DNA of 64,000 bases from Histomonas meleagridis. Its lineage: Eukaryota > Parabasalia > Tritrichomonadida > Dientamoebidae. Of the stretch, positions 1-64,000 are shown piece by piece. Where the stretch lies: contig WSYJ01000144.1 of assembly GCA_020186115.1 (NCBI GenBank), forward strand, positions 186,001-250,000, given 5' to 3'. Under the pieces are notes generated by a model. It was not told the origin of the DNA. It did no database searches and worked only from the letters and a program-made list of their open reading frames with translations. Position 1 is the first letter of the stretch; each line of letters begins with the position of its first letter. The position numbers and the translations under genes are program-made.

Positions 1-1293
1 ATAGCCCAAATGTTTCAACACATTTGTCACACATATTAACACATTTCCGATGATTTCATTGTCATTTTTCAACACATTAATCAAATCAATAAAAAACGGG
101 ATAAAAAAATCATTAAACAAACATCCAGCGCTACACGCAAGTGCATAACATAAGTTCAACGAAGGCTCCAATGATTTCATGTAATTAATTATTTGTATTT
201 CTTCGATTTTACAGATTTCACTAAAACAATAAATAGTGTCTTCATTAATAACATTATCTGAATCGATTTCGTCAAGTGATTTCGTTGCGTTGTCCAACAT
301 GTTCTTGAATAGATTTTGCGTAATTGTCTTTAAATAATTTATATGTTCGACCTTAAGATTCGAAATAAATGTTTTCCATGTTGACCAAAACTCATTCGAT
401 GTATTATTCCATCCATAAGTTACCAACAAAGTAAAGCATTGTTGATGATTAAGAAATATATTATATGAACACATTTGATGAATATATTTCGTAAGGATTA
501 ATGACAAAATTTGCGCGGATTTACTATTGTCAATTGATGAGTGATATAAATTGGGAAGTAATATGTTGAAATATTGCTCAAAGTAATCAGTGGTATCATA
601 ACGATCGATAAATAACGTTTGAAGAATGCAAATTGTTTCATCAAATAAAATTTCGTTGTTGAGATAATTCTTGGTAAGTATCGTAAGCGTTTGCTCAGTA
701 ATAAGTTGCCGTGGTGAAGCCCATTTACATAGTTCGTTGTATAGTTCAAGTGATGATGGTGTTGCATCGATTTGATGAAAGATGACATCAACTAATAATG
801 GAAGTTGATGTGAAAAAATTTCACGTATTTGATTCTTCCTAAAAAATGGTATGTTGTCATTGGTTTCAAGTATGTTAAAATATTCAACTAATACAAATGA
901 TGCAGAGATTTGTATCATTTCATCAATGAAATCACCCCAAATTTCAGGAAAGTCATTGATCGCAATTTGCGCTAGAAGTTTGGCAGTGGATGAAATAATT
1001 GATGGATCTCGATTTTCTCGGTCATTTAAAATGAAAAAAAGAATTTGACGAAGTTTCAATTTAATAGAAGAGTTCCATTTATTCCAATCATGGGCGGCAA
1101 TGCTTTGGCATACATGTAATGAAGCATAAATAGGATATAAATCATGATAATTTTCTAGAATTGTAATAGCAACATAAAGACTTTGAGGATTACTTATCCA
1201 ACTATAATAGAAATCTGCGGCTTCTTGTTGTTCGCCAAGATTTTGTGAATAAAGAGCTTCTGCTTGTTGTGCAAGAAAATCTGCATCAAGCAT
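1..1293 (-). CDS. Karyopherin-beta (importin/exportin) N-terminal part, runs off the window
   Basis: An open frame of 431 codons runs from an ATG at 1293 to the window edge without a stop, so the 3' end is missing. The N-terminus (AQQAEALYSQNLGEQQEA) leads into amphipathic helices of the kind seen in the importin-beta N-terminal domain. One stretch (AKLLAQIAINDFPEIWGDFI) resembles the segment after that domain in exportins, where a helix ends in a P..W motif. Karyopherins of this family carry cargo through nuclear pores under Ran control. The gene is divergent from the ORF at 1378, with only 84 bp between the two starts. The family call is by eye; which karyopherin it is cannot be told from this half. 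Confidence 0.65.
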   Translation of the reverse strand, partial: MLDADFLAQQAEALYSQNLGEQQEAADFYYSWISNPQSLYVAITILENYHDLYPIYASLHVCQSIAAHDWNKWNSSIKLKLRQILFFILNDRENRDPSIISSTAKLLAQIAINDFPEIWGDFIDEMIQISASFVLVEYFNILETNDNIPFFRKNQIREIFSHQLPLLVDVIFHQIDATPSSLELYNELCKWASPRQLITEQTLTILTKNYLNNEILFDETICILQTLFIDRYDTTDYFEQYFNILLPNLYHSSIDNSKSAQILSLILTKYIHQMCSYNIFLNHQQCFTLLVTYGWNNTSNEFWSTWKTFISNLKVEHINYLKTITQNLFKNMLDNATKSLDEIDSDNVINEDTIYCFSEICKIEEIQIINYMKSLEPSLNLCYALACSAGCLFNDFFIPFFIDLINVLKNDNEIIGNVLICVTNVLKHLGY

Positions 1294-1377
1294 CCCCTGA
1301 CAATATTATTTTTATTGAAAAATCATGTCGAAAATATATTTGAATCAAAATATTATTATAATTATTATGCGCATTTT

Positions 1378-2463
1378 ATGATCAAAGAATCAAAAACATT
1401 AAAATTAATTCAAGATCAACTAGCAAAAGGAAGAAGCTTTGAAAATAGTGAAATAAAAGAACAAGATTTTATTGCATATTTTGAAATTAATTACAAAGAT
1501 ATGTTGGAAATACTTAGTGATTTCACTGCTGATAAAGACATACAAGAAAATGCTCTAGGAATTCTAGAAACAGGTACTACATATTTATCTTCAATTTCTT
1601 TCATTTCTTTTCCTCATGACACAATGCTAATTCTATTTCATTACCTTCCATCACCAAAAGCTATAAATGCAATTGCAAATATAATTTCATATGATCCTAA
1701 ATTTATAACATCATTTATGAATTGTTTTCAAACTAATTTAAACTTTACGAATTATTTTTCTAATTTGCTCTTTAGTAATTCTTTATGCTCCACAGCAACT
1801 TTGCGCCTTATAGAAAGCATGATTTGTATCATAGATTCACGAGAATCCACTTTTCCATTAATTTCAAATTTAATAAAATCCATTCAAACCCTTCCATTTG
1901 ATATCCAAGCTCATGGCTTCCATATTCTTTCAATTGTAAGCACATTTCACATTGAAGATTTTTATAATTTTTTGAAAAGTAATGATAAATTGCTTTCAAA
2001 TGTAACACATGATGATGCATTATTTAAGGAAGCAATTAACTTCCTTTACCAGCTTGCGCAAGACTCTCCAGATTCGTTTCAAGTCATCGAATCGTTTGAC
2101 ATCAAAACCGTTTTCGTTCATTCAATTTCAAATATGAAACACATCAAACGCGTTTGCAATATTGTGTATAATTGTTGTGTTGTTTCGATTGATGCAATCC
2201 AATTCTTTTGTAATGTCGGGTTTATTGGCATGTTATTCGAACTGAAAGATAAAGTTTCATTTTCGGTTTGGAATGATGTAATTTCACTTTTTTGTCTGAT
2301 TGCAAATGATGGAAACGAAACATGTTTGGGCTACTTAGCTGAATTAAATGTGGATGGCGATGTCGAAGAATGTATTGAATGCTTGGATGATCCTGAAGAA
2401 GTAATTTGCGCACTTAATAATCTAGCAAATTATAGAAGAAATCATTCGCCATTTTATGAGTAA
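1378..2463 (+). CDS. Armadillo/HEAT-like helical protein, function unknown
   Basis: A 361-residue protein starting at the first in-frame ATG (MIKESKTLKL). The frame is open further upstream, but only through non-ATG codons that would overlap the divergent karyopherin gene. The whole protein is made of paired helices with regularly spaced Leu, Ile and Phe, as in ARM/HEAT solenoids. There is no signal peptide, membrane segment or catalytic motif. The stop codon reads TAAA. In overall style it resembles the proteins at 20371 and 43329. I do not recognise an orthologue, and the function is open. Confidence 0.75.
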   Translation: MIKESKTLKLIQDQLAKGRSFENSEIKEQDFIAYFEINYKDMLEILSDFTADKDIQENALGILETGTTYLSSISFISFPHDTMLILFHYLPSPKAINAIANIISYDPKFITSFMNCFQTNLNFTNYFSNLLFSNSLCSTATLRLIESMICIIDSRESTFPLISNLIKSIQTLPFDIQAHGFHILSIVSTFHIEDFYNFLKSNDKLLSNVTHDDALFKEAINFLYQLAQDSPDSFQVIESFDIKTVFVHSISNMKHIKRVCNIVYNCCVVSIDAIQFFCNVGFIGMLFELKDKVSFSVWNDVISLFCLIANDGNETCLGYLAELNVDGDVEECIECLDDPEEVICALNNLANYRRNHSPFYE

Positions 2464-3278
2464 AATTATTTGTTTTAAACTCTTTTATATGCGGCCATGT
2501 TTTTCAATTTATGAATAACATTTTCCTACAAATCGGAATTTTGAGATGATAAATATTATTTATAATAAAAACAACAGATAAAATTTAAATTAAAGAAAAA
2601 TATTTTTGATTTAATTTTTATTTTATATTCACAATAAATGTATTGTTTCAGGAATTCATTTTCTGCAAACATTAGACTTACATTACATTTTTATAGAAAA
2701 AATCATGTTCGTGAATTAATGCTAAACAATTATGAATATGGTATTTATTATCCAAAATTTCAATAAAGTTCTAAAACTTTTTTCTAGAAAATTCGAAAAA
2801 GTGACAGTGATTTAACCTCATTTGTTTTTACAGTTCGTTCAATTGCTGTTACGCAATTCAAATTTCTGTAATATGTTGAAAAAGTAAAAAGCTACACATT
2901 ATCGGAATAATTGTTTTTTCCCTACATTTGTCCGATTATATTTCTTGTGATCATATTCATTTGAGCGCAGTGGCTGACAATATTAAAAAAATAATCGAAA
3001 CAGAAGATATCACTAAAAATCAATTTCAAAAAATTAATATCCAAAAAAAATGTGAACACAATTTTAAAGCCCTTTTAATTATTCAACATATAAAAAGTTC
3101 AATTCTTTGTTACATTTTAAATTTTTATACAACAATTAGTTTAACTTTTGATCAAAAAATATTTTTTCATTCTCAGCAGGAAATCAAATATTTCTCTCCT
3201 TTCTTTTCATTTTTATTCATTCTTTTTGACTTATTTAGAAATATATCGTCTTATTTTTCCATAAACTTATCGAATTTA
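2464..3278. other. Intergenic, AT-rich
   Basis: No gene is supported here. The frame of the downstream BspA protein stays open from 2928, but without an ATG before 3279. That open stretch may be an untranslated leader or contain an unrecognised first exon. Confidence 0.5.
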
Positions 3279-5036
3279 ATGTTTTTTTATTGTTACATTT
3301 CGAGAAAATCTTTATCAGCAAATTATAAATTAATTAATCATCAAATTAAAGGAAAGAGTATTAAATTCGCTTTCATAATATTTATTTTATTTTTTTCTCA
3401 TTCATTGCAGTGTTATAACGAAAGAACATCAACGTTAAATATATCAAACCCAAGTGAATTCACAAATCTAAATGATTATCAAAACAATGTGAATCATATC
3501 ATTATTTCAAAGGGAATAATGACAATTCCAAATTGTTCTTTTTATAAATGGAATAAAGTGATAAATGTTTTGATTGATGACACAGTTACTTCAATTGGAT
3601 CATATGCATTTTATGAATGTACTAAATTAGAAAATGTTTCGTTTGGAGAAGGTATAACATATATTGGAGAATGTGCGTTTCAAACTTGTAGTAAATTAAA
3701 ACATATAACATTTAAAAGTAATCTTACAACAATTGGGCAAAATGTGTTCCTTGGATGTGCTCGACTTGAAAGTGTATATCTCAATGAAGGAGTTAAAACA
3801 ATTGGACCTTTTATGTTTAAAAATTGCAATCTTGCAGATGTTGCAATTCCAAGCACAGTTTCTTCAATTTTTACAAATCCATTTCACTGCTGCAACAATC
3901 TTAAATTTATAAAAATTTCTAAAAAAAATCAATATTTCTCTAATTATGAAAACGATGGAGTTTTATATGATAAAAATATTACAAAACTTATTAGTTATCC
4001 AAATGGAAATGCCACCGAAACATTTAAAATTCCAGATTCAGTGACTTCAATTGAACCACATGCATTTTATTCATGCTCTAATTTATTATCAATTTTACTT
4101 GGAAATAATGTAAACACAATAAAAAGTTATGCATTTACAAGTTGTATGTTCACAAGTTTCATAGTTCCGAACTCTGTTATAGAAATTCAATCAAAAGCTT
4201 TTTATTCTTGTGAACATTTGGAATCAATTTTTATTGGAAAAAATGTGGGATATATTGGTGATGAAACATTTAGATATTGCGGATTACTCAAATGCATTTA
4301 TTTTTATGGAGAAACTTCTCCAATCTTTGGAAGTAATTGTTTTAGTAATATTTCGACAAAATCCGTTATGGTAAGTGAATTATATCAAAACGATACATTT
4401 GGAGTTTTAGCTATAAACAAAAAAGTAATTGATGACTGCAATCCATTGCTAACACTAACTTTTACAAAGTCTAATACATTTACAAAGTCTAATACATTTA
4501 CAAAGTCTAATACATTTACAAAGTCTAATACATTTACAAAGTCTAATACATTTACTAAATTAAATTCTGTTTCATATAATCCATACTTAACGCATTCTTT
4601 TATTTTTACGAATACTTTATCTATCACAATGACAATTTCAATTTATGAATCATTTGTTACAAATTCATTAATTATTTCTAATATTAATTCATCATATACG
4701 TATTCTATTACGCAATTTATTTATTATGGATATGTTAATATTATTTATTCAACTTATTATCAAGTTTATAGTAATTTCTTTACATTAAAAAATAGTAATA
4801 ATGATAATGAACAAAATAAAATATCAGCAAAAGTTCTTATTAGTATTATATGTTGTTCAATTGTAATTGTTCTTTTAATTATCGGACTTATAATTTTTTT
4901 AATTAGGAAAACTAATAAACAAACCGAAAAAACATCATCAAATATATCAGCAAATAAAGAAACAGAAGATAAATTTGAAAAAATTGGTCAAGAATTAAAA
5001 AATTATCCATTAAATGAAAATGATCAATGGATTTAA
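3279..5036 (+). CDS. BspA-type leucine-rich-repeat surface protein
   Basis: A 585-residue protein from the first in-frame ATG. A hydrophobic stretch about 35 residues in (FAFIIFILFFSHSLQC) would serve as signal sequence or anchor. It is followed by about ten repeats of the LRR_5/BspA type, each with a pattern like I...AFY.C..L..I..... Then comes a Ser/Thr-rich stalk with a six-residue tandem repeat (FTKSNT), one transmembrane helix (VLISIICCSIVIVLLIIGLI) and a short charged cytoplasmic tail. Trichomonads use such proteins at the cell surface for adhesion, and that role is inferred here. The start is uncertain: the ATG is far upstream of the signal-like stretch, and a TTGCAG just before the mature part could be a splice acceptor. 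The last 37 bp are duplicated beyond the stop. Confidence 0.85.
   Translation: MFFYCYISRKSLSANYKLINHQIKGKSIKFAFIIFILFFSHSLQCYNERTSTLNISNPSEFTNLNDYQNNVNHIIISKGIMTIPNCSFYKWNKVINVLIDDTVTSIGSYAFYECTKLENVSFGEGITYIGECAFQTCSKLKHITFKSNLTTIGQNVFLGCARLESVYLNEGVKTIGPFMFKNCNLADVAIPSTVSSIFTNPFHCCNNLKFIKISKKNQYFSNYENDGVLYDKNITKLISYPNGNATETFKIPDSVTSIEPHAFYSCSNLLSILLGNNVNTIKSYAFTSCMFTSFIVPNSVIEIQSKAFYSCEHLESIFIGKNVGYIGDETFRYCGLLKCIYFYGETSPIFGSNCFSNISTKSVMVSELYQNDTFGVLAINKKVIDDCNPLLTLTFTKSNTFTKSNTFTKSNTFTKSNTFTKSNTFTKLNSVSYNPYLTHSFIFTNTLSITMTISIYESFVTNSLIISNINSSYTYSITQFIYYGYVNIIYSTYYQVYSNFFTLKNSNNDNEQNKISAKVLISIICCSIVIVLLIIGLIIFLIRKTNKQTEKTSSNISANKETEDKFEKIGQELKNYPLNENDQWI
4461..4550 (+). repeat. 18-bp minisatellite, five units, coding
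   Basis: Five perfect head-to-tail copies of an 18-bp unit (tttacaaagtctaataca) encode FTKSNT repeats in the stalk of the BspA-like protein. A sixth copy is degenerate. The unit length is a multiple of three, so copy-number changes would keep the frame and alter stalk length. Confidence 0.95.
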
Positions 5037-5073
5037 AAATTATCCATTAAATGAAAATGATCAATGGATTTAA
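5000..5073 (+). repeat. 37-bp tandem duplication across a stop codon
   Basis: Two identical 37-bp copies (5000-5036 and 5037-5073) lie head to tail. The first encodes the last residues and the TAA of the BspA-like protein, and the second lies in the 3' flank. Confidence 0.95.
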
Positions 5074-5417
5074 AAATTTTAATTACGATTTTAAATAATT
5101 TGTTTTTAAAAGTTTAATAAATGCTTTTTTATGTTCTAAAATATTTTTTTATATAATTTATTGAGTAAAAACTATAAATTTTATCAAACAAATATCATTT
5201 TATGCTTTTGATCAATAAATATCATCATAGAAAATAAAACACGTTTTTTTAAGCTTTTGCAGATAAATCAGAAAAGATATTCCTATCAAATTTTACTGTT
5301 ATCTGAAAATTGATTGAATTCATTCAAATGAAAAATGCGGTATCGTACTTTTAACGGCTTCCCCGTATTTAACGAACCTTATTGTTTTCGCCAAGAAAAA
5401 CAATAAGGTTCTTCCCC
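5037..5417. other. Intergenic with M3-like motif
   Basis: After the 37-bp duplication the region is AT-rich. AACGGCTT at 5353-5360 fits an M3-like promoter motif about 60 bp before the next ATG. No gene is seen. Confidence 0.5.
5353..5360 (+). promoter_or_regulatory. M3-like motif
   Basis: AACGGCTT about 60 bp before the ATG at 5418. Confidence 0.4.
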
Positions 5418-7574
5418 ATGCTCGAAGAAATCTACAACAAACTAAAAACCTCTGTACCAGAAATACCTAAAGCGCATTTAACAGGGTACATACGAGCAGC
5501 AGAAAAAGTTCGAAATAAAATAATATTACATCAAAGGGCGTCATCAATATTACTATTAGTTACATCAGGTGTATATCCAGAATCGCTTATACCACCAAAA
5601 GATCATTTATTTACTGTTGTTCATCAGGGAACAGATGATTTAATGCAACATGTTCAACCTCAACAAATTCAATATATTTCTACATTTGCACAATTTATTG
5701 CACGAAATCCTTCAATTATGATTCGTGCATTAGAAGCTAATTATAAAAATAGACAACGCAGAGATTTTTATATCTTTATGATATATTCTACAATTCCTGC
5801 TTTCTTCGGCTTTTTCACATCAGGGGAGCACATTTCTGATGCTTTCCCATTTTATTGTAGTTTAGTTGGTACTTCCTCCAAAAAGATTGTTGATGAAGCA
5901 TTAATTCCATTTTTCTGCAACGGAACCACATTTCGCTTTATAGAGAATGTTTGTGATATATTTTTTTCTACCTTTTGTTATGATTCTCGTTTAGATTCTG
6001 AAATGATTCAAAATAATTTAATAGTTACAACATATGTACCTCTTGTTTTGCAATCCATTAAAAATAAATATCCACTTCTTCCACAACCACATCAATTTAT
6101 TCTTCGATTTATGATTACTCGTGGATGGAGTCAACTACATGTTCTTCATTTTTTCCTTCATTCTTTTGCTCTTCCTCAACTCCTCCGAGTACTAAAAGCC
6201 ACTCCATACTACCGTCATTTCTTTCAATTCAAGTACTTATGTGTTTACCTCAAAGACAATATGAAAAATTATCAAAATTTTTGTGACATTTTTTCAATGC
6301 GTTCAAATCCACTTTTTGAGGTGCCGTTAAGCTACACACCTTTTCAATTGACATATACGACACTTTTGCTTACACCGCTCGATGTCCATTGTGCTATAAC
6401 TAGTCTTCAACTTATTAATGAATTACCAGCAAATTTAAGACATTTTGTTAAAAATCAATATTTTGACTCAATTGATTTAAAACCATTTTGGATAAAAATA
6501 TATTCCAAAAAACCAAAAATTCCACAAGAACTAAGTGCTAACTGGAGACAAGTTGTTTTTAACAATGACGAATATCAATGCTTACAAGCTTCAGCACCAA
6601 ATCCAGATTTCAAACGATTATGGTGTGAGATACAAATGAGCTGTGAAGAACTTCTTATTCCACCAGTTGACTATTTACTTGGTAATGCAACTCTTCCATT
6701 AGAAGAACGAGAGAAACTTCAAATTATTAAAAAGATCATTGGAGACAAATATGATTCATTTGTCCAATATTCCATGGAACAGAACATTATTGATCTCCAA
6801 AACTCAGCCAACAATTTTGAGCATTATTTAATGCATCAAATGATTCTTAATTCCATAATTCAAATATCAGATTTATTTGAGCAATACTATAATTCGATCT
6901 CTTTACCAATAATCCGCTCCCAAATGACCCATATTTTATCTCCCATAGTATCTCTTACGTTTAATTCGACCAAAGAATTAATGAATAAGATATTACGAAA
7001 AGTTGATTCACCACAATTACATCAAATTGTTTACATGATGATAATCCAACACTTTATCTCCATCACATTACCGAGCGAAATCATCAATCGGATGCGAATT
7101 TTGGAACGCAAATGGCAAATGCATTTAGAAGAAGTTCGCGAAACTATAGTTCTGCCGAAGCCATTCCATAGCACGAACAAAGGCAACTCGCGAAAGGCGC
7201 TTTTGTTACATCAGAAGCTATGGATGGCCGTTGAAAACATAAGAAATGTTAATTCGGTTCCATTCGAATGGACGTTTCACATATTGTTTAAGTCTCTTAA
7301 GCAATTGGACGAGTTGGTTCGCGTCGATGATTGCGAAAGTACTGTTATCCAATTCGCAATTGCGTTTAGTGATTGCTCAAAGTTGATTTCGAGAGTTTTG
7401 TTTTTGAACAACTTCGTGATGAAACAAAAGTATTTGAATCTGATCGAAAATGAAAACGATTTCTTATGGCCGCGTTTGGAAATAGCAGTGTTACATTTGC
7501 TGTCCAAGAATAACGAGTTGATGGAAGAATACCTGACGTTGCAGGACGAATTGGTAAATTATAGACTTGAATAG
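5418..7574 (+). CDS. Large helical protein, function unknown
   Basis: A 718-residue protein starting MLEEIYNKLKTS. The open frame begins 12 codons earlier at a TTG, which I do not consider a start. The sequence is predicted to be mostly helical with many aromatic residues. It has no signal peptide, clear transmembrane helix or recognisable catalytic motif. The overall look, a long helical region with conserved Arg, Phe and Asn patches, recalls GTPase-activating or scaffold proteins, but I see no arginine-finger signature and make no family call. G+C content rises in the last 450 bp (7130-7570), unlike the middle of the gene. Confidence 0.8.
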   Translation: MLEEIYNKLKTSVPEIPKAHLTGYIRAAEKVRNKIILHQRASSILLLVTSGVYPESLIPPKDHLFTVVHQGTDDLMQHVQPQQIQYISTFAQFIARNPSIMIRALEANYKNRQRRDFYIFMIYSTIPAFFGFFTSGEHISDAFPFYCSLVGTSSKKIVDEALIPFFCNGTTFRFIENVCDIFFSTFCYDSRLDSEMIQNNLIVTTYVPLVLQSIKNKYPLLPQPHQFILRFMITRGWSQLHVLHFFLHSFALPQLLRVLKATPYYRHFFQFKYLCVYLKDNMKNYQNFCDIFSMRSNPLFEVPLSYTPFQLTYTTLLLTPLDVHCAITSLQLINELPANLRHFVKNQYFDSIDLKPFWIKIYSKKPKIPQELSANWRQVVFNNDEYQCLQASAPNPDFKRLWCEIQMSCEELLIPPVDYLLGNATLPLEEREKLQIIKKIIGDKYDSFVQYSMEQNIIDLQNSANNFEHYLMHQMILNSIIQISDLFEQYYNSISLPIIRSQMTHILSPIVSLTFNSTKELMNKILRKVDSPQLHQIVYMMIIQHFISITLPSEIINRMRILERKWQMHLEEVRETIVLPKPFHSTNKGNSRKALLLHQKLWMAVENIRNVNSVPFEWTFHILFKSLKQLDELVRVDDCESTVIQFAIAFSDCSKLISRVLFLNNFVMKQKYLNLIENENDFLWPRLEIAVLHLLSKNNELMEEYLTLQDELVNYRLE

Positions 7575-8915
7575 AATTTGTGTAATAAAATTGTATTTGG
7601 AAATGATTTTTTTTTGGCTTTTTATAATTGAAAAAAATCTGTAGTATCGGCTCTACTTTTTGACTACGATTCTATTGAAACCGATCAAAAATTATTGCCC
7701 GTTTTCTGCAACCAGTTATGTAACTATCGGCTTTTTCGGGCAACCCCGTCAAATTGACAAAATTTTGCTTCAATTTTCTTGCTCCAAGAAATGCTTTTTG
7801 TCCTTGCATTCATTACCAAATGTTATTCAACTGTTAAAACAATAGTGGTTCCTCCCCAATTAGATTATCTCATCCATGGTGTTGAACATAAAACAATCCC
7901 AATACATTCCTTTCAGACACTAAGAATCAAAAATAAAGCAACCAATGGAAAAATTAAAACAGTAACTTTGCGTCCTATAACAGTAATTGAAGCTTTTACT
8001 AAACTCCGTGATACTAAAGCAATTAAAGACAAAAATGATGAAAACAAGATCGAGTTGAAACGCGCTTTTAAAACCTTACAAACATATTTTGCAAAACAAA
8101 AATCACCAAATGGTATTATTTATGGACAAAAATACCCTAAGATAATTAAGTCTTATGCAGAAATCTTGCCTAGATCCAACGAACAAGCAATGCGAAAGCG
8201 ACCCAAAGTTATTTCAACATATGTATAAAATATTCGAAAGTTATAATGGAGGCCAACAATTTAGTAAAAAAATTTTCCCATTTTTTTTCACATTTAATGC
8301 TTTTTATTACAAACACACCAAAGGCAAAAACGGCGTATAATTATAATTCATGCTAAAAAAGTATAGGTTGTGCCGGTATTTGAAGTATCACCACTTATCT
8401 TTTGGCACTCATAATTTAAGCTTTTGATATGATCATATCATAATTTTTCATGTTTTAGTTAGGTATTTAATGTTTTTCATCTGAGATGGGGAATTTAAAG
8501 AGAATCAAAAAATGTTTACCTGTTTTTTAATCGTCTTTAAAATCAATATTGACTAACTTCATCTGCTAATTTCAATGAAATCATAAACAGTATATCATAC
8601 TGTTGAGATATTTCAGTGTGCTCTTGCATCAATGAATAGATAATCTTATTATAACAAGTTATAGTTAAAAATATAACAAAAAATAAGGAAACATTTTAAT
8701 TTTGCACAAAAAAGATTTTGGACATCTGGTTCTTGTTTCAATGCAGATGAATAAATTTACCGTTTGAATAATTATTTATTTGAATACTCTTTATCCATTC
8801 TTCTCATTTACATTTAAACATTTTTTATAATTATTTCGACAATTTCTTTAAAATCACTAAAAATTTAAATTTAAAAAATTTTTTATTACAACATACAAAA
8901 CAAAAAATGAGATTT
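7575..8915. other. Long non-genic stretch with one weak ORF
   Basis: This 1.3-kb gap between two convergent genes holds one doubtful ORF (7791-8228). The rest is AT-rich without open frames of note. An ACCGTTT at 8757 has no start codon nearby. Confidence 0.5.
7791..8228 (+). CDS. Hypothetical basic protein, doubtful
   Basis: The ATG frame encodes 145 residues starting MLFVLAFITKCYST, which could be a short signal-like stretch, followed by a Lys-rich region (KNKATNGKIKTVTLRPITV). No family is recognised. An overlapping open frame begins upstream (7660-7845), suggesting a frame-broken relic of a longer gene. Codon use is not clearly gene-like. It may be an expressed small gene, a relic or chance. 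Confidence 0.3.
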   Translation: MLFVLAFITKCYSTVKTIVVPPQLDYLIHGVEHKTIPIHSFQTLRIKNKATNGKIKTVTLRPITVIEAFTKLRDTKAIKDKNDENKIELKRAFKTLQTYFAKQKSPNGIIYGQKYPKIIKSYAEILPRSNEQAMRKRPKVISTYV

Positions 8916-10169
8916 CTATATACCGAAATAATAAAAGAACGCTCTTACTCCACTTTCATAACTTTCCTCGTCCCTCAGCCGATAGTTAGCCATATAATTC
9001 CAATTCTCCGACTCGTCCACTATCATCGAGAACAGCCCCATTTGCGTCGACGAGAATCTGAAAAGCGAGTCGACTTCGCACGACATGTAATACGCGTTTG
9101 TCATTGCTCTCATTGCAGATATTGTTGTGAAGCTCGAGCGAAATGTTCCGATTAGTTTGTCGCACATGATGAGACACGCCATGTCGTTCAAAGCGTCTCT
9201 TTTGTTTCCGTCCTCTTTTTTCGATGCTTCTGAGATGAAAAAACGTTTTTGATATCTTTCCTTAAAATAGGTCGTATATTGGTCATAATTAGATGTGAAG
9301 AATATGTACTGTTTGGAGTTCTGATGAAGGTCATCAAGAAATGGTTGAAGAGTACGTTTAAGGAAATCAAGATTCCAGATGAAAAATTTCCCTTTGTAAT
9401 GTCGACGGACATGAACACCAATGACTTTGATGTTCTGTGGAATGCTTTTAAATTGTTTTTGAGCAAATTGGATAACAGAGTCGGAAAAATACGTAAAATA
9501 ATTTGATAGGAAATATATAAAATGGACACCAAAATATGCACGGGTATAATAATTGATGTCTGGATCAGTAAGAAGTTGATAAGGATAAAGAAATTTGGCT
9601 TTAAATGGAAGATGGAAATTTAATAATACCGAATAATTTAAATTGGGCCAATATTCCGTGGTTAAAAGTTGCTTGAATGTGCGTTGGTAGTCTTTGGGTG
9701 GTTCTTTGATTGGAACAGATGGTGGGAATAATAAACCATCTTTTGTAAAATTATAATGACTAAACACAGCACGATTTAATAAAACCCCCATTAAAACACC
9801 ACTAGCAGCATGATACATGCCATTCCCAATCCCAGCTTTCATTAAAAGATCAACAATTCGATGATCTTCATAATCAATTCCTTGAATTTTTTTCTCCCAG
9901 TTAATGATTGTGTCATATGCTTTGGTTAATTGAGAACATTTGATTTCGCTTTTTGGCGACCAGCATGGTTGAAAGCTTCTTTTCCATGTTGGTAAGTGCA
10001 TTGATTGCATAATATTCCAAAGATAATGTTCTTTTCCTTCGTTCAAAGTAACATGAAATCTTGGCTCTGGAATTGATTTTTCTCCCTTGAAAAACAAAAA
10101 GATGAAGAAAAGCATCAGCTTTTTTTCACGTTCAAAAAGTGAATATCGAACAAACATTGTTAATTTCAT
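8916..10169 (-). CDS. Fucosyltransferase-like type II membrane glycosyltransferase
   Basis: A 417-residue protein from an ATG at 10169. The N-terminus has a short basic tail and one hydrophobic helix (LMLFFIFLFF), the signal-anchor layout of Golgi glycosyltransferases. About residue 115 is GIGNGMYHAASGVLMGVLL, matching the donor-binding G.GN......G.L.A.L pattern of eukaryotic fucosyltransferases. About residue 248 is IGVHVRRHYKG, the HVRR motif of the alpha-1,2/1,6 and O-fucosyltransferase superfamily. Near the C-terminus, CDKLIGTFRSSFTTISA matches the third motif. It probably transfers fucose from GDP-fucose in the Golgi. The acceptor, and the choice between GT11, GT23 and GT37 types, cannot be settled by eye. 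Confidence 0.75.
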   Translation of the reverse strand: MKLTMFVRYSLFEREKKLMLFFIFLFFKGEKSIPEPRFHVTLNEGKEHYLWNIMQSMHLPTWKRSFQPCWSPKSEIKCSQLTKAYDTIINWEKKIQGIDYEDHRIVDLLMKAGIGNGMYHAASGVLMGVLLNRAVFSHYNFTKDGLLFPPSVPIKEPPKDYQRTFKQLLTTEYWPNLNYSVLLNFHLPFKAKFLYPYQLLTDPDINYYTRAYFGVHFIYFLSNYFTYFSDSVIQFAQKQFKSIPQNIKVIGVHVRRHYKGKFFIWNLDFLKRTLQPFLDDLHQNSKQYIFFTSNYDQYTTYFKERYQKRFFISEASKKEDGNKRDALNDMACLIMCDKLIGTFRSSFTTISAMRAMTNAYYMSCEVDSLFRFSSTQMGLFSMIVDESENWNYMANYRLRDEESYESGVRAFFYYFGI

Positions 10170-10260
10170 AAATTGATTTACGTCAATTTACAAACGATTA
10201 TTTTGTTTTGAAAATTCAGATCATTTCCGATCATTTTCATCACAATTAAAACAGTTAGGA

Positions 10261-11913
10261 ATGGTAGCCAATTCACTCAAATCCCTCTTTCAATTTTCAT
10301 ATCGTTCCTTCTCATATTTGGCCATGAACTCTGAGATTGATAACAGCATCGAATCTCTCTCTGGTTTTATCCATAAAACCCAAATGAAAAAGGATGACAT
10401 TCTTGAGAACTGCTCTATCCGCATTCAACAAAATGCTCAAAAGGCTTCCTTAATCTTCATCCTTTGCAATATCTACGAACAACTTTTCAAGCGTCAACTT
10501 AAAGTTGCACACTCACTCGGTGATGGTGTTTACTGTGTAGACCTCGAGGATGTCGAAATTACTCCTGAAATGCTTGAACAAATCAAAAAAGCTTTTGATG
10601 AATTTCTTCAAACACATAAAACTATAGAAAATGTAAAGGTTCCTCGAATGGACCTCTTCAAGAAGTTCACATCCGAAGGTCGCTTTGATAAACTTGGTGT
10701 TCTCAAAACAATATCTGAGAATCCAGTTCAATGCATCAAATGTGGCGATTTTGTTGACTATTGCCTTGAGCCAGTTCTCACTGACCTTACACGTGTAGGT
10801 ACATATGGCTTTGTTCTTTATAATAAAGGACTTGTTATTCGTATGCCAACACTTACATCCAACCAATCTCTTGGTGAATGGGTTGACCCTGCTGCACAAT
10901 TAGAAATGTTTACCGAGTACACACAATGGGCCAAACTTATTGGCGTTGATAATGTTGCCAAACTTAACTCAGTTATCTACAAACGTCAATACTACGACCT
11001 CAAATGGGTTTGCGAAGGTCTTCACCAACGTAAACTTTCAAAGATTGCAGCAGCATTAGTTGCCAATTTCCCACATAAACGAATTGTCACCATTGCAGGT
11101 CCATCATCATCCAACAAAACCACATTTGCAAAACGTTTAGACATCGCTCTTCGCGTTTTTGGCTATGAATCAGTTGTTATTGAAATGGATGACTATTTCC
11201 TTAATCGTGAAGACACTCCATTTGGTCCCGATGGCCTTCGTGACTTCGAAGCCATCACAGCTCTTAATGTTTCACTTCTTAGTGAGCGAGTTCATAAATT
11301 AATTAATGGCGAAAGTGTTCCACGTCGTCGTTATGACTTCAAATCCGGACTTGGCATTGATTATCCCGAACAACCAATCACTTTACCACCGAATAGCTTC
11401 CTCATTCTTGAGGGAATTCATGGACTTAATCCCGAATTACTTATTCCACTTGGTCGTGATGAAGTTACACCTATATATGTATCACCATTGACCCCATTGT
11501 CCATTGATAATTCACATAGATTCCCTACAACTGACTTGAGATTGATTCGTCGTATTATTAGAGATCATAAATTTAGAGGTTATTCCGCAAGAAAGACAAT
11601 CCACCGATGGACAAGTGTTAGAATTGGTGAAGAAAAGAATATTTTCCCTTATCAAGGAAATGCTGAAATGTTCTTTAATTCATCTCTTGTTTATGAGTTG
11701 CCTGTTCTTTCTATATTCGCAAGACCTCTTCTGTCTGAGGCAACAATGCCTGAGGAAGGAGAAGACCCTGAAGACCCAATGACACAAGAGATCACAAGAG
11801 AAGCAAAAAGATTACTCGGATTGGCAAATTTGTTTTACGCAATTCCATTGCAAGACGTACCTCACATTTCTTGTATAAGAGAATTCACCGGAGGTTCTGA
11901 CCTTAAATACTAA
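10261..11913 (+). CDS. Bacterial-type nucleoside (uridine) kinase with N-terminal TGS/ThrRS-like region
   Basis: A 550-residue protein. The C-terminal half is a P-loop kinase of the uridine kinase/phosphoribulokinase family: Walker A at about residue 280 (GPSSSNKTTFAKRL), then VVIEMDDYFLNREDTPFGPDG, VPRRRYDFKSG and LILEGIHGLNPEL. Such enzymes phosphorylate nucleosides from ATP. The N-terminal ~270 residues match the layout of bacterial proteins in which the kinase follows a region related to threonyl-tRNA synthetase N-terminal domains. That ~550-aa architecture is typical of anaerobic bacteria rather than animal uridine kinases, so lateral transfer is plausible. An ATG at 10324 is an alternative start. 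TCATCACA lies about 20 bp upstream of the first ATG. Confidence 0.85.
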   Translation: MVANSLKSLFQFSYRSFSYLAMNSEIDNSIESLSGFIHKTQMKKDDILENCSIRIQQNAQKASLIFILCNIYEQLFKRQLKVAHSLGDGVYCVDLEDVEITPEMLEQIKKAFDEFLQTHKTIENVKVPRMDLFKKFTSEGRFDKLGVLKTISENPVQCIKCGDFVDYCLEPVLTDLTRVGTYGFVLYNKGLVIRMPTLTSNQSLGEWVDPAAQLEMFTEYTQWAKLIGVDNVAKLNSVIYKRQYYDLKWVCEGLHQRKLSKIAAALVANFPHKRIVTIAGPSSSNKTTFAKRLDIALRVFGYESVVIEMDDYFLNREDTPFGPDGLRDFEAITALNVSLLSERVHKLINGESVPRRRYDFKSGLGIDYPEQPITLPPNSFLILEGIHGLNPELLIPLGRDEVTPIYVSPLTPLSIDNSHRFPTTDLRLIRRIIRDHKFRGYSARKTIHRWTSVRIGEEKNIFPYQGNAEMFFNSSLVYELPVLSIFARPLLSEATMPEEGEDPEDPMTQEITREAKRLLGLANLFYAIPLQDVPHISCIREFTGGSDLKY

Positions 11914-12444
11914 AGGAAATTTGAGTTTATTTGTGTTTTAACTTGTGAACGGAAAATAGTCGTTTACGCAAAAGTAACGCAATAAACGGGAACTAACGAT
12001 AAAATTCTGTTTATTTCGTTCGTTTGGTCGAAAACCCCAAATTCGATGAGGTTTTTGAATGTAAATTTTGTCTGCCAAATTATTTCAATAAAAATATGTG
12101 AAAGATGGCATTTTTTTATGAATGGTGGCATCATTCTTGATCATTGTTTTGAGTTAATGTTAATTTTCATTCATACTTATCCCTTAACCTTATTGGCCTT
12201 AATGAATATATTAAGTTTTTTTCATAAAATCTTTAAGTTTAAACCTTTTGTCAGCGTTGAAAAGCTGTTCGTAATTTTTGGTTTTTGTTGTTTTCAATAG
12301 TTTATTTTACAGTTATCAAAAACAATGTTTTTCTAAACTTTATAACGATTTTGAACTCCCCACAGACCAAGTTGCACTGAAAATTGGACGTTATCTTTTG
12401 AATTTTAACGGAAATAGCCATTACCTCTTCATCACGATTTTGAA
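11914..12444. other. Intergenic
   Basis: No supported gene. An open frame at 12046-12300 has no family resemblance and looks like AT-rich chance. TCATCACG lies 14 bp upstream of the next ATG and fits an initiator. Confidence 0.5.
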
Positions 12445-13758
12445 ATGAATTCTCGCCAAAAAGGAACTATTAATAATAATTTACCGATGGAAAAATTACT
12501 TTCATCTGGAGAGCTAACTGTTGCTTTAAAAATTGGATTGTCACCTCTCATTGATTATATTTGTCAAGATGCAATTATTTCACAAATGGCTGAATGGTGT
12601 TTATCAACTAAGTATATACATTCTACAAATTTTAAAGAATTATCTGAAATCGCGGTATCATTTTTTACTTCAAATTCTTCAAAGATTTACAATTTTGTTC
12701 AATCAAGTACCACCTTATCAACATATTTTCATGAATTCCTAAAATCTGATGACTCAAATAATTCCCTTTTAGCAGGTTATTTCAGTCGGATAATTGAAAA
12801 TCAAATCAAATGGAATACTCCTTTGCTTTTCCAAATGTTTGGTGATTCTGTTGATCTCATTTTAAACAGAATCAACGTACTTGGTATTCAAGAAATTTTA
12901 ATTTTGATTTTGACAAAGTCAATGTCTTTCATAGAAAATAATTCAATTATTCTGAGGATCAGTGAGATGCTTACACAAGATGAAGAAACAAGTAGAAACG
13001 CAGCATATGTCCTCTGCTCTGTTTATAATAATTCTTCGATAACAACACCAATCATATCCCAATATAACAACCCCAAAGTTGTTCAACTAATGATAAATTA
13101 TGCTCTTTCTACAAAATCAATTGTTGCTATGACAGATATGATTATTCTCTGTTCCAAAATTATTTCGAATAATCCCATTAATGATTTCCTAACTCAGGAA
13201 CAAATTCAGCAGTTAACAATTACAAGTGATAATGTTACCCAACTTACAATTTCTGCAATTGATATTATTCATGAAGATATAGAATATTTATTTTCGTTCT
13301 TCTTTCGACACGAAACTCTTCACCAGAAGCTCGTTCAAATGTTACAAAATGAAAATACAGAAAACATCGTCAATGTTTCCAAAATCCCAGGATTTGTATC
13401 AAAATTGATTGAACATTTCCGATCTGGAAAATGGTGTATTCATATGGATGCAGTTGTTCAAGTTTTTGAACTTGTTTCTTGCTATTCTTCTGCACTCCAA
13501 ACTACAGAATGGAATGATTTCATATCTGTAGATTACAATCAGCGAAACGCCATAATCAAAAATAATACAGAGGAATGGCTTCCTTTAGCTGGCCTTTGTG
13601 AGCCTGGAATTTCTCTTGGTGAAGAGTATTCGTTCATTGAGCCGGCTAACGACGGTTACGGCTATTACAAATCAAAAACAAACAGCGGTTATGGCGGTTA
13701 TTTCGAAGACGATACGCCATCAATTGATTTTGGAGATGAACTTATCATTGATATATAA
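12445..13758 (+). CDS. SAPS-domain protein (SIT4/PP6 phosphatase regulatory subunit-like)
   Basis: A 437-residue helical protein. Early in the sequence, EKLLSSGELTVALKIGLSPL followed by CQDAIISQMAEW corresponds to the start of SAPS domains, where a leucine-rich helix precedes a 'pLl.fl' segment. Further on, NSLLAGYFSRIIE and LNRINVLGIQEILILIL match the SAPS signatures LLASYFSKVIE and LkHIgtsaImDLLLrLL. SAPS proteins bind the catalytic subunit of SIT4/PP6-type phosphatases and direct them to substrates. The protein is shorter than yeast or animal SAPS proteins. The C-terminal 60 residues are Gly/Tyr/Asp-rich and probably disordered. Assigned from remembered motifs, not from a search. Confidence 0.7.
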   Translation: MNSRQKGTINNNLPMEKLLSSGELTVALKIGLSPLIDYICQDAIISQMAEWCLSTKYIHSTNFKELSEIAVSFFTSNSSKIYNFVQSSTTLSTYFHEFLKSDDSNNSLLAGYFSRIIENQIKWNTPLLFQMFGDSVDLILNRINVLGIQEILILILTKSMSFIENNSIILRISEMLTQDEETSRNAAYVLCSVYNNSSITTPIISQYNNPKVVQLMINYALSTKSIVAMTDMIILCSKIISNNPINDFLTQEQIQQLTITSDNVTQLTISAIDIIHEDIEYLFSFFFRHETLHQKLVQMLQNENTENIVNVSKIPGFVSKLIEHFRSGKWCIHMDAVVQVFELVSCYSSALQTTEWNDFISVDYNQRNAIIKNNTEEWLPLAGLCEPGISLGEEYSFIEPANDGYGYYKSKTNSGYGGYFEDDTPSIDFGDELIIDI

Positions 13759-13977
13759 ATAAAGAACTATCTATAATATGATTTCTAACATATTTTTAAA
13801 AATATGAAAAACATCTACGAAATTTACTAATTATGAGAATAAATAAAATGGTAATATATTAATGCATTAAAAAGATTTCTATGTTCTATTTCCGCTTTTC
13901 TTATTAGCCCATATTATTCATGATTATATGCTAAACTATGAACATTTTATGGAGTTTTAAACAAGAATTCTTGTTAA

Positions 13978-14222
13978 TGTACGTTATGTTTTTGCTCTTC
14001 TTCACGAATCATTTGTTGTGCACGTTCTTGGACTGTCACCTTCTTACCATATTACTTCATGTGTTACTTCAATCGAATTAATTCATCAATAAATTTAAAA
14101 GATCTTCTAAAATGTTTGAATCTTTTGTAGTCATTAAAATGAAACAGAGATCTCCAATGCCTTGAAACACATCACGAATTGATTCTGTTTCAATATCTAA
14201 GATTGACTTGAATTTGAAACTA
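13978..14222 (-). pseudogene. Gene remnant abutting the ankyrin pseudogene
   Basis: Read leftwards from 14222, one frame gives FKSILDIETESIRDVFQGIG and then DLCFILMTTKDSNILEDLLN before it stops. A second frame resumes with VTVQERAQQMIREEEQ and ends HNVH-stop. This looks like the C-terminal end of an unidentified charged, helical protein with at least one frame break. Its upstream end is cut exactly where ankyrin spacer DNA begins, at about 14217, so the junction is chimeric. The family is unknown. Confidence 0.45.
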
Positions 14223-15837
14223 ATGAAGTGATGTATAAAATAATTTAAATAATTTCCAAATATTATTATGAAACATTAATTAAAACAAATAAATACATTT
14301 AGTATTAATATCAATTCCTTTTTGTCTCAGAAGTAATTTATTTTTATATTACCATTTTCAGATGCCCATATAAGCGGTATATTGAACAATTTGAATAATT
14401 TCCAAATGTTATTATGAAGTACCATATAATACAAATAAATAAATTTAACATTTACATTCAAGTCATATTGTTCAAGAAGTAACTTATTAAATGTTTCATG
14501 TACATTTTTTATTTTATTAATAAGATCAGAAAGAAATATTATACATAAACATTAAATCATTATTTAAAATTTTAAATATTTGGAATAAACATTCTAAAAA
14601 CAAAACATATAGTTTTGATTTTATTATTAGTACTTTCTCTTTTAAGAATCAAATTAAGGTACTGTTTCTTGGTTTCCAATTTCCTAAATTTCTTTCTCTT
14701 CAAATATCTAAAATAATCCTCAAATTACATTTTAAAATATCAAATAATCAAATTAAACATCAAATTTAATAAAAATATTTTATTCTTATTCGAAACCACA
14801 CACACAAGAATAAATTTAACAAGTTCAAAATTACCAGCTTCCATTGCAGGTGCTAAAACATTATTAGGAATTTGATTCTCTTGTAGAAAGTGAATGAAAA
14901 GAAATAAGTTGCCATCTTGCGGCTCCATTAATTATCGATTCATTAATTTTGAATCCTTCATTTTCTAAAAACGATAAAATTTCATAATTTCCATATTTTC
15001 TACAGGCCTCAATAAGTTGAATCTTTATCTGTTCATTAGAAGACATTTTCGAACTTGAACTATAACTACTATAACCATAGCCAAAACCAGACATTCTACC
15101 ATTTGAAGTTGGTCTATCCTCATCTATTTTTTCTAATTTGTTTTCATAAATTTAATGAAAGATATCATTTCGATGAAATTTAATTGCCGTTTCCAATTAC
15201 CCATTAAATTGAACATGGTTTTGCTCACATAAATGAAATATTTCTTCATTTCCACCTGCAGTAGCATATTTACCTGTATTTATTAGTTTGGAATTATTTA
15301 ATAATAAGTATTTAAAACATTTAACAGATCCAAAAAATGCTGCATAATCAATTAATGCAACATTTTCTTGATTAATAAATGAACATCTTTCATAAAGTGA
15401 TGGTTCAATTTTCTGATTAAAATTAAATTTTGTATTTTATGATAATACCTGAAGTTTTTCGATTTCATCATATCGAATTGCTTTTGCTATTTCATTTGGA
15501 TTAATTCCTTCATTAATATATTTCTTATGAAGCTCAAAATCATTTTGTGAAAGCTGATTATAATTTGATACAAATTCTCTTTCAATGTTTCGATCAGATT
15601 TATTATTTCCTCCATATGTATAGGTACTACAGTAATTATTTCCTCTATTGTAGTTCCAGCTACAGGAGGCGTTATAATTATTTCCTCTACTGCTGATGAT
15701 TTTTTCTTTTATCTGTTTTATAATGTGCAAAATATTTTGATTGAATATTTTTAACTATCTCTTCGTCGACTAAATGTTGTTGTATCATTTCATCAAGTAA
15801 ATAATATGCATCTTGTGATGCAATTCCTATAATATTT
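14223..15837 (-). pseudogene. DUF3447/ankyrin pseudogene (locus i), multiply broken
   Basis: Pieces of a DUF3447 protein follow each other in changing frames. From the 5' end: IASQDAYYLLDEMIQQHLVD and NIQSKYFAHYKTD, then ELHKKYINEGINPNEIAKAI. A nonsense codon follows where intact relatives have CAA (about 15443). Then come LYERCSFINQENVALIDYAA, a frameshift after CEQNHVQFNG, an unusual Gly/Ser/Tyr-rich insert (about 15035-15095), and another frameshift after NESIINGAA. Downstream are decayed ankyrin modules, one with a 4-nt deletion. At least four independent lesions show the locus is not translatable. The 5' end has been replaced by unrelated sequence. It is a useful decay control for loci ii-iv. 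Confidence 0.85.
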
Positions 15838-16350
15838 CAGATGACTCTGACCTATGAAAAATACGTTTTTTTGGAAATCGATAGATATTTTATGATAAAA
15901 ATGATCGTTCGGATAAAATTTCAACGAAGTTTTTATCGATTTGGCAAAGATTTTTTCATTGCATAAAGGTGCCATAACTAAACACTTTTATTGTCATCCG
16001 AAACTCTAAAAATGTGGTAAAAAAGGAAGTGCATTTTTCGAAAAGTGACTAACCAAAAAATCTATCAGAACTTGTGATTGTTTAATTCATTAGCTAATGT
16101 AAGTTTATGAATAAAACAGTAAATTTTTCGCTATTTCTTTAATATGATCTTTAAATAAAAACAATAAAATTTATATTTTTTCTTGTAATTTCATACCCAA
16201 TAAATTATTCTAAATATAAGTCTCCTTTTTCCCCAATTATGAACATTTCAGCGGAAAACCCACTTTTTGAACTTCTTGCTGCAATTTCTGCCCACAAAAC
16301 ATCTCACAAAATTGTATAATCAGAGATTTGTTTGTGTTCATTTTCTATAA
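15838..16350. other. Intergenic beside the pseudogene
   Basis: A minus-strand open frame at 15793-15975 (MAPLCNEKIFAKSI...) overlaps the pseudogene edge and has no recognised family. A 26-codon plus-strand ORF at about 16239 (MNISAENPLFELLA...) might be a short leader peptide or first exon for the next gene. Neither is supported further. Confidence 0.4.
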
Positions 16351-16716
16351 ATGATTTTTGCACTCGTTGTATTACGTACGATTAAGTTTACAAAGCCAAT
16401 TGTCATCACAACACCAAAAAAACCAATCCGCGTTCCAATAAAACTACTTTTATTTCAAAATGATGAAGACGAAGCCGATGAAACATATTATGGACTTGAA
16501 AAAGATCCAGAGGCTATCGGTGTGAACAAGCTAAAGCAAAGATCTAAGGAGGTTGTTACCAACAAAGAGAGACCTATCTACAAGCATTTGCTGGGCAAGA
16601 AGCATACGATCAAAAGGGGTATTGACGATATGCCAAACATAGATTCTTTTGTCAAGGATAGGTATGTATGTCCAGACGGAATCAATAAGAAAAAGTGCAC
16701 TGTCATAAGCGTTTGA
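16351..16716 (+). CDS. Small basic protein, function unknown
   Basis: The protein has 121 residues. A hydrophobic start (MIFALVVLRTIKF) is followed by a Pro/Lys-rich segment, an acidic patch (NDEDEADETYYG) and a Lys-rich C-terminus ending NKKKCTVISV. G+C is higher in the 3' half than around it. The tail is not a CaaX box, because the Cys is sixth from the end. No family recognised. Codon use and a clean ATG make a real gene likely but not certain. Confidence 0.5.
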   Translation: MIFALVVLRTIKFTKPIVITTPKKPIRVPIKLLLFQNDEDEADETYYGLEKDPEAIGVNKLKQRSKEVVTNKERPIYKHLLGKKHTIKRGIDDMPNIDSFVKDRYVCPDGINKKKCTVISV

Positions 16717-17248
16717 TTCCTAAAAGAATCTTTAAATCTTTTTTTAGCATCATGAACTTTCTGTCAATTGAGTTATTGTATCACATAAGCATGATGAGTT
16801 AGAGAGAAATAGAAGGAACTAGATCAGAATCTTTCTATGTGCTTACTGTGATTTTAGGGACATGCTAAGTTGATGAAACTACATTTTTATGTATGTGGTT
16901 TAAATAATATTTGGAAAACAAATGGGGACATGCAGTTTTGCAATAATGTAATGTTCATAATTTATAAATCAATTTCTTTAAAAGTTAAAATTATTTAGCG
17001 AAGGAAACATTAATTTTGTGGTGTAAAATTAGGTTTATTATTATTATTGGTAAATTGGTGGATTTTGATTAAATATCATAATTCCAATTGTGTTCAAAAA
17101 TAGTGAGCAGTTTTTGCATTGCTTGGTTGGTACTATAATTACATATTATGTAAAATTTATTAAGGTATTGTTTGAACGATTTCTCGGAAAATATATTTGG
17201 CTATCTTGCTTGAGTCAACTATTTGTGTGTAATTTGATCGGCTTTCAA
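16717..17248. other. Intergenic
   Basis: AT-rich. The reading frame of the importin gene is open back to 17090 but without an ATG before 17249. No RNA gene or repeat seen. Confidence 0.5.
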
Positions 17249-20086
17249 ATGGTTGAGCAATACACGCAAGAAATCGCAAAATATATTTTTTATTTAGATA
17301 CTAGCAACAATGAACTGATTCAACTTGGAACGCGAAACATCATGGAACAAATGGAACTCAATCCATCAGATTTTTGTTTTGCGTTAATTTCCATTATTCA
17401 AAATGATACCCAACTTCAATCACGTTCATTAGTTCTTCTTGATCAAACCATAAATAAATCATGGGGAAAAATTCCAGGAAATATTCAAGTAACAATTGTG
17501 AATTCAATATTTGAATTCCCCTTTCACCTCACAGAGGAGCGCGACATCAACACCTTAACCAAAATAATTAAAACTTTTATTAAATCACTTGGTGATTCTG
17601 TTGATTTAAGTCCCTTTTTTAATCCGAATCCTTCCATTCTTCCATTCCAACTTAGTTTACTTTACACAATTTCATTATCTCCAGAATTATTTCCTATCTT
17701 CTTTCGATATAGTGAAGAGTGTAAAGCAATTAGTCATTTTGGATTAACACAACCAAATTGGCATCTTCGAACTTTATCAATTAATCTTTTCATAACCTTT
17801 TCAGCGATATTTGGTGCTGACCAACTTAATGATCATCTATCAATAATTCTATCATTTGCACGTGAATCATTAGAACAGCCAGAAAACGTTTTTATTCACA
17901 TCTGGAATTCAATTGGTTCCATTTTTTCAGAAGTTGAAATTCCAGATTCACAACTTTACGACGTATCGCAAGCGTCACTTTTGTCGTTTGAAATTCCGAC
18001 GTTATCTCCGATAGCCAAGATGCAAGCTTTAATTGTATTATCACATAAATTTGACAAATTACCCGATGATTTAATTTATACAATTTTAGATAAATCATTA
18101 ATATTGTCAACAATGATAATTCAAGATGAAGATCCTCAAATATTAGCCGATATATTTAATAATGCAATTGACAGAACAAGTGTTGAAAAAATTTATTCAT
18201 TTATACATGCAAAAATGGTTGAATCACTTAATGTCAATGAATTTTTTGTTTTAGTAATTCTTTTTTTAATCAAATCATTAATGGAAAAAATATCCAAATT
18301 GATACGAAATGATTGGGAAATTTGCATGAATTTAATTCGTAAAATATCACAAATCCAAAATGAAATATACATACTGATTATTTGTGAATTTATATCATCA
18401 CTTTCGGAAGTATTTGAGAAACAAATTCTTAACTCGAACTTATTCTTGGATTATACAATTCCATTACTTTTAAGTCCATCTCCAGCATTACGACATCATT
18501 CACGTGACGCTATTTATCAATGTATTACTTCTATCTCGATACCATTTCATGGCCTTGTCGAGAACATATGGAAAATATCATCGCAAGTTACAGAAGATGT
18601 TGAACTTTATATGACTCTTTTAGCACGATCCATTGAGAATCAATGCGAAGAAATCGATGAAAACATTATAATACAAATATCTGAATACGCTAAAAATAAC
18701 TTACAAAACATTAATACATTTAATGGCGCGTTATCAATATCAAGTGTTTTATTAACAAACTTTGAGATAACTCATCAAATATTACTCGAGCCAACATTCA
18801 TATCTATTAAAATGTGTATTAGTTCTGAACAAGATGAACCAATAATTAATTGTTTACATCGTTTACAATATTTAATTCCAATGTTTTCACAATTGTTCGA
18901 TCAAGATTTTTATCAAAGAATCGATTGGATACTTACAAATGAAGAGATGAACACAAATATACGTAAAAACGCATTACTTTGCGCTTCTTCAATTGCCGAA
19001 ATTTTACCAAACGAATTTTTGGTACATCATATCTTTGATATATGTATGAAATGGGGGCAATCAAATGATGAAGTATTAATTAATGCGACGTTTGTATCAA
19101 TGTTACGAATAGCGAAAGTTTTATCTGTCGAAATGTTACAACAAATTTCGATGATGTTTAGTGATATCGCAATGCAAACATCGAATCAAAGTGTTATTAA
19201 TGAATGCGTTTTGTTTATATCGAAGTTATTAGATGAAGTTGGAGAACCAATACTTAATGCATCACAAAAAATACTAAGCACATTTTTATCAAATGATATC
19301 AAGAAAGATAACCCGATATTCACATCAGCTGTTTCAATGATGTGTAATATGCTTAAGTTTAATGGCGATTTCTGTCGTGCGATTTTTATGTTTGCGAAAA
19401 AGTTAATCGAAACAAATGATATTGAACTCATCGATTTATCTTTAGATATATTTATTGAGGGAATTGAAAATAAGACTTTCGTTAATGAGGAAATAAATGA
19501 AATTGTGATGATAACGATGTATTTGATATCACAGAATCAAATTGATTCGGATTTGATACAAAATTTATCATTTTTAATCATAAACTTAATCGAAAATAAA
19601 TTGTTAAGTAATGCCGATCAAATTAAAAACGTTTATAATTGGTCGAATTATTGGATAAATGAATTAATAACTTCAAACTCTAATTTATTGGAAACATTAT
19701 CAAATTTGGCTTTGCTCCAATGGATAATCGTTTTGTTCTATAAGAACATTATACAATTGGACGTAAACACATTCATAAAAACTTTCGAACAATTCCCTCC
19801 AAAACAAATTAATGACACAAAATTGATGTGTAAATATCTGTTGGATATGGCTCATGATAACGATATATTAAATGCTTTCGCTTTAAATATAATTGGAGCT
19901 ATCGCTAGATTACTTGTAATTAACCCTTTAAACTTAAGCAAAAGAATTGACACCGATGATGTGAACAGACTCAGTGAATTGATTAACGTGCTCGTGAAGG
20001 GTGCCCCAAACACAAACTTGGTGTTAAATGAAGTGGTGGGTAACTCAGAAGAGAAAAAAACACGTTTACAACAGTTCTTTAAATAA
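17249..20086 (+). CDS. Importin-beta-like HEAT-repeat protein (importin-4/5 type)
   Basis: The first in-frame ATG gives a 945-residue protein (MVEQYTQEIAKYIFYLDTSN). It is built throughout of HEAT-type helix pairs and has the acidic, Asn/Ile-rich composition usual for trichomonad solenoids. Early repeats resemble importin-4/5: a helix of the form 'LI..GTRNIMEQMELNPSDF', then 'QSRSLVLLDQTINKSWGKI', where karyopherins have 'R..AAvlLR+.+...W..l'. The length also fits importins. Predicted role: nuclear import with Ran. The exact cargo class is unknown, and other HEAT scaffolds cannot be excluded. The stop overlaps TAAA. Confidence 0.65.
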   Translation: MVEQYTQEIAKYIFYLDTSNNELIQLGTRNIMEQMELNPSDFCFALISIIQNDTQLQSRSLVLLDQTINKSWGKIPGNIQVTIVNSIFEFPFHLTEERDINTLTKIIKTFIKSLGDSVDLSPFFNPNPSILPFQLSLLYTISLSPELFPIFFRYSEECKAISHFGLTQPNWHLRTLSINLFITFSAIFGADQLNDHLSIILSFARESLEQPENVFIHIWNSIGSIFSEVEIPDSQLYDVSQASLLSFEIPTLSPIAKMQALIVLSHKFDKLPDDLIYTILDKSLILSTMIIQDEDPQILADIFNNAIDRTSVEKIYSFIHAKMVESLNVNEFFVLVILFLIKSLMEKISKLIRNDWEICMNLIRKISQIQNEIYILIICEFISSLSEVFEKQILNSNLFLDYTIPLLLSPSPALRHHSRDAIYQCITSISIPFHGLVENIWKISSQVTEDVELYMTLLARSIENQCEEIDENIIIQISEYAKNNLQNINTFNGALSISSVLLTNFEITHQILLEPTFISIKMCISSEQDEPIINCLHRLQYLIPMFSQLFDQDFYQRIDWILTNEEMNTNIRKNALLCASSIAEILPNEFLVHHIFDICMKWGQSNDEVLINATFVSMLRIAKVLSVEMLQQISMMFSDIAMQTSNQSVINECVLFISKLLDEVGEPILNASQKILSTFLSNDIKKDNPIFTSAVSMMCNMLKFNGDFCRAIFMFAKKLIETNDIELIDLSLDIFIEGIENKTFVNEEINEIVMITMYLISQNQIDSDLIQNLSFLIINLIENKLLSNADQIKNVYNWSNYWINELITSNSNLLETLSNLALLQWIIVLFYKNIIQLDVNTFIKTFEQFPPKQINDTKLMCKYLLDMAHDNDILNAFALNIIGAIARLLVINPLNLSKRIDTDDVNRLSELINVLVKGAPNTNLVLNEVVGNSEEKKTRLQQFFK

Positions 20087-20370
20087 ACTTATAATATAAT
20101 TGTCACAAAATTGTATATTTATGATACTTAGTAAATAAAAACATACTGATGTGATACGTTTTTAATGTTTTCATTAATTAATAAAACATAGAGAAGTATT
20201 TGAATGTACTTATGTTTCAGCTGTGTTACCGAGGTTGAAAAATGATTTGTTAATTAATGTTCATCCTATTATGGTTGAAATAGATTCAATCAATAAACTA
20301 TTCAATTTTCACAGAAACTGTTCCGATGTAAATTGGAAATATATCATTAAATATGATACATTTCAAGCAC

Positions 20371-21831
20371 TCATAAATTGAAAATTTCACATACGAAATA
20401 ATATAAAAAATATGCAAATTTATTTTTATAAACAAGGTCCAACAAAGTTTGTACTTCATTTGCTACTACCTCAGAATCAAACAAAGACATCAAAGCATCA
20501 TAAGCTTCAAACATATCAAAAATCTCCTCAATTTTGTAATCAAGTTTGGAAGTATTACAAGCATTAACAACTCTTATTAAACACCGGATGACCGTTAATT
20601 CTGTCGTATTATCGACGGTTAAAATGTGGTTAAAAAGTGCGTCGACAACGTTAACTGGGCCGATCATTCTCAATTGAAAAGCGTTTGCGCGCATTAAAAT
20701 GTCCAATAAAACTGAGAGCGCTGAGTATTGCACTTGGTATATGCTGTAGTGAATACAATTCATTAGAGGAACTAAAATAGAAAATTCTGGATTTTCATTT
20801 TCTAATATGATATCAATGATTAAAGGACACCTTTTAATTGCATTTCCCAAAAAGTTAAAAATAGCAATTTGAACCTTATGTGAACTTTCCCCGTCTTTAC
20901 ATAAAAAATGATTAATAAGTGGCAAATCAAAATATTCTTTTGATGTAATAATTTGTTGATTAATGAACTCAATCATTAAACCTGTTAATTCCCAGCCAAG
21001 TATAGTAATGCAATTTAGCTGAGATCTTCGCATTTCACAAAAATGTTTAAGCCAAAATTCGCTTTGGAAGTTCTCTATAAAAAGTGGAACTTTTTGAGTC
21101 AAAGTAATTTTGATCGTCGTGTAAACGGTCGTCTGTGCATTGATGTTGGGGCACCCCGAAAGTATTTTGCCGATCACTTCAACCATTGGCAAAAAGTCAA
21201 AATCAGGAATCATAATTGCAGTGTTGATTACATGATAAATGAATAGAGAAATTATTTCAACTGTTTCAATGTGGAAATTTTGGTAAAAAAATTGCTCAAA
21301 TTGGATACAAAGATCTGGATATTTTTTAGATATTAACATAAGAAGAGTTAAAGAAGTTTTGGAACATGGATCTATAACTGTGACAAATTCTATGATCTTG
21401 TTAAGCGATTCTTGAGAAAATGGATATTGATGATTTGAAAAAATAATACAAATCTTTTTCAATAAATCACATAGAGCTTTTCCTTCGTCAACTCTATTCT
21501 CATTTAAGCAATATAAAATGAGCTGCTGGAAAAAATTATTGGTAAATAAAGGAAACAATTTATATTTGAGTGCTGCTTTGAGCGGGGATTTCAATGAACC
21601 CAGTATACGAATTAAATTGCTTTTGTGGTAAGTTGGGTTATTAATTATTTTGAACAGTTCTTCAAATGATTGTTTAATATAAGCAATAGCATTTTCTGAT
21701 TTTTCTTCTTTTTCAATTGAAACATTACTTTGACCTCTTTGTGCTGCTAAAAATTTTGTTGAAGTTTTTGGAAATTTGTTCTTTTTTGGGTCTTTGTATC
21801 CTATATTCAAGGTCGAATTTAGTTAGCCCAT
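20371..21831 (-). CDS. Armadillo-like helical protein; start codon probably in a tiny first exon
   Basis: The open frame encodes about 477 residues of ARM/HEAT-like helices after a basic N-terminus (YKDPKKNKFPKTSTKFLAAQ). It contains no ATG until residue ~157 (21339), which would delete a third of the protein. An ATG at 21831 lies 8 bp from a TACGGTTA motif. Joining ATGG to GATACAAAG by removing the 27 nt 21801-21827 (GCTAAC...ATATAG) gives M-G-Y-K-D-P in frame. That candidate intron starts with GC, not GT, so the model is tentative. The family is unclear; importin-alpha-type scaffolds are possible. CDS presence is more certain than the start. Confidence 0.65.
21801..21827 (-). other. Candidate 27-nt intron (non-canonical)
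   Basis: Removing this segment joins an upstream ATG to the ARM-like frame. It begins GCTAAC and ends ATATAG, and has its CTAAC at the 5' rather than the 3' end. It is therefore much weaker than the intron at 41199. Confidence 0.3.
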
Positions 21832-22249
21832 GTCACTTTTACGGTTAGAAGAAATATTTTTTTTATTTACTAAAAATATTTAATAACAACTCTCTAAATA
21901 TGTGGGGAGTTATCATATATAGAATATAGAAGTCATAAACGTGAATCTTAATTTCAACCATATTCAATTCCATATATATATTTTCAAATTTGCCAGATAG
22001 TAAAGTCCAACCATACTTATTATTAAAGTGTGCATCGAAATTTTAATGAAATTCCTTTAAAATATATTTTCTAGATTTTAAATTTTGCAAATATATTTTC
22101 AATATTTACTAAAACTTAATTGACATAAATTATTTACAGACAATTTTTTGGTTTGAAAAATTCATCAAACAATAAAGTGCTTTATTTTAATACAAAGTAA
22201 ACAATTTTATTTGGGGGAGTCTGTTTGACGATAGAATATATCCAGTTGG
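21832..22249. other. Divergent intergenic region
   Basis: AT-rich spacer between the minus-strand ARM-like gene and the plus-strand lectin gene. The M3-like TACGGTTA lies at its left edge (21840-21847). No ORF of note. Confidence 0.5.
21840..21847 (+). promoter_or_regulatory. M3-like motif
   Basis: TACGGTTA 8 bp beyond the proposed first-exon ATG (21831) of the ARM-like gene. Confidence 0.45.
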
Positions 22250-23560
22250 ATGTTTTATTTTCTTTGTTTTTTTCGTTCAATAGGTTGTTCAATAGTTGAT
22301 CTTGTCCCACCCTTTTCTCCAGATGAAAACTCAGTCGGAGAATGGAAATTATTTGGACATTCTATTGCAACAGAAGATCGCATTGTTCTAGTTCCTCCAA
22401 TTCAACATCGAATTGGTTCTCTTTGGACAAACGCAGAATTTCCAGCTACAGGTTGGTCAATATTGTTTAACATCAAAATTATTCAACCACAATTTCATGG
22501 AGGCTTTTGCATATGGTACAACAAAAAATTAATACCAAAAGGGCCATTTTACGGCGGTCCACCAAAACTTGATGGTATTGCTATTATTGGTGATATCAGT
22601 GAACGTGATTATGAAAGAGTTTTAGAAATACATATGATTCAATCTTCAGGATCAGATGATTTATTTACAGCAGTTCTACCAGAACCATGTGTAACATATG
22701 GTTTAGCTGATGAAGAAGTTTCGATCACCCTTAAACTTTCCTTGAAAAAAGGTGAAGTATTATTATATGGCGGCGAAGCACCAGACATGTTAACATTAAT
22801 TGATCAACAAGAGTTACAAACAGACGTCACACATAACTACATTGGCATTTCTGCTTCCACTGGAGAATTTGCCTCTGGTATTGAAATTGATAGCATCATA
22901 GCGCAAGTTAATCCACGCATTAAACAAGATCAATCGAAAAGCAAAACCAAGCGCGAAGTCACAAACATGAACTATGATTCATATGACTTCCAAAAGAGTC
23001 CAAACGAAATCTTCCGCACTGTGAAGTTGAACTACTTCACCAGCGACATTCAAAAAGCGAACGATAACAATTACGACACTTCACTTTTTGCCAACACGAA
23101 TCGGGAACGTGTCTTTGATTCCATTGAAGTTCTTCTCGAAGTTGTTTCTACTTTAGCAAAGCAAAACGACTTGGTGAACTTTGTCGAAAATTCGATTGGT
23201 AATTTTTCTTCGAAATGGGCCAAACGAAAAGTGAAGCTCATTAATAGTATTCCTGAGATGAATCATTCTGTTTCTAATACATGTAATCAAACAGATGAAA
23301 TGGTGCGTGTGTTTAAGGAAACAGTACATGACGTGTTAACAAGATCAACACAAAAAGCGATAAGCTTGGGTGATATTGTGTCGGATATGAACGGGTACGA
23401 AGTAGGTGTGGATGATAGCGTAACGAGTGTGGGATTCTCTACTTTCATACAGTTGTTGTTATTTGTTGCAATTTTGGAATCCCTTTTTGTGGTGGTACTT
23501 TTAATGTATTCACAATATAGCTCGAATATAAATGGATCGTTCTCATATCAACGTATTTAA
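22250..23560 (+). CDS. L-type lectin-like ER-Golgi cargo receptor (ERGIC-53/VIP36 family)
   Basis: The protein has 436 residues. It has a short hydrophobic start (MFYFLCFFRSIGCS) that may be a signal peptide, then a beta-rich lumenal domain with legume-lectin-like landmarks: EWKLFGHSIATEDRIVLVPP, GSLWTNAEFPATGWSILFNI, GGFCIWYNKK, and PPKLDGIAIIGDI where ERGIC-53 has 'fDGLgvf.D'. NYIGISASTG matches the conserved 'f.GvTAsTG' strand. A charged, helical stalk follows, then one transmembrane helix near the C-terminus (LLLFVAILESLFVVVLLM) and a short tail ending SYQRI. Family members bind high-mannose glycoproteins and carry them from ER to Golgi. The tail lacks an obvious KKXX signal. Confidence 0.8.
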   Translation: MFYFLCFFRSIGCSIVDLVPPFSPDENSVGEWKLFGHSIATEDRIVLVPPIQHRIGSLWTNAEFPATGWSILFNIKIIQPQFHGGFCIWYNKKLIPKGPFYGGPPKLDGIAIIGDISERDYERVLEIHMIQSSGSDDLFTAVLPEPCVTYGLADEEVSITLKLSLKKGEVLLYGGEAPDMLTLIDQQELQTDVTHNYIGISASTGEFASGIEIDSIIAQVNPRIKQDQSKSKTKREVTNMNYDSYDFQKSPNEIFRTVKLNYFTSDIQKANDNNYDTSLFANTNRERVFDSIEVLLEVVSTLAKQNDLVNFVENSIGNFSSKWAKRKVKLINSIPEMNHSVSNTCNQTDEMVRVFKETVHDVLTRSTQKAISLGDIVSDMNGYEVGVDDSVTSVGFSTFIQLLLFVAILESLFVVVLLMYSQYSSNINGSFSYQRI

Positions 23561-23708
23561 TAAAAATTATTGTTTTGTATAATAGGTTTGAATTTAAATT
23601 GGAGTTTACGTAAGGAGTAACAACTTTACTTGTACAGTCACATTCCACTTGAATGAAGTTGTTAAGACTCAGTAATTAACGTTCTCTAGTAAGACATTTA
23701 ATATTAAC

Positions 23709-23791
23709 GTGCTCCCCGAAGGGCACGGCATTCGGGGGAACCGGCAGAAGGGACCCGGAGGGTTGGGACGAATCCCAGGGATCCAATCGCG
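23709..23791 (+). other. GC-rich structured island directly upstream of a GTPase gene
   Basis: About 83 bp with roughly two-thirds G+C lie in DNA that is otherwise below one-third G+C. The segment can fold: CCCCGAA pairs with TTCGGGG around a 10-nt loop, CCGG with CCGG, and TGGGA with TCCCA around CGAA. It ends 10 bp before the ATG at 23802 and has no in-frame stop with the GTPase, so it is either a leader RNA element or an unusual Gly/Pro/Arg-rich N-terminal extension. I tested tRNA, 5S, 5.8S, SRP and U-snRNA hallmarks from memory, and none fits. Confidence 0.7.
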
Positions 23792-23801
23792 TTACATACC
23801 A

Positions 23802-24392
23802 ATGGAAACAAAACCTTGCAGTATTATTTTAATTGGAAGTACACAAGCTGGGAAAACATTTATCAGACACAGGATTATGGGAGTTGATTCTTTACCTGAA
23901 AGACAAGTAGGTTGTATTTTCGAATCAATAAAGATACCTTACAAAGATATAACCATAAGATTTCAAATTTGGGATACACTTGGGCAAGGGCGCTATCGTA
24001 GTTACCTTGTGAATTATTTTCCATTGCAAAATGCAATTCTAATTATCTATAACACTGAAATAGTATATACTTTTGGAGATGTTGGTGCATTTAATGAATT
24101 GGTCATGAAAAGCTGTAAAAACAGCATTCCCAAAATTTTAATTGCTAATACAATTCATACTGAATATCGCAAAATTTCCCGTGAAGAAGGTGAAGCAAAA
24201 GCTAAAGAAATCAATGCTATTTACATGGAAACCAATTGTACAACTGGTGAAGGGATTGATAAAATTCTTCCTCAATGTTGTGATCTTTTGTATGATGAAT
24301 TAATTAAAGCACCATCACTTTCAAGTATCAATTCAAAAGATGTTAAAAACAAAAAGAGTAAAAATGAAAAAGAAGTTTGTATTATTCAATAA
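23802..24392 (+). CDS. Divergent Rab/Ras-like small GTPase
   Basis: The protein has 196 residues and starts at METKPCSIILIGS. G1 is intact (GSTQAGKT, residues 12-19), and G3 is WDTLGQG (57-63) instead of WDTAGQE. G4 reads ANTIHTE (115-121) where active Ras-like proteins have NKxD, so guanine specificity is probably weakened. The switch I threonine is replaced, since RQVGCIF takes the place of STVGxxF. G5-like METNCTTGEG is recognisable. The C-terminus is Lys-rich and ends CIIQ, a plausible CaaX prenylation box. It probably acts at membranes in trafficking, perhaps as an atypical or nucleotide-insensitive GTPase. The frame is open back through the GC island to 23709. Confidence 0.85.
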   Translation: METKPCSIILIGSTQAGKTFIRHRIMGVDSLPERQVGCIFESIKIPYKDITIRFQIWDTLGQGRYRSYLVNYFPLQNAILIIYNTEIVYTFGDVGAFNELVMKSCKNSIPKILIANTIHTEYRKISREEGEAKAKEINAIYMETNCTTGEGIDKILPQCCDLLYDELIKAPSLSSINSKDVKNKKSKNEKEVCIIQ

Positions 24393-24762
24393 AAAATTTC
24401 CAATTGTATTTATTCGCTTTTTATGGAAAACAATTTACTAAACAAACACATGGCATAGAGTATTTTCCAGATTATTGTTAAGATACTGATCAATTATCAG
24501 ATATGCAAAAACAGCTTAATAAATTATATTGAGATAATTCCTTTTGCGAATAATTTCACAAATAACTAACAAGTTATCTGTCTTTTCTTTAAAGTTTAAT
24601 TGAGGCGTCTTCGCTAACAACCGCCTTTTTTTGGCCGGCTAAAAATTCGTTATTATCAACATCATTTTTCACAGAAAATTGTTTTCAAAATTTGAAATAA
24701 CCCTGTTTGGAACAAAAAAAACACTAACAAAAAGTTATCACGTTTCTCAGACGATACACAGC
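24393..24762. other. Intergenic with initiator-like and GGCCGG motifs
   Basis: It contains GGCCGGC (about 24633) and TCATTTTTCAC (about 24662), a plausible transcription start about 100 bp before the next ATG. No gene is seen. Confidence 0.5.
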
Positions 24763-25788
24763 ATGAAAGGAAACAGCCCTCACAGAAGATATATTCCACG
24801 TTCACCAATAAGGGGTAATACCCGTGAAGTAAGGACTACCTACAATAATCCAAGTTTAAACAGACCATCGTCAGATAATTCTAGAAGATTTAATCCTAAT
24901 TTTATTATTTTTTCAGACTCAGACGAGACATCTTATTCCACTAGTTCCGAAAAAATAGTTCAAATAAGTTGGAGGTCAAGAAATAGTAACGAAAATGTCG
25001 ATTCTAAAACCACGCAACCTCCTGAAATCCAAGAAACTAATGATAATGATGACCACCCGAGTTTAAGTCGTTCAACAGATTCACCGAGGCTATCAAATTC
25101 GCAAGAAATTATTCCACCACAAAAATGTAATGAAAATCAAGAAGTTGTTCATTCAATAATTTATGACAAACGAAAGCTTACAGGAACATGGAAGCGTTCA
25201 ATTAGATGTATCAGCGGGGAAATCAATTTATTTTTTTCTGAATCCAAGACTACAAAATATGGAAAGTCTCATCTTATCTGTAAATCTCCACCGTTTTCGT
25301 TAAACTCTCCAAACTTATGTGCAGTTCTACAAAGGCATAAAATGGGACGTAGGTTTACCTTGTATTCTCCACCAATTAATGGAAATGAATTTCAATTAAT
25401 GGGTATATGGCTCCATTTAGAGAAACTCAACGGCGTCAGCTTTAAACTCTTTCGGGTAGCTATTCCAGAGTCTGATGAATATCAACCTTCAGAGAAAAAA
25501 TTTGAACTTTCCAAAGTAGCGAAAAGTGACACGCCGATAGAAGGAGTTAACGTTTATTCAACAGCAATGCCGACTATAACTGCGAATGGAAACATTGTTC
25601 TTAATTTTGGGCATTATTCAATAAAGAAAAGCTCAAAAAATTTTGTGGTGAATGGGAATGATGGAAATATCATTTTTCTCATTTATAAAAAATCAAAAGG
25701 AATATTAACGGTGAGATATCATTCTCCACCATTTACACCATTGTTGTCATTTGCAATAGGAATAGCTGTTATTACTTGTGGCGTTTAA
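24763..25788 (+). CDS. Tubby-like domain protein
   Basis: The first in-frame ATG gives 341 residues. The first ~150 are Ser/Asn/Pro-rich and probably disordered. From about residue 130 there is a beta-rich domain. Its end is diagnostic: LNFGHYSIKKSSKNFVV, an 'iiFLIYKK.kg..tv.y' strand, YHSPPFTPLLSFAIGIAVIT, then a C-terminal CGV. Tubby proteins have LNFkGRV..aSVKNFQLv at that place, then a 'qfGrv..d.ftmdy.yPl...QAFaIaLs' hydrophobic helix at the very C-terminus. Tubby domains bind phosphoinositides and often help membrane or ciliary targeting. That role is inferred. Confidence 0.75.
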   Translation: MKGNSPHRRYIPRSPIRGNTREVRTTYNNPSLNRPSSDNSRRFNPNFIIFSDSDETSYSTSSEKIVQISWRSRNSNENVDSKTTQPPEIQETNDNDDHPSLSRSTDSPRLSNSQEIIPPQKCNENQEVVHSIIYDKRKLTGTWKRSIRCISGEINLFFSESKTTKYGKSHLICKSPPFSLNSPNLCAVLQRHKMGRRFTLYSPPINGNEFQLMGIWLHLEKLNGVSFKLFRVAIPESDEYQPSEKKFELSKVAKSDTPIEGVNVYSTAMPTITANGNIVLNFGHYSIKKSSKNFVVNGNDGNIIFLIYKKSKGILTVRYHSPPFTPLLSFAIGIAVITCGV

Positions 25789-25963
25789 TTGCTACAAGAA
25801 TTTTTGATTATAGATAAATCCATAGATTGTTTTAAATGTTATTGTTTTTTTATTTAATATGTTTTGATTTTTGTTAATTTTTAATTTAAATTTTATGAAA
25901 GGAATTGTTAAAAACATAAAAAAAATTAAAATATATTTACTTTATTTACTCAATCAATATTTA

Positions 25964-27451
25964 TTATTTCCATTGTCTCCGTGGTGACTTACATCTGGCT
26001 GTCTTACATTTTGTTGGTGTTGTTGTCTGTTCAACTCTGACTCTATTTTTGACTTTAGTTGCTTTGTGTCTAGGCTTTGGTGTATTTGATACATTTTTGT
26101 CATTTTCTGCAAGTGAATATTTGCTTTCGAGTTTTTTAATGTAAAGTTCACCATCCCACATAAAATCTTTCCCTGTCTTTTGTTTATGTTCTTTTAACAT
26201 TGAGAATAATTTTCTTTCGATCTTCGGTAATACTGTTTTGTAATCTGTTCTTGCTTTTGCTTCTTTCATTAATCTTTTTGCACCTTCATGAGTTCTTGAC
26301 ATTAAACGATTTGGATCAGATGAAGCAACTTTACATTCGTTCCAATTCCTTAAGATTTCTTCCCTTTGATTAATTACTTCAATAATATCATGAAATTCAA
26401 TATAAATACTCTTTAGACGTAATATCTCTTTTTCTGTTTGAGAAAATTCATCACTAATATCATTTGTTTTTTTAATTACATTTCTCTCTTCAATTGGAAT
26501 ATGTAGCGTTTCATATAGTTCATTTAACTCTTTCCTTTGTATAACAATAAGTGTTTGTAATTTCTCTTCTTTTTGCGCCGAAAGTCTTTTAATTTCAGCT
26601 TGACATGAGTTAATAACATCAATTCCAAGAGTTGAATGACGAGCAATGAAATGATTCCGTTCTTCTTCACTTATCTCAAGAAGATCCCATAAATGATTAA
26701 TTTCAACAGCCATTTGTGATATACTTGCAACGCGTTCTTCTCGAATACTTTGCAAACGCTTTGCACAATCTTTAAGTGATTGAATGGCTTGCTTTGTAAC
26801 AACACATTTACCTAAGAATGTGGTGATATCTTCTTCAATAGTTAAGCTAAGTTCACTTGCAAGAGAAGTGATTTGGCCTTTAAGTTTTTGAACAATATCA
26901 ATTCGTTTTTGTTTTTCGGTTTGGAGTTCATTAAGTTTCTTTTGCATGCGTGCTTGACGTTCTAGAGTGAAATCAGTTTCTCCAAGTTCGCTAAATTCGC
27001 CTCTTTCTTCTTTTGGAATACCCAATGCAGTGAAAACTTTGTTGAGCTCATTCATTAGAAATTGCATTTTGTCTTTTCTTTCTTGGCATGACTTAAGAAA
27101 AGCATCATACTTTGAATTTGCAATTTGTAGTTGTTGCCTTAATGGGAGTGTTGATGAAGCTGCTTTAAGCGCTTCATTAATTTCTTCTTTAGAATAACCA
27201 TATGATTTCATTGCAGATTCATAATTTTGGAGAACATTTGTAATCTCGTTTTGCATGTTTTTGCATTTGGTTTTGATAGATTCTACATATTTTTGATATT
27301 CTTGAATAAGCAAATTGTTAAGAACTTGTTTCTCAGAATCACGTTCGTCCTTGTTTAATCCAAATGTTTTCCAAAGTTCTATCAATTGAGGTACAATGTG
27401 AAGCTCGAAAAGCTCGTTCTTTTCCATAAATTCCAAATTGTTAACGTACAT
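25964..27451 (-). CDS. MAP65/Ase1/PRC1-family microtubule-bundling protein
   Basis: The protein has 495 residues and is almost entirely coiled coil. The N-terminus (PQLIELWKTFGLNKDERD) and later repeats (INHLWDLLEISEEERN, LNELYETLHIPIEERN) have the family's 'i..LW..L.i..eeR' pattern. Near residue 425 the conserved microtubule-binding region appears: LPKIERKLFSMLKEHKQKTG, then FMWDGELYI, as in the 'LPkiEkeL...i.eWE...g.pFl.dGerYl' signature. A basic Ser/Pro/Lys tail follows, suited to microtubule binding and phosphoregulation. Family members cross-link antiparallel microtubules at the spindle midzone. In trichomonads they could also serve axostyle or pelta bundles, which is inference. TGCGGTTA lies 15 bp upstream of the ATG. 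Confidence 0.93.
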   Translation of the reverse strand: MYVNNLEFMEKNELFELHIVPQLIELWKTFGLNKDERDSEKQVLNNLLIQEYQKYVESIKTKCKNMQNEITNVLQNYESAMKSYGYSKEEINEALKAASSTLPLRQQLQIANSKYDAFLKSCQERKDKMQFLMNELNKVFTALGIPKEERGEFSELGETDFTLERQARMQKKLNELQTEKQKRIDIVQKLKGQITSLASELSLTIEEDITTFLGKCVVTKQAIQSLKDCAKRLQSIREERVASISQMAVEINHLWDLLEISEEERNHFIARHSTLGIDVINSCQAEIKRLSAQKEEKLQTLIVIQRKELNELYETLHIPIEERNVIKKTNDISDEFSQTEKEILRLKSIYIEFHDIIEVINQREEILRNWNECKVASSDPNRLMSRTHEGAKRLMKEAKARTDYKTVLPKIERKLFSMLKEHKQKTGKDFMWDGELYIKKLESKYSLAENDKNVSNTPKPRHKATKVKNRVRVEQTTTPTKCKTARCKSPRRQWK

Positions 27452-27465
27452 GTTCTGAAAAATAT

Positions 27466-27473
27466 TGCGGTTA
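27466..27473 (+). promoter_or_regulatory. M3-like motif
   Basis: TGCGGTTA 15 bp upstream of the MAP65 ATG, on the strand opposite the gene. Confidence 0.45.
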
Positions 27474-27912
27474 AAAGTGCGTTCCTAAGCTACAAAATGA
27501 GCCCTTTCAAAAGCGTACAAATTTGAATTCTATGAAAAAGTTTATGATTGAATTCTGTTTGATCATAAACTCCAATTCTATTGAGGATTTGGCTTTGGGC
27601 TGAATTTTCTTTAAAAAACATGAAAAAAATATTTTTTTGACTGTGCTAGCTCTCTGCTTACTTTCATGTTGTTGTTATTTGCTTTTATTTCATGCATTTA
27701 TTGATTTTTTGCAAAGTCAGTTTCCCATCAAAATAAATTATTGAAAATAGTGTTTTGTACGTATAATCAGCCGGCCAAATATTAAAATCGATCATTTTCA
27801 ACTCAAAAAAAACCTTTAATCATTTTTTGTATAACTAAAGCACAATTTAAATTAACATATGAGTATATGTCAAGACATAAAAATTATGTTGAGTTAAAAA
27901 GACCTTTCAAAA

Positions 27913-28156
27913 TATTATTCCCTAATAAAAATTTTAAAAGCTAATTAGCAATTAAAAGTTAAATCATAAAATATACCCATCAATAATAAAACTAAATATG
28001 TAGGACATCCATACATTTTAATGAGGAACATAAAATTTATGTTTAACTTTAGATATCTTGTTTTATTGAAATTCTAAAAAAGCCAAAATTTATAGCATTT
28101 CTAAATTTTATGAAGAGCTTTAAAAGCTTTTTCTAAAATTTTTATTGGGAATAATA
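27913..28156. mobile_element. Candidate MITE-like element with ~30-bp terminal inverted repeats
   Basis: 27913-27942 (TATTATTCCCTAATAAAAAT...) is the inverted complement of 28125-28156 apart from a few indels. The 244-bp interior is AT-rich and non-coding. No clear target-site duplication is visible, so an old or chance structure remains possible. Confidence 0.35.
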
Positions 28157-28307
28157 AACAGTGATTATATTTTGATAACCCCATCACATGGTGTGAAAAC
28201 ATTATCAACTTTTTGAAATATATCGTTCCGTTAAATGCGATCAAAACATGTCCCCACAACTTTTTGAATGATGAATGTTAAAAGCATAAGAGGATAACAC
28301 CAGTAAT

Positions 28308-28329
28308 AAAGGTTTCTTATAAAACCTTT
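28308..28329. other. Hairpin, 8-bp stem
   Basis: AAAGGTTT and AAACCTTT form a perfect 8-bp stem around a 6-nt loop, about 240 bp upstream of the ubiquitin-like gene. Function unknown. Confidence 0.4.
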
Positions 28330-28533
28330 AAGATATCATGCCTTTATTTATTAATAAATATAAGCTATTATAGTGAACCATTATCATTTTCATGAGTTAT
28401 TTTTATAGGCTTTCGGTGTAAAAAGTTTTTTAATGACCGGCCGATTTTAAAGAAATTCCACATCAACCACTTAGTATTGAAAATTTTCAGATGAATTCAC
28501 GTGAAATTGAATAATTTGACGTTGAATGATCAT

Positions 28534-28541
28534 TACGGTTT
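28534..28541 (+). promoter_or_regulatory. M3-like motif
   Basis: TACGGTTT 27 bp upstream of the ubiquitin-like gene. Confidence 0.45.
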
Positions 28542-28567
28542 TTTTAATTTTCCATTTTCGTTTTTGA

Positions 28568-29116
28568 ATGTCCCTAAATCAAGTTGAATGCAATGAAGAT
28601 TCACTATCGATTTACTTGTGCGTCCCTAAGAAATATACACGCCGAATATGCATCAGGAAAAATCAAAAGATAAATACTTTACAAAAGCGATTTCCAAATG
28701 ATCCAAAAAAATTTATCTTTAATGGACAGTATTTGGGAGAAGAATTCACATTTAACTTCTACGGAATCAATAACCATGATATAATCGTTGCAGTTCCAGA
28801 TAATTGCGGATTTGACTTATCAAATAGCAATTGGATTCACGCTTCAAGAGATTCAGATGATATTGCTGACAGGATTTCATTATCAATGAATTCTAAAACA
28901 CGTCCAGAGGCAAGCCGCCTTCGGGATCTCAAATTTATGACTATAGAAAGAAAACCTAGAATTTTCCGAAAAATGTGCACCGCAGTTAACAAATCGACAG
29001 ATGACTTTCCAAAGGTTTTTTCTAACACAATAGTAGATTTTTCTTATACAAATTCTCCATCAGATCAAGCTTTACCTGTTTGTTGGAATGAAAAAGAAAT
29101 TCACGAACATAATTGA
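28568..29116 (+). CDS. Ubiquitin-like domain protein
   Basis: The protein has 182 residues. Residues 12-75 fit a ubiquitin fold: a strand (LSIYLCVPKKY), a turn, a second strand (RRICIRKNQKI), then KKFIFNGQYLGEEFTFNFYG and INNHDIIVAVP. Ubiquitin-like proteins have 'klifnGk.L.d..tl..ygI.n.d.I.lv' at that point. There is no C-terminal diglycine, so it is a domain rather than a conjugated modifier. The C-terminal half is polar without recognised motifs. TACGGTTT sits about 27 bp upstream of the ATG. The fold is an inference from hydrophobic pattern. Confidence 0.6.
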   Translation: MSLNQVECNEDSLSIYLCVPKKYTRRICIRKNQKINTLQKRFPNDPKKFIFNGQYLGEEFTFNFYGINNHDIIVAVPDNCGFDLSNSNWIHASRDSDDIADRISLSMNSKTRPEASRLRDLKFMTIERKPRIFRKMCTAVNKSTDDFPKVFSNTIVDFSYTNSPSDQALPVCWNEKEIHEHN

Positions 29117-29179
29117 CGTTTTTTGTTTTGTAAATTTAAATTTATTAACTCATAATATTATTCTTTTCCTTAATATTGG

Positions 29180-29380
29180 TCAATCACATTCATAATTTTC
29201 GAAAAAAATCTTTCGGTTGGCTAATTCTATCGAAATTTCCTTATTTAATCTCTCCAATTTGATTTTTGAAGTTTGGGTGCTCATGAGCTGGCGGCCGTTT
29301 ACAGTTAAGTGGCCACGACCGGTAATGTAAAGTTCACAAACAGCGTCATTCAAAAAGTGGGTTGGAAAATCTTTGATCAA
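29180..29380 (-). CDS. Possible small protein, start unresolved
   Basis: A 66-codon frame that starts only with TTG: KDFPTHFLNDAVCELYITGR, then HLTVNGRQLMSTQTSKIKLE. G+C content is higher than the flanks (GGCGGCCG, GTGGCCACG) and composition is protein-like. No ATG or splice junction that would give a start was found. The ITGRGHLTVNGR piece superficially resembles ribosomal protein uS9, but the rest does not. Real small gene, exon or relic are all possible. Confidence 0.3.
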   Translation of the reverse strand: MIKDFPTHFLNDAVCELYITGRGHLTVNGRQLMSTQTSKIKLERLNKEISIELANRKIFFENYECD

Positions 29381-29581
29381 AATTTATCGAAGACGAAATG
29401 ATATAATAAAAAAAGCGGATTACCGTAACAAACATTAACTTTTCGCCATTTAAAGAACCAATGAAATTTTGAAATACGAATTTGTCCAAACTGAAAAAGA
29501 AAATTTATGTTCATAATAACATCAAAAAAAATGTAAAAACAAAATTTGTGGACACTGAATGGTGGGAGCTTACAAACAAAC

Positions 29582-30085
29582 TTAAATATTGTGTTCCTTC
29601 TTGAAATCTAATACTTGACTTAAATAAGATGGAACGGGACGATAATTCTTCTTTTTCCCACTTGGCTTTGATTCGGCATGTGTTTCACCTGATTGAACAC
29701 TTGGAGTTTTTTCTCTTTTATTTTTGGATAAATATTTGTTTTTGGTTTGTTCTCCAAAATCTTCTTCTTCTTGAGCTTCGTCATTTCCTGACGATTCAGT
29801 TGACACAGAATTGGATTGCGAAGTATGAAATGATGTTACACTTCCAAAATCTGAAATAGAATTTGTTTGTGAAAAAGAGATTTCTCTTTCACGATCTGGG
29901 AATTCATGAATATCGTAACTAACATTTGTTGAATAAGATCTTTGGATTTTCAATACCTTTTTGTCGTCAGATATTTTAGAATCATAATTGTCCAACTCAT
30001 TTTGTTTGGTGCTCCCACCTTTCTTGCTTTTCATAGCAGTTCCTTCATTTGATTTCTTTGGAATTGGAATCCCGCTTTTTTTCAT
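29582..30085 (-). CDS. Disordered Ser/Lys/Glu-rich protein
   Basis: The ATG at 30085 gives 167 residues (MKKSGIPIPKKSNEGTAM). The whole sequence is charged and Ser-rich, with an acidic patch (NDEAQEEEDFGEQ) and a more ordered C-terminus (YRPVPSYLSQVLDFKKEHNI). No catalytic motif, signal or membrane segment. The gene shares a short divergent promoter (78 bp) with B9D2, which contains an M3-like motif. A ciliary link is conceivable only from that neighbourhood. Confidence 0.6.
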   Translation of the reverse strand: MKKSGIPIPKKSNEGTAMKSKKGGSTKQNELDNYDSKISDDKKVLKIQRSYSTNVSYDIHEFPDREREISFSQTNSISDFGSVTSFHTSQSNSVSTESSGNDEAQEEEDFGEQTKNKYLSKNKREKTPSVQSGETHAESKPSGKKKNYRPVPSYLSQVLDFKKEHNI

Positions 30086-30131
30086 TAAGTAGTTTTTCAA
30101 TGTTTTACAAAAAATTGTGATAATTCAACGC

Positions 30132-30139
30132 GACCGTTT
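30132..30139 (+). promoter_or_regulatory. M3-like motif
   Basis: GACCGTTT, followed by ATA, lies between two divergent starts (30085 minus, 30164 plus). It fits the degenerate M3 pattern as I remember it. Confidence 0.5.
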
Positions 30140-30163
30140 ATAAAATCCGTTAAAAAAATTCAG

Positions 30164-30700
30164 ATGTCTCAAACCGCAGATGCTTACTTTATTGGGAGAA
30201 TCCTAGGTGCTTCAGGTTTTAAGGAAGGCGCATTTTGCAGGTGGTGGATATCAGCAGGGCAGCAATGGAAATTAGTAAATGGTTTAGATAGAGGTCAAAC
30301 ACAGACAGATTGTTCAAATGATTTTTCAGATGTAAATGTATGGAGTCATCCAATTGATGCACAGTTCGAGTTTGCCGGAATTCAGGGATGGCCTAAATTA
30401 AGTTTTCAAGTTTGGCAACATGATTCACTTGGGCGTTCATATCTTGGAGGATATGGATTTTGTGATCTACCAATGTCACCAGGAAATCATGATATAGATG
30501 TGCACTTATGGAGGCCAACAGGTTCTTACATTGAAGAACTAACAACAAGATACATTGGAGGATCTCCTCATCTTCAAGATACAACTATTGTTCATGCACC
30601 AAAAGAGAGATATCGTATTAAGTCAGAAAGTGTCGGTACTGTTCATCTTAATGTCAGTTTAATTCTTGGCCGAACTTCGAATTTCCAAATTGCATTTTAA
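30164..30700 (+). CDS. B9D2: B9 domain-containing protein 2, ciliary transition zone
   Basis: The protein has 178 residues, the usual length for B9D2, and is almost wholly one B9 (C2-like) domain. Conserved blocks are IGRILGASGFKEGAFCRWWI, WKLVNGLDRGQTQTD, VWSHPIDAQFEF, IQGWPKLSFQVWQHDSLGR, GGYGFCDLPMSPGNHDIDVH, LWRPTGS, and a C-terminal GTVHLNVSLILGR. B9D2 forms a complex with B9D1 and MKS1 in the ciliary or flagellar transition zone that gates membrane proteins. Its presence fits a flagellated cell. The start is fixed by family alignment. Confidence 0.97.
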   Translation: MSQTADAYFIGRILGASGFKEGAFCRWWISAGQQWKLVNGLDRGQTQTDCSNDFSDVNVWSHPIDAQFEFAGIQGWPKLSFQVWQHDSLGRSYLGGYGFCDLPMSPGNHDIDVHLWRPTGSYIEELTTRYIGGSPHLQDTTIVHAPKERYRIKSESVGTVHLNVSLILGRTSNFQIAF

Positions 30701-31526
30701 AAGTTTGTTTTCTGTGTATTAAATTCAAAATAAAAAAGTTCTGTAATTATTTTTAGTAGTAAAATAATTTTTTTTGAAATAATTTTCATTTTTTTCTCCA
30801 TAATGAATTATTGATGATTTATTGATTGGTAAAAGTATGTTCCAATTTGCACAGTTCTATGTTATCTCAGGATAAATATCAACATACATTTATAAAGTTT
30901 TCCAATGTCAAGGATCCGAAAATTCTCACAATATTATGTCCCATAATGTAAAGTCTGGTAACATTGTGTTTGATCAATATTACTCACTGTAAGTTTGATT
31001 GGTTGGGTAGAAGAATATCAACAATGCATAGAATATTCTCATTATGTAAATATTGTTCATGTAAAAACAAAGCATTATAAAGTGGAAGTTCGAACTTTTA
31101 CTTGTATATACTATACTACATACGACGCAAGCCTCGACATTTGGGGTTTGCAACTTTGCTCTTCGATCGCATTCCATTCTTTATAGACTGCATATTGTTG
31201 ACCAAGTAATCAGCCTTGGAGAGATCTTTTGGATCATGGATGTGTTACATTGTAAATTATGGTGGAAAAATATTCACTTACACTGCTCCCTAGTGTGTCT
31301 GCAAAGATATAGAAATATAAAAATAAATCGATTACATCTTTGTGACAAAATGTAATAAAGTTGTGGCAAAAATTTTCTTACGTATGCAAATTCAAATGAA
31401 GTTGTTTTCCCCAGAAAAATATCATCATCACTTCGAAAGTTTTATTAACTTCCAAATTATCAGGACGATGTTCAAAAACAATAAATATATTTATTGATAT
31501 TATTACCGTTAGTTGTAACGCAGTAT
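30701..31526. other. Intergenic, no gene
   Basis: About 0.8 kb between two 3' ends. Short overlapping open frames on both strands around 30980-31186 mirror each other and have no family resemblance. Base composition is less AT-rich than the average gap. No repeat or RNA fold recognised. Confidence 0.45.
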
Positions 31527-34328
31527 TTAAACAACGCTATCAATAATTGAGATACTTAAGTGAGGAGTGTTTTCTAAAGTTTCTTTTTCCTTTTTATTTT
31601 TTTTATATAAATAACAGAAAGTTACAATTACAGCGGTTATTATTATTACAAAAATGGTACCACCAACACATGAAGAGATCATATTGTAATCGTGGATTTT
31701 ACCATAAAATTTGAAATATTTCCCACATTTATTTGATAAATCTTCATAAACTCCAAAATTTATACCTTTCCAATAATTATTATTTTCACCATCGCTCTCA
31801 TAATTTGAATATGAATATGAATTCGGTAAGCAAAGAGTTATATTATCTAAATTTGCATCTGCAAATATATTATCATTAAAAGTCATTGGCTGTTTAGAAG
31901 GGAAATAAAAAATATATAAACTTGAACAGTTTTGGAATATTTTTGTCGAATTTTGATTAATTGTTTCTAATTTTGGTAAATAAACAATTTGTAAACTAAT
32001 GCAACCACAAAATTGGCCATCGCCATCAAGTACAAGTGCGTTTTCAAACGAAACACTTTTTAATGAAATGCAATCTTTAAAACAAAATGATGGAATTATA
32101 CTTAATTTATTTAGTGTAATATTATTTAATTTGGTACAATTCAAAAATGCATAAGTTCCAATTGCCCTTAAATTTGATAAATTAACAAATTTTAATGATA
32201 TACAATGTTCAAATGTATTTGTTCCATATATTTGTGTAATTAATGGTAAATTTAAAGTTTCAAGTGAATAACAATGCGAGAATTCATATCCCGAATCAAC
32301 AGAATCTGTTGATTTATAATTTGGTAAATTTATTGTTTTAAGGTTTTGACAATATGAAAATAGATAACTTCTTGATGTTTGTAATGATCTAAGTGAAATA
32401 TATTCAACACTTTTGACACCAGAAAACAAATGTGATGGAGAAATTTCAAGAGAATTCATATAAATTATTTCTAATGAATTACATTCTTTTATTATTGGCC
32501 CATTATTAACTGTAATAACAGAATCTAAATTAAGTTCTTTTAATGAACTACAATTCATAAATGATAAGTTTTCAATTGTTTTAACATTTGTAATATTAAC
32601 ATATTCTAAACTATTGCAATTACATACAAAATAATTTCCTATTTTATTAAGTTGCGGTATATAAATTTTTTTAAGTGAATCACATTGATAAAACAAATAT
32701 GAATTATAAGAAATAAGTTTGGGTAATGATATATTAATTAAATTAGTGCAATTATAAAAAGCATATGAACCAATAATTTGAAGATTTGGTAATTCAACAT
32801 GTTTAACTTTATAACAATTTCTCATAAAATAATTTTCTATTTTTAGAACATTTGGGAAATTAATAGTTTCAACAATATCAAAAGCATTTGTAAATGCATT
32901 TGATCCAATATATTTCAAACTTTCAAAATCAAAATGAGTCATATTTATATTAGACATAAAATAATCAGATGCATTCATCAAATTCGGTAAATTTATTGTA
33001 TTTAAATTAAAACATCCTTCAAATGGTGAAATGCCAATGCTTATAAGTTTTGGTAAAGTTATATTAATTAATTTCCCATTAAATGAAAATGAATAATCAT
33101 CACATGTTTCAAGATTAGGTAAATATAATTTACTAACTTTCATGTAACTTAATGCAAAATTACCACATGATTTAAGATTAAGTAAATTTATAGATTTTAA
33201 ATTTGTTCCATTAAATGCATAGTTTCCTATATACTCACAATTTTTAAAAGTTACAGTTTCAAAATTAAAATAAGCATTTGAAAATGCATAATCGTCAATT
33301 ATTTTGATGTTTTCATAGAAAAGATCATCCAGAATGTCACATTGTTCAAATGCATGCTTTCCAATGTATTCTGCGTTTGTCACAACTGTTGCTTCAGTTA
33401 TTGTCCGACCACGAAATAATGAATCAGGTATATAACTTATATTTGGCATATAAATGACAATTAATGCGCTGCATCCTTCAATAAATGGACCATCTATGTT
33501 TTTAAGTAATGGTAAATGAAGAGTTTCTAAGTTTGAGTCACCATTAAATGCACCTTCAGAAATATTTATGACTTTGGAAATGTTTAAAGTTACAAGTGAT
33601 GAACATTCGCGAAATGCATCAATTCCAATCGATGTTACATTTGGTAAATCCGCAGTTTTTAAAGACTTACACATATAGAACATATTCGATGAAACAGTTT
33701 CTAATGATGGTAAACTTATTGATGAAAGTCCACTATTACTAAAAGCATGTGATCCACAATGTTTGAGTTGTGGAAGATCAACACGTTTTAGGAGCAAGCA
33801 GAATTGAAAAGCATAATTGGATATTTTTATAACATGAGGAAATGATACAAATTCGAGGCTTGTACACTCTTGAAATGCATTATCATCAATGCAATTTAGA
33901 GTTGGTGCTTCAGCTGTAACCAAATATTGACATTTTGCAAATGCTTCTGATTTAAAACTAGTAACATTAGCGAAATAAATATGCTTCAATTTGCTACAAT
34001 ATTTAAAACAAAAACCTGTTTCTAGTGGAATGCTTATGGAAATGTTTTCAACATTTCTCAAACAAAATGTAAAAATCATGTCTAAATCATAATAACATGT
34101 AATAACATTACTCGAAATTGAAAAGCTACGAATTTTATCCCAAACAGTGAAATTGAATACATACGTGAGTTCACCATTAAGAACGACAATATCTGAAAAA
34201 TCTGTTGATTTGTTTACAGTAATTGCATTTTCATATGCATGTTGTATGTTTTTACCTGTGACACGAATGTTTTTATTAACAAGTATTTCGATAAAAGATA
34301 AGGAAAGATAAGGGAATATGAAAATCAT
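31527..34328 (-). CDS. BspA-type LRR surface protein, long form
   Basis: The protein has 933 residues. The ATG at 34328 is chosen because a perfect initiator (TCATTTT) lies directly before it and the first residues (MIFIFPYLSLSFIEI) form a signal-like hydrophobic stretch. About 30 tandem repeats of 22-24 residues follow, of the LRR_5/BspA type, with motifs such as NVTSIGIDAFRECSSLVTLN and LPNLQIIGSYAFYNCTNLIN. Near the C-terminus is one transmembrane helix (GGTIFVIIITAVIVTFCYLY), then a KKNKKEKE stop-transfer and a short tail. It is likely an adhesin-like surface protein. The frame is open 59 codons further upstream without an ATG. Confidence 0.92.
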   Translation of the reverse strand: MIFIFPYLSLSFIEILVNKNIRVTGKNIQHAYENAITVNKSTDFSDIVVLNGELTYVFNFTVWDKIRSFSISSNVITCYYDLDMIFTFCLRNVENISISIPLETGFCFKYCSKLKHIYFANVTSFKSEAFAKCQYLVTAEAPTLNCIDDNAFQECTSLEFVSFPHVIKISNYAFQFCLLLKRVDLPQLKHCGSHAFSNSGLSSISLPSLETVSSNMFYMCKSLKTADLPNVTSIGIDAFRECSSLVTLNISKVINISEGAFNGDSNLETLHLPLLKNIDGPFIEGCSALIVIYMPNISYIPDSLFRGRTITEATVVTNAEYIGKHAFEQCDILDDLFYENIKIIDDYAFSNAYFNFETVTFKNCEYIGNYAFNGTNLKSINLLNLKSCGNFALSYMKVSKLYLPNLETCDDYSFSFNGKLINITLPKLISIGISPFEGCFNLNTINLPNLMNASDYFMSNINMTHFDFESLKYIGSNAFTNAFDIVETINFPNVLKIENYFMRNCYKVKHVELPNLQIIGSYAFYNCTNLINISLPKLISYNSYLFYQCDSLKKIYIPQLNKIGNYFVCNCNSLEYVNITNVKTIENLSFMNCSSLKELNLDSVITVNNGPIIKECNSLEIIYMNSLEISPSHLFSGVKSVEYISLRSLQTSRSYLFSYCQNLKTINLPNYKSTDSVDSGYEFSHCYSLETLNLPLITQIYGTNTFEHCISLKFVNLSNLRAIGTYAFLNCTKLNNITLNKLSIIPSFCFKDCISLKSVSFENALVLDGDGQFCGCISLQIVYLPKLETINQNSTKIFQNCSSLYIFYFPSKQPMTFNDNIFADANLDNITLCLPNSYSYSNYESDGENNNYWKGINFGVYEDLSNKCGKYFKFYGKIHDYNMISSCVGGTIFVIIITAVIVTFCYLYKKNKKEKETLENTPHLSISIIDSVV

Positions 34329-35271
34329 TAAAATGATCTGAACTGACCTTTCACATAGCGGCTTTTGTGAAGTAAAACACTTATTCAATGCAAAGTGACA
34401 GTTCTGACATTGAAATTTTTTACCGATAAAAATGTTGAATAGGCAGAACCAAATAAAACGATTAAAATCATTAGAAATATGATATTCAACATTATTAAAA
34501 TTCAAGGGATTCCGTTTATAAAGTTATGATCTCACTGAGTTTTTCATTCAAAACTTGTTCTGTCAGAACTCAAGCAAGTTGCATACACATATTATGATTC
34601 ACACATAAACTTCTATAATTGGGCCAAATAAACCTGCTAATAAAATCATAATAAATAATATTAATTAATATCTTCATTATTGTTGCAACAGAAATCAAAA
34701 TTTCATATGTAGTGTCGGTTATACCGGTTTATTTATATATTTTTTGATGCTAAGAATATCTTATGCATAGCTTAACATATAATCCCAAAATTGCATCACA
34801 ATTGGCTAATCAATTTTTGAAATTTCATTTCGAAGTGCATTGTGCAATAAAGCAACATAAAAGAATACAATAACAGATAATGACATCAATAATTTGTACA
34901 AAGACAGACAATTCAATTTGCTTATAAATTCATGAATACATGAAAATTCCGCACTGATAATTGTTGATGCAACCGTTTGTTGTATTTACCATAACCTGAA
35001 AAATGTGATCACATCCTTCTCAATTTTGATAAGATCAGAAAACATTTTCAATTCACCGATTTATATGGAAAAGTTTATATAATTCGTAGATTAGTAGACA
35101 GCTTTAAGATAGCATTTTTACATTCATTAAACTTGTTTAATAAGAAATTCCTAAAATTATTTATATAAATTTTTGCTTAAATATTTGGAATTAAATTCAC
35201 AAAACACATAACATAAATTTCCTTTGTTTTAAATGTTTAACACATAAAAATAAAATAAAATTTATTTTCAC
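34329..35271. other. Intergenic
   Basis: About 0.9 kb. The first 180 bp continue the BspA frame without an ATG. TTCCGTTTATA at 34511 resembles the promoter motif seen elsewhere. The remainder is AT-rich with no ORF or repeat of note. Confidence 0.45.
34330..34336 (-). promoter_or_regulatory. Initiator (Inr) deciding a start
   Basis: TCATTTT directly precedes the ATG at 34328 of the long BspA protein. This supports that ATG over the open frame upstream. Confidence 0.65.
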
Positions 35272-36708
35272 TCATAATATCTCCGCTGTGTAATCAGTGT
35301 GGAAGAAGTTTTGAGTTTCTTCGTTCGTCAATGGCTTATACGTAAAGAATGAGTATTCCATTTCCTGTCCGACGATCATTACAGCACCGCTATTACCTCC
35401 GAAGATTCCCGACGCAGAATAAAGTGAAATCAACAATTGTTTTCCGAATGGAAATGAAAATCCTTCATTTACACATTGGTTACCTTTGACGACCAATTCA
35501 TATCCAAAACTATCAATAAAGTCTTGTAATGCCTTTGGCCCAAAGACCAATGTGTTATCTCGAAGGTCAAGTGAATAATATGGGACATTTGCATTTTCAT
35601 TAGAAAACAAAAAGTCGTGAATAATGCCACATGGAGGTATCGGAGCTGGACGCCCCCACATATGAACATCGTCTATAGATTGTAATGTTGGCGATATTCC
35701 CGCGTGAACACAAAATATCTTTTTGCCAATAACCGCCGCTATCGGCATCGAATTGAATACAGAGGTGAATGATGTGTATGGAACCTTTTTACGTGCGCAT
35801 TCCTCATAAAAGCTTTTAACATGTGTTTCACCTTCGGATTCATGATCACCTCGAAGAAGAAAAATATTGTTTGGATATAAGATCTTGAAAGCTAAAAGAA
35901 GAAGTAAAGTATCAACACCATCTGACCCTGAGCCACTATAATTACCAAGAAAGAGATAGTTGCCAATACCAGGAAACCCAAATTGTTTAAAAATTCTGAT
36001 TAGATCACAATATTGACCAACAATATCACCAACAATAACAAGTGGAACATCTAAATCAAGGAGAGTTGGCTGCTTGAGCATGATGTTGGACGAAGCAGCA
36101 CAGATCCAATTGATATCATTGATTGATAAAGTACATGTTGAAGAAATCTTATGATCTGAAAGAAGTGCGGCTGTAATTTCACGCATGTTAGGAATTGTGG
36201 AAAAGTGTCCAATGTTAGGTAAAACTTGTTTAACAGATTTAAGATTAATATGGATATTGAGATTATGAGTATCTGGTGAAATAAAGCCATCCTTAATAAG
36301 CTCTGTTAATGATAAATCAGTCTTGACAAAAATTGATTTTTTCTTTTTTGTACAAAAACCTGAAAGATATACAACTTTTGAAAATAATGGACCTTTTGGA
36401 TGTTCAATAACAAAGGTAGAAACAATACCAACCCTATCATTTGTGAATGAGCATAAATCGATTTGAATGCTTATATTTTTTCTTAAAGTATCAGCAATTT
36501 TTAAAATAAAAGAAAATTGGAATCCTCCTTCGATATATTGTTGAGAAGTTATGGTGTTTGTAAGTTGATCTTCGTTGATGCTCCATAAATCTGAAATGGA
36601 GACTTCGTTTCTCAGCAACATTTGGGAGAATAAACGTCTCCCGTCGACTTTTTGAATTCGGTATAAACGGTCGTATACACTTAGTTCATAAATGCAGACA
36701 GTGGTCAT
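35272..36708 (-). CDS. MATH-like plus PPP-family pseudophosphatase
   Basis: The protein has 478 residues. Residues ~35-160 form a beta-rich region resembling a MATH domain, with GFISPDTHNLNIHINLK like the final MATH strands. Residues ~215-445 are a PPP (PP1/PP2A-like) serine/threonine phosphatase fold, but the metal and catalytic motifs are changed. GDxHG is GDIVG (227-231), GDxVDRG is GNYSGSG (255-261), GNHE is GDHE (287-290), HGG is HAG (335-337), and the late RGHQV-type His is replaced (KGNQC). The surrounding fold is well kept (YLFLG, LLAFKILYPNNIFLLRG). It is therefore probably a catalytically dead regulatory or binding protein. Its start overlaps the divergent Rrp42 gene by 17 bp. Confidence 0.85.
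   Translation of the reverse strand: MTTVCIYELSVYDRLYRIQKVDGRRLFSQMLLRNEVSISDLWSINEDQLTNTITSQQYIEGGFQFSFILKIADTLRKNISIQIDLCSFTNDRVGIVSTFVIEHPKGPLFSKVVYLSGFCTKKKKSIFVKTDLSLTELIKDGFISPDTHNLNIHINLKSVKQVLPNIGHFSTIPNMREITAALLSDHKISSTCTLSINDINWICAASSNIMLKQPTLLDLDVPLVIVGDIVGQYCDLIRIFKQFGFPGIGNYLFLGNYSGSGSDGVDTLLLLLAFKILYPNNIFLLRGDHESEGETHVKSFYEECARKKVPYTSFTSVFNSMPIAAVIGKKIFCVHAGISPTLQSIDDVHMWGRPAPIPPCGIIHDFLFSNENANVPYYSLDLRDNTLVFGPKALQDFIDSFGYELVVKGNQCVNEGFSFPFGKQLLISLYSASGIFGGNSGAVMIVGQEMEYSFFTYKPLTNEETQNFFHTDYTAEIL
36665..36672 (-). promoter_or_regulatory. M3-like motif
   Basis: GACCGTTTATA read on the minus strand, 20 bp upstream of the Rrp42 ATG and inside the pseudophosphatase coding region. 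Confidence 0.5.
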
Positions 36709-37495
36709 ATCAAAAGATGAGAAAGCTTTTCATCAAAGCTTACTTGCCCATGATATTCGCCTTGATGGGAGAGCTCCATTAGTTAGCCGTCAATTTAAAG
36801 TTGAAATTAATCCTCTTCCATTATCTCCATCATCATGCCGAGTTACATGGGGTTATGGATACGGCGATACGACCGAAGTAATGGTTTCAGTGAGCACAGA
36901 AATTATGAAAGAAGAACAAAGTTTACCACAAATTTCAGTTAAAGCATTATCGGGATCCTTTGGAATAGATTTTGATCCAACAGAAATATGCCAAGTTGTC
37001 AATTCTACTCTTGAGCAATTTTTAAAAAATAGTGGTGCTCTTGATCCCTCACAATTTGTTATTGTAAATTCTCCATACTCATGGAAGATATTTATTGATG
37101 TTCTTATATACAAAGCTGCTGGTGCTGTTTATGAAGCAGCAATGATTGGAATTCGTGAATCACTTTCAAGACTTACATTTCCACAATTAATTGTGACACC
37201 AGGAGAAACAATCTCTGAACTTCACTTCGACATCGACGAAAACAAAGAAGAGCTGAAGTTGATTGATCCTGAAAAGTTACCGTACGTTCTGTCATTTGCG
37301 GTTGCGCCAAATTCTTTGTTTTTGGATCCGACGCCAATCGAAATTTCCGTTGTGCAGTCGCTCTTAGTGATTGGCGTTTCGAAAGCCGGAAGTATCCTCG
37401 GGTTAAATCACTTTGGGGAACGCGGCTTAAAAACAAATGCAATTGAAGAAATTACAAACAATTTGCAAATGCTCTTGTCACAACAGATGAACTAA
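36692..37495 (+). CDS. RRP42: Exosome core subunit Rrp42 (EXOSC7-like, RNase PH fold)
   Basis: The protein has 267 residues. The N-terminus (DEKAFHQSLLAHDIRLDGRA) matches the RNase PH-like exosome subunits' '...gir.DGR....R....e'. Then come GYGDTTEVMVSVSTEI, where active RNase PH has 'G.T.V...v', and YSWKIFIDVLIYKAAGAVYE, AAMIGIRESLS and LPYVLSFAVAP. The ring subunit Rrp42 is catalytically inactive in eukaryotes and helps thread RNA to Rrp44 or Rrp6. Rrp43/Rrp45 are less likely alternatives given the N-terminus. TCATAA just before the ATG could be an initiator. The gene is head-to-head with, and overlaps, the pseudophosphatase. Confidence 0.85.
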   Translation: MQTVVISKDEKAFHQSLLAHDIRLDGRAPLVSRQFKVEINPLPLSPSSCRVTWGYGYGDTTEVMVSVSTEIMKEEQSLPQISVKALSGSFGIDFDPTEICQVVNSTLEQFLKNSGALDPSQFVIVNSPYSWKIFIDVLIYKAAGAVYEAAMIGIRESLSRLTFPQLIVTPGETISELHFDIDENKEELKLIDPEKLPYVLSFAVAPNSLFLDPTPIEISVVQSLLVIGVSKAGSILGLNHFGERGLKTNAIEEITNNLQMLLSQQMN

Positions 37496-38342
37496 AGATA
37501 TTAATTTGTTATTCCTTTTTTATTGTGAATTATTAATACGTTTCGCTTTATTGAAAAAAGATGTAATGAATTTGATAAATGAAATTATAAATAATGTTTT
37601 GCAAAATGGTTCGGAACTTATCATATTAATTTCTTAGTGTTATCCATAAAATTTTGTACTGTACCTTAAAAAAAATATGAGCACTCATTGAATAAAAAAA
37701 CAAATGATATATATACACATTTACTCTTTTTGATTTTAATAGATAGACAAAAAATGTGTTAAAAATATTCCAAGAAACACGAAAAAATAACCGAAATGAT
37801 TGATGTATACATATATAGATAATAAATATATAAAAGACATAGATAAATCTCTTCTATGAAATTATATTGTTTATCATTCGAGAACAGTCTCATGAATAAT
37901 TTACATACGGCCAAATTTTGCATCATACTTTAAAAAGGATATTTCACAGTGGATAACTTTTATTAAATGTTCAATGCTCTTTGGTTATTTTAATTTTTAA
38001 CTCAAGTTAAAAAAGAACTAAAATACCCAAAAACGCAGTTGAAATAAGCATTTGATCTTTTTTTTGGAAGTTTTAAGAAATGTTCGATGATATTCGTAAG
38101 GTTTCATCTACTTCATGTTTTTCAACGCAAAAATATATATACATATGAAATTCCAAATTAATTGGACAATTTAGGTGTATTTTATGACTGTTCAATAAAT
38201 ACACAATACATGTTTATATAATGTTTGTATGAAATATATTTTATTTTTGAATAAAGAGTCGAATAATTCAGCGAAATGAAAAAACCTCCAAAATTTTAAC
38301 TGAAGAATTAAATAAAGTATTCAATCCCCAAAGTTATTTTGG
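37496..38342. other. Intergenic, no gene
   Basis: About 0.85 kb of very AT-rich DNA with short ATATAT runs around 37800-37830. No ORF, repeat or RNA structure recognised. Confidence 0.5.
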
Positions 38343-38789
38343 ATGGAGAAAACTGTTTTTTCTGAAGAAAGAATCGAAGAAATCAAGAAAAAATTCCAAT
38401 CTTTGGACATAGGTGGCACTGGGTATTTAAGGAGAGATGTGGTAGCACAAATTCTTATGGGTGAAGGAAATCAACTTGATAGACTTATGACCGCTTTACT
38501 GTTCGAAAGATATGACGCGGACGGAGACCAAATGATTAATTTGGATGAATTCATTTGTTTTTGTAGGGAAATGGATCAACTTTCTGATATTGATATTTTA
38601 AGACAAATATTTGACTTGGCAGATGTTGACAAAAATCATTACTTGGACATATCTGAGGTAAAGCGAATTGGACAATTAATGGGACTTGATGTAAATGAAT
38701 ATGATTCTATTGCAACAATTAAGGCATTAGACAGAAACTCTGATAACTTAATAGACTTCAGTGAATTTTGCACAATTCTTTCCATGTGA
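38343..38789 (+). CDS. Calmodulin/centrin-like EF-hand protein
   Basis: The protein has 148 residues, the size of calmodulin, with four EF-hand positions. EF1 (22-33, DIGGTGYLRRDV) lacks the key acidic ligand at position 12. EF2 (58-69, DADGDQMINLDE), EF3 (94-105, DVDKNHYLDISE) and EF4 (130-141, DRNSDNLIDFSE) look able to bind calcium. The central linker is charged and the C-terminus is short (FCTILSM). It lacks the N-terminal extension and signature of centrin, so a calmodulin-like calcium sensor is the safest call. No M3-like motif is seen upstream. Confidence 0.88.
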   Translation: MEKTVFSEERIEEIKKKFQSLDIGGTGYLRRDVVAQILMGEGNQLDRLMTALLFERYDADGDQMINLDEFICFCREMDQLSDIDILRQIFDLADVDKNHYLDISEVKRIGQLMGLDVNEYDSIATIKALDRNSDNLIDFSEFCTILSM

Positions 38790-39033
38790 CTCTATAAATA
38801 AAAACTTAACTTTCTTTAAAAAAAATCAAATTTTTCCAACACTCAACAGCAATTAAACAGCACTTTTTATAACAAAGCGGTTAATATAAACTAGACAAAA
38901 TATCTGTTTTTGCGTATTTTACATACAAAAGTGCATCTTTAGAACGATGGATAATTTCCCCAACAACTGTTTTTTACATCGCATGAATATATCTTCAAAA
39001 AAATTATAATTAAAAAAATTCATTTATACAATG

Positions 39034-39844
39034 ATATTTTATTTCTATAACAATTTATTTAAAAGACATTATAAGAAAAATCGAAATCTAAATCGAAATT
39101 CAAATCGAAAATAGATTCTTCATAAGGTTCTGAGAATTCTGAGATTTCAGAATATGTTTCTTCATTATTAGAATTATCTTCTTTGAAATTATTATTTATA
39201 TTTTCATATGTTTCTTGTTTTTGTTGATTTTGTTGAATTGGTTGAATCGGAATTTGATTCATTTGATTAAATTGATTCATTTGGTTAAATTGATTTATTT
39301 GACTCATTTGATTAAATTGAAGAGGATATTGAATTCGTTGAAGATTTAATTGTGTTTGAAAATTATTCGGTGAATAAATTTCATTTAAACGACGAAGACA
39401 ATTAAATCGATTACGAATATTAATCGATGTTCGACCTGGAAAATAGTTTTCCATCAACTTCCATTTTGGTCCTAACTCTTGATACTTAGAAAGTAATAAT
39501 TTATCTTCTTCTGAACTCCATTTACCTTTTATGAACACTATCTTTTAAATGATTTTGCCATCGTTCACGACATTGACGAATTGAACGATTTGGCATCTCT
39601 GAACAAATAAACCCCATTCATTTTTCCCCATATTTTTCAACCAATGCTTTAAGTCGTTCATCTTCTTCTTGACTAAAAATGATTTCGTTTAATTGTTGTT
39701 TTTGTATTATTGTTCATTTTTTAAGCAAAAAATCAAAGTGAAATCATATTCTTAATTATTTCTATGTTATTCTATACCCTTTCAAATCCTCTCAAATGAT
39801 TAGCTGGATGACTTTTTCTGTGTATTTTAATATTCTGTGATTTA
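39034..39844 (-). repeat. Left arm of an 0.8-kb inverted duplication
   Basis: This 811-bp arm is the reverse complement of 40099-40907 (809 bp). The only differences I found are four single-base changes in homopolymer runs. It includes the 5' flank, the Myb gene and the start of its 3' flank. A unique 254-bp spacer (39845-40098) separates the arms. Confidence 0.95.
39059..39717 (-). pseudogene. Frameshifted inverted copy of the R2R3 Myb gene
   Basis: Relative to the intact copy at 40226, this copy has one extra T (CATTTTTAG), one extra A (GGGGAAAAATG), one missing A (GGGTTTATTTG) and one extra A (CATAAAAGG), all within the first 220 bp, in homopolymers. The remaining 159 codons are identical in frame. 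The lesions destroy the first Myb repeat. Either the copy is a very young pseudogene, or the indels are sequencing errors in one arm. Confidence 0.85.
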
Positions 39845-40098
39845 CATATTATGAAATCTTATTATCGTTTTCTGGACAATATGAAATCAACATTAAAAAT
39901 CTTCAAAAATTGTTTTTGAGATGATTTATTATCATTAAATCATATCAATTGTTTAAGGCGACCTTATGTTTGATTTAAATACATAAAAATCCAAAAAAAA
40001 AATTCGTCATTTTTATTTTTATTAAATATGTCAAATTGATCGTGTTTTTTGTGGTTTGATTCGTAAACCATACATTACTTTTCAAAAAAATTACAATA
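39845..40098. other. Unique loop between inverted arms
   Basis: 254 bp of AT-rich single-copy sequence lie between the two arms of the inverted duplication. It is the shared upstream region for both Myb copies. No ORF is seen. Confidence 0.7.
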
Positions 40099-40201
40099 TA
40101 AATCACAGAATATTAAAATACACAGAAAAAGTCATCCAGCTAATCATTTGAGAGGATTTGAAAGGGTATAGAATAACATAGAAATAATTAAGAATATGAT
40201 T

Positions 40202-40208
40202 TCACTTT
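40202..40208 (+). promoter_or_regulatory. Initiator (Inr)
   Basis: TCACTTT 18 bp before the intact Myb ATG; the same sequence is present in the inverted copy. Confidence 0.6.
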
Positions 40209-40225
40209 GATTTTTTGCTTAAAAA

Positions 40226-40882
40226 ATGAACAATAATACAAAAACAACAATTAAACGAAATCATTTTAGTCAAGAAGAAGATGAACGACTTAAAGCATTG
40301 GTTGAAAAATATGGGGAAAATGAATGGGGTTTAATTTGTTCAGAGATGCCAAATCGTTCAATTCGTCAATGTCGTGAACGATGGCAAAATCATTTAAAAG
40401 ATAGTGTTCATAAAGGTAAATGGAGTTCAGAAGAAGATAAATTATTACTTTCTAAGTATCAAGAGTTAGGACCAAAATGGAAGTTGATGGAAAACTATTT
40501 TCCAGGTCGAACATCGATTAATATTCGTAATCGATTTAATTGTCTTCGTCGTTTAAATGAAATTTATTCACCGAATAATTTTCAAACACAATTAAATCTT
40601 CAACGAATTCAATATCCTCTTCAATTTAATCAAATGAGTCAAATAAATCAATTTAACCAAATGAATCAATTTAATCAAATGAATCAAATTCCGATTCAAC
40701 CAATTCAACAAAATCAACAAAAACAAGAAACATATGAAAATATAAATAATAATTTCAAAGAAGATAATTCTAATAATGAAGAAACATATTCTGAAATCTC
40801 AGAATTCTCAGAACCTTATGAAGAATCTATTTTCGATTTGAATTTCGATTTAGATTTCGATTTTTCTTATAATGTCTTTTAA
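40226..40882 (+). CDS. Two-repeat Myb-like DNA-binding protein
   Basis: The protein has 218 residues. Repeat 1 (about 11-57) has the tryptophan-type spacing HFSQEEDERLKALVEKYGEN, then EWGLICSEMPNRSIRQCRER and WQNHL. Repeat 2 (about 64-110) reads KGKWSSEEDKLLLSKYQELG, then PKWKLMENYFPGRTSINIRN and RF. The C-terminal half is a low-complexity Asn/Gln region (QFNQMNQ repeats) and then acidic (FDLNFDLDFDFSYN), which looks like an activation-type tail. Trichomonad Myb proteins regulate transcription, some by binding promoter elements such as MRE or M3. TCACTTT lies 18-24 bp upstream as a likely initiator. Confidence 0.92.
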   Translation: MNNNTKTTIKRNHFSQEEDERLKALVEKYGENEWGLICSEMPNRSIRQCRERWQNHLKDSVHKGKWSSEEDKLLLSKYQELGPKWKLMENYFPGRTSINIRNRFNCLRRLNEIYSPNNFQTQLNLQRIQYPLQFNQMSQINQFNQMNQFNQMNQIPIQPIQQNQQKQETYENINNNFKEDNSNNEETYSEISEFSEPYEESIFDLNFDLDFDFSYNVF

Positions 40883-41194
40883 ATAAATTGTTATAGAAAT
40901 AAAATATAGTTTGTATAAATTGTTTTTAAATTAATTTTTTAAATTAAATCATTAATTTAATAACAACTGAATAATAATGATAATTTCCCAAATGCAGAAT
41001 TTCTAAAATTCTTTATAAATGTTAAATGAAATTTCTTTTTCGTAAATCATTTTTTCATATTTCTTCTTAAAAAAGGTGGTGTTTCTATAATTAAAAGAAA
41101 ATATTTCACTTCCGCGAAAACCCATATTTGATTTGACTGAGTCTGTTTGCTTCCCTATTATCAGACAAACATAGTCAAATCAGACTAAAACACA

Positions 41195-41826
41195 ATGTGT
41201 ATATTTATTTTCTAACAACAGCGCTTATCCCTCCACCAAATTTTGGGTATGTTGAACCTGATTTATATCGTTGCTCAATTCCCGGTGAAATGAATTTTCC
41301 CTTTCTCCAGACACTCCATTTGAAAACAGTTGTTTATTTATCACTTGATACACCACCACAAATATTCCAAGAGTTTTTAAAAGAACAAGGGATTGAGTTC
41401 CGACAACTTCCAGGCGAAGGCACTAATGTTGGACAAAGAATCTCTGAGCAACTCATTTTAGATGCACTTCATGTTCTTTTAAATCCGGACTGTTACCCTC
41501 TTGTAGTAATGTGCAACCTTGGGAGACATCGAACAGGCACTGTTATTGGCTGCTTGCGGCGTCTCCAGAAGTGGAGTTTGTCTTCGATATTCGAAGAGTT
41601 TCGGCGGTTTACCGGTTCAAAATCGAGTACTTTACACGAGCAGTTTATCGAACTTTTTGATACGGAGCTTGTTGAGCTGCCTGCGGATGCTTCAAGGCTG
41701 CCTTTCAAGATAAGTTGTGTGTCAAATAATAGCGAAACTAAAAATGAAGCAAAGAAAGAAGAAATACCAAGAGCTAGAAATTTGTCAATGATTTCGAAAT
41801 CGTCGAATTCACTTCTCAAAAAATAA
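41195..41826 (+). CDS. Siw14/Oca-type atypical dual-specificity phosphatase, contains one intron
   Basis: The spliced product is 202 residues. The continuous frame has no ATG before a conserved region, but removing a 23-nt intron (41199-41221) gives M-S-L-IPPPNFGYVEPDLYRC, the normal start of Siw14-family domains. Further blocks are NFPFLQTLHLKTVVYLS, GIEFRQLPGEGTN and the catalytic Cx5R loop CNLGRHRTG (Cys about 99), then GCLRRLQKWSLSSIFEEFRR. Family enzymes hydrolyse inositol pyrophosphates or phosphoproteins. The residue before the Cys is Met rather than the usual His, which may affect activity. The C-terminal 50 residues are a polar tail. Confidence 0.87.
41199..41221 (+). other. 23-nt spliceosomal intron
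   Basis: It begins GTATAT and ends TCTAACAACAG. This matches the trichomonad layout in which the branch-point CTAAC is fused to the 3' splice site. Excision joins ATGT to CGCTTATC, creating an initiator methionine in frame with the phosphatase domain. It is among the shortest intron sizes known in eukaryotes. Confidence 0.85.
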
Positions 41827-42561
41827 ATTTTTATTTAAAGAAGGCGTTTTTAGCAAGTGGATTTTCCCCAAAATTTAAGTCTTTTAGTCTGAAAAAAATA
41901 ATATTGAATTTTAACATTTGAGTATCGAATTCAGTAATTACTCATTTTAATATAGCATTTTCGAACATACAAAATAATTACTTCACTTAATTCATATGTT
42001 GGAAATTTATCTCTAAATACATTATTATTTTTATCATATCGATCAAAAAAATTCTTTTCCTTATTTTATGTTTCAATATTTCAAGTGTTCAGCTTTTCAC
42101 TATTACCTTTTTGCAAAATATTATAACATTTTCTAATCAATTGTTATTTAATGAAAGCTTGCATGGTTATTTCGTAATTTAATATGCTCATAATTATTAC
42201 CAGAATAATGATACTTATGTATTGTTCATTAGCTAGAATATGAAAAATTGCAAGTGAACTTTCTCTAGAGAAGATATAAATAATATTGAATCTAATATGT
42301 TCAAAAATAAAAAAACGAAAACACAAAATATCCTCACAAAAACAACAAGTTAACAACAAATGTAGAAACCCATTTGTAGGTCATTGCCTAATTATAGGTC
42401 TTTGGTCAAAAGGCATTTTGCTCAAAATCTGTTGCAAACGGAAATTTTCATCCCTTTGAATTTTTGTGAACAACAGTTATTCTCACAGAAATCCATTTAA
42501 AAAATTCAAAGGAATAATTTCATACTTTTTTGAAGTCCGCTTTACTTCATTTTTTTGTTTC
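41827..42561. other. Intergenic
   Basis: About 0.7 kb, AT-rich. The cofilin frame is open from 42466 but without an ATG before 42562. No other gene seen. Confidence 0.5.
42547..42553 (+). promoter_or_regulatory. Initiator (Inr)
   Basis: TCATTTT 15 bp before the cofilin ATG. It matches the trichomonad initiator TCAY(T/A). Confidence 0.65.
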
Positions 42562-42984
42562 ATGTTCACTGGAATTATAGTTCATGATGAATGCATGCCT
42601 GCCTTTAATGACTTCAAGATTGGTCACAAATATCGATATGTTCTCTTTACTTTTAGTGATGACGAAAGGTTTATTGTTGTTGATAAAACAGGGCCAAAAG
42701 ATACAACATATGATCAATTCCTTGATGACCTCCCTCAAAATGATGTATGTTTCGCTGTCTACGATTATGATTTCACCAACGATGATGGAAACCTTCGCAA
42801 TAGGCTTCTCTTTATCTCATGGGTACCAAATTCTGCACCAGCACGAAAGAAAATGATATCTGCTTCAACAAGGATTTCGTTCAAGAATGCTTTACCTGGC
42901 GTTGGACTTAGCATACAAGCAAATAGCTATGCTGAAATTCAAGAATCTGAGGTTCGTGCAAAATGCCTTGCTTCAATCAAGTAA
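42562..42984 (+). CDS. ADF/cofilin actin-depolymerising protein
   Basis: The protein has 140 residues, the normal length for a single ADF-H domain. The start MFTGIIVHDECMPAFNDFK aligns with cofilin's 'mSGV.V.DE....FndlK'. DTTYDQFLDDLPQNDVCFAV matches the central '.sYd.Fl..LP..dcryavyD' block. FISWVPNSAPARKKMISAST matches the long actin-binding helix '.F..W.PdtApvr.KM.YaSsk'. GVGLSIQANSYAEI corresponds to the C-terminal helix region. It severs and depolymerises actin in the cytoplasm. A perfect initiator (TCATTTT) lies about 15 bp before the ATG. Confidence 0.95.
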   Translation: MFTGIIVHDECMPAFNDFKIGHKYRYVLFTFSDDERFIVVDKTGPKDTTYDQFLDDLPQNDVCFAVYDYDFTNDDGNLRNRLLFISWVPNSAPARKKMISASTRISFKNALPGVGLSIQANSYAEIQESEVRAKCLASIK

Positions 42985-43328
42985 AGGTTTAACCTTCCCA
43001 AAATCTTTTTTTGAAATTGATTAATTATTATTTTTGTCATTTGAAATACTTTACCCACAAAACTATTAGTGTCTATTTTAATAATTTTTCTTTATAAAAA
43101 GAAATTAATATATTAATTTTTTGATATTTTATATATGTTATTCGAAATATATTCAATGAAAACAAAAGAAAATAAAATAAAATGTAATATTTGCTTGATT
43201 ATGTTTCATTTATTAATAAATCTTATATTTTAATGATTCATTCACATTTACAAACGATCATAATTATCATGTTTAACGATATTTCTAATTTAATATTACA
43301 TGCAAAATATATACGATATTATATTTAT
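42985..43328. other. Intergenic between convergent genes
   Basis: 344 bp, AT-rich. No supported gene. Open frames here are shadows of the minus-strand gene end. Confidence 0.5.
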
Positions 43329-44729
43329 TTAAACATGGTTATTTTGAAAAAGGTGAGAAAGCTGATGAAGTACATCAGTAATTTCTTCGGTTATGACAAC
43401 TTTAAAAGAATCATCATCAGAATCACAAGACTCCAAATCAGAATCCAAATCACAATTGGATATAATTATAACAACGGGCTGATTTCCTACCATTGATGCG
43501 TAAGCTAAAAGAACTTTCAATGCCTCAATTACTTCCTTTAAAATTACTGTTGATCCACTTTCCATCAGCGAGATCATTTTATCGAAAATTCCCATAGAAA
43601 TTAAACTCAATCCTACATCTTGAAAATCAAATCTAAATGCATGAATAAGAGCTATAAGGGTATATCTCATAGATTGAAAATCACATTTCTCAAGTATCAG
43701 AAAAAGAAGTTGAAAAACATTAGCATTAGCAGCTTGAGGAATAACATAAGGACATCTTGCAAAAATAGAGCACAACATCCTTGAAAACTGATAAACCGTT
43801 GATGGGTCACCCCGTTCAGCGACCGTTTGAACTATTCCCCAATTAAAATTGTTTGCAAGCATTCCAACAACTTCAGTTTCAGGGGAATCAAACAAATGCA
43901 TTAAAATATATAAAACATGGTATTGGGAATCGTTTGGAAGATGTGGGAAAATTTCAAATATTGATTGGATGGAAACAATTTCTGTAAAAACAAATGCACA
44001 TGGACTCCCACACTCAATAAAAACAGCTGCAACTGAAAGAAGACATTGTAAATTGGGATTGTTAATATCTTTCATTAACCCATAAAAAAGATCTGAAACA
44101 ACTGATATTTGATCGAAAGATGGATGTGGTTCACTATGAAGTATAACATAAATGTTTTTGAGGATTTCATCTTTAATGGGAACCTCGGATACTATTTTGT
44201 AGAATTCAACATATTGATTTAAAATAGAGTTTTCCAATAAAAACTGAATAACTTCATGAGATTCACAACACGCTCTTTTTGTGAGAACAAGTGCAAGTAA
44301 GCGTGATTGATTAGTGACTTCTAAGTTCCCAATTCCAATTGAAATAAACATAGCAATTATTTCTTTCGTAATTGGAAATGGGATGTTTGGTTGAGATCTT
44401 TCAAACCAAAGAAGCATTATTAAAAGAGTACATTCTGTAATAATTGATGTAAGTTGTGAGCTTAATAATTTAATTAAAAAAGCTTGGAATCCAATATCAG
44501 ATAGAGATGTCAACGAAATACTTTTGCATTGCTTAAACATAGTAGAGAATGAAACAATCAAATTTTGAATTTCTTGAACATTTTCTAAATCTGTGGAAAC
44601 CAATCTTTGTGCTATTTCTGTTGCTTCGCATACATAAGCAGGGTTATCCTTTTGTTCGTTGAGACGAAGAGATTGTCTCATCGGAGTGACTGTACGTTTA
44701 AAATATCCATTTTTGATCAAGCAATTCAT
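43329..44729 (-). CDS. Armadillo-like helical protein, function unknown
   Basis: The first ATG at 44729 gives a 466-residue protein (MNCLIKNGYFKRTVTPMRQS). It is made of repeated helix pairs with Cys-rich hydrophobic cores, in ARM-solenoid style. Near the C-terminus there is an acidic patch (DLDSDLESCDSDDD). Ordering and composition resemble the importin-alpha-like scaffolds common in trichomonads, but no classical importin-alpha NLS-groove Trp/Asn array is visible. TCATTGATC about 35 bp upstream could be an initiator. No orthologue recognised. Confidence 0.75.
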   Translation of the reverse strand: MNCLIKNGYFKRTVTPMRQSLRLNEQKDNPAYVCEATEIAQRLVSTDLENVQEIQNLIVSFSTMFKQCKSISLTSLSDIGFQAFLIKLLSSQLTSIITECTLLIMLLWFERSQPNIPFPITKEIIAMFISIGIGNLEVTNQSRLLALVLTKRACCESHEVIQFLLENSILNQYVEFYKIVSEVPIKDEILKNIYVILHSEPHPSFDQISVVSDLFYGLMKDINNPNLQCLLSVAAVFIECGSPCAFVFTEIVSIQSIFEIFPHLPNDSQYHVLYILMHLFDSPETEVVGMLANNFNWGIVQTVAERGDPSTVYQFSRMLCSIFARCPYVIPQAANANVFQLLFLILEKCDFQSMRYTLIALIHAFRFDFQDVGLSLISMGIFDKMISLMESGSTVILKEVIEALKVLLAYASMVGNQPVVIIISNCDLDSDLESCDSDDDSFKVVITEEITDVLHQLSHLFQNNHV

Positions 44730-44950
44730 ATAAATCAAGGTCTAACCCAAAAAGATCAATGAGAAACTTGATATTTTCTTAGAAAATTGTATTGTAACAA
44801 TTTAATGAATAGCATTATAAAATTTCAAGATAATGTTTATTTCTTCAAATCAAAGATTTTAGCAAATTCATTAAACATTTCAAAAAAAACATGTAAATCA
44901 TTTGATGTATAATATTATTTCCACCAAAAAATGTTATATTTAAACATTTA

Positions 44951-45985
44951 TTAAATACAATAATTACAACATCCTCTATTAAAATCTAATGCAGTTGTTT
45001 TCCCACTTATTCTTATATACTCTCTTAGGAAATGATAATTTTTTGCATCCAAACCTATATGAAACAAATCCATTTCATTTATAATTTTGAACTTTTCGAC
45101 CAATTCCTTAAAATTTTTCGACAATAAAATAAAACAATTTAAAAGGTCAAAATCATTATTTGCTTTAATTGCGTTTTTAATTGTTTTCAGCACAAGTCCA
45201 CCACCTTTTTCTATGAAATCCAAAGATTTTTGGAAATTTATTTTCCCATTTTCACCAATCACAACATTAAAATCAACGTTTTGAATTATTGGATTTGCTA
45301 TAGCGGCGACTTTCCACTTTCCCGAATCAATAATACTCTCATCTGTAACGTCAATATTATAAGCACAATCAGTAATTGGACGGATATAAAATGACATTAA
45401 GTTAATAAAATATGAAATTTTTGTACATTGATTAACATTATTTGTACATTTAATAAGAATTTGATTCCCTAAAACTCGTGCTCTCCATAAGCTTAATAAT
45501 TGTTTATAATTCTTTCGAAATAATGTGGAAACATAATTGTCGTCTGTTAAATATTGTATTGGATGTTCGATAATTATTTTGTTGATTTCACCTAATCGAA
45601 TATTATGTTTTTGTGTGATGTTAAGAAATGGTTCAAGAGTAATCTCTGTTAACGTGGCGATTAAATTGGCTGATTCTGTTAAGAAATTAAGAAAATTAAT
45701 TGGGAAATTAGGTGATTTAGAAACTAATCCAATTGAAGTTTGTAAATATCCACGTTCATGAATAATAGAAATGGCCATAGCTGGAACTATTAAACCATAA
45801 AATCCTTTGGTGTATATAGCAAAAAAGTTATGTTGATTCCAACCTGATGGAAACATTCCTAGAAGAAATTCATTTGGAATTTCTGAAATAGTGGAGACTG
45901 AAATAGATGGTCCTACAACAGGATCAAATGAAGCTATAATAAAATCTATTCTTGTATTTTCTTCTGTTATATGTTTTTCTTCCAA
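44951..45985 (-). CDS. Possible longin/DENN-like trafficking protein; start codon missing
   Basis: The frame encodes about 344 residues but begins with TTG, and the next in-frame ATG is at residue 44. The N-terminal strand pattern (IDFIIASFDPVVGPSI, then FFAIYTKGFYGLIVPAMAIS) looks like the start of longin or upstream-DENN modules, which also begin 'f....fdp..GP.v'. The C-terminus ends RGCCNYCI, where clustered cysteines could be lipidated. At the presumed start the DNA reads AAATTGGAAG, so one inserted T could have destroyed an ATG. No splice site restoring one was found. The family assignment is weak. Confidence 0.6.
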   Translation of the reverse strand: MEEKHITEENTRIDFIIASFDPVVGPSISVSTISEIPNEFLLGMFPSGWNQHNFFAIYTKGFYGLIVPAMAISIIHERGYLQTSIGLVSKSPNFPINFLNFLTESANLIATLTEITLEPFLNITQKHNIRLGEINKIIIEHPIQYLTDDNYVSTLFRKNYKQLLSLWRARVLGNQILIKCTNNVNQCTKISYFINLMSFYIRPITDCAYNIDVTDESIIDSGKWKVAAIANPIIQNVDFNVVIGENGKINFQKSLDFIEKGGGLVLKTIKNAIKANNDFDLLNCFILLSKNFKELVEKFKIINEMDLFHIGLDAKNYHFLREYIRISGKTTALDFNRGCCNYCI

Positions 45986-46037
45986 TTTTTTGATATGTAC
46001 GTTACAATTGCCACTTTTGAAGAAACTTTTCTTTTGC

Positions 46038-46045
46038 GACGGTTA
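46038..46045 (+). promoter_or_regulatory. M3-like motif
   Basis: GACGGTTA just upstream of the TCACTTTT initiator of the RRM-protein gene. Confidence 0.5.
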
Positions 46046-46051
46046 GTGTTG

Positions 46052-46059
46052 TCACTTTT
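46052..46059 (+). promoter_or_regulatory. Initiator (Inr)
   Basis: TCACTTTT 14 bp before the RRM-protein ATG. Confidence 0.65.
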
Positions 46060-46065
46060 CCTTAA

Positions 46066-46608
46066 ATGTCAAGTCAAACGAAGATCATATATGTTGGTGG
46101 ACTAAGTTATCAAACGACAGAAGAAATGCTTGAAAAGGTGTTTCATGAATTTGGGGAGATTCTAGAAATTACATTACCTCGTAGAGATGATGACAGAATT
46201 AAGGGTTTTGCTTATATTAGATTTGCATCACCAGAACAAGCAAAAGCAGCTCTTAAAAAAGATGAATCAACATTGGATGGAAGAATAATTGGTGTTGAAT
46301 TATATCGTGCCAGAAGAAAATTTGCCCCAAGAAGAACTTCAGACAATGATTATAGAAGAAAAGAAGAAAAACCTAAGAAGAAAAAATCTCACCATCATCA
46401 TCATCATCATCACCATCATAAATCTTCTAAAAAGAAAGATGATGATGATTACGATGAAGGAAGTGATGATTATGACAGTAAGAAGAATATTGTAATGGAT
46501 GTTAAAGAAGAAAAGAAAAAGATTAAAAGCGAAAAACGCCATAAACATCATCATCATAAGGATAAGAAAAAATCGAAAAAAAAGAAATCATCCGATTACT
46601 CTGAATAA
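46066..46608 (+). CDS. RRM RNA-binding protein with polyhistidine and Lys-rich tail
   Basis: The protein has 180 residues. Residues 6-85 are one RNA-recognition motif with RNP2 (IIYVGGL) and RNP1 (KGFAYIRF). The tail has ten consecutive histidines, acidic DDDDYDEGSDDYD, and later HKHHHHKDKKKSKKKK, reminiscent of splicing or 3'-end factors with charged low-complexity tails, although no RS dipeptides occur. The RRM resembles that of cyclophilin-33 or Tra2-like proteins. A perfect TCACTTTT initiator is at 46052-46059 and GACGGTTA at 46038-46045. Confidence 0.9.
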   Translation: MSSQTKIIYVGGLSYQTTEEMLEKVFHEFGEILEITLPRRDDDRIKGFAYIRFASPEQAKAALKKDESTLDGRIIGVELYRARRKFAPRRTSDNDYRRKEEKPKKKKSHHHHHHHHHHKSSKKKDDDDYDEGSDDYDSKKNIVMDVKEEKKKIKSEKRHKHHHHKDKKKSKKKKSSDYSE

Positions 46609-46638
46609 ATAACACTTTATAAAAGAATTTGCTTTGCT

Positions 46639-46926
46639 TTAACCACACTTCCAAAGTTCAACATGGAAAATTCCTATTTGTTTTGACATGTAACCTCTTC
46701 CTGTATAACCTACTGCGGAACCAAAAGATTTACCAATAACACAATGCCATTTTCCTTGGTGTTTTGATTCGAATATTTCTTTTATATGTTTTGCAATTTC
46801 ATTTTCAGTTCTAAATTTTTTCATTCCTTCGTGAAACAATAATTCCATTTCTTGAATGAAGTCATCAGGAGCATCATTTTTGTTTTGTTTTAGCCAGGCT
46901 GGTTGTTTTGGCTGTTTTTTTGCCAT
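46639..46926 (-). CDS. LC8-type dynein light chain, short form
   Basis: The protein has 95 residues, and after a basic start (MAKKQPKQPAWLKQN) it has a complete LC8 fold. Landmarks are FIQEMELLFHEGMKKFRTEN and IAKHIKEIFESKHQGKWHCV, then IGKSFGSAVGYTGRGYM. LC8 has 'iakhiKkeFDkkYnptWHCiVGrnFGSyvtHet' there, with WHC and FGS kept. LC8 dimers act as hubs in dynein motors and other complexes. Here the 'T-H-E-T' groove motif is changed (GYTGR), which may alter partner choice. The ATG region overlaps the open frame of the divergent gene but not its ATG. Confidence 0.85.
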   Translation of the reverse strand: MAKKQPKQPAWLKQNKNDAPDDFIQEMELLFHEGMKKFRTENEIAKHIKEIFESKHQGKWHCVIGKSFGSAVGYTGRGYMSKQIGIFHVELWKCG

Positions 46927-46976
46927 TAAAATCGAAGACGTTAATTGCCACTTTTCCAGGAGTCGAACAATTCTTC

Positions 46977-48212
46977 ATGAATGAAATAAAAAATCCCAGC
47001 CTTAATTTACAACCAAGCTTAAGCAGCAATTTTTTCTTTTCAAGCCCACCAAGTTCCCCAAATTCAAATGATAAGAATCCAGTTTCATTAACCCCTCAAA
47101 ATAATCTAACAATGGGGCCACAATCTGATATATCTGGTATGTACAAGACAAGCATCACATCAAGTTTTGCTATAGCAAGCAAGGCAAACCCAGAAAACAC
47201 TTCCACACAAACAACTGATCCTAAAACGATTCCATCAAGTCCATCAAGTCCATCAAGTCCATCAAAATCTCCAAATTCTCTTTCTACCTTCACCTCTCAA
47301 AACAATTCATGGTCACAATCTAATTCATTTATCTCCAGGACAAACAGCATATCAAATTTTGCTATAGCAAGCAAGGCAAACCCAGAAAACCCAGAAAACG
47401 CAGAAAACGCCTCCACACAAACAACTGATCCTAAAACGATTCCATCAAGTCCATCAAAATCTCCAAATCCTCTTTTTCCCAATTCTCAAAACAATTCATC
47501 ATTTTGGTCACAACCTAATTCATTTATACCCAGGACAAACAGCATATCAAGTTATGCCCCAGCAAGCACTGTAGAAACAAAAAACGCTTCCACGCCAACA
47601 TCTGTATCTCAAACTATTCAACCAAGTTCCAAAGATCTGATCAAACGTAAAACGTATGATTTTCCTCATTCATCGTCATATCAAATATTTCCAATCGATT
47701 CAACAGAAGATAACAATCTCTCACAAACGTCAACAAGAAGCAAATACTATTCTCCGATACGGAAGCTTCATACTCCGCGTAAGCAATTTTTCAGCTCAAA
47801 ACAAAAGGTTCAAACTGATGTAACCAACAAATTTAACGAATGGGTTAAAAATGCGTACGAAGATCATCTTTTGTCACCTATTCAAGTTAGTGGTTTCGAA
47901 GTTAAAATGTATCTTATCGACAAAAGTAATAATATTCCATTCGAGTTTTATCACATCGATTTCGACGATTTCAAAACACTTCTTTTGAACGAAATCGAAA
48001 AAAGAAAACAAGAATTAAATAATTGGAGCGCGTCAACTTCAAATGGAATCGAAATTTCGGAATTAGATAAAAAGGCAAACGAAATCATAAAGGAAAAACA
48101 AAGAATTGATTTTCTTGCGGATGTTTGTTATTGTTTGCCATCAAATAAAAAGGATAAACAAAATCAAAGGAGAATTAGAACTTTTGCACCTCCATTAAAG
48201 CTAAAGTTATAG
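46977..48212 (+). CDS. Ser/Pro/Asn-rich low-complexity protein with a C-terminal helical domain
   Basis: The first in-frame ATG gives 411 residues. The first 60% is low complexity and contains an imperfect ~65-residue internal repeat, present two and a half times. The repeat begins with blocks like FAIASKANPEN and ends with NSFISRTNSIS, and includes tandem SPS units from a 9-bp repeat. The C-terminal ~130 residues are ordered: NKFNEWVKNAYEDHLLSPIQ, then a beta-like VSGFEVKMYLIDKS and two long helices. No family recognised. A possible scaffold or surface-associated protein; no signal or membrane segment is seen. The stop is TAGA. Confidence 0.7.
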   Translation: MNEIKNPSLNLQPSLSSNFFFSSPPSSPNSNDKNPVSLTPQNNLTMGPQSDISGMYKTSITSSFAIASKANPENTSTQTTDPKTIPSSPSSPSSPSKSPNSLSTFTSQNNSWSQSNSFISRTNSISNFAIASKANPENPENAENASTQTTDPKTIPSSPSKSPNPLFPNSQNNSSFWSQPNSFIPRTNSISSYAPASTVETKNASTPTSVSQTIQPSSKDLIKRKTYDFPHSSSYQIFPIDSTEDNNLSQTSTRSKYYSPIRKLHTPRKQFFSSKQKVQTDVTNKFNEWVKNAYEDHLLSPIQVSGFEVKMYLIDKSNNIPFEFYHIDFDDFKTLLLNEIEKRKQELNNWSASTSNGIEISELDKKANEIIKEKQRIDFLADVCYCLPSNKKDKQNQRRIRTFAPPLKLKL

Positions 48213-48907
48213 AGTTTATATTATTAGTAATTGAGTAAAATCTATTTAAATATAATTTTTTTATTGAAAATGTGTGAATCAAATTAAGGAATCAAACGAA
48301 TACTCACAAAAAGAAATGAAAAAAATCATTCGATAATGTTCTCATTCAATCGATGTGAGTATGATTGTAGGAACAATTATGATAAGAAAATTGGAATGTG
48401 GTATCTGCTTTGAAGCAGGTCCTCATGCATACCAATGAAAAGGTCTTTCAACTCTTTCAAATTTACTTCTCTATCTATCTCTAGAGACATAGAGATCAAA
48501 GCCCTTACAAAAGATCTTGATAAGCTTTTCGGCCTTCAAGAGTAGCCATCGGTACTCTTGGCTATCAATTTCCTTGGAATATTTGTTTATTTGAACACAA
48601 TCTTTGAACATCCAGGATATCGCCTGATGAAGAAAAGTCCAAACCAATCTTAAGGAGGTTATATTTAGTTGTATTTCTCCTTGAAAGAATAGGAATATTA
48701 AAAAAACGTTGCGAAATTTCAATCTATTTAAAATTTACCAAATATTTTCTCTATAAATAATACCATAGTATTTGATTAAATTATATATTTATTTCTTTTG
48801 TTTAGATATGAATTTTTTTTTTTTTATTAGTCGTAATTATTAATTGTTTTATGAAAAAAAAATGATATTTTAAGATGAATTTATTAATGTCAAATTGATT
48901 TTCTTAT
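48213..48907. other. Intergenic with coding-like relic
   Basis: 48377-48722 (minus strand) has mixed-composition, protein-like sequence in two overlapping frames (LLLKAEKLIKIFCKGFDLYV, then a 37-codon ATG frame MSLEIDREVNLKELKDLF). It looks like a short frame-broken gene fragment of unknown origin. The rest is AT-rich. Confidence 0.4.
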
Positions 48908-49812
48908 CTAAGGGTTTGACACACCTTTAAAAAATGGAGGAATTCCTTCTTTAAATAACATCCTAATTTTCATATCAACTGATTGAAGCCCATCCTTAAC
49001 TGGATTATGAAAATTTTTGTTGAAATACCTTGTTTTCAAATTAAATCTTAAGCAAATCAAAAAAATATTATCATAATAAATATCAATTCCTTCCTGTACA
49101 AGAAGTAATTCAACAATTGGAGTATTAAACCTGGTAATTGCTTTCATTAGAGCTGATTTAAATAAAAAGATAAAAATCCAAATATCATTTTGCAATATAA
49201 TATCAACAAAATAAAGATTATCTTTAGCATTAACATCAATTCCTTTATGTCTAAGAAGTAATTTGACGATTTCTGTATGACCATTAAAAGATGCTTTCAT
49301 AAGTGCTGTATTAAATATTTTAAATAATTTCCAAATATTATATTGAAGCATTGAATTATTAAAATAAATTTTAAATAAAACAAATAAATATTTTTAGCAT
49401 TAACATCAATTCCTTCTTGTTCAAGAAGTAATTTAACTATTTCAATTTGATTTTTTTTAGTTGCAATGAAAAGTATTGTTCGAAATAATTTAAATAATTT
49501 CCAAATATTATTCCGAAATTTTAAATCACTCAAATAAATGCGATTGATAGTATTAACATCGATTCTTTTTCGTTCTATGAAATATTTAGCAATATCAATA
49601 AGTCCTCTAATAGATGCTATTATAAAAGCTGTTTCAAATAATATGAAAAAATTTCAAATAAAACATTGAAATTGAAAATTATTATAAGATACATCAAATA
49701 AAAAAATATAATATTATACACATTAAAATTTTCGTTTTCGATAGTAACAACAATTTTTTTCAAATTATTGCCTAAAATATTTATTAAAAATATATTAAAA
49801 AAACATCAAATG
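48908..49812 (-). repeat. Ankyrin-module array of locus ii
   Basis: Downstream of the locus ii DUF3447 frame lie about four ankyrin modules in changing frames, for example FIIASIRGLIDIAKYFIERK, LFIATKKNQIEIVKLLLEQE, ALMKASFNGHTEIVKLLLRH and ALMKAITRFNTPIVELLLVQ. Two spacers are 70 nt and open in frame; another is of the 87-nt class and shifts the frame. The last frame closes with a non-repetitive end (GIPPFFKGVSNP). The modules themselves have no stop. Confidence 0.75.
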
Positions 49813-50973
49813 TTAAAGTGAAATTTTATCAGAATCACAATTAAAACTTTTTTTTGAAAGTAAAAATTTTACAAGTTCCAAATTCCCTGAATAAGTTGCA
49901 AAAGACAAAATCCCATTTGGAAATTTATTAAATTGATTTATAAGATATAAGTTACCGAATAATGCAGAAACATTAACAATAGAATCATTAATATTCATTC
50001 CTTGTTCTAATAAAAATGAAAAAATTTCATAATTATGATGAAAAATACATTTCAATCCTAACTTTTCTAAATTTTCAATTTTTTTAATTTCATTATCATA
50101 AAGATAATGAAAGATATCATTCTGATGAAATTGAATTGCTGCTTCATACACGCCTTCTAATGATGAATGATTTTTTTCGCACAAATGAATAATTTCTTCA
50201 TTTCCACCAGCAACTGCATATCTTAATGTATTTTTAATATTAGAACCATTCATTAATAAGTATTTAAAACATTTAACTGAACCAAAGAATGCTGCATAAT
50301 CAATTAATGAAACATTTGTGCGATTAATATATTTACATATTTCATAAAGCGATGGTTTAATATTTTGGTTAAAATTAAAGTTTGTTTGTGATGTTATTTC
50401 TTGAAGTTTTTCTATTTCATCATATCGAATCGTTTGTAATAATTTTGATGGATTAATTCCTTGGCGTACATATTCTTTATGAAGTTTCCATTTATCATTT
50501 GAAAGTTCAAAGAAATTATCACTAAATTCATATGAAAAAGAAAGATTAAATTTAATATAATAATCATCATAATAATGAGCAAAATATAATTTAGATCGAT
50601 TTTTTATTAAACTCGAATCAACTAAGTTATGATTTAGCATTGAATCAAGTAGAAAATTACTTTTGGTTTGTTGATATGATAAAATATAATCTGAAAAAAT
50701 TTTAAATATTTTGTTTCCTTTGATCTTTTCATCAATAGAAAGCATGTAACGAAAATAAATATTAGGGTCTTTCATTTGGATATCAAAATATGAATAAATC
50801 ATACCACAAATTTCTTGTTTGATAGAATTGGGAAAACAATCATGGATGAATAATTCAATTGTAGATTGAGCTGATGTTTCCACATTATCATCTGTCAAAT
50901 TAAAAATAATATCTTGAAGAGAAATTAATTTGCTAATATTTGCAATTTTAAGTTCATTTTTTGATTCTTCCAT
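49813..50973 (-). CDS. DUF3447/ankyrin protein N-terminal part (locus ii)
   Basis: The ATG at 50973 (MEESKNELKIANISKLISLQ) is preferred because TCACTTTTT lies about 25 bp before it. 386 codons follow. The first ~190 residues are the helical N-terminal part shared with loci iii and iv. DUF3447 then begins at ELSNDKWKLHKEYVRQGINP and includes VSLIDYAAFFGSVKCFKYLL and YAVAGGNEEIIHLCEKNH. A first ankyrin-like unit (LSFATYSGNLELVKFLL) precedes the stop. Intracellular ankyrin proteins of this type are hugely expanded in trichomonads and probably bind proteins or the cytoskeleton. The promoter is shared with the divergent gene at 51039. Confidence 0.8.
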   Translation of the reverse strand: MEESKNELKIANISKLISLQDIIFNLTDDNVETSAQSTIELFIHDCFPNSIKQEICGMIYSYFDIQMKDPNIYFRYMLSIDEKIKGNKIFKIFSDYILSYQQTKSNFLLDSMLNHNLVDSSLIKNRSKLYFAHYYDDYYIKFNLSFSYEFSDNFFELSNDKWKLHKEYVRQGINPSKLLQTIRYDEIEKLQEITSQTNFNFNQNIKPSLYEICKYINRTNVSLIDYAAFFGSVKCFKYLLMNGSNIKNTLRYAVAGGNEEIIHLCEKNHSSLEGVYEAAIQFHQNDIFHYLYDNEIKKIENLEKLGLKCIFHHNYEIFSFLLEQGMNINDSIVNVSALFGNLYLINQFNKFPNGILSFATYSGNLELVKFLLSKKSFNCDSDKISL

Positions 50974-50995
50974 TTTAATGGCAAAAGTTCTTTTG

Positions 50996-51004
50996 AAAAA
51001 GTGA
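50996..51004 (-). promoter_or_regulatory. Initiator (Inr)
   Basis: TCACTTTTT on the minus strand, about 25 bp before the locus ii ATG. Confidence 0.6.
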
Positions 51005-51007
51005 CAA

Positions 51008-51015
51008 AACCGTTT
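51008..51015 (+). promoter_or_regulatory. M3-like motif
   Basis: AACCGTTT in the 65-bp gap between the divergent starts at 50973 and 51039. Confidence 0.5.
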
Positions 51016-51038
51016 ATTAATTTGTCGCTTTTCGTCAT

Positions 51039-51629
51039 ATGAGTGTGCTTGAATTAGAAAATCAAATCGAATTCTTAGAAAACCCGAGAATAGCTTCAAT
51101 AGAAAATATACCATCCCTTGTATATTTAAATGTTGCAGGGAATGAAGAAATAAAAAGAAGAACTTCTTCAATTCTCAAAAATGTTGTACTAAATTTTACT
51201 CCAATAACTCATTTTACAAAAATGGACTTCAGCTCAAATCATCCTAATGAGAAAAAATTGAGAAAATTTTGGAATTCACCGGGATCTCCAGAAGAAATCG
51301 AAGTTACATCTCAAACAAATCTCCCTTTAATCGATCTTTCTCTGCATTATTTCTTTTTCAAAAGTAGTTTTTTAAATGAAAATATTCTTTTTGAATCATT
51401 AAAAGTCTTATATTCTCTCTATCAAAAAGATGCATTTTGTCCAACAACAAGAATAATGCTGGATACATTGATGTACATCCCTATGTTTGTGAATAAAAGT
51501 GCAGACCAACGTAGAATTGGTTACCAATTATTGTGCAAAGTTTCTCAGAGAGCAGAAAAGGAATGCAATGTAAAAGTAATTACATGTGCGCAATCAATTT
51601 ATGTTCTCTTTCCGGAAAATACTCAATAA
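51039..51629 (+). CDS. Helical protein, function unknown
   Basis: The ATG opens a 196-residue protein (MSVLELENQIEFLENPRIAS). It has helical segments, including a conserved-looking C-terminal block (DQRRIGYQLLCKVSQRAEKE). No signal, membrane or catalytic motif. It is head-to-head with locus ii across 65 bp that carry an AACCGTTT motif (51008-51015). Family not recognised. Confidence 0.7.
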   Translation: MSVLELENQIEFLENPRIASIENIPSLVYLNVAGNEEIKRRTSSILKNVVLNFTPITHFTKMDFSSNHPNEKKLRKFWNSPGSPEEIEVTSQTNLPLIDLSLHYFFFKSSFLNENILFESLKVLYSLYQKDAFCPTTRIMLDTLMYIPMFVNKSADQRRIGYQLLCKVSQRAEKECNVKVITCAQSIYVLFPENTQ

Positions 51630-51749
51630 ATTTTTTCTGTTTTTGCTGATACAAGTTTTCCTAGGTTTATAATTACGATAGGATTTTGAATGAATCGATG
51701 ATTGGGGTACACCATTTCACAAAAAAAGTCTAATCTTTTAAAATACTAC

Positions 51750-52658
51750 ATGTGCGAGAACGAAACAAAATTCAATGCATCACAGACAGAAAATCATTTG
51801 GAAAATAAAGTGGAATGTTCTAAAGCTGAAACCATCTTTATGCAAATTTTAAATGAACTTGAAAAAATAATTTTTAACTTAAATGAAGAAAATTTCAATA
51901 TATCAATTCATCAAGCAATGAACATATTTGATCCTAATTTTGTATATTCATTTAATATTGTTGTTTGTATATTGGTGTATACAGCATTTTCTTCTCTAAG
52001 TAATGATTATGATTTATATTTTAAATATTTAAAATCAATTCAATCGAAAGAAGAAGAATTAAAGAAAAACAATATTAAAATATTTGATATCTTTGGGAAA
52101 TATATCTCTAAAATTGAAACACAAGAAGCATATTTTCTTATAGAAAGAATGATTATGGAAAATTTAATTAATGAAAATATTACATCAAATATTCAATCTA
52201 AATATTTTGCTCATTATAAGACAGAATTAGAAAATAAAAATATTAATCAAAATGATCCATTCTCTAGAAAATTTTATGATAGTTATTCCAAACTTTCAAA
52301 TAATGATTTCGAACTTCATAAACAATTAGTAAAAGAAGGAGTTAATCCTAATGAAATTGCAAAAATAATTCGAAACGATAATGTTGAAAAACTTCAAGAA
52401 ATATCATCGCAAGAAGATTTTGATTTTAATCAAACAATTGAACCATCACTTTATGAAAGATACTCGTTTATTAATCAAGAAAATGTTTCATTAATTGGTT
52501 TTGCAGCATTTTTTTCTGCTATAAAATGTTTTAAATTTTTACTTATGAATGACGCTAATGTAAATGATATTGGTAAATATGTTATTGTAGGTGGAAACTT
52601 AGAGATTATTCATTTATGTGAACAAAATCACAAAAACTGGGAATTTTTATCTTGCTAA
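51750..52658 (+). CDS. DUF3447/ankyrin protein N-terminal part (locus iii), truncated by frameshift
   Basis: From the ATG at 51750 (MCENETKFNASQTENHLENK) 302 codons read through the helical N-terminal region and most of DUF3447 (ELHKQLVKEGVNPNEIAKII, VSLIGFAAFFSAIKCFKFLL, GGNLEIIHLCEQNH). The frame then stops after KNWEFLSC. Compared with locus iv, about 70 codons are missing just after CEQNH, and the frame is shifted at the join, so the following GNFYLAKHLIENNQIPKDIL lies in another frame (52618-52827). Either a truncated protein is made or the gene is a young pseudogene, although its downstream ankyrin modules are all intact. Confidence 0.8.
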   Translation: MCENETKFNASQTENHLENKVECSKAETIFMQILNELEKIIFNLNEENFNISIHQAMNIFDPNFVYSFNIVVCILVYTAFSSLSNDYDLYFKYLKSIQSKEEELKKNNIKIFDIFGKYISKIETQEAYFLIERMIMENLINENITSNIQSKYFAHYKTELENKNINQNDPFSRKFYDSYSKLSNNDFELHKQLVKEGVNPNEIAKIIRNDNVEKLQEISSQEDFDFNQTIEPSLYERYSFINQENVSLIGFAAFFSAIKCFKFLLMNDANVNDIGKYVIVGGNLEIIHLCEQNHKNWEFLSC

Positions 52659-55210
52659 ACATTTGATTGAAAATAATCAAATTCCAAAAGATATTTTGGT
52701 GTTTTCTTCTTGTTCTGATAATGTCGAACTAGTAAAATATATTCTTGAACAAAAAGATATAAATATCAATGAAAAAGATATTTTTTTTATTACTTTTAAA
52801 ATATGTTTTATGAATTTGATGATTTAAAATTATATTTGGAATATAATATAAATATTTAATACAGCACTTATTAGAGCTTCTGAAAATGGAAATAATGAAA
52901 TCGTGAAATTACTTCTTAAACAAGAGAAAATTGATCTCAATATTAAAAACATTAATTTGTTTTATTTAAAAATTTTTTTTAATGATTTTGGATTTTTAAA
53001 TAATATTTGGAAATTATTTCTAAAATTTGATATAGCATTAATAACAGCTTCTAAAAACAATCATATTGAAGTCATCAAATTACTTGTTGAACATGGAGGA
53101 TTTAATATTAATACTATAAATATTCAATTATTTTGTTTTATTTTTATTTTGATAATTAGATGTTTTAAAATAATATTTGGAAATTGTTCGAATAATTTAA
53201 AACAGCAATTATGTATGCATCTGAATATGGTTATATAGAAATTGTCAAATTACTTATTGAACAAAAAGGAATTGATAATAATAGTAAAAGCGTTTATTAC
53301 TTAATATCAATATTTAACACAATAATTTAATATTTTTAAAAAGCTTATGGAAAATATTCATAACACTTAACACAAATCTTATATTTGCATTGGAAAATGA
53401 TCACAAAGAAACCGTAATATTCCTTCTTGCACAAAAAGATGTAGATATCAATGTTAAAGGTATTTATTTATTAAGAATAAAGTTGATTTTAATATGTTGG
53501 AACTTCAAAATAGAATTTGGAAATTGTTAAAAACATTTCAATCTGCACTTATTATGGCATCTTTGAAAGGATATCTCGATATAGTCAAAATTCTTCTTAA
53601 AAAAGGAGTTACAAATGTTAATGAACATGATTTTTATTTGTAATATTATTTATTTATTTCATTTATTTGAAATTTCAAAATAATATTTGGAAATTAAAAA
53701 AATTATTTAAAACAGCACTTATTTATGCATCTAGAAAAGGTTATATAGAAATCGTTGAATTATTTCTTGAACAAGAAGGAATTGATGTGTATTCTAAAGA
53801 TATTTATTTTAATAATTTTATAGTATTTCAAAATAATATTTAGAAATTAAAAAAATTATTTAATACAGCACTTATGTATGCATCTCAAAATGGTCATACA
53901 GAAATAGTTAAAATACTTCTTGAACAAGAAGAAATTGATATTAATGTTAAAGGTATTTATTTGTTTTATTTGATATTTATTTTTGTTATTATATATTTCA
54001 AAATAATATTCAGAAATTATTTAAATTATTTAGAACAGCACTTATATATGCATCTTGGAATGGTCATATAGAAATAGTTAAATTACTTCTTGAACAAGAA
54101 GGAATTGATATTAATGCTCAAGACATTTATTTGTTTTATTTAATATTTATTTTAATAATTTGGGATTTCATTATAATATTCGGTAATTATTTATATTATT
54201 TAGAATAGCACTTATGTTTTCAGCAGAAGAAGGTAATACAGAAATAGTCAAATTACTACTTGAACAAAAGGAAGTTGACGTCTATGCGAGCACTATTAAT
54301 CTTGATAATTTAATATTCGTAAAAAATATTTTCAAAATATGTTTAATAAAATATTTTACAGCACTTACTTATGCAGCCCAAAAAGGTAAGATTGAAGTAG
54401 TTAAATTGCTTCTTGAAAAAAATAGAAAAGATTACAATGATAAATTTATTCTTTTCATTAATTTTATATTTCAAAACATTAAATGAAAATTATTTAAAAT
54501 TAATGATAAGGCACTTCTTTTTGCATCTGAATTTAGCTATATTGAAGTAGTTAGATTACTTCTTGAACATAATATCGATATCAATAATAAACACGATAAA
54601 TCAAAATAACATTTGGAAATGATTTAAATTATTTGATACAGCACTTATATATGCATCTTCAAATGGTCATATAGAAATAGTTAAATTACTTCTTGAACAA
54701 GAAGGAATTGATATTAATGCTAAAGGTATTTATTTGCTTTAAATTATGTATATTTTAATATTTTAGAATTTAAAAATAATATTTGGAAATTATATAAATT
54801 ATTTAAAACAGCACTTATTAGAGCATCTGAAAATGGTCGTACAGAAATAGTTAAATTACTTCTTGAACAAGAAGGAATTGATATTAATGCCAAAGATATT
54901 TATTTGTTTTATTTTGGATTTGTTTTAATAATTTTATATTTTAAAATAATATTCGGAAATTATTTAAATCATTTAATACAGTACTTATTATAGCATCTTG
55001 GAAAGGTCAAACAGAAGTAGCTAAATTACTTCTTGAACAAGAAGGAATTGATATTAATGCTAAAGATATTTATTTGTTTTATTTAAAATTTATTTTAATA
55101 TTTTCTTATTTCAAAATAATATTTGGAAATTATTTAAATTATTTGAAACAGCACTTGATTATGCAACTGAAAAAAGTCACTTAGAAATATGTAAATTATT
55201 TAAACAATAA
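52659..55210 (+). repeat. Tandem array of 15 ankyrin modules with frame-breaking spacers (locus iii)
   Basis: Fifteen modules of about 29 codons, from TAL to NAK (e.g. ALMYASQNGHTEIVKILLEQ), start near 52861 and end at a stop at 55208-55210 after a cap module (ALDYATEKSHLEICKLFKQ). No module contains a stop or frameshift. Spacers between NAK and CAGCACTT measure 88, 88, 87, 87, 87, 87, 70, 87, 87, 70, 66, 50, 87, 87 and 87 nt. They are AT-rich, contain stops and shift the frame in different ways. The period at the 3' end is exactly 170 bp. All but three spacers end in CAG or TAG just before the module. Confidence 0.9.
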
Positions 55211-56190
55211 AAAATCGAAAAAGAAATTTAACTCAAAGAATCTAGATGTTATAAAAAATTATGTAATCAAAAATGCGTTTAATTTATAAAAATTTATATT
55301 TCATATACTTTAATTTTTATTAGAAATTTTTTTTTGAAACATGTTGAGAGCCTTTTCATTTAGGCAGCATATGTGTCTTATATCAAAAAAATCATCATAA
55401 AACGCATAAAATTAACACTAGCAAAAATTCAAACCAATGAGATCAAATCAGAAATTTTAGATTACAATATTACTGTAAGTTATAAAGCAACACTTGGTTT
55501 TGCTTTGCATCATAAAAATTTACTTAGCAACTATAATGAAAAATTTAAACGGTTTCAAGACGTACAATTTTTTTAAAAAATAAGACGATTAAATATTTAA
55601 CAATAAATTTGCGAAAATTTTTGTCGGAAACCTCTGTAAAAGCTTCGTTTTTAACGTACTACCGTAGAACAAAAATAGTCACTTTTCAATTTAGCAATTT
55701 TGTGTAAATCTCCCAATTTCTCACTTTTTCATGATTTGTCTGATCGTTTCCAAAGCATATTTTTCTACAACTGCAATACATATGATGTATATTTGTATAT
55801 TTTGAAATTAATTTTAACAATTTCACATCAAAGTAATCTTTGGTCGTTCTTATTTTAGAATAATTTTGTTCATCATAAAAATTTGCAAATCCAGATCAAT
55901 GTAGAGAGGATATAGTCGAAAACAAAAGAAAATTTAAAAAGACAAACACATTTATAATTAATAAATGGAAACAAATATTTTTTTGACAAGTTTTCATGAG
56001 ATATTATAAATTGATTGAAAATTTTCAAATTACCATATATATAGTTTATTTTCAAAAACATAAAAATTTGAATGCTGCAAAAATCATCTACCTAACTAGA
56101 GAATTTCTCCGCAACTAAAAATTCTAGTTGAAATGATTGAGTACTCGGCATGTCAGTTTAAAAATAAACTATATAATTCGAAACAATTTT
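55211..56190. other. Intergenic between ankyrin loci
   Basis: About 1 kb. A Lys-rich open frame at 55373-55576 starts only with GTG and is not recognised. TCACTTTTC at 55680 resembles an initiator but is far from an ATG. No other signal. Confidence 0.45.
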
Positions 56191-57438
56191 ATGACAAATA
56201 CTTTCTGTATGGGAAAAACAAATAACCAAAACACTAATAAAAAAGGAGGAGATGAATGGGAAAAGCTTCTTTCAATCAAACATGCTATATTTGATTTGAA
56301 TCAAGAAAATATTGTTCAATCAGCAAACTCAATAATATCTAAATTTGATGAATTATATCCAGAATCCTTTAATCAAATAGTCAGTCAAATGATATATGTA
56401 TCATTTCTAAACAGGATAAAAGATGCTGATATATATTTGTATTTATTAAAAGAAATTGATACCTTCGAAGAAAAAAATAAATGTAAATCAAAAATATTTA
56501 AAGTATTTAAGAAAGTTTATTTTGAAAATTTTCCACAAGAATCATTTTATCTTCAAGCAAAAATGATTAACCGCAAATTCCTAGAATATGATTCTGTTGA
56601 TGATGAGGATCCATATTTTGTACATTATATGTCTGATAAGGAAATTGAAAATATAAAAAAATATTTAATGTCACAAGAGATTTTTGATAATTTCGAAGAA
56701 CTATCAAAGAACAATTGGGAGCTTCATAAGAAACTAATTGAAGAAGGACATAATCCGAATGAAATTGCGAAAATAATCCGAAATGATGAAATAGAAAAAC
56801 TTCAAGAAATATCATCACAAAATGATTTTGATTATAATCAAGCAATCAAACAATCTCTTTATGAAAGATGTTCATTTGTTAACAAAGATAATAATTTATT
56901 TTTTGATGAAGAAAGTGTTTCATTAATAGATTATGCAGCATTTTTTTCAGCAGTAAAATGTTTTAAATATTTACTTATGAATGATGCGGATGTAACAAAT
57001 ACAGGTAAATATGCTGTTGCAGGTGGAAATGAAGAAATCATTCATTTATGTGAACAAAATCATTCAACATTTAAAGATGCATATGAAGCAGCAATTGAAT
57101 TCCATAGAAATAAGATCTTTAAGTATATGTATGAAAATAAAATTGGTGAAATTAATGATTTAGAAGAATTAGGAATTGTTTGTGTTACATTTCATAATTA
57201 TGAAATTTTTACATTTTTGCATGAAAAAGGAATGGATATAAATGAAGAAATTATTAAAGAATCAGCAAGAATCGGAAATATATTTCTTGTTAAACATTTT
57301 CTTTCATTCCTTGAACTTCCAAAAGATATATTAGTAATTTCTTCAGATAATATTGAAATGGTCAAATATTTTTTAGAACAAGAAGGAATTGATATTAACG
57401 CTAAAGACATTTATTTGTTTTATTTGATATTTATTTGA
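56191..57438 (+). CDS. DUF3447/ankyrin protein N-terminal part (locus iv), intact
   Basis: The ATG at 56191 (or 56209) opens 415 codons. A helical N-terminal region of ~190 residues is followed by full-length DUF3447: ELHKKLIEEGHNPNEIAKII, LYERCSFVNKDN, VSLIDYAAFFSAVKCFKYLL, YAVAGGNEEIIHLCEQNHST, AYEAAIEFHRNKIFKYMYEN, YEIFTFLHEKGMDIN. A first ankyrin unit ends EQEGIDINAK, and the frame then runs into spacer sequence (DIYLFYLIFI) and stops. This is the best reference copy in the window for DUF3447. The stop lies inside the first spacer, which suggests that the mature protein continues by splicing or ends there. Confidence 0.88.
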   Translation: MTNTFCMGKTNNQNTNKKGGDEWEKLLSIKHAIFDLNQENIVQSANSIISKFDELYPESFNQIVSQMIYVSFLNRIKDADIYLYLLKEIDTFEEKNKCKSKIFKVFKKVYFENFPQESFYLQAKMINRKFLEYDSVDDEDPYFVHYMSDKEIENIKKYLMSQEIFDNFEELSKNNWELHKKLIEEGHNPNEIAKIIRNDEIEKLQEISSQNDFDYNQAIKQSLYERCSFVNKDNNLFFDEESVSLIDYAAFFSAVKCFKYLLMNDADVTNTGKYAVAGGNEEIIHLCEQNHSTFKDAYEAAIEFHRNKIFKYMYENKIGEINDLEELGIVCVTFHNYEIFTFLHEKGMDINEEIIKESARIGNIFLVKHFLSFLELPKDILVISSDNIEMVKYFLEQEGIDINAKDIYLFYLIFI

Positions 57439-58759
57439 ATAATTTAATATTTCAAAATAATATTTGGAAATTATTTAAATTATTTGAAACAGCACTTCTG
57501 AAAGCATCTTATCGTGGTCATACAGAAATAGTTCAATTACTTCTTGAACAAAAAGGAATTGATGTTAATGCTAAAAATATTTATTTTGTTGATATGATAT
57601 TTGTTTCTATGATTTTCTATTTTAAAATGATATTTGAAAATTATTTAAATTGTTTGAAACAGCACTTATTTGTGCATCTCAACTTGGTTACAAAGAAATA
57701 ATAAAATTGCTTCTTAAACATGAAGGAATTGACATTAATGCTAAAAATATTTATTCGTTTTATTTGAATTTTATTTTAATAATTTGATAAATCAAAATAA
57801 TATTTAGAAATTATTTTATTTATTTGAAACAGCACTTATGGAAGCATCTCATAATGGTTATACAGAAATAGTTCAATTACTTCTTGAACAAAAAGGAATC
57901 GATGTAAATGTTGAAGATATTTAAATGTTTGATTTATAATTTAGCCAAGAAATTTCGGATTTAAAAATAAAATTTGGAAATTGTTCAAAACATTTTATAC
58001 AGCTCTTATGGAAGCAACTAATGATGGTAAAGAAGAAGTTGTTAAATTACTTCTTAAACACAAAGGAATTGATATTAACGTTAAAAATATTAAAGTGTTT
58101 TATTTATGTTTTAGTAAAATAATTTCGGATTTCAAAGTGAAATTTGGAATTCATTTAAATTATTTGAAACAGCACTTATGTGGGCATCTCGTAATAAAAC
58201 AGAAATATTTAAGCTACTTCTTGAGCAAGAGGGCATAGATATTAATGCCAAGGATATTTATTCATTTCATTTAATGTATATTTTTAAAATTAGATATTTC
58301 AAAATAATATTTGGAAATTATATAAATTATTTGTAACAGCACTTATGAGTGCATCTATACATAATCATATCGAAATGGTTAAATTACTTCTTAATCAAAA
58401 GGGCATTGATATTAATGCTAAAAATGTTTATTCATTTTATTTAATATATATTTCAATAAATCGAAATTTCAAATTAATATATGGAAATCTTTCAAATTAT
58501 ATTGGACAGCACTTATTTGTGCAACAGTTAACAACAATATAGAAACAGTTAAATTACTTCTTGAACAAAAAGGAATTGATGTTAATGTTAAAGATATTTA
58601 TTTGTTTTATAAAATATGTATTTCATTAAAATGAAGTATCAAAATAATATTTGGAAATTATTTTCATTATTTAAAACAGCTCTTGATTATGTTGATCAAA
58701 ATCAAAAAGAAATTGTTGAGTTAATTGGAAAAAAATTATTAACAAACTCAAAAGATTAG
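57439..58759 (+). repeat. Tandem array of 8 ankyrin modules with frame-breaking spacers (locus iv)
   Basis: Eight modules begin at 57489, 57659 and 57829 and continue at about 170-bp intervals. Examples are ALLKASYRGHTEIVQLLLEQ and ALMSASIHNHIEMVKLLLNQ. None contains a stop; one lacks exactly one codon. Seven spacers, each counted from the NAK codon to CAG, are 87 nt. The last module (ALDYVDQNQKEIVELIGKKL) ends in a stop at 58757-58759, like the cap of locus iii. Spacer 5' ends are mostly (G/A)ATATTTATT, rarely GT. Confidence 0.9.
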
Positions 58760-58935
58760 ATTATCATAAAAATTTGATTTAAATTTAAATGTTTTTATTC
58801 AAGAGATAATTCTAAATTCTTTCACTGCCATTTAAAATTCTAAATATATGGCAAGCATGTCTGCAAAAAAATTTTTTCCAGTTTTGATTTCGTAATTTTT
58901 CAAAATGAGTACTAACGGTCTTCATACGTTATTAC

Positions 58936-59307
58936 ATGAAAGCATGCGCAAAAATAATCGAACGTGATATGGAGGACTGGCTTTTACAAGAGTGCGTTAA
59001 TTGCGCTATGTATGCTCTACATAATTTTAAAAATGAAGAAGAAGTTGCGGAATTTATGAAGAAAGAATTTGATCTAAAGTATGAACCATCATGGCACGTG
59101 ATTGTAGGGCAATCATTTGGTGCTTATGTTGGACATGAAATACTCAAATGTGCTTATTTTTCGATAGGATGTTTATTTTTTGTTATTTATAAATCACCAG
59201 ATACAGAAGTTCCATACACTCAAGAAGACCAAGTGATTAAAGCAGAAAGCAAAGAGTCGGACAAAGAAGAAAACAAAACAGATGATGAAAATCAAAATGA
59301 AAATTAG
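58936..59307 (+). CDS. LC8-type dynein light chain with acidic C-terminal tail
   Basis: The protein has 123 residues. The start MKACAKIIERDMEDWL aligns with LC8's 'KAvIKnaDMse.mQ'. ECVNCAMYALHNFKNEEEVA and KKEFDLKYEPSWHVIVGQSF correspond to the conserved '.diA.hIKkeFD.kY.ptWHciVGrnF'. GAYVGHE is close to 'GSyVtHE'. The beta strands AYFSIGCLFFVIYKS complete the fold. A 35-residue Glu/Asp/Lys tail (SKESDKEENKTDDENQNEN) is extra. It probably acts in dynein or another LC8-bound complex; the trichomonad flagella and axostyle are possible sites. Confidence 0.88.
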   Translation: MKACAKIIERDMEDWLLQECVNCAMYALHNFKNEEEVAEFMKKEFDLKYEPSWHVIVGQSFGAYVGHEILKCAYFSIGCLFFVIYKSPDTEVPYTQEDQVIKAESKESDKEENKTDDENQNEN

Positions 59308-59344
59308 CACATAATAATTGATCAATTTATCCACTCTTGTTTAT

Positions 59345-61333
59345 TTAATTTGTTAATCCTCTTTTTTCAAACTGATTAAAAGTATCTAAAATGTCATCGA
59401 CCATGTCTTTCCATTTTAATGATTCTTTTTTCTGCGATGATTTTCTTTCTGATTTGTGTTTGCCATGACCCTTTGATTTTTCTGTTCCAAGCTCTTCGAT
59501 TAAATTAGTACTTTCTTTAATCCAATTTGAAATGTCTGTAATTGCCTCAATTGCTCTTTTACACATAATTTCAGAGTCCGAAAACAATAAGCTAGTACCT
59601 CTACCAGATATAGATTTTAATTCTGTCTCAAGTTTTGTCAAATTTTCTTCTTTGAAACTTTTGCTCTTTTTGAGGTGCCCCATCAGCCGTTTATTCTCCA
59701 CTTTTGCAGCGGCATATTTTTTCACAATTTCTGGCAGTTTTGATCGGCTTTTATTGTTTATCACTTTTTCTAAGTTGTCTTGATTCAATTGAATTTTTGA
59801 ATTGATAAAACTGTTATAACACTCAGAATTTTCGTCTAAAACTTCTTGATATTGAAGCATATATTTGTTGAGTTCTTGTGTAACTTGTTCCAAAGAATTA
59901 TAATATTTGCCAGAATTTTTCTTTACGTTTTGAAGTTCGACATTTAATGTTTTGATTTCCTCAATTTGAGAAATGATTAAATCAGAAATATCTTTGGATT
60001 GGTCTATTAAGAATTCCATTGGTTCTTTTGATAAACGAAGAAGTTCTTGGGGAGCAAAATGTACTTGATAATTATTTGAGTTGATGATATTTTCAGATGG
60101 ATTTGTAATGAAACGTTTGTACTTGTTGCTGGATTCCATCCTTTCGTTACGTGCAGCTTCAAGTTGTTTAAGTGATTCTTGAATTGAGTTTTGTGAAGGA
60201 TCTGTGATTGGTGGTTGTTTTGGATTGATTGCTCTTGGGCTGGGCATCTTCTCAACCTTAAATTGGAATGTTTTAAGCTGAACGAAAGCTTTTTGTGCTT
60301 CTAAAATGTCATATGCTTTTTGACCAATTGACTTAGATAAAGATGAGTTTTCAATTGAACTTTTGAGCTCATTTAATAACTCTTCATGCATATTAAGGAG
60401 CATCTCAAGCTTTTTAACTTGACGAACTTCATTAATTTTATAAAAGTTATCGTCAACATTGGCGGTTATTAAACGGTTTCTGAAACTGTTGATGTCTTTG
60501 AAGTGAACTTTGCATATGAAGAAAAGGCGCTGATCGAAAACAGTAAACCCGTTTTCATCGGGGAAAATGTAATACGCATTTTTGAGGAGGAAGGAAAAAT
60601 CAAGTTTCATCCAGGATGAAAATTCAAAATCATAAACATATATGTCGGAATTGGAGGAAACTATAAGCATTCGTTCAATAGCGACAGTGTGAAGAGGATG
60701 AGTAATTACAAATGGAGGATATGAATCAATCTTTGAAACATTACGTGTTTCAACATCAAGAATGTATATCGCAGTGCTAGTAGACGCATTTTCGCATATT
60801 CCTCCAAAGATACAAATTTTTGTGTTTTTAAGAAAAACCATTGAATGATGAAATAATTGTATCGGCGTGTCAAATTCGATATTAGAAAGTTGCATGGTTT
60901 CGACATTGAATAAAACAAAATCCTTAAGAATGTCGTTTTTGTTCATACCGCCTGAAAAAAGAATTGATGATATAGTTGGAATGTAAACTGCCGCATGGAA
61001 TCTTCGACCCGGTAGATCATTAATGAATGGTTCCCATATTTTATTTCTGTACATCCAAAGCTCATTTGTAGAATCACCTTTTTCATTTGTACCACCAAAG
61101 AAAACAAATCCATTGTCAATAGCGGTCATTGATTGTCCTCTCCTATAAGGGAAGGGAGTTTCTTCGACTGATACCCATGATTTTTGCTGGTAATCAAGAT
61201 AATATAATATGAGAGAATGACATAAGATTAAATCACCAGATCGTTGAACTTGCACATTCCCGTTGGGGAAGTCATCGAATGGGGAGCCAGTTATTTTTTG
61301 AATGGCGTCATGTGAGTCGAAGAGTTTTTCCAT
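59345..61333 (-). CDS. Kelch-repeat protein with C-terminal coiled coil
   Basis: The protein has 662 residues. The first ~270 contain kelch-type blades: YRRGQSMTAIDNGFVFFGGT, GRRFHAAVYIPTISSILFSG, FHHSMVFLKNTKICIFGGIC, each followed by a strand and an aromatic residue. From about residue 290 on there are long charged helices with heptad-like spacing (VKKLEMLLNMHEELLNELKS; LEQVTQELNKYMLQYQEVLD), and the C-terminus is basic. Such kelch/coiled-coil proteins are usually cytoskeletal or complex scaffolds. AACCGTTT lies 8 bp upstream of the ATG. Confidence 0.88.
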   Translation of the reverse strand: MEKLFDSHDAIQKITGSPFDDFPNGNVQVQRSGDLILCHSLILYYLDYQQKSWVSVEETPFPYRRGQSMTAIDNGFVFFGGTNEKGDSTNELWMYRNKIWEPFINDLPGRRFHAAVYIPTISSILFSGGMNKNDILKDFVLFNVETMQLSNIEFDTPIQLFHHSMVFLKNTKICIFGGICENASTSTAIYILDVETRNVSKIDSYPPFVITHPLHTVAIERMLIVSSNSDIYVYDFEFSSWMKLDFSFLLKNAYYIFPDENGFTVFDQRLFFICKVHFKDINSFRNRLITANVDDNFYKINEVRQVKKLEMLLNMHEELLNELKSSIENSSLSKSIGQKAYDILEAQKAFVQLKTFQFKVEKMPSPRAINPKQPPITDPSQNSIQESLKQLEAARNERMESSNKYKRFITNPSENIINSNNYQVHFAPQELLRLSKEPMEFLIDQSKDISDLIISQIEEIKTLNVELQNVKKNSGKYYNSLEQVTQELNKYMLQYQEVLDENSECYNSFINSKIQLNQDNLEKVINNKSRSKLPEIVKKYAAAKVENKRLMGHLKKSKSFKEENLTKLETELKSISGRGTSLLFSDSEIMCKRAIEAITDISNWIKESTNLIEELGTEKSKGHGKHKSERKSSQKKESLKWKDMVDDILDTFNQFEKRGLTN

Positions 61334-61812
61334 TTGCTATAAACGGTTTCTATAAACATTTGCCACAATTACAACAACTAAAGAGCGCGAATTTTTCTGG
61401 TAAAATTTTTTCACTTTACAAATTCTCTAGTAAAATGTCTGATTTGCATAAAGCATAAGAAAACTATTGATAGTTAACAATGATGTTGTGAGATTGGAGA
61501 AAATGAATATTGAAAAGAAAAGCACATTTCTTTTATTTGATGAATGAATTATATATCAAAAAGTATTTTTATATGTCATTATGTTCTGCTATTTAATCCA
61601 CATTTATTAAAAAAAATTTCATCTTATATGCAAGAATTTTATGTTTATTCACAATACTTTGATATCTTCGGAATTGTTGAAATGCATTCTTTTAACTATT
61701 ATTAAGCATCGCGCACACAAAGAGCTATTTTAATGAATGTGGACAACTCAAAAATGAAATTTGATGTGAAAAGAAGTTTTTTGTATCTGTTTATTTTTTT
61801 CAACAAAATCAT
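61334..61812. other. Intergenic
   Basis: 480 bp, AT-rich. The kelch gene promoter is at the left edge (M3-like motif at 61341-61348). No gene is seen. Confidence 0.5.
61341..61348 (-). promoter_or_regulatory. M3-like motif
   Basis: AACCGTTTATAG on the minus strand, 8 bp before the kelch-protein ATG. Confidence 0.5.
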
Positions 61813-62628
61813 TTATATTTCCGGTTGCAAAAACATCTCAAAGTCGTTATTACTTGTTCCTATTTGCCCATTTTGCTGTACGCTATTTGCTTCTTGTATA
61901 AAATCGTTTTCAATTAATATTTCATTTTCATTATCTTGCTTGATGCAATAGTTTCCATCAGGTATTTCAAACATTTCACAGTCATTTCTGATGCTTTTAA
62001 TACTTTCATAATTTGTCATGTTTGTTGATTTCTTTCTGCCTCTTTTGAAATCGGGTAAATAACCATTTTCTATACGAGAAATTCTTCTCTGTAATGTGGA
62101 GTACCATCTATTCTTAACTTGGTTTTCCGTTCTGCCTAAACTTTTTGCAATGAATGTCCATTTGTTACCAACTTTGTTTCGCATTGAAATAAGTTGTTCA
62201 TCATCTTCTAAAGTCCATTTCCTGTTGTTGCGTGATGCATCACATAAATGATTTAACCATCTTTCACGACATTGTTTTCCAACTCGTTTGCCTAATTTTG
62301 ATGCACATTTGTCCCATTGATGAGCGCCATTTGTTTCTACCCAATCAAGAATAAATTGATCTTCTTCTTGAGTCCATGAACCTTTTTTGATGTCTGGGTT
62401 AATAACATTTCTCCATCGATTGGCAATTTGTTGATTTTCTTTTCCAGGAAACATATGTGAAATAGAGTTCCAACTGGTACGGCCTATTTGCTTTTTAGAC
62501 ATGACTTTAATAAGAAGATGATCTTCATCTTTGGACCAATGGCTATTTGCGAAAAATTTAACATCAACACAATGCCTTGTCTTAGGGGATGGCTGGTGGA
62601 GATCATTAAGCTCTTCATTACTTTCCAT
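61813..62628 (-). CDS. Three-repeat Myb-like DNA-binding protein
   Basis: The ATG at 62628 gives 271 residues; the preceding TTG is ignored. Three Myb repeats are visible: R1 from HWSKDEDHLLIKVMSKKQIG, R2 from KGSWTQEEDQFILDWVETNG through QCRERWLNHL, and R3 from RKWTLEDDEQLISMRNKVGN through QVKNRWYSTLQRR. R2 and R3 have the spaced tryptophans of animal c-Myb and plant 3R-Myb proteins. A basic patch follows (KRGRKKSTN), likely a nuclear signal, and an acidic C-terminus. Predicted role: sequence-specific transcription or core-promoter factor, a large class in trichomonads. Confidence 0.92.
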   Translation of the reverse strand: MESNEELNDLHQPSPKTRHCVDVKFFANSHWSKDEDHLLIKVMSKKQIGRTSWNSISHMFPGKENQQIANRWRNVINPDIKKGSWTQEEDQFILDWVETNGAHQWDKCASKLGKRVGKQCRERWLNHLCDASRNNRKWTLEDDEQLISMRNKVGNKWTFIAKSLGRTENQVKNRWYSTLQRRISRIENGYLPDFKRGRKKSTNMTNYESIKSIRNDCEMFEIPDGNYCIKQDNENEILIENDFIQEANSVQQNGQIGTSNNDFEMFLQPEI

Positions 62629-62793
62629 CAATGAAAATCATTTCTCATCTTCACATCAAATTTGAACATCATTTTTGAATGCATTTCATTACAAATGAAT
62701 TGTATACTTTACATTGGCACAAAAACGTCAAAACGATCAATTTAATCAATTGATTTTTGAATAAAATTTAAGCTGCCATCATATTTGTGTTAA

Positions 62794-62811
62794 ACTATGA
62801 TTTGTCATAGT
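62794..62811. other. Short palindrome at a start codon
   Basis: ACTATGA and TCATAGT form a 7-bp stem around TTTG, ending one base before the ATG at 62813. TCATAG could also act as initiator. Confidence 0.4.
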
Positions 62812-62812
62812 A

Positions 62813-63859
62813 ATGCCTCCTGCTCCTTCAGTAGGCTCAGCAGAAGCTGTTTGGCTCAGGTGGGATCTCTCTGATTACAGCATGCTCCGAAAGGTGGTGC
62901 TTGTTTTTGGTGGAGATATCCGTAAAGAAGTAGCCATTGAATCATTTCATGATGTTTCACTTTTATATCAAGAAGGCGAAGGAACAGTATCTCTCCAAGG
63001 CGTATTTTATATTACCTCAAAACGAATTGTTTTTCTACCAAACGATACATTTCCACATCCCAAACTTGTTCAAGGGACTTATGATTGCTTTCGTTATCTC
63101 TCAGCTACCGCTAGCGACTTCACAATGTCAATAACAGATACAGTTGGTGGAGTAGCAAATTTTCAATTTCATTCACCAACTGCTTTATTTCAATGCTTTA
63201 ATTTACTTAGATTTATATCTGAAGAATCCAGAAAAGATGAAAATCGCTTTCGAAATTCCATTTGTGAAGTACTTTCTGGAGCCAAAAGAGAAGATACTCC
63301 ATTTAACTCCATTGAAGTTGAGTTATCTGAGTGTGATCATATTCCTGAATTTATTAGTGATCTACCATCCGAATCCGGAGTTAATAATGATCAAATCATT
63401 CCATCCATATCCGGTCCACTCAAACATATGATGGATTATTCCAATCACGTACACTTTGGTATTCATCTTAAGTTTCGTATTCTTCTTGTTTTGTCATTAT
63501 TAACCCTCATTCAATCATTTATTCCATTTCTTCCATCAGTTTGCATCGCTGTTTTCTTTGTATTAATGTACAATGGGTGGAAGATCATTGATAAAGGAAG
63601 AAAAGAAGAGCAAAACGAACAAAATGAAGGCAATAAAAATGTCTTTTCTTTTATGGAAGATTGGTTTGCATGGAAAAACACAAAGAAATCGTATATGCTG
63701 ATGATGATATCTATCGCAACATTCATTGCTTGGCTAATATTGCCTAATAATTTGTATGCTGCATTTTGTGTATTAGCTTATTTCTTATTGTTAGTGAGGC
63801 CAATACTAAAAAGTAAAGTGTTAAATAGGATTGCCTCGGGATTTTGGTTCTGTACATAG
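62813..63859 (+). CDS. GRAM-domain protein with four transmembrane helices
   Basis: The protein has 348 residues. Residues ~35-125 resemble a GRAM/PH-like domain (EGTVSLQGVFYITSKRIVFL, as in 'l.G.lyvT..rl.F'), which binds membrane lipids. The second half has four hydrophobic helices in two pairs: KFRILLVLSLLTLIQSF, SVCIAVFFVLMYNG, MLMMISIATFIAWLIL, and YAAFCVLAYFLLLVRP. The loop between pairs is charged. Such GRAM-TM proteins act at ER contact sites and lipid transport in other eukaryotes, which is inference here. The start ATG lies beside a short palindrome. Confidence 0.7.
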   Translation: MPPAPSVGSAEAVWLRWDLSDYSMLRKVVLVFGGDIRKEVAIESFHDVSLLYQEGEGTVSLQGVFYITSKRIVFLPNDTFPHPKLVQGTYDCFRYLSATASDFTMSITDTVGGVANFQFHSPTALFQCFNLLRFISEESRKDENRFRNSICEVLSGAKREDTPFNSIEVELSECDHIPEFISDLPSESGVNNDQIIPSISGPLKHMMDYSNHVHFGIHLKFRILLVLSLLTLIQSFIPFLPSVCIAVFFVLMYNGWKIIDKGRKEEQNEQNEGNKNVFSFMEDWFAWKNTKKSYMLMMISIATFIAWLILPNNLYAAFCVLAYFLLLVRPILKSKVLNRIASGFWFCT

Positions 63860-64000
63860 TTTATGCGTTGTTTTTTAAATAAAAATTAAATAATTGAAAA
63901 ATGTTACAAAAGAGAGTAAAACGCACGATTACTAACATGTAAACATATTAGGCTATAATTAACTTGTTTCCCATTAAATTAATGTTTTTATTGATTGTCT

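Follow-up and report, generated by a model that had tools for sequence, protein, structure and literature searches.

Ankyrin-repeat arrays of Histomonas meleagridis carry 17-nucleotide intervening sequences: candidate introns of a new, non-GT-AG class

Intervening sequences that lack GT-AG ends include the non-conventional introns of euglenids and the byps of mitochondria. Spliceosomal introns of 15-17 nt have been described in mikrocytids and heterotrich ciliates (PMC10245619), and parabasalid introns are reported to retain an extended 5′ site together with a fused branch/3′ site (PMC6679479). For T. vaginalis the number of active introns is given as 63 (PMC12316389), and the annotation of Histomonas describes introns as scarce, with totals of 573 and 638 for two strains and at most one per gene (PMC8529796). 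A search of titles and abstract openings in the open-licence PMC literature, a scope to which subscription papers and preprints do not belong, returned no description of elements like those considered here. We analysed a stretch of 64,000 nt of DNA (the window) from Histomonas meleagridis, a gut parasite of poultry, together with related loci in the assembly, and we infer that its ankyrin arrays are very probably protein-coding genes whose introns, 17 nt long and removed from the RNA, form a new class without GT-AG.

The window contains two arrays on the forward strand, delimited from the open reading frames and the element parse. In locus iii a DUF3447-type 5′ domain frame (51702-52658, taken from the list of open reading frames and without a Pfam match of its own) precedes 15 ankyrin modules at 52861-55210, and in locus iv a DUF3447/ankyrin 5′ domain frame (56137-57408; Pfam PF11929, E=3.1e-10), intact to the D codon of the first linker, precedes eight modules at 57489-58759. 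The original prediction that these 23 modules are intact is borne out, as none has a stop in its own frame, and both arrays end, as it also stated, in an ALDY cap followed by a stop (TAG, 58757-58759, in locus iv). Its companion claim, that every spacer breaks the frame, does not quite hold: of the 21 spacers between the listed modules, two can be read through in frame, at 52861-53032 (ORF of 128 aa) and at 54205-54358 (ORF of 99 aa). In a frame-blind DNA-profile search of the collected array loci, 387 of 424 matches were near-full-length modules, of which five have an in-frame stop and six a frame-breaking indel, the remaining indels being of 3, 6 or 9 nt; these counts describe the 387 matches with the 37 shorter ones left out, and strongly decayed modules would escape the profile. 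The intactness of the modules exceeds chance.

The spacers have an architecture of their own. A typical spacer consists of four AT-rich 17-nt elements with single in-frame codons between them, in the form GAT[17]xxx[17]xxx[17]GGA[17]xxx ACA GCA CTT, and when the 17-mers are omitted the ankyrin linker D-x-x-G-x-T and the 34-aa repeat are restored. The codons kept between the elements are linker residues 2, 3, 4 (Gly) and 5. The usual form of an element is RUUUAUUU.....AUUU; in array linkers the fourth element starts with AA. Linkers contain two to seven elements, the longest arrays having been inspected by eye, and those richer in elements seem to have arisen by tandem duplication of a 20-nt codon-plus-element unit.

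Within the window, 79 elements and 102 linker codons were placed, and none of these codons is a stop. The first linker of locus iii (52777-52860), read by hand, is D[52780-52797, 18 nt]K[52801-52817]D[52821-52837]G[52841-52857]N, and the T codons that follow the linkers of this array are located at 52861, 53032, 53202, 53372, 53542, 53712, 53865, 54035, 54205, 54358, 54508, 54638, 54808, 54978 and 55148. Four-element linkers of locus iii are found at 52951-53028 (elements 52951-52967, 52971-52988, which is 18 nt long, 52992-53008 and 53012-53028; codons N K W G D), 53122-53198 (53122-53138, 53142-53158, 53162-53178, 53182-53198; N Y D G K), 53292-53368 (53292-53308, 53312-53328, 53332-53348, 53352-53368; S N N G N), 53462-53538 (53462-53478, 53482-53498, 53502-53518, 53522-53538; G K G G Q), 53632-53708 (53632-53648, 53652-53668, 53672-53688, 53692-53708; D F E G K), 53955-54031 (53955-53971, 53975-53991, 53995-54011, 54015-54031; G D Y R R), 54125-54201 (54125-54141, 54145-54161, 54165-54181, 54185-54201; D N G G R), 54728-54804 (54728-54744, 54748-54764, 54768-54784, 54788-54804; G Y R G K), 54898-54974 (54898-54914, 54918-54934, 54938-54954, 54958-54974; D W Y G N) and 55068-55144 (55068-55084, 55088-55104, 55108-55124, 55128-55144; D K L G E). 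Three linkers of this locus have three elements. The strict parse of 53802-53861 gives elements 53802-53818, 53825-53841 and 53845-53861 with codons D, Y S, R and N, and a fixed-scheme parse puts the first element at 53805-53821 instead; the diverged linker 54295-54357 (54295-54311, 54315-54331, 54341-54357; T, N, S K Y) is of uncertain placement, a second parse placing it differently, and its straight reading is also open; the third is 54448-54504 (54448-54464, 54468-54484, 54488-54504; F Y E D). A single linker, 54598-54634, has two elements (54598-54614, 54618-54634; D G D).

All linkers of locus iv have four elements. The first (57409-57485) consists of elements 57409-57425, 57429-57445, 57449-57465 and 57469-57485 with codons D D N G E, and the T codons are at 57489, 57659, 57829, 57999, 58169, 58336, 58506 and 58676. 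Between them lie the linkers 57579-57655 (57579-57595, 57599-57615, 57619-57635, 57639-57655; N D S E E), 57749-57825 (57749-57765, 57769-57785, 57789-57805, 57809-57825; N E D R E), 57919-57995 (57919-57935, 57939-57955, 57959-57975, 57979-57995; D I R G Y), 58089-58165 (58089-58105, 58109-58125, 58129-58145, 58149-58165; N M R G E), 58256-58332 (58256-58272, 58276-58292, 58296-58312, 58316-58332; D N D G V), 58426-58502 (58426-58442, 58446-58462, 58466-58482, 58486-58502; N N E G W) and 58596-58672 (58596-58612, 58616-58632, 58636-58652, 58656-58672; D N E G K).

The length of 17 nt is singled out by the parse. Under a strict rule for the element ends, 136 of 301 distinct spacers can be parsed at 17 nt and 165 are left unparsed, while no spacer is parsed at 10-16 or 18-23 nt and none after shuffling; 17 nt is the only length among 10-23 nt that parses, and it falls within the narrow range of 15-17 nt typical of mikrocytid and heterotrich introns. 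When the end rules are dropped, a 17-nt parse suits 279/301 spacers. Unit lengths equal a multiple of 17 plus a whole-codon module in 306 of 323 cases (ten of the 17 misfits are 171 nt long), compared with 12 to 96 of 323 for control lengths other than 13 nt. An element of 13 nt also fits many lengths (242/323) and gives stop-free readings without end rules in 188/301 spacers, but under the strict rule it parses none and was dropped. Among 181 four-element spacers, 81 pass all of eight end tests, 57 fail one and 43 fail two to five.

Three other readings of the spacers were abandoned. Whole-spacer introns (GT or AT start, ACAG end) were rejected because some diverged spacers, judged by eye, lack the AG, because the joined repeat would be without its beta-turn, and because the inner triplets of the spacer behave as codons. 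A straight reading through 153-nt in-frame units is open in 29 of 48 cases; the other 19 are interrupted by a stop in the spacer, never in the module, and this reading was not retained as a general solution. A 20-nt repeat was replaced by 17 plus 3.

Considering the retained triplets as codons, their variation is protein-like. In 190 distinct 170-nt units, the triplets at offsets 107, 127 and 167 are the three most variable of the spacer (variability 0.35-0.45, against 0.09-0.10 inside the elements), and stops are observed at them in 0, 0 and 1 units, where 7.1, 12.0 and 21.0 would be expected if bases were independent. Over all four inter-element codons the stops number 0, 0, 0 and 1. The codon at offset 147 encodes Gly in 149/190 units, and the first linker residue is Asp in 121/190, in keeping with a 33-34-aa ankyrin repeat with D-x-x-G-x-T. 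The frame of the elements is poorly fixed by stops alone, as 169, 171 and 163 of 181 spacers remain stop-free after shifts of -2, +1 and +2, compared with 180 unshifted; Gly at linker position 4 falls from 140/181 to at most 7/181 on a shift of one or two bases. The 17-mers have the properties of intervening sequences, namely a frame-independent length (17 nt) and nearly stop-free exons. It is hardly credible that the arrays are decaying pseudogenes or satellite whose modules look intact through recent homogenisation. At least one array (L009) has no cap and runs into other DNA, and the 5′ domain of locus iii is broken by a frame-breaking deletion near 52640, detected by eye against the locus iv ORF 56137-57438, as such decay would have it; on the other hand, stops are found in only 5/387 modules, they are avoided by the inter-element codons, whose variation resembles that of ankyrin residues, and the same inserts interrupt a conserved gene of which there is one close copy.

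That gene allows a comparison with homologues. L050, at C36:113795-115050, is the only close copy in the genome of one ankyrin gene, the next locus having 32% identity; its two junctions lie at C36:114440-114490 and 114680-114730, and the codons between their elements are AGTGGC and GGA. Its first junction, NSET[17]SG[17]RSLAH, corresponds to ESETSGRSLAH in a relative, and its second, LSGN[17]G[17]EHPLH, to TNPNGKQALH. When the pieces of L050 are aligned to P0049 the gaps are filled by SG (two residues) and by G, and the second gap is a single Gly in 12/12 homologues (P0049-P0060). By this alignment the inserts are absent from the homologous proteins, in which the flanking residues are contiguous. 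Such elements are present in several non-array ankyrin genes, where 12 of 19 junctions have an exact 17-nt parse (three of the 12 being non-canonical or non-preferred), four need 16-18 nt and three have none; several of these junctions allow more than one parse. Such interruption is not common to all genes, because 126 of 133 kinase matches among those listed are without an internal stop (132 of 635 candidates scored). The original prediction had the spacers removed and the modules joined into a single protein, and the homologues and the linker codons support this, with the modification that the unit removed would be the 17-nt element and not the whole spacer.

Two explanations would operate on DNA. 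The elements could be excised like the IESs of ciliates, leaving a transcribed copy without them, and they are indeed short, AT-rich, precise and inside coding sequence; alternatively, the arrays could be a silent store from which cassettes recombine into an expression site, a role that would suit the many near-identical tandem units and the concentration of variation at surface positions. In the assembly, for which parasite DNA was sequenced by Nanopore and Illumina (PMC8529796), a search for spacer-free junctions of the one form AATGCTAAAGAT-N6..14-ACAGCACTT gave 0 matches. With no match to this one form, excision from DNA is very improbable. The cassette store, which was the alternative of the original prediction, is equally so: no recipient of the tested junction form was found, the non-array genes have the same elements, and of the DUF3447 5′ domain copies that were scored (101 of 6,906 candidates), 93 match without a stop.

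Considering removal from RNA, the spliceosome is the obvious candidate. It is possible, though doubtful, that the 17-mers are spliceosomal introns that have shrunk and no longer obey GT-AG, handled by the same spliceosome as, presumably, the 23-nt GT..CTAAC..AG intron of the window (41199-41221); being itself one form of RNA removal, this explanation overlaps with the preferred one. The 15-17 nt introns of mikrocytids and heterotrich ciliates are described as spliceosomal (PMC10245619), among 23 elements selected in non-array genes 11 start with GT, and the 23-nt intron has a stretch, ATTTATTTT, that is common to the 17-nt elements. Against this, array elements lack the marks of U2-type introns (GT..AG ends and CTAAC near the 3′ end), and the original prediction was right that the spacers have no consistent GT and no CTAAC: GT..AG is found in 1/904, still 1/904 when both ends slide by up to 3 nt, and CTAAC in 0/904, while 49/904 start with GT, 5/904 end with AG and 622/904 have neither GT nor AG anywhere in their sequence; known parabasalid introns, as reported, keep their extended 5′ site and their fused branch/3′ site (PMC6679479). 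Alternatively, the 17-mers could be kept in the mRNA and jumped by the ribosome, and the frame would then be kept only if exactly 17 nt were skipped at each jump. Ribosomes are known to bypass short elements in mitochondria and in a phage gene. Here about four jumps per 34 residues would be needed, or roughly 30-60 for each protein encoded by the window arrays, and the hypervariability of three flanking codons leaves no visible match between take-off and landing codons, which makes bypassing improbable.

For the preferred reading, removal of the 17-mers from RNA, the 17-nt unit, the single retained codons, the protein-like codon variation and the agreement with homologues are seen in the sequence itself. 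The linkers would be interrupted, between whole codons of the beta-turn D-x-x-G-x-T, by several AU-rich 17-nt segments; their individual removal from the transcript would join D|x|x|G|x-T into a continuous 34-aa repeat, whose varying positions 2, 3, 5, 10, 13 and 14 (in our numbering) may provide diverse binding surfaces. As the 17-mers have neither GT-AG ends nor a branch site, they would have to be recognised by their U-rich ends and constant length, and for tiny inserts that are often one codon apart an undescribed mode of fixed-length cutting seems to be needed. We tentatively propose, at somewhat less than even confidence, that a second RNA-processing system, distinct from the spliceosome, operates in the Histomonas/Tritrichomonas group of parabasalids. 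It would measure out 17-nt U-rich segments (RUUU...UUU) in ankyrin mRNAs and excise them, dozens in each transcript, and the exons left between them would be single codons.

Linker matches number about 3,590 in the H. meleagridis genome, against 0 for the reversed pattern, and the genome probably contains more than 10,000 elements. A profile survey of tritrichomonad proteins gave 14 matches, bacterial, fungal and animal ankyrins among them, and only four useful new relatives (P0037-P0039 and P0041); truncated protein models suggest that tritrichomonads share the elements, in which case the ankyrin proteins annotated in these organisms may be cut short by false stops. If our reading is true, nuclear genes contain intervening sequences of fixed length that lack both GT-AG and the known branch motif; about four of them occur in every 102 coding bases, a density without counterpart in the literature compared. 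A large gene family would become readable, intron gain could be viewed as tandem duplication of a codon-plus-element unit, and the question would be raised of what machinery is able to cut 17-mers one codon apart.

How, then, do these elements compare with known systems? Once the 17-mers are omitted, the protein resembles the ordinary ankyrin repeat (Pfam PF00023/PF12796) in its D-x-x-G-x-T, and it resembles designed ankyrin libraries, which randomise positions 2, 3, 5, 13 and 14, in its variable positions; unlike in both, the linker codons of Histomonas are scattered among 17-nt inserts. The introns of euglenids and the byps of mitochondria have other lengths and belong to other organisms, and no relationship with them is claimed. 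Canonical parabasalid introns, those of T. vaginalis and the 23-nt intron of the window, are likewise short and come from the same group of organisms, but they carry, as reported for the group (PMC6679479), extended splice motifs that the 17-mers lack. The introns of Mikrocytos and Paramikrocytos (16-17 nt) and of heterotrich ciliates (15-16 nt) are alike in their near-fixed length of about 17 nt, their uniform sequence and their location in nuclear protein-coding genes (PMC10245619). In contrast to those spliceosomal introns, the Histomonas elements are without GT-AG and CTAAC, they occupy up to four adjacent codon boundaries per repeat, often with one-codon exons between them, and they number thousands in one protein class, compared with 224 introns in M. 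mackini.

Each of the 23 ankyrin modules of the window's arrays (loci iii and iv) is intact, as the original prediction had it. Such modules are abundant in the 43.28-Mb assembly of 121 contigs, in which the window occupies C80:186001-250000: a 26-base module piece has 850 exact matches genome-wide and a 38-base piece 3,815 at up to three mismatches, with 0 for either reversed control. In the loci analysed, which hold part of the genome's arrays, a DNA profile of the module gave 424 matches, and among the 387 near full length a stop was present in 5 and a frame-breaking indel in 6. Within the module, variation falls on the codons of repeat positions 10, 13 and 14 (our own numbering). The DUF3447-type 5′ domain has a stop-free match in 93 of 101 scored copies (6,906 candidates), and the family therefore looks maintained. 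By eye, about 80 residues of this domain are missing from locus iii near window position 52640 (+) compared with locus iv, with the frame altered, and this copy may be a pseudogene despite its intact array.

Consecutive units (module plus spacer) shorter than 260 nt (n = 328) are mainly of 170 nt (196 cases), followed by 153 (50), 173 (16) and 150 nt (14). Because 170 is not a multiple of three, neighbouring 170-nt units lie in different frames; the claim that every spacer breaks the frame needs correction, two of the 21 window spacers being open if read straight. Ankyrin repeats of this genome that have no spacer mostly measure 102 nt (34 aa) and carry the linker D-x-x-G-x-T. For longer units, 17k plus a module of 93-108 nt made up of whole codons accounts for 306 of 323 lengths (the same arithmetic fits 242 with 13 nt and 12-96 with any other length between 14 and 23 nt). 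A typical spacer has the form GAT [ATTTATTTGTTTTATTT] xxx [ATTTATTTTAATAATTT] xxx [ATTTCAAAATAATATTT] GGA [AATTATTTAAATTATTT] xxx ACA GCA CTT, where 17-nt elements alternate with single codons. In 190 distinct 170-nt units the mean per-base variability of the 17-mers is 0.09-0.10 and that of the four inter-element triplets 0.35, 0.41, 0.135 and 0.45; no other triplet of the spacer varies as much as the first, second and fourth. These three contain 0, 0 and 1 stops, against 7.1, 12.0 and 21.0 expected from base frequencies; other spacer triplets average 13.2 stops per 190, yet 16 of 60 offsets are likewise stop-free. The third triplet encodes Gly in 149 of the 190 units, and in 140 of 181 distinct four-element spacers, falling to 0, 1, 7 and 1 at shifts of -2, -1, +1 and +2. 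It is variability and Gly that set the element borders; stops alone would not fix them, a stop-free reading of four-element spacers being nearly as frequent at shifts -2, +1 and +2. The four inter-element codons are ankyrin positions 2, 3, 4 and 5. Of the proposal that spacers are taken out as single introns, the whole spacer as the unit has to be given up; we infer removal of the 17-mers instead, with ankyrin-like codons left between them.

The length of 17 nt was compared with others under a strict rule (A or G at the first base, followed by TT, AT, TA, AA or TC; end TTT; stop-free codons; linker of 4-6 codons). With 17-nt elements 136 of 301 distinct spacers were parsed, 108 of these with a five-codon linker; lengths of 10-16 and 18-23 nt parsed 0 of 301, 25, 28, 31 and 34 nt accounted for one or two spacers apiece, and no shuffled spacer was parsed. 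With no end rule, stop-free readings were found for 279 of 301 at 17 nt, 188 at 13, 65 at 16, 62 at 18 and 0-19 at the remaining tested lengths. Eight end tests were all passed by 81 of the 181 four-element spacers, while 57 missed one and 43 two to five. Read in fixed 17/3 steps, 21 window linkers resolve into 79 elements, one of them counted at 18 nt, and 102 linker codons with 0 stops, Gly occupying position 4 in 15 of 21. The first linkers of loci iii and iv are built in this way too, the one in locus iii including an 18-nt element when read by hand.

L050 (C36:113795-115050), a non-array ankyrin gene, is the only close genome match of P0049, an unbroken 410-aa protein of a relative; its first piece shares 70% identity with P0049, and the next-best locus 32%. 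The pieces of L050 correspond to residues 1-217, 220-286 and 290-396 (70, 75 and 48% identity). The first gap is GTTTTTTTCTAATATTT-AGTGGC-GTTTATTTAACATATTT and the second ATCCATTTGATTTTTTT-GGA-ATTTTTTTGAAATTTTT, so that the codons between 17-mers give SG and G, and P0049 has SETSGRSLAH and NPNGKQALH at the corresponding sites. In 12 of 12 aligned homologues, one of them from Tritrichomonas musculus, exactly one residue, Gly, lies at the second gap; in 4 of the 12 there is an extra residue a few columns ahead of it. The second-junction parse (N|G|E) was fixed before the homologues were retrieved, and the first-junction parse has no such prior record.

Linker inserts are also present in several other non-array ankyrin genes. 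Among 19 non-array junctions, 12 have an exact 17-nt solution (three non-canonical or not the preferred solution, several with more than one), 4 require 16-18 nt and 3 have no solution. Cut by context from clear cases, with contexts picked from 17-nt readings, 23 non-array elements start with GT in 11 and AT in 9 cases, and end in TTT in 21 and AG in 0. A second array subfamily (TALHIAVRNNNIEIVKLLLDKGIDVNAK; L059, L061, L063, L065 and L067 on G000 C53, C11, C40, C40 and C109, respectively) has 2 to 7 elements per linker, varying by whole 20-nt steps. Most kinase genes escape such interruption: among the matches listed, 126 of 133 are without internal stop; seven with stops, several longer than usual, possibly contain introns (G000 C108:92803-93612, C48:408626-409432, C84:1579808-1580623, C112:732639-733451, C55:111894-112511, C13:18775-19677 and C84:1668313-1669179). 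One kinase match (G000 C78:376002-376739, -) lies within a reported open frame of 22,955 aa.

Among predicted proteins of close relatives (P0001-P0014 and P0016), 13 of 15 stop, by eye, within the first linker at a distance of 0 to about 27 residues from its start, several as KDI. Of further relatives inspected by eye, including T. foetus and T. musculus, 15 of 22 end in an ankyrin linker, and their C-terminal tails mostly begin with Ile or Val, the expected product of unrecognised RTTT... elements. Such ends are suggestive of unrecognised elements there, though not a test. P0025 (a T. musculus DUF3447 protein) and its four close relatives P0037, P0038, P0039 and P0041 all end past an ankyrin linker Gly with an Ile-initial tail, and these gene models are perhaps cut at an unrecognised element. 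In P0014 one linker of three-element length is apparently read straight through, because 51 nt preserves the frame.

A candidate intron, the short intron-like GTATATTTATTTTCTAACAACAG, lies at window 41199-41221 (+) just past ATG T of a frame that translates to SLIPPPNFGYVEPDLYRCSIPGEMNFP, which we take to resemble a SIW14-type phosphatase. That the spacers lack a consistent GT and CTAAC, unlike this 23-nt intron, was borne out: among 904 array elements GT..AG occurs in 1 and CTAAC in 0, and 622 have neither GT nor AG anywhere. AT begins 554 of the elements, AA 229 and GT 49, and 739 end in TTT. Known parabasalid introns, as far as described in PMC6679479, carry defined splice signals; by the 904-element counts, these signals and those of the 41199-41221 intron are absent. 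The 17-mers could instead be eliminated from DNA, or a separate spacer-free expression copy could exist, but both are disfavoured, as a search of the assembly for a single form of junction lacking the spacer gave no match. We favour removal from the transcript, where recognition would most simply rest on U-rich ends together with a fixed span, any machinery being conjectural.

An element-GGA-element stretch has 3,590 genome matches at up to three mismatches (reversed control 0), or 7,180 elements by direct count, and since there are three or four elements per linker the genome total probably exceeds 10,000. The published AUGUSTUS annotation of Histomonas meleagridis counts 573 introns in one strain and 638 in another, and describes them as scarce, with no gene having more than one (PMC8529796). 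The novelty of the 17-nt elements is judged within the open-licence literature, where spliceosomal introns as small as 15-17 nt are already known (PMC10245619); if the spliceosome does the removal, the elements would be a new variant of these tiny introns.
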